Source: Plebeiibacterium marinum (lineage in GTDB: Bacteria; Bacteroidota; Bacteroidia; Bacteroidales; Marinilabiliaceae). Taken from it: DNA of 34,497 bases. The position numbers and the translations under genes were made by a program. Numbering within the stretch: position 1 is the stretch's first letter; each line of letters begins with the position of its first letter. This document shows positions 1-34,497 of this stretch, in pieces. The DNA lies in NCBI RefSeq assembly GCF_026013615.1, contig NZ_JAPDPI010000052.1:1-34497 (forward strand), written 5' to 3'. The notes beneath the pieces were generated by a model. That model saw nothing but the letters and a program-made list of their open reading frames with translations. It made no database searches and was not told where the DNA came from.

Positions 1-60
1 AAGCAATCAAGCTAAAGCGTAGCGTCCTAAAGGCGCAGCCGTCCTATCAGCTATTGGCTA
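1..60. repeat. 60-bp direct repeat, copy 1
   Basis: This 60-bp sequence is repeated without mismatch at 157-216. It ends in a CTATCAGCTATTGG core (44-57), which recurs in variant form at other intergenic sites of the window. The copy begins at the first base of the window, so its true left limit is unknown. It contains no ORF of note. The function is unknown; it may be a dispersed intergenic repeat family. Confidence 0.9.
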
Positions 61-74
61 ACAGCTATTACTTA

Positions 75-118
75 CGGATCCGATCTTATTTACAATACGC
101 TTATAAAGAACGGATCCG
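75..118. repeat. Imperfect hairpin with CGGATCCG ends
   Basis: The octamer CGGATCCG occurs at 75-82 and 111-118. The inner flanks (ATCTTAT at 83-89, ATAAAGAA at 103-110) are nearly complementary, giving an imperfect stem of about 15 bp with a 13-nt loop. It sits between the two 60-bp repeats. It could be a terminator-like or repeat-internal structure; no long T-run follows it. Confidence 0.5.
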
Positions 119-156
119 GGAATGTTTTTCCTGTGTAAAAAAGATGTTTTAGTAGC

Positions 157-216
157 AAGCAATCAAGCTAAAGCGTAGCGTCCTAAAGGCGCAGCCGTCC
201 TATCAGCTATTGGCTA
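157..216. repeat. 60-bp direct repeat, copy 2
   Basis: Identical over 60 bp to 1-60 and offset by 156 bp. The two copies diverge after ...TTGGCTA. The TTG at 210-212 inside this copy is placed correctly to be the -33 element of the promoter for the following efflux gene. Confidence 0.9.
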
Positions 217-238
217 TCCCCTATTTTAACTACCTTTG
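210..238 (+). promoter_or_regulatory. Predicted promoter of the MATE gene
   Basis: TTG at 210-212, an 18-nt spacer and TACCTTTG at 231-238 match the Bacteroidota pattern TTTG/TTG-N19-21-TANNTTTG with a slightly short spacer. The start codon is only 20 nt further on, so the leader would be very short. Confidence 0.55.
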
Positions 239-257
239 CCGTCTAATTCAAATTTAG

Positions 258-1634
258 ATGAGCAAACAGAACAAGAATATCAAGGAATTGGAGTTTGAGC
301 CCATTCCTAAACTGATGTGGCGGTACTTTTTACCTGCATTTGCCGGAGTAATAATAAATTCCTTATACAATATTGTTGACAGGATATTTATAGGCCAGGG
401 GGTTGGAGCCCTTGCTCTGGCCGGATTAAGTGCGATTTTCCCAATCATGATCATAATGATGGCATTCGGAATGATGGTGGGGATGGGGGCCGGCGTTAGA
501 ATTTCGTTGAATCTTGGTAAAAAGGATTTTGCCAGGGCAGAAAAAGTATTGGGAAATGCGTTTGTAATGATGGTTATCGTTTCAGCTGTGATCATGGTTA
601 TCGGTTTTTCAATAAGTAATCCGCTTTTATCGTTTTTTGGAATTAACCAGGAAACCTATTCGTATGCCAAAGAATACCTCGATATTATTTTAGCAGGTAC
701 TGTTTTTAATGTGGTTGGTTACTCATTAAACAACCTTATCCGATCGGAAGGAAGTGCGAATGTTGCTATGATTTCCATGGTAATTAGTGCCGGACTGAAT
801 ATATTGCTCGATTATATATTTATTATGGAGATGGGTATGGGAGTAAAAGGAGCTGCATATGCTACGGTGGCCTCACAAGTTGTATTGTGTATTTGGGTAT
901 TTATTCATTTTAAAAGTTCCCGTTCAGTTATAAAATTGTATGCCAAAAATATGGTGCTTAAAAAGGATATTGTATGGTATATTGTAACCATAGGGTTTGC
1001 CCCTTTTAGTATGCAGTTGGCTTCAAGTGCTGTTTTTGGTATTTATAATGTGCAGTTAATCAAGTATGGAAACGACTTGGCTGTAGGAGCGTTGGGGGTT
1101 ATCATGAGTGTTGCCATGTTGATTGTGATGTCAATATTGGCAATTAATATGGCCATCCAGCCTATTATAGGGTTTAATTACGGTGCCAAAATTTATGTAA
1201 GGGTTAAAAGAACTTTGTCAGTAGCCATATTGGCGGCTTCTGTTCTTTCTTTGTTAGGATATGTGGTGGGACAGGTGTTTCCCCGCGAAATTATATTAAT
1301 GTTTAACAGCGATAGTAAAGAGTTACTTGATATTGGCGTGAGGGGACTTCGTTTGTTTTTGCTGGCTTTACCTGTTGTTGGATTTCAGATTATTGTGGGA
1401 AATTATTACCAGTCGATTGGAAAAGCAGGCCTGGCTTCTCTTTTGTCCCTGTTGCGCCAGGTTATTGTGTTGATTCCTCTTTTGTTTGTAATGCCAAAAT
1501 ATTGGGGACTGACAGGTGTTTGGTTATCTGCACCGGTGTCTGATGTGATTTCGGGCCTTATAGTGCTTGTTTTTGTTATCAGGGAATATGAAAAACTAAA
1601 TGTTTTAATAGCGAGGGAAAATATTTCAGGTTAA
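258..1634 (+). CDS. MATE family multidrug/cation efflux transporter
   Basis: A 458-residue polytopic inner-membrane protein with about 12 hydrophobic segments, the usual size for the MATE family. The N-terminal part has the typical PAFAGVIINSLYNIVDRIFIG pattern (around 27-47), where MATE proteins have a TM1 segment ending in a conserved Asp. A second, weaker repeat of the fold starts near residue 240. It is most like the MepA/DinF-type branch, which exports drugs or cationic metabolites using Na+ or H+ gradients; the substrate cannot be read from sequence. The ATG at 258 follows a consensus promoter closely. It is monocistronic or the first gene before the DUF134 cluster, which has its own promoter 84 bp downstream. 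Confidence 0.9.
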   Translation: MSKQNKNIKELEFEPIPKLMWRYFLPAFAGVIINSLYNIVDRIFIGQGVGALALAGLSAIFPIMIIMMAFGMMVGMGAGVRISLNLGKKDFARAEKVLGNAFVMMVIVSAVIMVIGFSISNPLLSFFGINQETYSYAKEYLDIILAGTVFNVVGYSLNNLIRSEGSANVAMISMVISAGLNILLDYIFIMEMGMGVKGAAYATVASQVVLCIWVFIHFKSSRSVIKLYAKNMVLKKDIVWYIVTIGFAPFSMQLASSAVFGIYNVQLIKYGNDLAVGALGVIMSVAMLIVMSILAINMAIQPIIGFNYGAKIYVRVKRTLSVAILAASVLSLLGYVVGQVFPREIILMFNSDSKELLDIGVRGLRLFLLALPVVGFQIIVGNYYQSIGKAGLASLLSLLRQVIVLIPLLFVMPKYWGLTGVWLSAPVSDVISGLIVLVFVIREYEKLNVLIARENISG

Positions 1635-1658
1635 TATTTATTAAATAACTTTTATATG

Positions 1659-1694
1659 AGAATAATCTCACTATATTTGTATCGAGATTATTCT
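1659..1694. promoter_or_regulatory. Palindromic operator straddling a -7 box
   Basis: AGAATAATCTC (1659-1669) and GAGATTATTCT (1684-1694) form a perfect 11-bp inverted repeat with a 14-nt centre. The centre contains TATATTTG (1672-1679), a match to the Bacteroidota -7 element TANNTTTG. Each arm is itself of the form GAGA-N4-TCTC/T. No clear -33 TTG is seen, as is usual for promoters that need or are blocked by a regulator. The adjacent gene encodes a DNA-binding protein, so autoregulation is a reasonable inference. Confidence 0.65.
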
Positions 1695-1717
1695 TATTAA
1701 GCATTGAATTTATTCTT

Positions 1718-2125
1718 ATGCCTAGAAGAAAAAGATTAAGGAAAGTAGTGGCTCCACCTAAGTTTCAAGGGTATAAACCTTATGGAATCAATGGAGAATC
1801 AAAAGAAAGTGTTGAATTGCTTTATGAAGAATATGAGGCAATTAAGCTTGCCGATTATGATTTTTTAAATCATAGCGAAGCAGCAAAGTTGATGGGAATT
1901 TCTCGTCCTACTTTTGCCAGGATTTATGAAAGTGCCCGAAGAAAAATAGCAAAGGCACTAACAGAGGCAAAAGAAATAGTAACTGTTTTTGGCGATATAG
2001 AGTTGGATGGAAGCTGGTTTTTATGCAAAGATTGTCATGCAAAATTTACTTGTCCCACTCCAACAGAAGGCATTGGTTGCCCTATGTGCAAGTCGCAAGA
2101 TGTACAGTTAATAGGAGAGTCTTAA
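1718..2125 (+). CDS. DUF134 helix-turn-helix protein with C-terminal zinc ribbon
   Basis: A 135-residue cytoplasmic protein. The basic N-terminus (MPRRKRLRKVV) and the helix-turn-helix region at about 37-80 (EEYEAIKLADYDFL, then EAAKLMGISRPTFARIYESA) match the DUF134 family, whose HTH resembles sigma-factor region 4. Residues 103-124 carry CxxC (103, 106), a lone Cys112 and CxxC (121, 124), a rubredoxin or zinc-ribbon type metal site. DUF134 genes are commonly found beside NifX/ORP-like genes, as here. It probably regulates the cluster 1718-6222, with the palindrome at 1659-1694 as a likely operator; whether metal or redox state is sensed is inference. It ends 13 bp before the next gene. Confidence 0.85.
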   Translation: MPRRKRLRKVVAPPKFQGYKPYGINGESKESVELLYEEYEAIKLADYDFLNHSEAAKLMGISRPTFARIYESARRKIAKALTEAKEIVTVFGDIELDGSWFLCKDCHAKFTCPTPTEGIGCPMCKSQDVQLIGES

Positions 2126-2138
2126 AAAAAACAAAAAT

Positions 2139-2453
2139 ATGAAGACAGTAATTACATCTACAGGAAATTCATTGGAATCGGAATTTGATCTGCGTTTTGG
2201 ACGGGCAGGTTGGTTTTGTGTGTACGATGAGGCGAATGGCAATTATGAGTTTGTTAAAAACATGAATGCTGAAGATAGTAACGGAGCCGGAATCAAAGTT
2301 TCAGAAAAGATGGTTGAACTTGGTGTGGGCAAGGTTATAAGTGGTGATTTTGGTCCTAAAGCCAAAGATGTGTTGGATAAATTCAACATCCAGATGGTAA
2401 TCCTTCAAAATGAGGGCGCAACGGTAGATAGTGTGCTTAAGAAGATTAAGTAG
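2139..2453 (+). CDS. NifX/NafY/ORP-like protein, divergent copy
   Basis: A 104-residue protein of the dinitrogenase iron-molybdenum cofactor biosynthesis fold (PF02579 type). It has a beta-strand start, an RFGRAGWFCVYD segment where family members have the FG motif, and a GVGKVISGDFGPKAKDVLDKF segment matching the usual 'GGxGxxAxxxL' region. It lacks the HFGHC motif and Cys-His tail of the second copy at 2827, and its only Cys is within the WFCVY segment. Family members bind or carry metal clusters (NifB-co or FeMo-co in NifX; a Mo-Cu cluster in orange protein). No nitrogenase genes are in view, so a nitrogen-fixation role is not supported. Start ATG 2139 follows an A-rich stretch. Confidence 0.8.
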   Translation: MKTVITSTGNSLESEFDLRFGRAGWFCVYDEANGNYEFVKNMNAEDSNGAGIKVSEKMVELGVGKVISGDFGPKAKDVLDKFNIQMVILQNEGATVDSVLKKIK

Positions 2454-2460
2454 TTTGTAG

Positions 2461-2590
2461 GGTATAGCTAATAGCTAATAGCTACAAGCTGATAGCATAT
2501 AGCAAATAGCAAATATCTTATGGCTAATAGCATATAGAGTAAGAAGAACGACGTTTAGTTTCTCTTTGCATATAGCTACAGGCTAATAGC
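2461..2590. repeat. AGCTAAT/AGCATAT-type intergenic repeat tract
   Basis: This tract is built from iterations of TAGCTAATAGC, TAGCATATAGC and related units, and includes AAGCTGATAGC (2487-2496), the reverse complement of the GCTATCAGCT core found at 44-57 and 200-213. The composition is low-complexity and the units are imperfect. It lies in the 373-bp gap inside the NifX-like cluster and appears non-coding. It is probably the same repeat family as at the left edge and at 19866-19909, here in opposite orientation. Confidence 0.7.
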
Positions 2591-2628
2591 TTGTCATCAA
2601 ATTTTCAAAAATAAAAAGGCATAGTAAG

Positions 2629-2801
2629 GGCAACAGGGTGTAAAGCGATTATTTTTTTTCTAATTATTTAAGTGATTAAATTGTTTTTCAGATAGTTGTT
2701 GGTTACAACTGTCGGGATATGTTGTCAGAATAAACATAAATACTGTTACTTGTATAATGTGATAGTTTTTCGGTTTTGCTATTGTGATACACCCTGTTGC
2801 C
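2629..2801. repeat. MITE-like element bounded by a 14-bp perfect inverted repeat
   Basis: GGCAACAGGGTGTA at 2629-2642 is the exact reverse complement of 2788-2801, with 145 bp between. The interior is AT-rich, has no useful ORF, and contains a small AGTTGT/ACAACT hairpin near 2695-2711. No target-site duplication is evident in the flanks. It separates the two NifX-like genes and ends 26 bp before the GTG start at 2827. It could be a small non-autonomous transposable element or a paired regulatory site; the sequence alone does not decide. Confidence 0.5.
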
Positions 2802-2826
2802 TGTTTTATTTAATAAATATTTTATT

Positions 2827-3168
2827 GTGGAAAAGAAAATTGCAGTTCCTGTAAATGAAGCAGGTGTATTGGATAGCCATTTTGGACATTGTAAATTTTT
2901 TGCAATGGTAACCGTTTTAGACGGAGAGATTGTAAACGAAGAAAGAATTGTGCCCCCTCCTCATGAACCCGGTGTGTTGCCAAAATTCTTAGCTGAGAAA
3001 GGTGTTACAGATATTATTGCCGGAGGAATGGGTCAAAAGGCCATTCAACTATTTCAATCCAATGGGGTAAATGCTTTTGTTGGGGCTCCCCAGGTTGCAC
3101 TCAAAGAATTGGTTGATGGCTTTTTAAAAGGTTCCCTGTCATTTACTGCTAATTATTGCGATCATTAA
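2827..3168 (+). CDS. NifX/ORP-like metal-cluster carrier protein with HFGHC motif
   Basis: A 113-residue PF02579-type protein starting at GTG 2827 (MEKKIAVPVNEAG). The open frame extends upstream to a TTG, but that part lies in the inverted-repeat element and does not look like the family. Visible motifs are HFGHC (18-22), PPPHEPGVLP (around 45), GGMGxxAxxLF (around 66), and a C-terminal NYCDH ending at residue 113. These Cys and His residues are the expected metal ligands in this subgroup. It likely binds or transfers an iron-sulfur or heterometal cluster and could be a partner of the ferredoxin-type ATPases downstream. The next gene starts 24 bp on. The inserted repeats upstream mean it may have its own transcription start. 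Confidence 0.82.
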   Translation: MEKKIAVPVNEAGVLDSHFGHCKFFAMVTVLDGEIVNEERIVPPPHEPGVLPKFLAEKGVTDIIAGGMGQKAIQLFQSNGVNAFVGAPQVALKELVDGFLKGSLSFTANYCDH

Positions 3169-3192
3169 TTAAATATACATAGTATTTAGTAG

Positions 3193-4050
3193 ATGAGTAG
3201 GTTATGCTTTGATTGTCATCTTAGCACTGTTGATAAGCTGGTGAAAAAGTTCAATCTTTCGGCAGTGGAGCGGGATAAATTGTTACATGATGCACGAGAA
3301 TTGTTGCAAAAGTATAGTGGTTGTCCCAATCCAATTATAGCGACTTATATTCAGCGTTTGGCCAGCCAAAAGATTAAGTGTGATGCTTTATACCGGGAAG
3401 AGAAATGTCATGCCAATACTGTTTTGTTATCAGACTATCAGTATTGGGAAATATTTGTAAATCAAAGTCACAATCCTTTTCAAACAGCAGTTAAACTAGC
3501 TGTTGCAGGTAATATAATTGATTATGGTGCTCATTCTCAACCGGAGGATATTACAGCTAAAATAAATGAGCTTGTTAAATTAAAATTTGCAATTGATGAT
3601 ACTATAAATCTGTATAATCGCATTAAAGCAGCAAAAAAAATTTTATACCTGGGAGATAATGCCGGCGAAATTGTATTTGATAAGTTATTGTTGGAAACAA
3701 TTAATCACCCTAATGTTGTTTTTGCCGTAAGGGGCAGACCTGTTATCAATGATGCTACAATTGATGATGCCATGTTTGTTGGGATGGATAAGCTGTGTAA
3801 GGTAATTACCAATGGTTATGATGCTCCATCCACACTTTTGGAACATTGTTCTCAAGATTTTGTAGCAGAATATAAAGAGGCAGATTTAATCATATCCAAG
3901 GGGCAAGGGAATTTTGAAGGTTTGATGAATTCGGGTGGTAGTAATATTGTATTTATGCTTATGGCAAAGTGCAATCCCATTGCAGAACTTTTGGGTGTTA
4001 AAAAGGGTAGTTTAATTGTAAAGGAAAATATTAAGCAAAAAGTTGTATGA
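3193..4050 (+). CDS. DUF89 (ARMT1-like) metal-dependent phosphatase-family protein
   Basis: A 285-residue cytoplasmic protein of the short, prokaryotic DUF89 type. Motifs in order: N-terminal CFDC (5-8); GNIIDYGA (106-113); YLGDNAGEIVFDKLL (152-166), with the DN pair (155-156) expected to bind metal; VRGRPVINDATIDDA (179-193); and ADLIISKGQGNFEGL (230-244). DUF89 enzymes include metal-dependent 'damage-control' phosphatases that remove phosphate from sugar phosphates or phosphopantetheine. The archaeal/bacterial short type with CxxC has no firm substrate. It overlaps the next gene by 4 bp (ATGA), so translation is probably coupled and a role linked to the ATPase pair is likely. Confidence 0.85.
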   Translation: MSRLCFDCHLSTVDKLVKKFNLSAVERDKLLHDARELLQKYSGCPNPIIATYIQRLASQKIKCDALYREEKCHANTVLLSDYQYWEIFVNQSHNPFQTAVKLAVAGNIIDYGAHSQPEDITAKINELVKLKFAIDDTINLYNRIKAAKKILYLGDNAGEIVFDKLLLETINHPNVVFAVRGRPVINDATIDDAMFVGMDKLCKVITNGYDAPSTLLEHCSQDFVAEYKEADLIISKGQGNFEGLMNSGGSNIVFMLMAKCNPIAELLGVKKGSLIVKENIKQKVV

Positions 4051-4940
4051 GCTATAAAATTGCCATAGCAAGCGGAAAAGGAGGAACAGGAAAAACTTCA
4101 GTGGCGGTAAACCTCTATCACTTTTTTGTACAAAGGGTGACCAATAATATTCAATTGCTTGATTGTGATGTGGAAGAACCCAATGATGTGTTGTTTTTTA
4201 AAACCAAAGAGTTGGTTTCAGAACAGGTCATTAACCAGAAAATACCAAAGATTGATGAACAGGTCTGTGTTTTTTGCAGAAAGTGTTCTGATTGGTGTGA
4301 GTACAATGCCATTACGATAATTCCCCCGGTAAAGTTTGTGCAGGTTAATGACGTTTTATGTCATTCGTGCGGGGCTTGTGTTGAATCTTGCAAAGAGGGA
4401 GCTCTTATTGAAGTTGAACATCCGATAGGTAAGGTTACAAATTTTGATATTGGTGCAGGAAAAGGTTTGCTTGAAGGGAAACTCCGGATAGGTTCTGCCA
4501 TGCAAACCATGCTGATAAAGGAACTAAAAAAATGCCAGGATACAGAGGTGGATATTGTTATTTATGATGCACCTCCCGGAACCAGTTGTTCCGTAGTGGA
4601 ATCTGTGATAGATGCTGATTTTGTGGTTTTGGTTACAGAACCAACTCCATTCGGGTTAAACGACTTAAAGCTCACAGTGAACTTGATGCTTGAGCTGGGC
4701 AAGGCTTTCGGGATATTGATCAACAAATCAGGATTGGGGTCAGATGATACTTTAAAATATATCAACAACAACCAGTTTGAGTTGCTGGGAGAAATCCCTT
4801 TTGCTCGTGATTTTGCAAAGTATTATGCAGAAGGGAAATTGGGAGATCAATTGCCAAAGGAGTTGGCATTACATTTTGAAAAGGTAGTGGAGAATATAAA
4901 TCAAAAGATGTTTGTTCATGAAGGAAATCACCATTCTTAG
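4047..4940 (+). CDS. MinD/Mrp-like P-loop ATPase with two [4Fe-4S] motifs (first copy)
   Basis: A 297-residue deviant-Walker ATPase: GKGGTGKT at 10-17, LLDCDVEEPN around 37-46, and a DIVIYDAPPG Walker-B-like segment near 170. A ferredoxin-type insert carries two CxxCxxCxxxC sets (Cys 74, 77, 80, 84 and 105, 108, 111, 115). This is the architecture of the Mrp/MinD relatives found next to ORP genes in sulfate reducers and in many anaerobes. Likely roles are ATP-dependent assembly or delivery of an Fe-S or heterometal cluster, or electron-linked regulation; none can be proven here. ATGA overlap with the DUF89 gene; overlaps the second copy by 23 bp. Confidence 0.88.
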   Translation: MSYKIAIASGKGGTGKTSVAVNLYHFFVQRVTNNIQLLDCDVEEPNDVLFFKTKELVSEQVINQKIPKIDEQVCVFCRKCSDWCEYNAITIIPPVKFVQVNDVLCHSCGACVESCKEGALIEVEHPIGKVTNFDIGAGKGLLEGKLRIGSAMQTMLIKELKKCQDTEVDIVIYDAPPGTSCSVVESVIDADFVVLVTEPTPFGLNDLKLTVNLMLELGKAFGILINKSGLGSDDTLKYINNNQFELLGEIPFARDFAKYYAEGKLGDQLPKELALHFEKVVENINQKMFVHEGNHHS

Positions 4941-5787
4941 TGGAAAGGGCGGAACGGGTAAAACATCATTTACGGCAGCTTTATCTGCAGTAGCTCAAAA
5001 TGCTGTGTTGTGCGATAATGATGTTGATGCTGCAGATCTTCATCTGTTGCTCCACCCAAAAATAAACAGTGAGCAAGTTTTTGAAAGCGGGTGTACTGCA
5101 TCCATTAATCCGGACAAATGTATAAATTGTGGACTGTGTTATTCAAAGTGCAGGTTTGGGGCTGTTGTTCAAAAGGATGTTGGGGGATATGAGATAAATC
5201 CATTTTTATGCGAAGGTTGTAAACTTTGCCAAAGAATTTGTCCTCAACAAGCTATTTCAACCGAAATAAAAACCAATAATTCGTGGTTTGTTTCTTCTAC
5301 TCGCTTTGGTACCATGGTACATGCAGTGATGGGGCCTGGGGAAGAAAATTCCGGCAGGCTTGTGTCGAAGATCAGGACCCGGGCTAAGGAAATTGCAAAG
5401 GAGATAGAGGCAGATTTTATTATCAATGATGGACCTCCGGGGATTGGATGTACGGCAATTTCATCGTTGTCCGGGACTAATCTGGTTGTTTTGGTTACCG
5501 AGCCCACCAAATCCGGATTAAGTGATGCTGGCAGATTAATAGAATTGATCCGGTCGTTTAAAATTCCTGTTTTGGGAATAATTAATAAGTATGATTTAAA
5601 CGATAAGATAAGTGATGAGATTGAAGCTTTTTTTGAGCAGAACCATATTCCGCTTTTAGCAAAAATACGTTTTGATAAGGTGTGGGTGGAGGCTCTGGTA
5701 CAGGGACAAACGTTGGTAGAATATGCACCTGATTCGGATATTGCAAGTCTTATGAAAAATATATGGAACAAAATTATTGAGAATTGA
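4918..5787 (+). CDS. MinD/Mrp-like P-loop ATPase with two [4Fe-4S] motifs (second copy)
   Basis: A 289-residue paralogue of the preceding gene. Walker A GKGGTGKT is at 9-16, LCDNDVDAAD at 31-40, and IINDGPPGIGC lies near 170. The two CxxCxxCxxxC sets use Cys 68, 71, 74, 78 and Cys 98, 101, 104, 108. I take ATG 4918 (MKEITILSGKGG) as start because the P-loop then lies at the usual distance; a TTG two codons upstream is also open. The 23-bp overlap with the first copy suggests coupled translation and perhaps a hetero-dimer. The second copy is clearly diverged from the first, so this is an old paired arrangement, not a recent duplication. Confidence 0.88.
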   Translation: MKEITILSGKGGTGKTSFTAALSAVAQNAVLCDNDVDAADLHLLLHPKINSEQVFESGCTASINPDKCINCGLCYSKCRFGAVVQKDVGGYEINPFLCEGCKLCQRICPQQAISTEIKTNNSWFVSSTRFGTMVHAVMGPGEENSGRLVSKIRTRAKEIAKEIEADFIINDGPPGIGCTAISSLSGTNLVVLVTEPTKSGLSDAGRLIELIRSFKIPVLGIINKYDLNDKISDEIEAFFEQNHIPLLAKIRFDKVWVEALVQGQTLVEYAPDSDIASLMKNIWNKIIEN

Positions 5788-5790
5788 TTT

Positions 5791-6222
5791 ATGATTGTTG
5801 GAGAATTTCAGATACGACCCGGATATAATGAGGTGGACCAGATGGGGTATGTTTATCATGCCAATCATGTAACATATTGCCATCAGGCAAGAACAGAACT
5901 GATGAGGGAGTTTGGTATTCATGATGCTGTTGTTGAAGACAAAGGTTTCATGATGCCTGTGATCTCTTTTAATATACAATATAAAACCCCTGCCCGGTAC
6001 GATGAAAAACTGACCATTAAAACGGTTATAAAAGAATTGCCAAAAGTGCGGTTTAAGTTTTTCTTTGAAATAAGGAATGCAGAGGGGAAATTGGTGAGTA
6101 AGGCAGATTCTGAAGTTGTTTTTGTAGATAAGGAATCACGAAATCCACTAACAGTACCAGGATTTGTATTAGATAAGTTAAAAAGTGCGCTTGAGCTTTC
6201 AGTTGCGCCTTCAAATAATTGA
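5791..6222 (+). CDS. Hotdog-fold acyl-CoA thioesterase (YbgC/FadM-like)
   Basis: A 143-residue 4HBT-family protein. The N-terminal motif GYNEVDQMGYVYHANHVTY (11-29) includes the catalytic-type Asp16 and the HAN segment of YbgC/FadM-like thioesterases, followed by ARTELMREFG. It would hydrolyse acyl-CoA thioesters in the cytoplasm; chain-length preference is unknown. It starts 3 bp after the second ATPase and is probably the last gene of the cluster, since a hairpin terminator follows. Its link to the metal-cluster genes may be only transcriptional. Confidence 0.85.
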   Translation: MIVGEFQIRPGYNEVDQMGYVYHANHVTYCHQARTELMREFGIHDAVVEDKGFMMPVISFNIQYKTPARYDEKLTIKTVIKELPKVRFKFFFEIRNAEGKLVSKADSEVVFVDKESRNPLTVPGFVLDKLKSALELSVAPSNN

Positions 6223-6269
6223 GTTTTGGGTTTCCTTAATTTCCTGATTTATTCAGGATGTTGATTGTT

Positions 6270-6319
6270 ACAGTATTGAGGCAGTTTTTATATGTTTTGT
6301 TTGTGCTGCCTCATACTGT
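6270..6319. terminator. Bidirectional terminator hairpin between convergent genes
   Basis: ACAGTATTGAGGCAG (6270-6284) pairs with CTGCCTCATACTGT (6306-6319), with one bulged base and a T-rich 21-nt loop. It lies between the thioesterase (plus) and murB (minus). A smaller hairpin CCTGA/TCAGG is at 6243-6257. Confidence 0.6.
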
Positions 6320-6332
6320 ATTTATTTGAGGA

Positions 6333-7346
6333 TTAAATTACATTGACTTCTTTTTCAATTTTTACATCAAACTTTTTGTAAACAGAATCTTCTATCTCTG
6401 CAGCCAGGTTAAGAACTTCTTCTCCGGTGGCCTTGCCCGTTTTGTTGATTAAAACCAATGCCTGATTTTCATGAACAGCAGCATTTTTTAATGATTTGCC
6501 TTTCCAATGGCATTGGTCAATCATCCAGCCTGCAGCAAGCTTTGAATGGGTTTCAGATATGTCATACACAGGTGCATCAGCATATTCATCTTTTATTTTA
6601 TTGGCAATGCTCTTGCTAACCACTGGGTTTTTAAAAAAGCTTCCAACATTGCCGTAAATCGTATGATCCGGAAGTTTTGATTCCCTGATGCTGATAATGG
6701 CATTGCGTATATTGGAAAGGCTCGCCCCGCCTAATCTGTCAACCATATCCTTAACATCGCCGTAATGAAGCATGAAGGTGTGTTTTTTGTTTAGTTTAAA
6801 GCAAACAGAAGTGATGATGGTTTTGTCTTTTAATTCCTGTTTAAAGATGCTATTTCGATATGAGAAATTACAATCCTTGTTTTTAAGACTAAAAGATTCC
6901 CCGCTATCTAAAAATACTCCATTTACATGAGTAATAATATCTTTAACTTCTGTTCCATAGGCACCTATGTTTTGTACAGGGCAGGCACCTACGTTTCCGG
7001 GTATTAAGGAAAGGTTTTCTACACCTGCATAATTTTGGTCTACGGCCCAGGCAACAAAGGCATCCCACTCAACTCCAGCTCCTGCCTCAACCCATGCCGT
7101 GGAATCATTACTGTCGATAATTTTTATGTTATCGATAATGGGTTTTATCACTAATCCGTCAAAATCTTTGGTAAAAAGAATGTTGCTGCCCCCTCCCAAT
7201 ACCAATATCTTTTCATTTTTGGCAATATTGTTTTGTAAAAGGTCAGCAAGTTGATCAGAACTTTCCGGAGCTGCAAAATATTTTGACTTTACATCAAAAT
7301 GAAATGTATTGTAGTTTTTTAAAGAAAAATCCTCGTGAATTATCAT
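6333..7346 (-). CDS. murB: UDP-N-acetylenolpyruvoylglucosamine reductase MurB
   Basis: A 337-residue flavoenzyme of cytoplasmic peptidoglycan precursor synthesis; it reduces UDP-GlcNAc-enolpyruvate to UDP-MurNAc with NADPH. The FAD-binding segment VLGGGSNILF (49-58) and IPGNVGACPVQNIGAYG (115-131) are clear. Catalytic residues expected for the E. coli-type (type I) enzyme are present: Arg164 in SYRNSIF, Ser236 in GNVGSFFKNP and Glu333 in the C-terminal EKEVNVI. Length and the Tyr loop near 195 also fit type I. It starts 13 bp after the Wzc-like gene and is probably cotranscribed with it. Confidence 0.95.
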   Translation of the reverse strand: MIIHEDFSLKNYNTFHFDVKSKYFAAPESSDQLADLLQNNIAKNEKILVLGGGSNILFTKDFDGLVIKPIIDNIKIIDSNDSTAWVEAGAGVEWDAFVAWAVDQNYAGVENLSLIPGNVGACPVQNIGAYGTEVKDIITHVNGVFLDSGESFSLKNKDCNFSYRNSIFKQELKDKTIITSVCFKLNKKHTFMLHYGDVKDMVDRLGGASLSNIRNAIISIRESKLPDHTIYGNVGSFFKNPVVSKSIANKIKDEYADAPVYDISETHSKLAAGWMIDQCHWKGKSLKNAAVHENQALVLINKTGKATGEEVLNLAAEIEDSVYKKFDVKIEKEVNVI

Positions 7347-7359
7347 GTTTCAGGAAACT

Positions 7360-9741
7360 TTATTTTTTGTTTTCAGCATAATACCTGTCGGCATAATAAT
7401 AGTGTCCACTAATATTGTTGGCCAGGTCGTTCAAAATAAAACCAATGCCACCAATTCCTTCAGATATTAAATTTTGTATGGTGTGTTTAAAGTGTTCTTT
7501 CTCTGTTTTTGCCGATCTGATAACAAAAAGCTGGCAGCTGCTGAATTCCATTAATATCCTGGAATCAGCTACAACGCCAATAGGGGGTGAATCGACAATG
7601 ATTACATCAAAACGTTTTTTTAAATCTTCAAATAATTTTGGGGTATGTTTGGTGGCAATTAGTTCAGATGGATTAGGAGGAATAGCTCCCGAAGGAATTA
7701 TGCATAGGTTATCAACATCACCTTCATATATAATTTGTTCGGTAGTAGCCTGTCCGATCAAAAAGTTGGATAATCCCAGGTGGTTGTGGTGACTAAATAT
7801 CTCTGTTAAACGAGGTTTTCTTAAATCGAAGCCCACCAAAACTGTTTTCTTTCCCGAAATGGCAAAGGCTGATGCCAGGTTTAAGGCACAAAAAGTTTTA
7901 CCTTCACCGGTGTTTGTAGAAGTGATGGTAATGATATGGGCCTCATCGTTGGGGCACATAAACTTTAGTTTGGTACGCAAAGCTCTAAACGATTCTGAAA
8001 TATTTGATAAAGGTTCTCCATGAATTACATTGCTTTCATTTCCTTTATATTGAGAAATATATCCAAGTATAGGAATAGAGGAACAGGTGGCGATCACGTC
8101 TTGCTTGTCCCTGATTTTGTTATTTAAGTATTCTTTTAAAACGATGATGGCAATTGGCAGAGCAAAAGCAAGCATTAACGCTTGCTGGGTATTTTTTTTC
8201 TTATTAGGAGCAACAATGCTCGTAATGCCGGCCTCGTCAATAATTTCATTGTCGGGAGTGTTAGATGCTTTGGTGATTTGAGTTTCACTTTGTTTTTGGA
8301 GTAAAAAAGTAAAAATAGCATCATTAAGCTTGTATCCCCTTTCTATATCAATATATTTCCTTTCAATTTCAGGGAGTTGGTTCATTTTTTGAGAAAGTTC
8401 CTTCAGTTGGTTGTTCAATTTCTGTTTTTCAATTTCTATATTCTGAAGGAGCTTTTTTAGGGCTACCAATAAGTTTTGCCTGCTTACTTCTATTCTTTTT
8501 TCCAGTTCATCCAAATATGGATTTATTTCAGAACTCTTGGCAGTAGTAAGCGTGTGTTCGTTGATCTGAGCCAGTAATTCCGTAATAAAACCGGAGATTA
8601 TTCCATTGGCATCATCAGTAAAGGCCGGGAGCAAAAAGTCTTCGCTATACGGATCTTCAATTAAGTGGGCACTTAGGTTGTTGTAATATTCTTCCCTGAT
8701 TTTAACCAGGTTTAGTTCTTTTTCATATTCAAAATACTGATCGGCCAAACGTGCAGTAATTTCAGATGGTGCACTAAAGATATTGGATCGCCTGAAATTC
8801 ATTAGTTTTTCCTGGGCTGCTCGCAGGCTATCGGATACCTGGGTGAGTTGGGTGTCAATAAAACTGATAGTTCGGGTTGCTATCTCATTTTTCCGTTCCA
8901 AACTTTGTTCCAGGTACACTTTTGAAAGCGCATTTAAAAAACTAATAATTTTGCTGGTATTTGTTCCTGTTGTTGAGATGTATATAATGGAACTTCCTTC
9001 TTTGTAAGGAGAAACTGTAATATTGCTTCTGTAGGTGTTTGTAAGCCAATCGTGCGACCTGAAATAGAAGTAATATCCGACTTCTGGATTTATGCTGTTT
9101 TGATGTTTTATAAGGGTGAATTTTCCATATGGTGTGCTTATTTCATCTCCCCAGTTAACTGTCTGGTTAAATGAGATGGTTCCGCTTCCTCCATGGTTTG
9201 TTCCATCTTTAAAGGTGTGCAATACCGCATTGTCACATTGAATGGAGATGTTAACTTTATCGTTGTCTTGGGGCTTGATGTGTATGGGAGTGTTTAATAT
9301 CTGTACATGAGAAGAGTCCATAACAACTGAAAAAGGACTTCGGTTATACATGTCATAATCCATCAAAAAGCCATCACTATAAATATCAATGCCAAAGTCG
9401 AGCAGGTCTATAGCCCGCCTTACCACTTTTTTGGAGCGCAGTATGATGGTTTGGTTCTCCAGACTCTTCATTTCCGGAGACAAGCCAAACCCCTCAATCA
9501 ATTCAGCTCTGGAAATACTCTTGGGTTCATCACTTTTAAGCATTACTGTAACCGATCCCCGGTATACATTCTGGGTATAGCGATGAAATATAAAAATTGA
9601 TGCTACACAGATTGGCAGGGAGATGGCAAATAGATACCAGTTTGAAATAACCAATCGGGTTATTTTTCTTATGTCGGGCAAGCCATCACCTTTGGATTGG
9701 CTGATTTGATTGTGTATATTTTGATTATTATTATCGTTCAC
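7360..9741 (-). CDS. Wzc-type polysaccharide co-polymerase with bacterial tyrosine kinase domain
   Basis: A 793-residue inner-membrane protein. Order: cytoplasmic N-terminus; first membrane segment at about 34-52; long periplasmic Wzz-like region with coiled coil at about 280-500; second membrane segment near 517-540; C-terminal BY-kinase. Kinase motifs are Walker A STNTGEGKT (608-616), Walker A' VLVGFD (634-639) and Walker B VIIVD (713-717), followed by a Tyr-rich tail HYYYADRYY (780-788), the usual autophosphorylation cluster. The family controls chain length and export of capsule or exopolysaccharide. No wza, polymerase or glycosyltransferase gene is nearby, so it acts in trans or has a different substrate. 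Confidence 0.9.
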   Translation of the reverse strand: MNDNNNQNIHNQISQSKGDGLPDIRKITRLVISNWYLFAISLPICVASIFIFHRYTQNVYRGSVTVMLKSDEPKSISRAELIEGFGLSPEMKSLENQTIILRSKKVVRRAIDLLDFGIDIYSDGFLMDYDMYNRSPFSVVMDSSHVQILNTPIHIKPQDNDKVNISIQCDNAVLHTFKDGTNHGGSGTISFNQTVNWGDEISTPYGKFTLIKHQNSINPEVGYYFYFRSHDWLTNTYRSNITVSPYKEGSSIIYISTTGTNTSKIISFLNALSKVYLEQSLERKNEIATRTISFIDTQLTQVSDSLRAAQEKLMNFRRSNIFSAPSEITARLADQYFEYEKELNLVKIREEYYNNLSAHLIEDPYSEDFLLPAFTDDANGIISGFITELLAQINEHTLTTAKSSEINPYLDELEKRIEVSRQNLLVALKKLLQNIEIEKQKLNNQLKELSQKMNQLPEIERKYIDIERGYKLNDAIFTFLLQKQSETQITKASNTPDNEIIDEAGITSIVAPNKKKNTQQALMLAFALPIAIIVLKEYLNNKIRDKQDVIATCSSIPILGYISQYKGNESNVIHGEPLSNISESFRALRTKLKFMCPNDEAHIITITSTNTGEGKTFCALNLASAFAISGKKTVLVGFDLRKPRLTEIFSHHNHLGLSNFLIGQATTEQIIYEGDVDNLCIIPSGAIPPNPSELIATKHTPKLFEDLKKRFDVIIVDSPPIGVVADSRILMEFSSCQLFVIRSAKTEKEHFKHTIQNLISEGIGGIGFILNDLANNISGHYYYADRYYAENKK

Positions 9742-9852
9742 TTTTTATAATTTGAATTGAAAATTACCTGTATAAAACCTTATTTTAAACCTGTGTTAAC
9801 TTCTTTGCAAGTTTATAATTTGCAGTAGTAATGCAGGTCAGTATATAAACGG

Positions 9853-10377
9853 TTAGCTATAGAAGGTTTGTACGTCATTTTTTAAGGCATCCAAAGCTTT
9901 TCGAAAATGGTAGGCGGTTTCATTTTGGTATTGTTCGAGCAGCGTCTTGCCCAATGCAATTGATGGATCCTCTGGTTTTACATATCCGGCTGAAACATTG
10001 ATTAACCGTACCATTTCTTCCTTGGCGGTTTTTACCAGGTTCCAGGTAGCCGGTGGCAAGTATACCTGCATAGCTATGTTATGTTCAAACTCAGTTCTGA
10101 TACTTGATAGCATATTAGCTTGTAGCTGTTGGCAGTTTATAGTATGCGATTGTTCACGTATAACTATTGATTCTGCATTGATCCGCTCCAGAAATAGGGT
10201 AATACGTTCATATGCAGCCAGCCTGGTAGGCAAAACATCCTTAAATTTTCCCAGTAAAAATTCCTGCCGCCTTCTTTCAATGTCACTCTTTAAAAACCAT
10301 TTTACAATAAAAATAGTTGTTAAAAAAACAATAAGCGATGGCAATGTGTATTTTAATACCTCCAAAAAAACATCCAT
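9853..10377 (-). CDS. Conserved Bacteroidota membrane-anchored protein of unknown function
   Basis: A 174-residue protein with one N-terminal membrane segment (about 8-28, LKYTLPSLIVFLTTIFIVKW), then a basic stretch and an all-helical soluble part including LPTRLAAYERITLFLERI (49-66). This layout fits a group of uncharacterised Bacteroidota proteins (I believe the DUF7935 family, but I am not sure of the number). The soluble part would face the cytoplasm given the KSDIERRR positive residues after the membrane segment. It is 111 bp upstream of the Wzc-like gene on the same strand. No function can be assigned. Confidence 0.75.
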   Translation of the reverse strand: MDVFLEVLKYTLPSLIVFLTTIFIVKWFLKSDIERRRQEFLLGKFKDVLPTRLAAYERITLFLERINAESIVIREQSHTINCQQLQANMLSSIRTEFEHNIAMQVYLPPATWNLVKTAKEEMVRLINVSAGYVKPEDPSIALGKTLLEQYQNETAYHFRKALDALKNDVQTFYS

Positions 10378-10556
10378 AATTCTTAAAAATGTTAATTTTG
10401 CACCCTGTTCAGAAATACAATTTTAAAACAGAATAAAATAATGGGTGAAAATAGTGGTAATTGTTATGAATTGCAATCTGATTTTTAATTTTTAGATATA
10501 ACCCATTTAATTTTACGATGAAATAAATAACAATAAATCTTATATAATTTCGAAAC

Positions 10557-11747
10557 ATGAATATTTCCGAAAGATTAGCAAATGTAAATGAATCGGCTAC
10601 TTTAGCCATGTCGCAAAAAAGTCGCGAACTTCAGGCTTTGGGGCACGATGTTATCAACCTTAGCATTGGTCAGCCAGATTTTAATACTCCGGATCATATT
10701 AAGGAAGCAGCAAAAAAAGCGATAGATGATAATGTTTCGAAATATACGCCTGTTCCGGGATTACCTGTTTTGAGAGATGCTGTTTGTGAAAAATTTAAGC
10801 GTGATAATGGGTTGGATTTTTCACCATCACAAATAGTTGTTTCAAATGGAGCCAAGCAATCAATTGCTAATGTGATTTTAAGTTTGACAGGACCCGGTGA
10901 TGAGGTGATCATTCCGGCACCCTATTGGGTTAGTTATGTTGAAATTGTAAATTTGGCACAGGCTTCTAATGTTATTGTAGAGGCTGGAATTGATCAGGAT
11001 TTTAAAATTACGCCTGAGCAATTGGAGGAAGCTATTACTCCCAAAACAAAGATGTTTTTATTTAGTTCCCCGTCAAATCCTACCGGTAGTTTATATACCA
11101 GGGAAGAATTAAAGGCTTTGGCAGAAGTGTTTATGCGTTATCCTCATGTAATTGTTGTTTCTGATGAGATATATGAACTGATCACTTTTCAGGGGCAGCA
11201 TGAAAGTATTGCCCAGTTTAAAGAATTGCAAGATCGTGTTGTAGTTGTTAATGGGGTTTCAAAAGGCTATGCCATGACGGGGTGGAGGATTGGATATATA
11301 GCAGCACCCCAGTGGATTGCAGATGCATGCAATAAACTACAGGGTCAATATACCTCTGGAGCGTGCTCCATTTCTCAAATGGCTTCTGTTGCTGCTCTTA
11401 CTGGTACACAACAACCATCCTTTAAAATGAAGGAAGTCTTTATCAGGCGAAGGGATTTGGTAGTAAAAATGGCCAAAGAAATTAAAGGGATGAAAGTTAA
11501 TATTCCTCAAGGTGCTTTTTATTTATTTCCGGAGGTGGATTACTTTTTTGGGAAATCATGTAATGGCTATATGATTAATAATGCTTCTGATTTAGCCCTG
11601 TATTTGCTGGAAACTGCTTATGTTGCTACGGTTACAGGAGAGGCATTTGGAAGTCCTAAGTGCCTGAGATTCTCATATGCCACATCAGATGAGTTGCTGA
11701 TGGAGGCTTTAAAGAGGATTAAAATAGCGTTAGATAAATTGGAATAA
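10557..11747 (+). CDS. aspC: PLP-dependent aminotransferase, aspartate aminotransferase-like
   Basis: A 396-residue class I, fold-type I aminotransferase. Visible: SIGQPDFNTP (36-45), YWVSY around 123-127, SPSNPTGSLY with Asn174, SDEIYE with Asp203, and SKGYAMTGWRIGY with the PLP lysine at 236; the C-terminal Arg for the alpha-carboxylate lies in CLRFSYA. These are features of subgroup Ib aspartate aminotransferases, which move amino groups between aspartate or related acids and 2-oxoglutarate. A prephenate or broad-specificity activity cannot be excluded. It is monocistronic and followed by a strong terminator. Confidence 0.88.
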   Translation: MNISERLANVNESATLAMSQKSRELQALGHDVINLSIGQPDFNTPDHIKEAAKKAIDDNVSKYTPVPGLPVLRDAVCEKFKRDNGLDFSPSQIVVSNGAKQSIANVILSLTGPGDEVIIPAPYWVSYVEIVNLAQASNVIVEAGIDQDFKITPEQLEEAITPKTKMFLFSSPSNPTGSLYTREELKALAEVFMRYPHVIVVSDEIYELITFQGQHESIAQFKELQDRVVVVNGVSKGYAMTGWRIGYIAAPQWIADACNKLQGQYTSGACSISQMASVAALTGTQQPSFKMKEVFIRRRDLVVKMAKEIKGMKVNIPQGAFYLFPEVDYFFGKSCNGYMINNASDLALYLLETAYVATVTGEAFGSPKCLRFSYATSDELLMEALKRIKIALDKLE

Positions 11748-11772
11748 AAAAATAACATTATATCGTTAATTG

Positions 11773-11813
11773 ACAGTCCTTGTAATTGTACCATACAGGG
11801 ACTGTTTTTTTTT
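11773..11813 (+). terminator. Rho-independent terminator of the aminotransferase gene
   Basis: ACAGTCCTTGTA (11773-11784) pairs with TACAGGGACTGT (11794-11805), with one G-U pair, followed by a run of nine T to 11813. The T-run overlaps the stop codon of the convergent ftsE. Confidence 0.88.
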
Positions 11814-12516
11814 ATTGGTTTTCTTTCAGTCGGGTGTCTTCACATTTTAAAATACGTCCTTTGTACTTATCAATCATACCATAATTATGGGTGGCCATAA
11901 TTACCGTTTTTCCCATTTCGGATATTTTTTGTAACAGAACCATAAGCTCATTGGTTGTTTCTGGATCCAGGTTTCCGGTGGGCTCGTCAGCTAAAATTAA
12001 ATCAGGTTCGTTTAGTAAGGCCCTTGCAATGCCAATACGTTGTTGTTCTCCTCCTGATAGTTGGTGAGGTTTTTTGTAACCTTTATGCACCATGTCTACC
12101 TGGGTTAGAACTTCCCTGATGCGCGTGTCAATTTCTTTTTTGTTTTTCCATCCGGTGGCCTTTAGTACAAAGCTAAGGTTGTCGTAAACAGTGCGGTCGC
12201 TAAGCAATTGGAAATCCTGAAATATGATGCCCATTTTACGTCTTAAATAAGGGATGTGCTTCGTTTTCATTTTCTTCAGGTCGTATCCTACGGCAAAAAT
12301 ATCACCATCAGACACCTCTATTTCGGCATAAATTGATTTGAGTAAACTCGATTTTCCGCTACCTACCTTACCAATTAAATATATAAATTCGCCTTTCTTA
12401 ACTTCAAGGTTAACATCTTTAAGAACAATGTTTTCCCGATGCCGGATCACTGCATTTTTAAGTTCAACAATATTTCCTTTGTCGTTTTCTATAGATGTGT
12501 TCTTTTTGCGGCTCAT
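11812..12516 (-). CDS. ftsE: Cell-division ABC ATPase FtsE
   Basis: A 234-residue ABC ATPase. Walker A GKVGSGKS (49-56), Q-loop FQDFQLLSDRTVYDNL (99-114, strongly FtsE-like), signature LSGGEQQR (153-160), Walker B LILADEP (173-179) and H-loop His210 (MATHN) are all present. FtsE pairs with membrane protein FtsX to activate periplasmic peptidoglycan hydrolases at the septum. No ftsX lies in the window, as often seen in Bacteroidota. LolD-type exporters are the main alternative, but the 'LLSDRTVYDNL' segment favours FtsE. Confidence 0.87.
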   Translation of the reverse strand: MSRKKNTSIENDKGNIVELKNAVIRHRENIVLKDVNLEVKKGEFIYLIGKVGSGKSSLLKSIYAEIEVSDGDIFAVGYDLKKMKTKHIPYLRRKMGIIFQDFQLLSDRTVYDNLSFVLKATGWKNKKEIDTRIREVLTQVDMVHKGYKKPHQLSGGEQQRIGIARALLNEPDLILADEPTGNLDPETTNELMVLLQKISEMGKTVIMATHNYGMIDKYKGRILKCEDTRLKENQ

Positions 12517-12731
12517 TGAATTTATAATGACATCAGATTAAAAAAATATTTTGTGAAAATAGAAAAATAAATTGTGAATTAAATACGTTTGATAATAAAC
12601 GCTATTCTATAATATGCCAAAGTCTAAATTTTATATCTTTAAGGCCAAATTTGGATAGGGGGTTTAATATGGTATAATACTTGCGTGGCCATACCCTGTT
12701 TATTACAATAATTAAAGAAAAGATTTTATTA

Positions 12732-15700
12732 ATGATAAATAGTAAAAATCTAACTGTAACCATTCTGGCTATACTGATAAGCCTTCCTTTATTATCGCAA
12801 AAATCATTAGGGTTACAACAACCAGAGAGAGTATTTGAAAAAGCAATGGAACTGTATCGATTGAAAAAATATGGTTCAGCTCGCGATCAATTTGATAAGA
12901 TTATCCGACAGTCTGTTCGGGGAGAGTCGAATCAGTATGCACAGGCTTGTTATTATCAGGCTGTTTGTGCAAAAAATCTTGAAAATGGTGATGCAGAGTA
13001 CCTCTTTGAGAAATTTATAGCTGATTTCCCTGAAAGTAACAGGCGGTCGTATGCCTATTTTCATTTGGGCGATATGAAATTAACCAATAGAAAATACAGA
13101 CAGGCTCTGCGAAAGTTTGAAGAGGTGAAAGAATCAAAGCTTGATGAGGAGACACGGTATGCTTTTATGTTTAAAAAAGGCTATTGTCATTTTATGGAAG
13201 AGGACTATGATGTGGCCAATAGGTATTTCTACGATTTAAAAGATATAGATAATAAGTATTATGACGCTTCAAATTATTATTATTCTCACATCCAGTACCA
13301 AAAAGGGAATTATAATACTGCATTGGAAGGTTTCGAAAGGTTAAAAGATGTTCCTGCTTTCAGGAAGCTGGTTCCGTTTTATATTTCCCAAATCTATTAT
13401 TTAAAGGGGGATTTTGATGAGGCAATACAATATGCCTTGCCTTTAATTGAAGATGGGTCAAAGGAACGTAAGGCTGATATGGCCCGAATTGTTGGAGAAT
13501 CATACTTTGCCAAAAAGAATTATGCGCAGTCAACCAATTATTTTGAATCAACCATTAAATTATCTTCTAAAGCCAAAAGAGAAGATTATTACCATTTGGG
13601 TTTTGCTTATTACTATCAAAAAAAATATGATAAAGCTGCAGAATATCTAAGTATGGTTACTTCGGCAAATGATGAAATGGCACAAAATGCATATTATCAC
13701 CTGGCTGATTGTCATATGAGACTCAAAGATAAAAAAAGGGCCAGGGTAGCATTTGAGGCTGCTTCAAAATATGATTTTGATAAAGATATACAGGAAGATG
13801 CATTGTTTAATACCATAAAACTAAACTATGAATTGAACTATTCTCCTTTTAATGAGATTATTAATTCGTTTTTAGATTTTATAGATAAATTTCCGGAAAG
13901 TGATAAAATTGACCTGGCATATGATTATTTGGGAAAAGTGTTTTTGACAACCAAGAATTATGCCCAGGCTTTAGAGGCACTTGAAAATATTAAAATAAAG
14001 AATAGCCGGGTTTATGAGGCTATGCAAAAAGTGGCTTACTATAGGGCTATAGACTTATTTACAAACCTGAGTTTTTCGGATGCGGTTAAGTATTTTAACT
14101 ATAGCTTGGATTATGGCAAATATAATAAGGAACTAAAAGTGAAATCCTATTACTGGAGAGGTGAAGCAAAATATCGTTTAGGTATGTATTCGCAAGCAGT
14201 AGAGGATTATAATACCTTTATTCTTACACCGGGTAGTTTTGGAACAGATTATTTTGCCTTGGCACATTACAATATTGCTTATGCTGAGTTTAAAGACAAA
14301 AACTATGAATTGGCAAAAAGCTGGTGGAGGAAGTATATAAATATTGAGAAAAACAACGGGGAGGCAACCGTAGGTGATGCTTATAACAGAATAGGTGACT
14401 GCTATTTTGTTCAGAGGGATTTTCAACAGGCTATTTCGTATTATGAAAAAGCTACAGGACGGATAAATGCATCGCCTGATTATTCTATATATCAAAAAGC
14501 CATCTCTTTAGGTATACTAAAAAAACATGAAACAAAAATTTCAGAATTGAATGGGTTGATCAATAAATATCCTAAATCGCATTATGTTGATGATGCACTG
14601 TATGAGATGGGAAAATCTTATGTGGCTATGGGTGATTTGCCTAATGCCATCCGGAAGTATAAAACCATTAAGGAAAAATATTCCACTAGTAGTTATTCTA
14701 AAAAAGCAATGCTGCAATTAGGTCTGGTTTATTATAACTCTAATGATTATGACAATTCCATGCAGTTTTATAAAAGGGTGGTTAATGAATTCCCGGGAAC
14801 CCAGGAGGCTATGGAATCATTGTTGGGGATACGTAATATATATATGGACAGAAATGACTTAGATGGTTATGTGGGGTATACAAAAACCTTGGGGAGTTTT
14901 GCCCAGGTAGATGTGCGTGAGCAGGACTCGTTAAGTTATGTTTCGGCTGAGCGTTATTATATGGATGGTAAATGTGATCCTGCGGTTAAAAGCTTTCAGA
15001 CTTATTTAAATAGGTATCCACAAGGGATGTTCGCATTGAATGCCAATTATTACATGGCTGATTGCTTGTATAAAAAGGGTGAAAAATATGATGCGCTCAG
15101 GGCCTATAAAGAGGTAACCAATAAAGGGAAAAATATATTTACCGAAGATGCTCTGATAAGGTCAGGGGAAATTAATTTCGGGATGGAAAAGTATAATGAT
15201 GCCTTATCTGCTTTTGAACAATTGGAACAGATTGCAGAGATAAAGGAGAACCGGATGGAAGCCAGGATTGGCGTTATGCGCTGTAATTATAAATTGAACA
15301 ATGCGGATAAAACCATAGAATCGGCAATTACAGTTATGAATTCCCCTAAAGTTGCAGAAGAAATCATTCGAGAGGCCAGATATTATAAAGCTGGAGCCCA
15401 TTTGGTAAGGGGAGAGCAGGAGTTGGCAATGAAAGAATATACTGTGTTGTCTAAAAATCCACAGAGTGTTCAGGGGGCAGAAGCTAAGTATTTGCTGGCA
15501 CAAAATTATTACGATAACGGAAATAAGGAAAAGGCGGAGGACGAGGTGTTTGATTTGGCAAACAAAGGGACATCCCATCAGTATTGGCTGGCCCGCTGTT
15601 TTATCTTGTTATCGGATATTTATATCTCTAATCAGGAATTTTTTCAGGCAAAGCAATATTTACAAAGTATTGTCGAGAATTATAAAGGAGAGGACGATAT

Positions 15701-15794
15701 TAAAGGTATGGTTCAGCAGCGACTGAAAGTTGTTGAAGAAAAGATGGCTGTTACATCAGCTAAGGAGAGTGTTGATACGCTAAAAATTCAATAA
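12732..15794 (+). CDS. Large periplasmic tetratricopeptide-repeat protein
   Basis: A 1020-residue protein from ATG 12732, with a Sec signal peptide (MINSKNLTVTILAILISLPL...) cleaved near residue 26. The frame is open upstream to a TTG, but the signal peptide supports this ATG. The rest is almost all TPR-like helical repeats (patterns such as YYQAVCAKNLENGDAEYLFEKF and YYHLADCHMRLKDKKRARVAFE) spread from about 35 to 1000. Such proteins are scaffolds for periplasmic or outer-membrane complexes. A 25-bp gap to the outer-membrane barrel gene suggests an operon and a shared complex. The upstream 215-bp region contains TACGTTTG at 12584-12591 as a possible -7 box, without a well-placed -33. Confidence 0.88.
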   Translation: MINSKNLTVTILAILISLPLLSQKSLGLQQPERVFEKAMELYRLKKYGSARDQFDKIIRQSVRGESNQYAQACYYQAVCAKNLENGDAEYLFEKFIADFPESNRRSYAYFHLGDMKLTNRKYRQALRKFEEVKESKLDEETRYAFMFKKGYCHFMEEDYDVANRYFYDLKDIDNKYYDASNYYYSHIQYQKGNYNTALEGFERLKDVPAFRKLVPFYISQIYYLKGDFDEAIQYALPLIEDGSKERKADMARIVGESYFAKKNYAQSTNYFESTIKLSSKAKREDYYHLGFAYYYQKKYDKAAEYLSMVTSANDEMAQNAYYHLADCHMRLKDKKRARVAFEAASKYDFDKDIQEDALFNTIKLNYELNYSPFNEIINSFLDFIDKFPESDKIDLAYDYLGKVFLTTKNYAQALEALENIKIKNSRVYEAMQKVAYYRAIDLFTNLSFSDAVKYFNYSLDYGKYNKELKVKSYYWRGEAKYRLGMYSQAVEDYNTFILTPGSFGTDYFALAHYNIAYAEFKDKNYELAKSWWRKYINIEKNNGEATVGDAYNRIGDCYFVQRDFQQAISYYEKATGRINASPDYSIYQKAISLGILKKHETKISELNGLINKYPKSHYVDDALYEMGKSYVAMGDLPNAIRKYKTIKEKYSTSSYSKKAMLQLGLVYYNSNDYDNSMQFYKRVVNEFPGTQEAMESLLGIRNIYMDRNDLDGYVGYTKTLGSFAQVDVREQDSLSYVSAERYYMDGKCDPAVKSFQTYLNRYPQGMFALNANYYMADCLYKKGEKYDALRAYKEVTNKGKNIFTEDALIRSGEINFGMEKYNDALSAFEQLEQIAEIKENRMEARIGVMRCNYKLNNADKTIESAITVMNSPKVAEEIIREARYYKAGAHLVRGEQELAMKEYTVLSKNPQSVQGAEAKYLLAQNYYDNGNKEKAEDEVFDLANKGTSHQYWLARCFILLSDIYISNQEFFQAKQYLQSIVENYKGEDDIKGMVQQRLKVVEEKMAVTSAKESVDTLKIQ

Positions 15795-15819
15795 ACCTCA
15801 ATTTTTATAGAATTTGAAA

Positions 15820-17565
15820 ATGAAATATAATAATATATATATAATCATTGCATTGTTGTTTGTTTCTTTTACAACAGTAAAGGCTCAGGAGTTAAATCAG
15901 GATGTTAAAGTTGTAAGGGAGTATAATCCTATAATCTCTGATGCATTTAAGATTAATAAGTTGCCCGTTAGTGAAGTTGATTCAATGACTTTTAATCCTC
16001 GTTTTTCATATAACGTATTGTCAAAGGCTATGACGTCAGGATTGGCGATTGAACCAATTACAGCAGCAAAGTTAAAACCGGAAAGAAAGACTGTGTTGGA
16101 CAAGTCATATATTAAGGGCGGTTTGGGTAATTATGTTACTCTATTCGGGGATTTAAACTATAATGTATTGCGATCAGAAGAGTATGCTCTTGGTTTAAAT
16201 ATTGGTCATGTTACTTCGGATGGGGATATAAAATTAGAAGACGATTCAAAATCTGAAGCGCCAATTCATGATACATGGGCATCTTTATATTTCAGAAGGT
16301 TTTGGGATGATTATACACTTTCGGTGGATGCTGAATTTGATCATAATATATATAATTACTATGGTTTTCATACAGTAGGGGCTGCAACGAGTTATTTGTA
16401 TGATGAAAATGATCTCACAGCAAGTGCTTTAGGTGCTGATTTAATCCCGGATAGAAAGCAACGGTTGAGTTCTTTTGGATTAAATATTGGATTTGGCAAT
16501 AAGGTAGTAGATTCTGACGATGTGTCATTTAAAGCGAATTTGAAGTGGGAAACCTTCAGCAATATAACAGAGGTTAGTGAAAATGTGATTGGACTGAATG
16601 CTCTTAGTCGGGTTTATTTTGATGATGTTTTTTTGGACATAGCAGGAGGTTTCGATTTTTATGGAACTTCGGTGCCCGTTTCAGGTTCTCCTTTATATTC
16701 ATTTGAGGATAGAAGCATGACTATTTTGAATTTATCACCTGCCCTTGGTTTTGTATTTGAAGGAATAGATTTTAAGGTAGGATTGGATTCCTATAGTCAG
16801 CTGGGAGGTGATGGTGGTTTTAATATAGCACCTCATCTGGAAGCTAATTTAATTATAGCAGATGGTATTGTAAGTGCTTTTGGTGGTGTGTGTGGAGATT
16901 ATTATACCAATAATTATCAAAAAATGCAGAGCGAGAATATGTTTATAGCTCCTGATGTTAATGTAGAGAATAGTTTTCATGGTTTGCATTTCTTTGGAGG
17001 GATCAAAGGGAATTTTAGTTCGCAAACCAGTTTTGTTGCCCGTGTGGATTATTCTGTTTTTGATGATGAGCATTTTTATGTAAACAAATCATTTGAAGAT
17101 TCTGCAAACCCGGGTGTATTTAGTCAGAGCAATCTTTTTACGGCACAGTATGATGATGGAACACTGTTGTCCTTGTCTGGAGAATTGAAATATGAGCCTT
17201 CATCAAAAGCAAATGTACTGTTAAAGGGAAAGTACAATGGCTGGAGTCTGAATACTTTGGATGAGGCATGGCATAAACCTGAAGTGGAAATAGGTCTTAC
17301 AGCCAATTATTCACCATTTGAGGATTTGTGGGTGAATTTGGGAGTGTATTCAATGGGGAAACGTAAGGCTCTGGATGTGAGTACTGGTGGAGTAAAAGAA
17401 TTGAAGTCTGTTGTTGATATTAATCTTGGAGCTCAGTATACTATTAGTTCAAAATGGAATATTTTTGCAAGCTTAAATAATGCAATAGTTTCAAAATATT
17501 ACCAATGGAATGGCTATCCAATGCAGGGTATGAATATAAGGGCAGGTGTAGGGTATTCGTTCTAG
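15820..17565 (+). CDS. Outer-membrane beta-barrel protein, TonB-receptor-like without plug
   Basis: A 581-residue protein starting at ATG 15820 with a signal peptide ending VKAQ (about residue 22). The mature part begins QELNQDVKVVREYNPIISDAFKIN, a conserved opening in a Bacteroidota barrel family, then alternating amphipathic strands to a C-terminal aromatic (VGYSF), the usual barrel-sorting end. No carboxypeptidase-like or plug domain is seen, so it is not a full TonB receptor. It probably forms a complex with the TPR protein 25 bp upstream. The exact role is unknown. Confidence 0.78.
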   Translation: MKYNNIYIIIALLFVSFTTVKAQELNQDVKVVREYNPIISDAFKINKLPVSEVDSMTFNPRFSYNVLSKAMTSGLAIEPITAAKLKPERKTVLDKSYIKGGLGNYVTLFGDLNYNVLRSEEYALGLNIGHVTSDGDIKLEDDSKSEAPIHDTWASLYFRRFWDDYTLSVDAEFDHNIYNYYGFHTVGAATSYLYDENDLTASALGADLIPDRKQRLSSFGLNIGFGNKVVDSDDVSFKANLKWETFSNITEVSENVIGLNALSRVYFDDVFLDIAGGFDFYGTSVPVSGSPLYSFEDRSMTILNLSPALGFVFEGIDFKVGLDSYSQLGGDGGFNIAPHLEANLIIADGIVSAFGGVCGDYYTNNYQKMQSENMFIAPDVNVENSFHGLHFFGGIKGNFSSQTSFVARVDYSVFDDEHFYVNKSFEDSANPGVFSQSNLFTAQYDDGTLLSLSGELKYEPSSKANVLLKGKYNGWSLNTLDEAWHKPEVEIGLTANYSPFEDLWVNLGVYSMGKRKALDVSTGGVKELKSVVDINLGAQYTISSKWNIFASLNNAIVSKYYQWNGYPMQGMNIRAGVGYSF

Positions 17566-17678
17566 TCCTTCCATGTTTGTGAAAATATTGTTTGTGGCGT
17601 TGTAAGTTTCAGTAAGTGAGGGTTTTGTAATGTTGATAAAATCCTTGTTTGAAAGCTTTTTTGCGCCACTTTTTTTGC

Positions 17679-17686
17679 TATATTTG
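17679..17686 (+). promoter_or_regulatory. Possible -7 box upstream of gyrB
   Basis: TATATTTG matches TANNTTTG. TTTG occurs at 17648-17651 and TTG at 17661-17663, but the spacings (27 and 15 nt) are off from the usual 19-21. The predicted leader to gyrB would be about 70 nt. The rest of the 199-bp gap 17566-17764 shows no gene I can support. Confidence 0.4.
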
Positions 17687-17761
17687 TAAGGCTTTGGACG
17701 TAGGTAAATTACTGCGATAAAAGCAATTAAAAGAGATAATATTTGCATTGAAAATCTATAA

Positions 17762-19732
<1,971 letters not shown>

Positions 19733-19759
19733 GTGTAATTAAGATAATTGAATAATTAG

Positions 19760-19794
19760 AATCCATCTCAATTTTATTGAGGTGGATTTTTTTT
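19760..19794 (+). terminator. Rho-independent terminator of gyrB
   Basis: AATCCATCTCAA (19760-19771) pairs with TTGAGGTGGATT (19777-19788), a 12-bp stem with one G-U pair, followed by T to 19794. Confidence 0.88.
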
Positions 19795-19796
19795 GT

Positions 19797-19836
19797 AAAA
19801 AAAACTTCCATCCTGAATTATTCTAGAATGGAAGTT
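19797..19836 (-). terminator. Rho-independent terminator of the flavodiiron gene
   Basis: AACTTCCAT (19803-19811) pairs with ATGGAAGTT (19828-19836). On the minus strand this 9-bp hairpin is followed by eight T (19804-19797). It sits directly beside the gyrB terminator. Confidence 0.78.
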
Positions 19837-19865
19837 GGTATTATTCTTAAATTATTGGTTTTTTA

Positions 19866-19909
19866 TGCTATCAGCTATAGGTGATAAATAATCTGCTATC
19901 AGCTATGGG
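19866..19909. repeat. Two TGCTATCAGCTAT(A/G)GG repeats
   Basis: TGCTATCAGCTATAGG (19866-19881) and TGCTATCAGCTATGGG (19894-19909) differ at one position and share the CTATCAGCTAT core of the 60-bp repeats at the left edge. They lie between the gyrB/flavodiiron terminators and the 3' end of the flavodiiron gene. Confidence 0.7.
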
Positions 19910-19922
19910 CATAATCTGGCAT

Positions 19923-21119
19923 CTATCTGTCGGATTTAAGTCTATCTGCCATTGCTTTTCCTAGAGCTAAGCAGGCTTCATATTTATCGGCTTTAAGGGC
20001 ATGCTTTTCTTCAACGCTATCGCCAATGATTTCCCATTTTAATTCTTCGCCAACGGCAAGTAATTTTTTTACTGCAGCCCCGGCCCATGAAAATGAACCC
20101 AAAACACCAAGGTAATGTTTCTGAACTCCCATATGTACCAGTTTGGTTGTTAAGGATTCCATATTAGGATGCATTTCGTTGCAATAAGTAGGACTGGCCA
20201 GGATTAAGCCTTTGTACTTGAAAATATCTGAAATAACAAACGAAGCATGAGATTTGGATACATCATGTACCCGAATATGTTTGATGCCATTTTCTGCAAG
20301 TTCCCGGGCTACGGCTTCTGCCATCTCTTCTGTGTTTCCGTACATAGAAGCATAAGCAACAACAACTCCTTCTTCAGTATTGTATTTGCTCCATCTGTCG
20401 TACATTCCAATAACCTCCTGGATATAGTTTTTCCAGATTGGGCCATGGGTTGAAGCGATCATTTTAATGTCTAGTCCACCTAGCTTTGATAATGCTTTTT
20501 GAACCGGGGAACCATATTTTCCTACAATGTTTGAGTAGTATCTTCTCATTTCGTCGCGGTAGTACTCAAACTCAAATTCATCATCAAAAATTCCACCATC
20601 AAGAGTTCCGAATGTTCCAAAAGCATCCGCAGAGAATAGTATTTTTTCAGTTGATTCGTAAGTAACCATGGTTTCCGGCCAGTGTACCATGGGAACCAAA
20701 TAGAAGTTTAAAGTGTGTTTTCCCAAACATAAGGAGTCCCCTTCTTTAACTTCTAAGGTATTGTCGGTTATCCCAAAATATCCTTCTAGCATGGGTAGGG
20801 TTTTTTTGTTGCCCACAATCTTGATGTCAGGATACATTTTTTTGATGATGTCAATGGAACCTCCATGGTCAGGTTCCATGTGGTTAACAATCAGGTAATC
20901 TATTGGTTTGTCGCCAATAATAGCCTTGATTTTTTTTAAATATTTTTCTACTTGTCCAATTTCAACAGAATCTACTAGTGCTATCTTTTCATCATTGATG
21001 ATGTAAGAATTGTATGCAACTCCTCTGTCTATTGGCCACATGTTTTCAAACAAGTGCGTTCTTCGGTCGTTTACACCAACGTAGAATACATTGTCTGTTA
21101 ATTTTACTGGTTTGTACAT
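19923..21119 (-). CDS. Flavodiiron protein (A-type flavoprotein), O2/NO reductase
   Basis: A 398-residue cytoplasmic protein. The N-terminal beta-lactamase-like domain carries the diiron ligands: NHMEPDHGG (His80, Glu82, Asp84), VHWPETM (His146), SADAFGTFG (Asp165) and STHGPIW (His225). The C-terminal flavodoxin domain (about 252-398) has the FMN phosphate loop ASMYGNTEEMAE. Such enzymes reduce O2 to water and/or NO to N2O in anaerobes, taking electrons from rubredoxin or a related donor. No rubredoxin gene is adjacent. It indicates an organism that protects oxygen-sensitive enzymes, such as the glycyl-radical enzyme in this window. Confidence 0.92.
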   Translation of the reverse strand: MYKPVKLTDNVFYVGVNDRRTHLFENMWPIDRGVAYNSYIINDEKIALVDSVEIGQVEKYLKKIKAIIGDKPIDYLIVNHMEPDHGGSIDIIKKMYPDIKIVGNKKTLPMLEGYFGITDNTLEVKEGDSLCLGKHTLNFYLVPMVHWPETMVTYESTEKILFSADAFGTFGTLDGGIFDDEFEFEYYRDEMRRYYSNIVGKYGSPVQKALSKLGGLDIKMIASTHGPIWKNYIQEVIGMYDRWSKYNTEEGVVVAYASMYGNTEEMAEAVARELAENGIKHIRVHDVSKSHASFVISDIFKYKGLILASPTYCNEMHPNMESLTTKLVHMGVQKHYLGVLGSFSWAGAAVKKLLAVGEELKWEIIGDSVEEKHALKADKYEACLALGKAMADRLKSDR

Positions 21120-21192
21120 ATCTATATTATTTATTTTTTCATTTAGGTAATTGAGTGCTGCAAATATAAAATAAAACCTTTAAAAACACTAA

Positions 21193-21630
21193 TTACATTT
21201 TACGTATCAACAACCAGGTGTCGTCGTACTTTTCATACTGATTTCTAACTACGTTTACTTTATTTCTGGCATCCATTTCGTCGTTGTATGCAGCAATAGA
21301 AACCCTGTACAAACCATTTTCGTTTTCAAGAATAACAGGAATAAAACCTTCGTTGGTTAAGGTTTGTTTGTAGTTTTTTGCGTTGCTTAATACTTTAAAG
21401 GATCCGATAATTACATAATACTTAAAAGATTTATCTTCATCTTCAATAACCTTTACTTTTTCCTCCTTAACAATAATTTTCTTTTCTTCCTTTATTACAG
21501 GTTTTACTTTGGGTTCCTCTTTTACATATGGGGAATCGCTGTCGCTGAAGCTTGAACTTCCTGTGTCACTTAAAGATTTACATCCGGCTAATCCAACTAA
21601 AATAAGTAGTGATAATAATAATTTGCGCAT
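21193..21630 (-). CDS. SPOR-domain lipoprotein
   Basis: A 145-residue protein with a lipoprotein signal (lipobox LAGC, Cys17), an acidic/Ser spacer, a Lys/Glu-Val-rich linker (about 36-65) and a C-terminal SPOR domain (about 69-145, YYVIIGSFKVLSNAKNYKQTL...). SPOR domains bind glycan strands denuded of peptides at the division septum. It likely sits on the periplasmic side of a membrane and has a role in division or peptidoglycan remodelling, in line with the divergent mltG nearby. Confidence 0.88.
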   Translation of the reverse strand: MRKLLLSLLILVGLAGCKSLSDTGSSSFSDSDSPYVKEEPKVKPVIKEEKKIIVKEEKVKVIEDEDKSFKYYVIIGSFKVLSNAKNYKQTLTNEGFIPVILENENGLYRVSIAAYNDEMDARNKVNVVRNQYEKYDDTWLLIRKM

Positions 21631-21727
21631 TTTGCTTTAACTTAGAATGTTCTATTTTTATAATTAGCTCAAAAATATAATATTCTTATTAAAAAGTTTT
21701 TATTCTTTTGGCGAATTTCCTATAAAA

Positions 21728-21760
21728 TTTGAGATTATTTGGTTGAATTAAATATATTTG
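21728..21760 (+). promoter_or_regulatory. Predicted promoter of mltG
   Basis: TTTG at 21728-21731, a 21-nt spacer and TATATTTG at 21753-21760 match the Bacteroidota consensus. The start codon is 25 nt after the -7 box. Confidence 0.75.
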
Positions 21761-21785
21761 ATGTCTATAAATCAGAAGGCGATTA

Positions 21786-22859
21786 ATGAATAGTAAGGTA
21801 CAAAGGACAAAAAAGAAGATGACGAAAACATTAAAAAGAATGGGGCTTTTTATTGTTGTGTTAATATTGTTGGCACTGCTTTTTGGAGTAAGGTTTTATC
21901 GCTTTATATACGGCAATAATGTTGTGGTAGAAAATGTAGAATGTCCGTATTTATATATACCTAATGGAACTACTTTTTCGGAATTGAAAAAAATTATTGA
22001 AGATAATGGTTTTGTAAAAGATATAGAAAGTTTTAGCTGGGTTGCTCAAAAGAAAGAATATGTGCAACATGTGAAAGGTGGGAGGTATTTGTTAAAGCAT
22101 GGTATGAGTAATAACCAGCTTGTTAACTTATTGAGGTCTGGAAGGCAGGATGCCTTAAATATTACATTTAATAATATAAGGAAACCAGAGCAATTAGCTT
22201 CTGTTGTCAGTGCAAAACTGATGGTGGATTCAGCCGAATTGGTTACGCTGTTTAAAGATGTTGAATTGGTAAAAAAATATGGTTTTACACTAGAAACTTT
22301 TCCATCTATGTTTATACCTAATACATACCAAATGTATTGGAATACAGATGCAAAAGGTTTTGTAAAACGGATGAAGAAAGAGTATGACAGGTTTTGGACC
22401 AGTGAAAGGGTTTCTAAATCAGAAAAATTAGGGATAAGCCCCGTGGAAGTAAGTATTCTTGCTTCAATTGTAGATGAGGAAACGATTATGTCTGATGAAA
22501 AGCCAATTGTTGCAGGGCTATATCTGAATAGGTTAAATAAAAGGATCAGGTTGCAGGCAGACCCAACAGTAAAGTATGCCTTAGGTGATTTTAGTATTCA
22601 AAGAGTTTTGAGTAAGGATTTGGAAATCGATTCGCCCTATAATACCTATAAGTATGCAGGTTTGCCTCCGGGACCAATTCGTTTTCCATCGGTAGAAGGG
22701 ATTAATGCAGTTTTAAACAGACGGGAACATAATTATTACTATATGTGTGCAAAAGAAGATTTTTCAGGATACCATAATTTTGCCAGATCTTTGTCACAGC
22801 ATAATGTAAATGCCCAAAAATACAGGAACGAATTACGGAAAAGAGGTATCAGGAGGTAG
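21786..22859 (+). CDS. mltG: Endolytic murein transglycosylase MltG (YceG-like)
   Basis: A 357-residue protein: short basic cytoplasmic N-terminus, one membrane segment (about 19-36), then a LysM-like and YceG domain in the periplasm. Conserved blocks ILASIVDEETIMSDEKPIVAG (224-244), LQADPTVKY and SPYNTYKYAGLPPGPI are the YceG signature. MltG cleaves nascent glycan strands and sets their length. In the catalytic segment the family commonly has VE-x-ET; here it is VDEET, with Asp230 at the first acidic position and Glu231/Glu232 next. Placement of the catalytic Glu by eye is uncertain, so activity is probably kept. Confidence 0.9.
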   Translation: MNSKVQRTKKKMTKTLKRMGLFIVVLILLALLFGVRFYRFIYGNNVVVENVECPYLYIPNGTTFSELKKIIEDNGFVKDIESFSWVAQKKEYVQHVKGGRYLLKHGMSNNQLVNLLRSGRQDALNITFNNIRKPEQLASVVSAKLMVDSAELVTLFKDVELVKKYGFTLETFPSMFIPNTYQMYWNTDAKGFVKRMKKEYDRFWTSERVSKSEKLGISPVEVSILASIVDEETIMSDEKPIVAGLYLNRLNKRIRLQADPTVKYALGDFSIQRVLSKDLEIDSPYNTYKYAGLPPGPIRFPSVEGINAVLNRREHNYYYMCAKEDFSGYHNFARSLSQHNVNAQKYRNELRKRGIRR

Positions 22860-22871
22860 AACTTTGAGTGA

Positions 22872-22899
22872 TGTTCTGTACCAGATATGATACAGAACA
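22872..22899. terminator. Hairpin between convergent mltG and dapF
   Basis: TGTTCTGTA (22872-22880) and TACAGAACA (22891-22899) form a perfect 9-bp stem with a 10-nt loop. No long T-run follows on either strand, so it is a weak intrinsic terminator candidate for both genes. Confidence 0.5.
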
Positions 22900-22924
22900 A
22901 TCCCAGGATTGATGAAATTCTTAG

Positions 22925-23716
22925 TTAAACTTCGATACTACCCTTAAAAACATAGGTTGCTGGACCTGTGAGCCAGATGTTTTTAAAGCCCGTTTGAGAG
23001 TCGCCATCAAATGTTACTTTAAGTTTGCCGCCTTTTACATCAATATCAAACTCCTTTGTTTGTGCATTTTTTTCAAAGGTGCTTATGGCGGAGGCAACAA
23101 CGCCTGTTCCGCATGAATGGGTTTCGTCTTCAACCCCTCTTTCATAGGTTCTTACTTTAATATGGTTGTGTGCAAGTTCCTCAACAAAGTTTACATTGGT
23201 TCCACCCGGCTTAAAAGCGTCGGAATATCTGATTGCAGCACCTTTAGTGACAATGTCCATATCATCAATTTGGTTTTGGTGCGTAACATAATGGGGAGAT
23301 CCGGTGTTTAAAAAGAAATAATCGCTGCCTTTTTCAATCGTGTCAACATTAATCATCTTTAAACTAACGATGCCATTGCTATAGCTAGCTTCGTGCATTC
23401 CGTCAACAGCTTCAAAAATAAAATTATCAGGGGTTTTTACAGAATTCTGGTGAACAGCAAAGGCTGCAATGCATCGTCCGCCATTACCGCACATTGAGGC
23501 TTCACGGCCGTCGCTATTGTAATAGCGCATAGTAAAGTCCACATCGGGGTTGATGTTGTTTTCCAAAAGCATTAAGCCGTCTGCTCCAATTCCCATTCGC
23601 CTGTCGCATAAAAAACTGACAAGTTGAACGTTTTTACTGTCAAAATTTCCATTCCTATTATCAATGATAACAAAATCATTGCCGGTACCCTGGTATTTGT
23701 AAAAGTTAATTTGCAT
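22925..23716 (-). CDS. dapF: Diaminopimelate epimerase DapF
   Basis: A 263-residue cytoplasmic enzyme that converts LL- to meso-diaminopimelate for lysine and peptidoglycan synthesis. Both catalytic cysteines are in their motifs: Cys76 in SMCGNGGRC and Cys202 in HSCGTGVVA. The N-terminal YQGTGNDFVIIDNRNG is typical. The open frame extends 14 codons further upstream, but ATG 23716 (MQINFYKYQGTGNDF) gives the family's normal start. It is convergent with mltG. Confidence 0.94.
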   Translation of the reverse strand: MQINFYKYQGTGNDFVIIDNRNGNFDSKNVQLVSFLCDRRMGIGADGLMLLENNINPDVDFTMRYYNSDGREASMCGNGGRCIAAFAVHQNSVKTPDNFIFEAVDGMHEASYSNGIVSLKMINVDTIEKGSDYFFLNTGSPHYVTHQNQIDDMDIVTKGAAIRYSDAFKPGGTNVNFVEELAHNHIKVRTYERGVEDETHSCGTGVVASAISTFEKNAQTKEFDIDVKGGKLKVTFDGDSQTGFKNIWLTGPATYVFKGSIEV

Positions 23717-23929
23717 GTTAATTAATAAAACTAATTGATATTTAGTTTGTTTAAACAATAGGATTGAGGTTTTAGAGCCAACAAAGTTAAGGAAAATTGA
23801 GTTAAAATTAGGTTAATGATAAAAAGATAAGCCTTGAAAGGTATATTATTTGCCATTTTTGAAGTGGAAATTTAATATAAATGATAGGTTGGGCCATCAG
23901 GCTTAATCTTAAAATAAAAATATACAGCT

Positions 23930-25402
23930 ATGAATGTAAGAAAGATTTTTTTTGTGTTTTTAGTGGCCGTAGTTGGCGCTATTGTAGGAGTATATGCTTT
24001 TGTGTTGATAGTAAAACCGCAAAATAATATTACAACGATAGAAAAGCAGGTTGTTCCGGCGGCCCGATATGCCAGTTTTGCTTCACCAACACCTGTAGGT
24101 GTTCCTGACTTTACTACAGCAGCAGAAAAGTCGGTAGAAGCGGTTGTACACGTAATGACAAAAGCTACTTCCCAGGGTAATGGGTATTCCTATGGTAACC
24201 CTTTATACGATTTCTTTTTTGGACCAAGAGGAGGAATGCCTGATCAGGGGCCTGTAATGGGATCCGGATCGGGGGTTATTATTTCTGAGGACGGATATAT
24301 TGTTACCAATAATCATGTTATAGACGGGGCAGATGAGATTGAAGTTATTTTGAACGACAGGAGATCTTACTCGGCAACGTTAATAGGAACAGATCCTACA
24401 ACAGACATCGCATTGTTAAAAATAGAAGAATCAGGCTTGAAGTTTTTAACCTATGGAGACTCTGATAAGATTAAGATTGGCGAGTGGGTGTTGGCAGTGG
24501 GCAATCCGTTTAATTTAACATCTACAGTGACAGCTGGAATCGTTAGTGCAAAATCAAGGAGTATTAATATTATTCGAAACAATAACCAGCCTATGGGTAT
24601 TGAGTCGTTTATTCAAACAGATGCTGCAGTAAATCCTGGTAATAGCGGAGGGGCATTGGTAAATACCTTAGGTGAGTTGATCGGTATTAATACTGCAATA
24701 GCGTCAAAAACAGGTTCGTATACAGGGTATTCATTTGCGGTGCCTGTGGGTATTGTAAAAAAGGTAGTGGCTGATTTAAAAGAGTTTGGTGAAGTGCAGA
24801 GGGCTTATATTGGTGTTCAGATTCGTGGGGTTGATGCCGAATTGGCAAAGCAATTGGATTTGGATAAAGTAGAAGGCGTTTATGTAGATGCGGTTACTGT
24901 TAATGGAGGTGCAGCCGAGGCTGGAGTAGAGTCTGGTGATGTTATTTTGAGTATTGATGGAACCCAGGTTAATACTAATTCAGAGCTGATTGAACAGGTT
25001 AGTCAGCGACGTCCTGGAGATAAAGTGAATTTAATTGTAAAAAGGGATGGAAAAAGACAACAATTTACCGTAATTTTACGTAATAGTTACGGTTCAACTG
25101 AATTAGTTAAAGATAGAAAAGGGATTTCTGATCTGTTAGGTGCAGAACTTCGAGAATTAACAGATGAGGAAAAAGATAGGCTTGGTGTTAGTTATGGTAT
25201 GAAAGTTGTTGAACTTAACGGTGGTAAATTAAAGCAAAGTGGCATAAGAGAAGGTTATATTGTACTGAAGGCCAATAGGATGCCCGTAAAAAGTATTGAC
25301 GACCTTAAAAATGTGATAGCTGCCACTGATGGAGGATTATTTATTACCGGAGTATATCCAAATGGACAAGTTGCTTATTATGCTATTAATCTTGAAGATT
25401 AG
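23930..25402 (+). CDS. HtrA/DegP-type periplasmic serine protease
   Basis: A 490-residue protease with an N-terminal membrane anchor or uncleaved signal (about 6-28), a trypsin-like domain with triad His129 (TNNHVI), Asp159 (TTDIALLKI) and Ser239 (NPGNSGGAL), and two PDZ domains (about 280-375 and 390-485). It degrades or refolds damaged envelope proteins in the periplasm. Length and two PDZ domains match the Do/DegP group. The 213-bp region upstream has no clear TANNTTTG box. Confidence 0.92.
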   Translation: MNVRKIFFVFLVAVVGAIVGVYAFVLIVKPQNNITTIEKQVVPAARYASFASPTPVGVPDFTTAAEKSVEAVVHVMTKATSQGNGYSYGNPLYDFFFGPRGGMPDQGPVMGSGSGVIISEDGYIVTNNHVIDGADEIEVILNDRRSYSATLIGTDPTTDIALLKIEESGLKFLTYGDSDKIKIGEWVLAVGNPFNLTSTVTAGIVSAKSRSINIIRNNNQPMGIESFIQTDAAVNPGNSGGALVNTLGELIGINTAIASKTGSYTGYSFAVPVGIVKKVVADLKEFGEVQRAYIGVQIRGVDAELAKQLDLDKVEGVYVDAVTVNGGAAEAGVESGDVILSIDGTQVNTNSELIEQVSQRRPGDKVNLIVKRDGKRQQFTVILRNSYGSTELVKDRKGISDLLGAELRELTDEEKDRLGVSYGMKVVELNGGKLKQSGIREGYIVLKANRMPVKSIDDLKNVIAATDGGLFITGVYPNGQVAYYAINLED

Positions 25403-25438
25403 TATTATAAAATAATTTGTCTCATTTGAAATATTTAG

Positions 25439-25469
25439 TTGGATTTTTTGTTTTAAAAGTATAATTTTG
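25439..25469 (+). promoter_or_regulatory. Predicted promoter of the primary sigma factor gene
   Basis: TTG at 25439-25441, a 20-nt spacer and TAATTTTG at 25462-25469 match the Bacteroidota housekeeping consensus, followed by the start codon 24 nt downstream. Confidence 0.65.
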
Positions 25470-25492
25470 CGCCACATTTTGCATATCGGAAT

Positions 25493-26353
25493 ATGAGACA
25501 ACTTAAAATAACAAAATCAATTACCAATCGTGAAAGTGCTTCTTTAGATAAGTATCTACAGGAGATAGGTCGCGAAGAATTGATATCAGTAGAAGAAGAA
25601 GTAGAATTAGCCCAAAGGATCAAAAAAGGTGATCAAATAGCTTTGGAGAAGCTAACGCGGGCAAATTTAAGATTCGTGGTGTCGGTTGCTAAACAGTACC
25701 AAAACCAAGGGTTGAGTCTTCCTGATTTGATTAATGAAGGTAATCTTGGATTGATTAAAGCCGCTGAAAAGTTTGACGAAACAAGAGGGTTTAAGTTTAT
25801 CTCTTATGCTGTGTGGTGGATTCGTCAATCGATATTACAGGCTTTGGCTGAGCAATCCCGAATTGTTCGTTTACCACTGAATCAGGTAGGATCGTTAAAT
25901 AAAATAAACAAGGCATATTCAAAATTCGAACAGGAAAATGAGCGTAAACCATCGCCTGAAGAGTTGGCAGATAAGCTTGAGTTGCCTGTTGATAAAGTGG
26001 CCGACACATTAAGGGTTTCTGGTCGTCATATTTCAGTTGATGCACCATTTGTAGAAGGTGAGGATAATAGTTTATTGGATGTTTTGGTAAATGGTGATTC
26101 TCCAAACGCAGATAAAACATTAATAAATGAGTCCTTAGCAAGAGAGATTGAAAGAGCCTTGGCTACATTGACTGAAAGAGAATCTGATATTATTAAATTG
26201 TTTTTTGGTATTCAAACGCAAGAAATGACTCTTGAAGAGATTGGAGAAAGATTTGGCCTGACTCGTGAAAGGGTTCGTCAGATTAAAGAAAAGGCAATCA
26301 GAAGATTGCGTCATACTTCGAGAAGCAAGTTATTGAAATCTTATTTGGGTTAA
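25493..26353 (+). CDS. rpoD: Primary RNA polymerase sigma factor, RpoD/SigA type
   Basis: A 286-residue sigma-70 factor. Region 1.2 begins at [12 protein letters not shown]; region 2 has [20 protein letters not shown] and [17 protein letters not shown]; region 4.2 has [20 protein letters not shown]. It lacks region 1.1 and the non-conserved insert. This is the short form that serves as the housekeeping sigma factor in Bacteroidota and reads the TTTG/TANNTTTG promoters seen here. A strong terminator follows. Confidence 0.94.
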
Positions 26354-26377
26354 TATCCCGATTGATAATAATTTTAG

Positions 26378-26409
26378 AAAAAGGCTGCCTGTTTTGGGCA
26401 GCCTTTTTT
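26378..26409 (+). terminator. Rho-independent terminator of rpoD
   Basis: AAGGCTGCC (26381-26389) pairs with GGCAGCCTT (26397-26405); preceding A and following T bases extend the stem. A run of six T ends at 26409. Confidence 0.9.
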
Positions 26410-26429
26410 GTTGAAATTAAATGAAGGAG

Positions 26430-26460
26430 TTTGATTCAGTCATTTAATTTGTTATTTTTG
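26430..26460 (+). promoter_or_regulatory. Consensus promoter ahead of the hydroxyproline unit
   Basis: TTTG at 26430-26433, a 19-nt spacer and TATTTTTG at 26453-26460 match the Bacteroidota consensus exactly. Transcription starting near 26467 would leave a leader of about 237 nt before the activase start at 26704. Confidence 0.65.
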
Positions 26461-26480
26461 AAGTTATTAAAAGGAATATT

Positions 26481-26549
26481 ATGCGTTACTTTATTTCTTC
26501 AAATCTCAACAAAACAGGAAAAGGGCTCTTCGAGTGTTGGATCCATTAA
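26481..26549 (+). CDS. Possible 22-codon leader ORF
   Basis: ATG 26481 to TAA 26547-26549 encodes MRYFISSNLNKTGKGLFECW plus Ile-His. It follows the consensus promoter by about 20 nt and an AAAGGA stretch at 26470-26475. A weak hairpin AGCTGT/GCAGCT at 26572-26593 lies downstream. It may be a regulatory leader peptide, a small protein, or the remnant of a degraded gene; the sequence cannot decide. The rest of 26550-26703 shows no gene. Confidence 0.35.
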   Translation: MRYFISSNLNKTGKGLFECWIH

Positions 26550-26703
26550 TTTCTACTTTCTGTTAAATTTTAGCTGTTTGTTCTAAAGCAGCTCGTGTTA
26601 TTACGTATTAGTTTAAATGTATTCAAAGGTCATTTTATTATAGATTAAATGATGAATGGAATTTTTCCATATTGAGTGCATCCATGTTTTATTCGCTATT
26701 TTT

Positions 26704-27504
26704 ATGAAGGGAACAATCTTCGATATCAAGAGGTTTGCCCTGAATGACGGTCCAGGTATCAGGACAACGGTATTTTTAAAAGGATGTCCATTAAAATGTG
26801 CCTGGTGTCATAATCCCGAAAGTATATCTTCTGTAATTGAGGAATTTATACAAGTAAGGGAGTTGGATGGTCAGCGGTTTGAGTCAACTCAAGCCATCGG
26901 GGAGTTTGTAACTTCAGAATCTTTAATTGAAGAAATTGCAAAGGATAAGGAATTTTTCAGGCAGAGTGGTGGAGGTGTTACCTTTTCTGGGGGAGAGCCC
27001 ATGTTGCAGTTAGATTTTTTATCTGATATTATTACAAAATGCAAAGCAAAAAAAATGCATGTTGTAATTGATACTGCAGGATTATGCAAACAGTCGCATA
27101 TTGAAAAGGTAATGAATCAGGTGGATTTGTTTTTATATGATTTGAAAATTATTGATGAAGAGAAACATAAGACCTATACAGGGGTGTCTAATGATGTAAT
27201 ATTAAAGAATCTTGAATTTTTATTGCAGAACAACGCCAATGTAATAATAAGGATTCCTGTTATTCCGGGTATTAATGATCAGGAGCAGGATATTGTTAAA
27301 CTTGAGCAGTATTTATCAGATAAGTTAGAATATATAAAAGAAATTCACTTATTGCCGTTCCATAATTCAGCGGAGTCAAAATACCGGAGATTTAATACCG
27401 GTTATAGTTTTAAAGGAGTAAAAAGCCAGGATCCTCGGGATTTGGTAAATTTAAAAGAAAGATTTGAACGTAAGGGGTTCAATGTAAAAATTGGAGGAAT
27501 GTGA
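26704..27504 (+). CDS. Glycyl-radical enzyme activating protein (radical SAM)
   Basis: A 266-residue radical-SAM activase that installs the glycyl radical on the partner enzyme. The CxxxCxxC cluster motif is at Cys28, Cys32, Cys35 (GCPLKCAWCHNPES) after the family's DGPGIRTTVFLKG. SGGEP, binding SAM, lies near 97-101. Many activases of dehydratase-type glycyl-radical enzymes carry a ferredoxin insert with two extra [4Fe-4S] clusters right after the first motif; here the segment after NPES has no cysteines, so that insert is absent. I chose ATG 26704 over the upstream ATG at 26656, whose extra 16 residues do not look like the family. The stop is 1 nt before the ATG of the dehydratase. Confidence 0.9.
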   Translation: MKGTIFDIKRFALNDGPGIRTTVFLKGCPLKCAWCHNPESISSVIEEFIQVRELDGQRFESTQAIGEFVTSESLIEEIAKDKEFFRQSGGGVTFSGGEPMLQLDFLSDIITKCKAKKMHVVIDTAGLCKQSHIEKVMNQVDLFLYDLKIIDEEKHKTYTGVSNDVILKNLEFLLQNNANVIIRIPVIPGINDQEQDIVKLEQYLSDKLEYIKEIHLLPFHNSAESKYRRFNTGYSFKGVKSQDPRDLVNLKERFERKGFNVKIGGM

Positions 27505-27505
27505 A

Positions 27506-29857
27506 ATGAATACCAGAATAAACAAACTTAGAAATCAAAGTCTGGAAGCTATCAATAAATTGTCTTCAGAGCGGGCAAAATTATTAACAGAATTTTATAA
27601 AAGTGAAGAAGCAACCCAATGTTCAATACCAGTGCAAAGAGCTTTAGCTTTTAGTTATATACTGGAGCATAAAAAGTTGTGTGTAAATGATGGTGAGTTG
27701 ATTGTTGGGGAGAGAGGCCCGGAGCCTAAGGCGACCTATACTTACCCTGAAGTTTCGTTGCATTCCATGGAAGATCTTGAAATTTTGGATCAACGAAAAA
27801 AAGTCAGTTTTAAGGTTGATGAAGAGGTTAAGACGATATATCAATCCTCTATTATTCCATTTTGGGAAGGTAAAAGTAATCGTGATAAAATCATGAAGCA
27901 AATGACCCAGGAATGGAAAGAGGCTTATAAGGCAGGAGTGTTTACTGAGTTTCAGGAACAAAGGGCGCCGGGGCACACTGTGTTGGGTGATAAAATATAT
28001 AATAAGGGGATTTCAGATATATTGGTGGATATAACTGAGGCAAAAAAGAAACTTGGAGCAGACGAGACAGATAAGCTAGAAGAGTTAAAGGCAATGGAGG
28101 TTGCTGCAAGGGCAATTGTTAAATATGCCTACAGAAATGCTTCTGAACTTGAAAGATTGGCGAGTAAAGAAAAAAGTGAAGACAGAAAATCAGAACTGTT
28201 GGAGATGGCACATATTTGTCGACATGTTCCGGAAAATGCTCCCACTACATTTCATGAAGCATTGCAATATTATTGGTTTGTTCACTTGGGTGTTATAACA
28301 GAAGTAAACCCTTGGGATTCATTTAACCCAGGCAGATTAGACCAACACTTGTTTCCATTCTACCAAAAGGATATTGCAAAGGGTGCCCTTACCAAAGAAA
28401 GAGCAAAGGAACTCTTAATGTCGTTCTGGGTGAAGTTTAATAACCAGCCAGCGCCTCCTAAAATGGGAGTAACAGCTAAGGAAAGCAATACATATACTGA
28501 TTTTGCATTGATAAACCTGGGTGGATTAAAGGCAGATGGCACCGATGCTGTTAATGATTTGACATTCCTGATATTGGATGTTATTGAAGAGATGAGATTG
28601 CTTCAGCCAAGTTCTATGGTACAGGTTAGCAAAAAGAATCCAGATGAGTTTATTAAAAGAACCTTGCAGATAACAAAAACTGGTTTTGGACAACCATCTT
28701 ATTTTAATTCTGATGCAATTGTTGAAGAATTAGTAAATCAGGGAAAAGATATTGTAGATGCCAGAAATGGAGGGGCAAGTGGATGTATTGAGTCTGGAGC
28801 TTTTGGTACAGAAGCTTATTGGTTGACAGGATATTTTAATATACCTAAGGTATTAGAAATTACGTTGCATAATGGGATTGATCCGAAAACTGGAAATCAA
28901 TTGGGGATTCAAACTGGTAAAGTGGAGGATTTCGACTCTTTTGAAAAACTGATGCAGGCCTTTGAAAGACAAATGAATCACTTTTTGGACATAAAGTTAG
29001 AAGGTAACAGAAGGATTGAAAGCGTGATTATGCAGGAATTGCCGGTTCCATTTTTGAGTTTGTTCATTGATGACTGTATTGGCAATGCTCAGGATTACAA
29101 TGCTGGGGGTGCCAGGTATAATACAAGCTATGTTCAGGGAGTTGGATTGGGAAGTATAACGGATGCCTTAACATCGATTAAGTATCATGTTTACGACAAT
29201 AAAAACATTACGCTTAAAGAACTTGTAGAGGCAACTGATCATGATTTTGTGGGTTATGAAAAACTTAGGTATGATTTAATATATGAAACACCTAAATTTG
29301 GTAATGATGATAATTATGCAGATAGTAATGCCCTTAGGGTGTTTGAGATTTTTCATGATGCAGTAAATAATAAAGTTACACCAAGGGGAGGGACCTTTAG
29401 GATTAACCTTTTGCCAACTACTTGTCATGTTTATTTTGGGCAGGTAATGCAGGCTTCTGTAGATGGAAGGAAAGATGGGGAACCTTTGTCAGAAGGAATT
29501 TCACCAGTTCAGGGAGCAGATAAGAAGGGACCAACAGCAGTGATTAATTCCATGCTTAAAATTGATCATACACAAACCGGGGGTACTTTGTTGAATCAAA
29601 AGTTTACGCCGCAGTTTTTTAATACAGGGGAAAGTATAACAAAGCTAACCCACCTGATCAGGACCTATTTTAATCAGTTGGGACATCATATTCAGTTTAA
29701 TGTAGTTGATGCAGATACTTTACGGGATGCTCAAAAACATCCAGAAAAGTATCAGGACCTGATTGTGAGGGTAGCTGGTTATAGTGATTATTTTAATGAC
29801 TTGACAGTAGAGTTACAAGAAGAGATAATAAACCGTACAGCACATAATATTTTATAG
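27506..29857 (+). CDS. hypD: Glycyl-radical trans-4-hydroxy-L-proline dehydratase (HypD)
   Basis: A 783-residue glycyl-radical enzyme. The radical site is Gly758 (VRVAGYS) and the thiyl Cys427 is in GASGCIESGAFG. The residue after GC-x-E is Ser, as in HypD, and not Pro as in glycerol, propanediol or choline lyases. C. difficile HypD active-site residues as I recall them all have equivalents: H160 (157), F152 (149), D278 (271), S334 (327), D339 (332), C434 (427), E436 (429), Y450 (443), T645 (638), G765 (758); the offset is 3 early and then a constant 7. HypD dehydrates trans-4-hydroxyproline to pyrroline-5-carboxylate. An SD-like GGAGGA (27493-27498) precedes ATG 27506. Note that the name clashes with hydrogenase-maturation HypD. 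Confidence 0.88.
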   Translation: MNTRINKLRNQSLEAINKLSSERAKLLTEFYKSEEATQCSIPVQRALAFSYILEHKKLCVNDGELIVGERGPEPKATYTYPEVSLHSMEDLEILDQRKKVSFKVDEEVKTIYQSSIIPFWEGKSNRDKIMKQMTQEWKEAYKAGVFTEFQEQRAPGHTVLGDKIYNKGISDILVDITEAKKKLGADETDKLEELKAMEVAARAIVKYAYRNASELERLASKEKSEDRKSELLEMAHICRHVPENAPTTFHEALQYYWFVHLGVITEVNPWDSFNPGRLDQHLFPFYQKDIAKGALTKERAKELLMSFWVKFNNQPAPPKMGVTAKESNTYTDFALINLGGLKADGTDAVNDLTFLILDVIEEMRLLQPSSMVQVSKKNPDEFIKRTLQITKTGFGQPSYFNSDAIVEELVNQGKDIVDARNGGASGCIESGAFGTEAYWLTGYFNIPKVLEITLHNGIDPKTGNQLGIQTGKVEDFDSFEKLMQAFERQMNHFLDIKLEGNRRIESVIMQELPVPFLSLFIDDCIGNAQDYNAGGARYNTSYVQGVGLGSITDALTSIKYHVYDNKNITLKELVEATDHDFVGYEKLRYDLIYETPKFGNDDNYADSNALRVFEIFHDAVNNKVTPRGGTFRINLLPTTCHVYFGQVMQASVDGRKDGEPLSEGISPVQGADKKGPTAVINSMLKIDHTQTGGTLLNQKFTPQFFNTGESITKLTHLIRTYFNQLGHHIQFNVVDADTLRDAQKHPEKYQDLIVRVAGYSDYFNDLTVELQEEIINRTAHNIL

Positions 29858-29889
29858 TTGTGTGTTGTTGTTTTAAAACATTATTTTAA

Positions 29890-31170
29890 ATGAGTAAGTT
29901 AAGGTTAGGCGGATTGTTTTTAATACTTGTTTTATCCATAAAGGTATATGCGATATCAGGTATTGAAAACACGCTGAAAGGATATGATCGGTTAATAGTA
30001 AAGAAGATTCAAACCCTTGATGGTTATAAGGAGTCATATTTGATAATGATGACCCAGCCATTGGACCATGATGCTCCTGGACTAGGAAGTTTTTGTCAAA
30101 GGATATGGTTAAACCATTTAAATGACAAGGCTCCCATGGTAATGGTAACGGAAGGATATTCTGCAAACCGGAACTATCAAACAGAATTGGCAAAAGAATT
30201 AAAAGCCAATCAGTTAATTGTTGAACACCGGTACTTTGAGGCTTCTACGCCTGAAAAAAAGGATTGGAAATACCTTACTGTAAAGAATGCTGCTGCTGAT
30301 CATCATGAGATCATTAAGTTGTTTCAGAAATTGTACAAAGGGAAATGGCTTACTACTGGTATTAGTAAAGGAGGGCAGACAACATTATTCCATAGGGCAC
30401 TGTATCCAAAGGATGTAGATGTTTCAGTTCCGTATGTTGCTCCTGTTAACCTGGAAAGGGAAGATCCGCGACTGCTGGCGTTTTTTGAAAAAGTAGGAAG
30501 TCAGGACGATCGGGCTAAAATTAAAGCTTTTCAGAAATTGGTTTTACAAAGAAAAGAAAGGCTTCTACCCTTGTTTCAGAGTTATTCAGAGAAGAATAAA
30601 TTGAAATTTGCCAAAGGAATAGAGCAGGCTTATGAACTTGGTGTGATGGAGTACCCATTTGCATTTTGGCAATGGGGATATACGGCAGATAAGATCCCGG
30701 GGAGTGATGCGAGTGATGAAGAAGTGTTAAATCACTTTATCAAAGGCTCTAGTATTGATTATTTTTCTATCGATATGATGAAGCAGTTTGAGTCGTTTTT
30801 TTATCAGGCGTATAAAGAATTAGGGTATTATAATTATGTGCCGGGGGACTTACAGCCGTTAATGGATGTAGTGAAATCTGATACTATTTCTAGTTGTATG
30901 TTCGCACCAGGGGGTGATACTTTGTCCTTCAATAAAGCTACAATGCAGATGGTTGTTTCAAAGTTGAATAAGTATAATCCCAAAATGGTTTTGATATGTG
31001 GGGAGTATGATCCGTGGGGAGCTACCTCATTGGATGTTGCAAATATGTCTAAATCATTAAAGGTGGTTAAGCCCAAGGGCTCGCATAAGGCTCGGATAAA
31101 TAATCTTTCTGAAGCAAAGAAAGAAGAGGTTTGGGCTTTGTTGAAAAAATGGATGAAGGTTAGGGAATAG
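29890..31170 (+). CDS. Secreted serine peptidase, S37 (PS-10)-like family
   Basis: A 426-residue protein with a signal peptide (MSKLRLGGLFLILVLSIKVYA, cleaved near 21) and an alpha/beta-hydrolase fold. Nucleophile Ser159 lies in TTGISKGGQTT, with Asp374 (GEYDPWGA) and His399 (KGSHKAR) completing the triad. TQPLDHDAP (55-63) and VEHRYFEAS (111-119) are typical of the S28/S37-type peptidases. Known S37 members are prolyl tri/tetrapeptidyl aminopeptidases. It starts 32 bp after hypD in the same orientation, which suggests it supplies proline- or hydroxyproline-rich peptides. Substrate preference is inferred only. Confidence 0.8.
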   Translation: MSKLRLGGLFLILVLSIKVYAISGIENTLKGYDRLIVKKIQTLDGYKESYLIMMTQPLDHDAPGLGSFCQRIWLNHLNDKAPMVMVTEGYSANRNYQTELAKELKANQLIVEHRYFEASTPEKKDWKYLTVKNAAADHHEIIKLFQKLYKGKWLTTGISKGGQTTLFHRALYPKDVDVSVPYVAPVNLEREDPRLLAFFEKVGSQDDRAKIKAFQKLVLQRKERLLPLFQSYSEKNKLKFAKGIEQAYELGVMEYPFAFWQWGYTADKIPGSDASDEEVLNHFIKGSSIDYFSIDMMKQFESFFYQAYKELGYYNYVPGDLQPLMDVVKSDTISSCMFAPGGDTLSFNKATMQMVVSKLNKYNPKMVLICGEYDPWGATSLDVANMSKSLKVVKPKGSHKARINNLSEAKKEEVWALLKKWMKVRE

Positions 31171-31200
31171 AAAAATAAATCTTCATTTTGAAATAAAAGA

Positions 31201-31232
31201 AAAGGGGGTGTCATGTATTTGATACCCCCTTT
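31201..31232. terminator. Bidirectional terminator between convergent operons
   Basis: AAAGGGGGTGTCA (31201-31213) pairs with TGATACCCCCTTT (31220-31232), a 13-bp stem with one G-U pair and a 6-nt loop. It lies between the peptidase gene (plus) and the TonB receptor gene (minus). A-rich and T-containing flanks support use on both strands. Confidence 0.85.
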
Positions 31233-31251
31233 AACACAAAAAATGCTGTAC

Positions 31252-33735
31252 TTAAAACCTCAGGTTAATTCCAGCCAAATATAGTCCTCCAATTTTATCC
31301 ATAAATACATATTCTTGAGAATCGTTGTCCAGGATATTCCTTCCGTTAACAAATACGTCAATATTATCGTTGATCTTGTAATTAATCTTGGCGTTTAGTA
31401 AAAATTTACTGTCCATATTTCCTGAATACTCCAGCTCTGGTTTAATGTTATAAGCAATTAATGCAGCTCTCCTTGGATCATTTTCATATTGTGAATACAT
31501 ATAATAATTGTCATAATAATAACCCTGAGCTGTGATCGAAAGCTTTTCGATAGGCTTGTAAGTCAGTGATAAGCTACCCCAGAAAGAAGGCATGGCTTCG
31601 TTGTCAACATCATTTAAAACTTCAATCTGTTTTAGTATACCATTGCTTGCAAGGTATTGTTCCAATAGCGGGTTTTCACCAGGTTGTAAATCCGAGCTGT
31701 AAGTCTTAGGCTTGCCACTTAGTATTGTTGGAGCATCATTAGCAAGGTTGGCCGTAACAATACTTGTTAATTCACCGCCTTGCAGGGTTGCTATATTGTC
31801 CCTTCCTGCATCAGTGAAATTATCTAATTTGGTTTGTTGCCAGTTAACATGTGCTTTTAATTGCAACTTTTTTGATATGACCATGTCTGCAGAGATGCTT
31901 ATGCCAAATTGCTTACTTTCAACATCTAAAGAGCGGTGCGATGTGTGTAGTGTTTGTTCCCCAATTGGAGAGGGTGATGTTGGTTCGCTAAAATCGATGT
32001 CGGTTACTTCATAGGATAGCTCATCCGGCATTAAAGCACTAAAGTCTTTTGCTCTGTTGTAAAAGGCTTCAATGTCTAACAGTATCCTTTTAGATGGGCG
32101 CGTCCTAAAACCAAGTTCTATCATGTTCATTACCATCATGTTCGGGTCGTTGTTATCTCCAAAGTGTACATAGCTTGGCCCTTTTAATCCATCTCTGTTC
32201 CAGGTGTAGTTGCTATAGGCATTGATCATAAAAGTACTTTGGTTGGCTCTTGAATATACTGCCCTAAAAAGGTTGTTTTCGTTTATTTTATACGAGCCGA
32301 TAAACTGGTATGAAGGCATCCATTTATCAGGAACATTGTATTTCTCGGCACGCAAAGCAGCCACTAACCTTAATTTTTCAATAGGTGTGAAATCAAAACG
32401 TCCGCTGGCGGCAAAGTTTCTTAAAGCAACACGGGCGTTAAAGAATCCATCTCCAAGTTTTTCAATGTTGTCTCTGTCGTCGTAGTATACCGATTGGTAA
32501 CTTATTCCGGGACGGAAGCTTAGTTTGTTCCATTTTAATAAATAATCAAGGTTTACATTATATTGCTCGGTGCTTTGTTGCCAACCTGAGCGCCCCCTGC
32601 AAAAATCCTGTTCTACATTGTTCAGTGAAGCCTGAAGGTTAAAGCCAAATAGGTTACTCACAAAGTTGATGTGGTATCCTTCTGAACTTCGGATGTTGTG
32701 TAAGCTTGGGTTGTCGCCTAATGTGGAAGTCATGGCTTGCGACTCAAGGTATCCTGTGCTAACATTAAAGGTCAGGTTGTCCTTTTCTTTATAGGCAATA
32801 TAGGCATTTACTCCTTTTTTTTCTTTGGCAATATCTGCCTCGTCTATCATTTCATAGTAGCTGTCGTTACTCCATTTGCCAAAAGGGTTGTTGTCGTTCT
32901 GGTCTACAAATTCTGAAATGGAAAGAAACTCGTCTGCATATATGGCATAAATTTCCTCTGATTCCCTGTTTCGTGTTTCAAATGATCCGGAAATGCCCAT
33001 TGCTAATTTGTCGTTTATTTGTTTTTTTACATTAACATCTCCAATAAAGGTTGATAATGAACCACCTTGTATGTTTGTTGAGATTACCGGAGTATCTTCA
33101 TTGATGTTTTTAGAGATAAGATTGATCACTCCATTTACTGCATTGGGGCCATACAGAGCACTTGAAGGCCCTCGTACCACTTCAATGCGGTCAAGTTCCC
33201 CCAGGCTGATGGGCAGTGTTTCCCATAAGATCCCCCCCATGCCATAGTTAAATACCGGACGACCATCAACCATCACAAGAGTTGTGGTGTTTTCGGCATA
33301 AATAAGCATATTGTTCATGGGCATGTTTTGTCCGCCTCTGATTTGAACATCATATACGCCATTAGTTTTTTCCCTAACAATAACTCCCGGAACCATGCGC
33401 AAGGCTTCTTCGATAGAGGTTGCTCCGGAGGTAATTATTTCGTTGCTGCTTAACACGGTTGTTGAAAGGGGGGAGTCAAAAAGGCTCTCTTCTGATTTTG
33501 AGGCTGAAGTCACATCCTTGTTTAATAGGAGTTCGTACAATTCTTCAATGCTTGAAGCACCCACAATATCCATAATTTTCATAACCTCTTCCAGATCGTA
33601 ATTAGCAAGGTCTTCAATGCTCATTTCTAATACATCGCTACGGGTAAGCGTGCTAATGTCTTTTTTTATGTTTTGAGCGTTTATAGTTGCTGCAAATATC
33701 AGCAATATAAATAGATGTAATATTTTTTTAGTCAT
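31252..33735 (-). CDS. TonB-dependent outer-membrane receptor with acidic N-terminal extension
   Basis: An 827-residue protein: signal peptide to about residue 20 (ATINAQ), an acidic helical segment at about 28-72 with repeated 'x-I-E-E/D-L' units ending NKDVTSASKSEESLFDSP, then the plug (about 85-205; VPGVIVREKTNGVYDVQIRG, MVDGRPV, IEVVRGPSSALYGPNAVNGVINL) and a barrel ending GINLRF. The 'xVTSASKxxExLxxAP'-type opening marks a receptor group often found with YfiR-like proteins. No SusD or carboxypeptidase-like domain is present, so it is not a typical Sus-type receptor. The ligand is unknown. It is cotranscribed with the YfiR gene 14 bp upstream. Confidence 0.9.
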   Translation of the reverse strand: MTKKILHLFILLIFAATINAQNIKKDISTLTRSDVLEMSIEDLANYDLEEVMKIMDIVGASSIEELYELLLNKDVTSASKSEESLFDSPLSTTVLSSNEIITSGATSIEEALRMVPGVIVREKTNGVYDVQIRGGQNMPMNNMLIYAENTTTLVMVDGRPVFNYGMGGILWETLPISLGELDRIEVVRGPSSALYGPNAVNGVINLISKNINEDTPVISTNIQGGSLSTFIGDVNVKKQINDKLAMGISGSFETRNRESEEIYAIYADEFLSISEFVDQNDNNPFGKWSNDSYYEMIDEADIAKEKKGVNAYIAYKEKDNLTFNVSTGYLESQAMTSTLGDNPSLHNIRSSEGYHINFVSNLFGFNLQASLNNVEQDFCRGRSGWQQSTEQYNVNLDYLLKWNKLSFRPGISYQSVYYDDRDNIEKLGDGFFNARVALRNFAASGRFDFTPIEKLRLVAALRAEKYNVPDKWMPSYQFIGSYKINENNLFRAVYSRANQSTFMINAYSNYTWNRDGLKGPSYVHFGDNNDPNMMVMNMIELGFRTRPSKRILLDIEAFYNRAKDFSALMPDELSYEVTDIDFSEPTSPSPIGEQTLHTSHRSLDVESKQFGISISADMVISKKLQLKAHVNWQQTKLDNFTDAGRDNIATLQGGELTSIVTANLANDAPTILSGKPKTYSSDLQPGENPLLEQYLASNGILKQIEVLNDVDNEAMPSFWGSLSLTYKPIEKLSITAQGYYYDNYYMYSQYENDPRRAALIAYNIKPELEYSGNMDSKFLLNAKINYKINDNIDVFVNGRNILDNDSQEYVFMDKIGGLYLAGINLRF

Positions 33736-33749
33736 TTTGTTGTGCAGGT

Positions 33750-34253
33750 TTATTTAATTTCAATTCCAAGTGAGACTAACTTTTGATCAACTTTTAAATT
33801 TTGGTTTGAAATCCGTTCTTTGCTAATCTCATATTTTAATTTACCATTTTGTAGTGTGTAATTAATACATGATCCTTTAGCACAATAGCCATCTTTATCC
33901 GTAATAATCAGAGTTGGTTTTGTTTCGTAAAAACTAAGAACCTGATCAAGGTTACCACTTTTGTTTTCCGGAATAAATACAATTTGTGCATCAGCTGCTT
34001 CATTGGGATGCTTTATGGTTTTAATAACAATGGATTTGTTATTAATTTTTTTTGAGCTTGACAATTTCTTTAGTTCGGTATTAATGTCATCTGTTCCAAT
34101 AATAGCAATAGTAAAATTGTCAGAGTTATTGATATTTGGCCATTCGATATATTTGGCAAAATTGAACATGAACAAAGCTTTGAACATGGATTGCTGGCCT
34201 TGGCTGGATATTGATATGAGTACCATTATCAGTAGCGCAATTCTCTTTTTCAT
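33750..34253 (-). CDS. YfiR-like (DUF4154) periplasmic protein
   Basis: A 167-residue protein with signal peptide (MKKRIALLIMVLISISSQGQ) followed by the DUF4154 opening KALFMFNFAKYIEWP (25-39) and FTIAIIGTDDI (47-57). A CAKGSC pair in the C-terminal half could form the disulfide known in this family. In Pseudomonas, YfiR is a periplasmic redox-sensitive inhibitor of the diguanylate cyclase YfiN. Here the partner in the operon is a TonB receptor, so it may couple receptor state to a sensor encoded elsewhere. No cyclase or kinase gene is in view. Confidence 0.87.
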   Translation of the reverse strand: MKKRIALLIMVLISISSQGQQSMFKALFMFNFAKYIEWPNINNSDNFTIAIIGTDDINTELKKLSSSKKINNKSIVIKTIKHPNEAADAQIVFIPENKSGNLDQVLSFYETKPTLIITDKDGYCAKGSCINYTLQNGKLKYEISKERISNQNLKVDQKLVSLGIEIK

Positions 34254-34373
34254 TCTTAAATAATTAATAGGTTATAGTTTTATTTGAGTCGGTATTGCCA
34301 TAAAAAGCATTTTTAAGGGTAGACTGTTTGTGACAATTAATTAGAGGTGAACTGTAGCAATAGATACAAGAAG
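34254..34373. other. Upstream region of the YfiR gene
   Basis: This 120-bp AT-rich stretch should hold the promoter for the minus-strand yfiR-receptor pair. I see no TANNTTTG match on the minus strand and no ORF. It is followed to the right by the inverted-repeat element at 34374. Confidence 0.4.
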
Positions 34374-34494
34374 GTGTCAAAAAAATACAGGTAACTATAA
34401 ATAAAAAGCTCTGATTTTGCAAAGTACGCAAATGTGAATTATTTAAAATTCATTTAATTGCGCACTTTGCGAGTAAAGTATTTTTATTGGACAC
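34374..34494. repeat. Imperfect palindromic element, MITE-like, at the right edge
   Basis: GTGTCAAAAAAATAC (34374-34388) resembles the reverse complement of 34478-34494 (GTGTCCAATAAAAATAC). Inside, GCAAAGTACGCAA (34419-34431) pairs with TTGCGCACTTTGC (34458-34470), and further in GAATT pairs with AATTC. The whole 121-bp stretch can thus fold as one long imperfect hairpin. It ends 3 bp before the window end, so a target duplication cannot be tested. It could also be the start of a larger insertion sequence. Confidence 0.5.
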
Positions 34495-34497
34495 TCA

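Follow-up and report, generated by a model that had tools for sequence, protein, structure and literature searches.

A hydroxyproline dehydratase (HypD) operon with a shortened activase and a putatively exported S37 peptidase in Plebeiibacterium marinum: probable salvage of hydroxyproline from peptides

Introduction

Collagen and plant walls are rich in hydroxyproline, and the locus described here raises the question of whether a run of genes joining a glycyl-radical enzyme to a peptidase could serve to obtain this amino acid from peptides. The locus lies in the window, that is, the whole 34,497-nt stretch of DNA that was analyzed, which is one entire contig of the 5.6-Mb genome of Plebeiibacterium marinum. 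The dehydratase HypD is already known, also in Bacteroides (PMC11574389), and what is new here is the genomic context and the activase variant of this known enzyme. Among the titles and abstract openings of open-access papers, none was found that describes hypD next to proline peptidase genes, although such a description may exist elsewhere.

Results

Organization of the locus

The activase gene, hypD and the S37 gene form one co-directional run at 26704-31170 on the + strand, with 1 nt between the first two genes and 32 bp between hypD and the S37 gene (Table 1). The initial annotation had described three co-oriented genes with these gaps and a GGAGGA sequence, which the coordinates and the sequence bear out. 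It had also placed a strong terminator after the operon. The hairpin found there is indeed strong, while its T-rich tract sits on the - strand, and for this reason the hairpin may be no less a terminator for the convergent TonB-receptor gene than for the operon; a simple terminator scan did not list it.

Table 1. Features of the hypD locus and its downstream flank
Feature	Position	Strand	Description
Radical-SAM activase for HypD	26704..27504	+	266 aa; best NCBIfam model NF043069; without ferredoxin-domain insert
Shine-Dalgarno-like GGAGGA ahead of hypD	27493..27498	+	read from sequence
HypD	27506..29857	+	783 aa; NF043068, 1191.6 bits; 13/13 active-site residues
Exported (predicted) S37-family serine peptidase	29890..31170	+	426 aa; Ser159, Asp374, His399; PF05576
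Terminator-like hairpin in the gap separating the operon from the convergent TonB-receptor gene	31201..31232	.	-22.5 kcal/mol on +, z -4.9; T-rich tract on -
TonB-dependent receptor with YfiR-like gene	31252-34253	-	below TOL_0244 family cut-off

The glycyl-radical enzyme is assigned to HypD

The score of the glycyl-radical enzyme exceeded the cut-off of 1100 bits of the NCBIfam equivalog model NF043068 (Table 1), which places it among glycyl-radical enzymes where the initial annotation had put it, and its top relative in the PDB was Clostridioides difficile HypD (6vxc, E 1.2e-284). The possibility of another dehydratase subgroup was rejected, as the next NCBIfam models reached at most 651 bits and all stayed under their own cut-offs. 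Thirteen active-site positions, including F152, which we take to be an active-site position of C. difficile HypD, were compared between the two enzymes, and all 13 were identical. The positions other than F152 were those named in the consulted text of PMC7077986, which is also the source of the roles of most of the residues compared. The alignment offset was 3 at F152, R156 and H160 and stayed at 7 from D278 onward, in agreement with the earlier proposal that ten active-site residues all have equivalents, with an offset of 7 after residue 270, and the proposed GCxES in place of GCVEP was found as GCIES (C427, E429). Hence, the family score and the active site make the prediction that the window enzyme is a HypD well supported. 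Another glycyl-radical enzyme of this genome, on contig C110, was considered as a second HypD and rejected, as it best fits pyruvate formate-lyase (881 bits in a partial translation, against a model cut-off of 994).

The window system shares with that of C. difficile the enzyme family, the checked active-site residues and a dedicated radical-SAM activase (PMC7077986, PMC9044972), but it has a peptidase and not proC beside hypD, and the clostridial hypD-proC arrangement was not encountered at this locus. The idea that the peptidase takes the place of proC did not hold, because proC is encoded elsewhere in the genome (C110:138937), apart from the hypD operon. The search for proC and a peptide transporter, suggested with the initial annotation, also detected POT-family genes, and these as well as proline dehydrogenase and DPP-IV-like genes are located elsewhere in the genome. 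Neither a second S37 gene nor a proline-racemase-family gene was found in this genome, and a search for M9 collagenase gave no match in it, nor in any control. When the ProC of this genome was compared with the ORFs of the loci analyzed below, no match was obtained in this set, which contained no known ProC as a positive control.

Two HypD clades differ in their activases

HypD was searched for in 149 genomes, including the window's own, at E <= 1e-180. It was found in 46 of them, 28 with 62-100% identity to the window enzyme (clade A) and 18 with 48-51% identity (clade B); locus L068 belongs to clade A by both identity and tree, and clade B was represented by 12 fetched loci of its 18 genomes. 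Where the activase gene was seen, it lay upstream of hypD in clade A and downstream in clade B. The 13 active-site residues were unchanged, where aligned, in 95 other clade-A rows, one of which was gapped at three sites. It is very improbable that the clade-A enzyme acts on a substrate other than free trans-4-hydroxy-L-proline: the consulted portions of the literature contained no assayed clade-A member and the clade-A activase is unusual in being shortened, but the window enzyme keeps 13/13 residues and passes the HypD cut-off.

The window activase carries the radical-SAM CX3CX2C motif and adjoins hypD. Its 297 bits with NF043069 were under the cut-off of 425, yet this was its top-scoring NCBIfam model. 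The linker from CX3CX2C to GGE has 60 residues and 0 Cys, and the ferredoxin-type insert (about 8 Cys) is absent; this differs from the C. difficile activase, for which the 299-position NCBIfam model points to such an insert. The pyruvate formate-lyase activating enzyme (PFL-AE) is not known to carry a ferredoxin domain either. The window activase shares this feature and the CX3CX2C cluster motif with PFL-AE, but is nearer to the HypD-activase model than to the PFL-activase model (297 versus 206 bits).

The same comparison was extended to the other loci, five activase fragments without the motif having been left out before counting. In clade A the stretch from CX3CX2C to GGE had 43-62 residues and 0-2 Cys in 78 of the 79 measurable activases, while in clade B it had 96 residues and 7-10 Cys in 11/11 measured. 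Judged by this stretch, the former 78 are without a ferredoxin domain and the latter 11 have one. L182, the one exception in clade A, diverges close to the base of that clade in a quick HypD tree, and its position is therefore consistent with loss of the ferredoxin domain inside clade A. Auxiliary clusters, of unknown function, are present in the majority of glycyl-radical activases (PMC11528403), and the role of such iron-sulfur clusters in these activases is largely unknown (PMC10239695, PMC11528403). HypD activases without the ferredoxin domain, on which no paper was found among open-access titles and abstract openings, would thus offer a natural experiment on the purpose of the auxiliary clusters.

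The peptidase resembles proline-specific enzymes

The third protein of the run matched Pfam family PF05576 with 166.6 bits (gathering cut-off 27), and a home-made rule predicted a signal peptide on it, which agrees with the exported S37-like peptidase of the initial annotation. Ser159, Asp374 and His399 were invariant in 15/15 aligned S37 members and, with roles assigned by position, are the putative catalytic triad. The AlphaFold2 model (mean pLDDT 91.5) resembled S28 prolyl peptidases; its ten best PDB matches, with TM-scores of 0.49-0.59, were chains of proline-specific enzymes throughout, namely DPP7/DPP2 and prolylcarboxypeptidase, both human, and the prolyl endoprotease of A. niger. The S37 prolyl tri/tetrapeptidyl aminopeptidase of Streptomyces mobaraensis (PMC11878206) has the Pfam family, the serine triad and export in common with the window enzyme, which is of putative proline specificity and differs in its link to a hydroxyproline dehydratase.

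hypD recurs beside proline-specific peptidases

The hypothesis that hypD is linked to proline-specific peptidases was drawn from the first loci, and then 26 discovery and 70 test loci were compared. Of at least 588 matches the best 80 entered the sample, and removal of HypDs at least 95% identical reduced 106 loci to 96 non-redundant ones. A run was defined as co-directional genes with gaps up to 300 bp, and three proline-specific families were tested: S37, S9/DPP-IV type and M24B aminopeptidase P. The queries for C69, proline-racemase, peptide-transporter-like and M20 proteins came from test-set loci and hence stand outside the independent test. The controls came from 20 regions in five related genomes, with 292 control genes and 169 anchor genes, and, separately, from the outer genes of all 96 loci, against which the test-set runs were compared.

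Among the matches listed, an S37 gene immediately followed hypD in 12 of the 96 loci (WIN, L029, L034-L038, L044, L104, L114, L116, L175), and six others had it further down the run (L040, L056, L105, L122, L137, L146). The S37 gene thus recurs next to hypD within the genus and the family, contrary to the lack of conservation that would have spoken against the initial annotation. At least one of the three families was present in the run of 15/26 discovery and 19/70 test loci, the latter comprising 13 loci with M24B, seven with S37 and three with S9, again among the matches listed. The three families accounted for 24/142 test-set run genes versus 0/292 control genes (Fisher p 5.5e-13) and 7/497 genes outside runs (p 2.6e-11), and 19/70 test loci compared with 0/169 control anchor genes (p 1.0e-11), p-values which overstate the evidence because the loci are related. 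On the HypD tree, a quick one without bootstrap, the distribution needed at least 8 changes for S37, at least 10 for M24B, at least 5 for S9, and at least 19 for any of them. Pfam agreed with the label in 10/10 cases checked, which included a proline-racemase relative. In the remaining 51 of the 70 test loci the run lacked all three families, and in many cases the contig stops a short way from hypD; in clade B, 0/12 fetched loci from the 18 genomes found had a member near hypD. Hence, comparison of gene neighborhoods gives good support to the pairing of HypD with a proline-specific peptidase. Of the earlier claim that the peptidase feeds HypD, conservation and the enrichment in independent loci uphold the link, while the feeding itself is taken up below as a proposed step.

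By the home-made rule, export signals were predicted for 17/18 S37, 6/6 S9 and 5/5 C69 members, and for 0/17 M24B, 0/96 HypD and 0/82 activase proteins. S37 was present in 34/46 genomes with HypD versus 21/103 without (p 7.5e-10), and by genus in 20/31 versus 11/68 (p 3.6e-6), although it was often unlinked to hypD. Its frequency in HypD-less genomes would fit general protein scavenging, in which hypD and the peptidase stand together only through amino-acid use and hydroxyproline peptides are no special target of the peptidase. The presence near hypD of C69 peptidases, and of M20 or others in single loci, would fit this too. We consider this rather unlikely, since the families that recur are the proline-specific ones and the predicted S37 fold has its ten best structural matches among enzymes of that specificity.

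Several loci had further features. In the fullest runs (L040, L105 and L146), S9 (DPP-IV type), M24B and S37 genes all came after hypD, with C69 also in L105 and L146, and a proline-racemase relative in L040. A proline-racemase-family gene occurred in the run of 4/96 loci (five ORFs), the window locus not among them, and in two of the four its best model was trans-3-hydroxy-L-proline dehydratase, below cut-off. In two Prevotellaceae MAGs (L153:2414-5613 and L183:5930-9126) hypD was followed by an M24 peptidase and an MFS transporter, the one of L153 resembling oligopeptide symporters below cut-off. The S37 gene at L044:8369-9687 is divided between ORFs of 354 and 85 aa, either because the gene is broken or because of an error in the assembly. 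Locus L172 belongs to a MAG assigned to Alphaproteobacteria, yet its HypD and neighbors match those of the Bacteroidales locus L157, at 95% or more by HypD, and it may be a binning error. Non-peptidase neighbors at hypD loci included GH31, GH127 and cytidylate-kinase-like genes.

A proposed route from peptides to proline

The window operon is probably a hydroxyproline-peptide salvage operon of an exported S37 peptidase, an activase and HypD. The S37 enzyme would act outside the cytoplasm and clip peptides that contain proline or hydroxyproline, the products would enter through transporters encoded elsewhere, perhaps of the POT family, and other peptidases would complete their breakdown. By homology, the activase would install the radical on Gly758 of HypD, whose intact active site suggests dehydration of trans-4-hydroxy-L-proline to pyrroline-5-carboxylate, and this ProC, encoded elsewhere, could reduce to proline. 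We slightly favor a broader reading for Bacteroidota, in which two-compartment salvage of hydroxyproline peptides repeatedly joins HypD with proline-specific peptidases that are non-homologous but interchangeable (S37 or DPP-IV type as exported enzymes, aminopeptidase P in the cytosol) and with a stripped-down activase working without the auxiliary-cluster domain. If true, the module would show the route by which anaerobes of a large group obtain hydroxyproline from peptides, and would suggest candidate activities for Bacteroidota S37 enzymes. That some relatives pair HypD with other, unrelated proline-cutting enzymes hints at shared feeding on collagen-like or plant-wall proteins.

Collagen would be a suitable source of the hydroxyproline, and the hydroxyproline proteins of plant walls fit too. 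GH127 enzymes can act on hydroxyproline-linked arabinosides and could free hydroxyproline from those of plant walls. A GH127 beta-L-arabinofuranosidase-family gene lies directly after hypD in the clade-A locus L161 (9374-11335), but in this locus only, and the window operon has no such gene. Both mammalian and plant proteins are named as sources in the consulted text of PMC11574389. A plant or algal hydroxyproline-rich wall protein in place of collagen, with the module otherwise unchanged, is therefore an alternative that we regard as possible without preferring it.

Presence of the operon within the genus

Among nine genomes of the genus, HypD and S37 were both present in three and both absent from six. 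Five of these six genomes without the operon were fetched around the sigma-factor gene; in three of them the downstream flank was not found within the stretch fetched, while G003 and G004 keep the DapF-HtrA-sigma factor and TonB receptor/YfiR flanks with no operon between them (TonB receptor identity 43% and 76%, respectively). Since both flanks are kept in these two genomes, the operon seems to have been gained or lost as a unit. G004 has a 310-aa ORF in place of the operon and, in L226, three pairs of a TonB receptor and a YfiR-like gene in succession.
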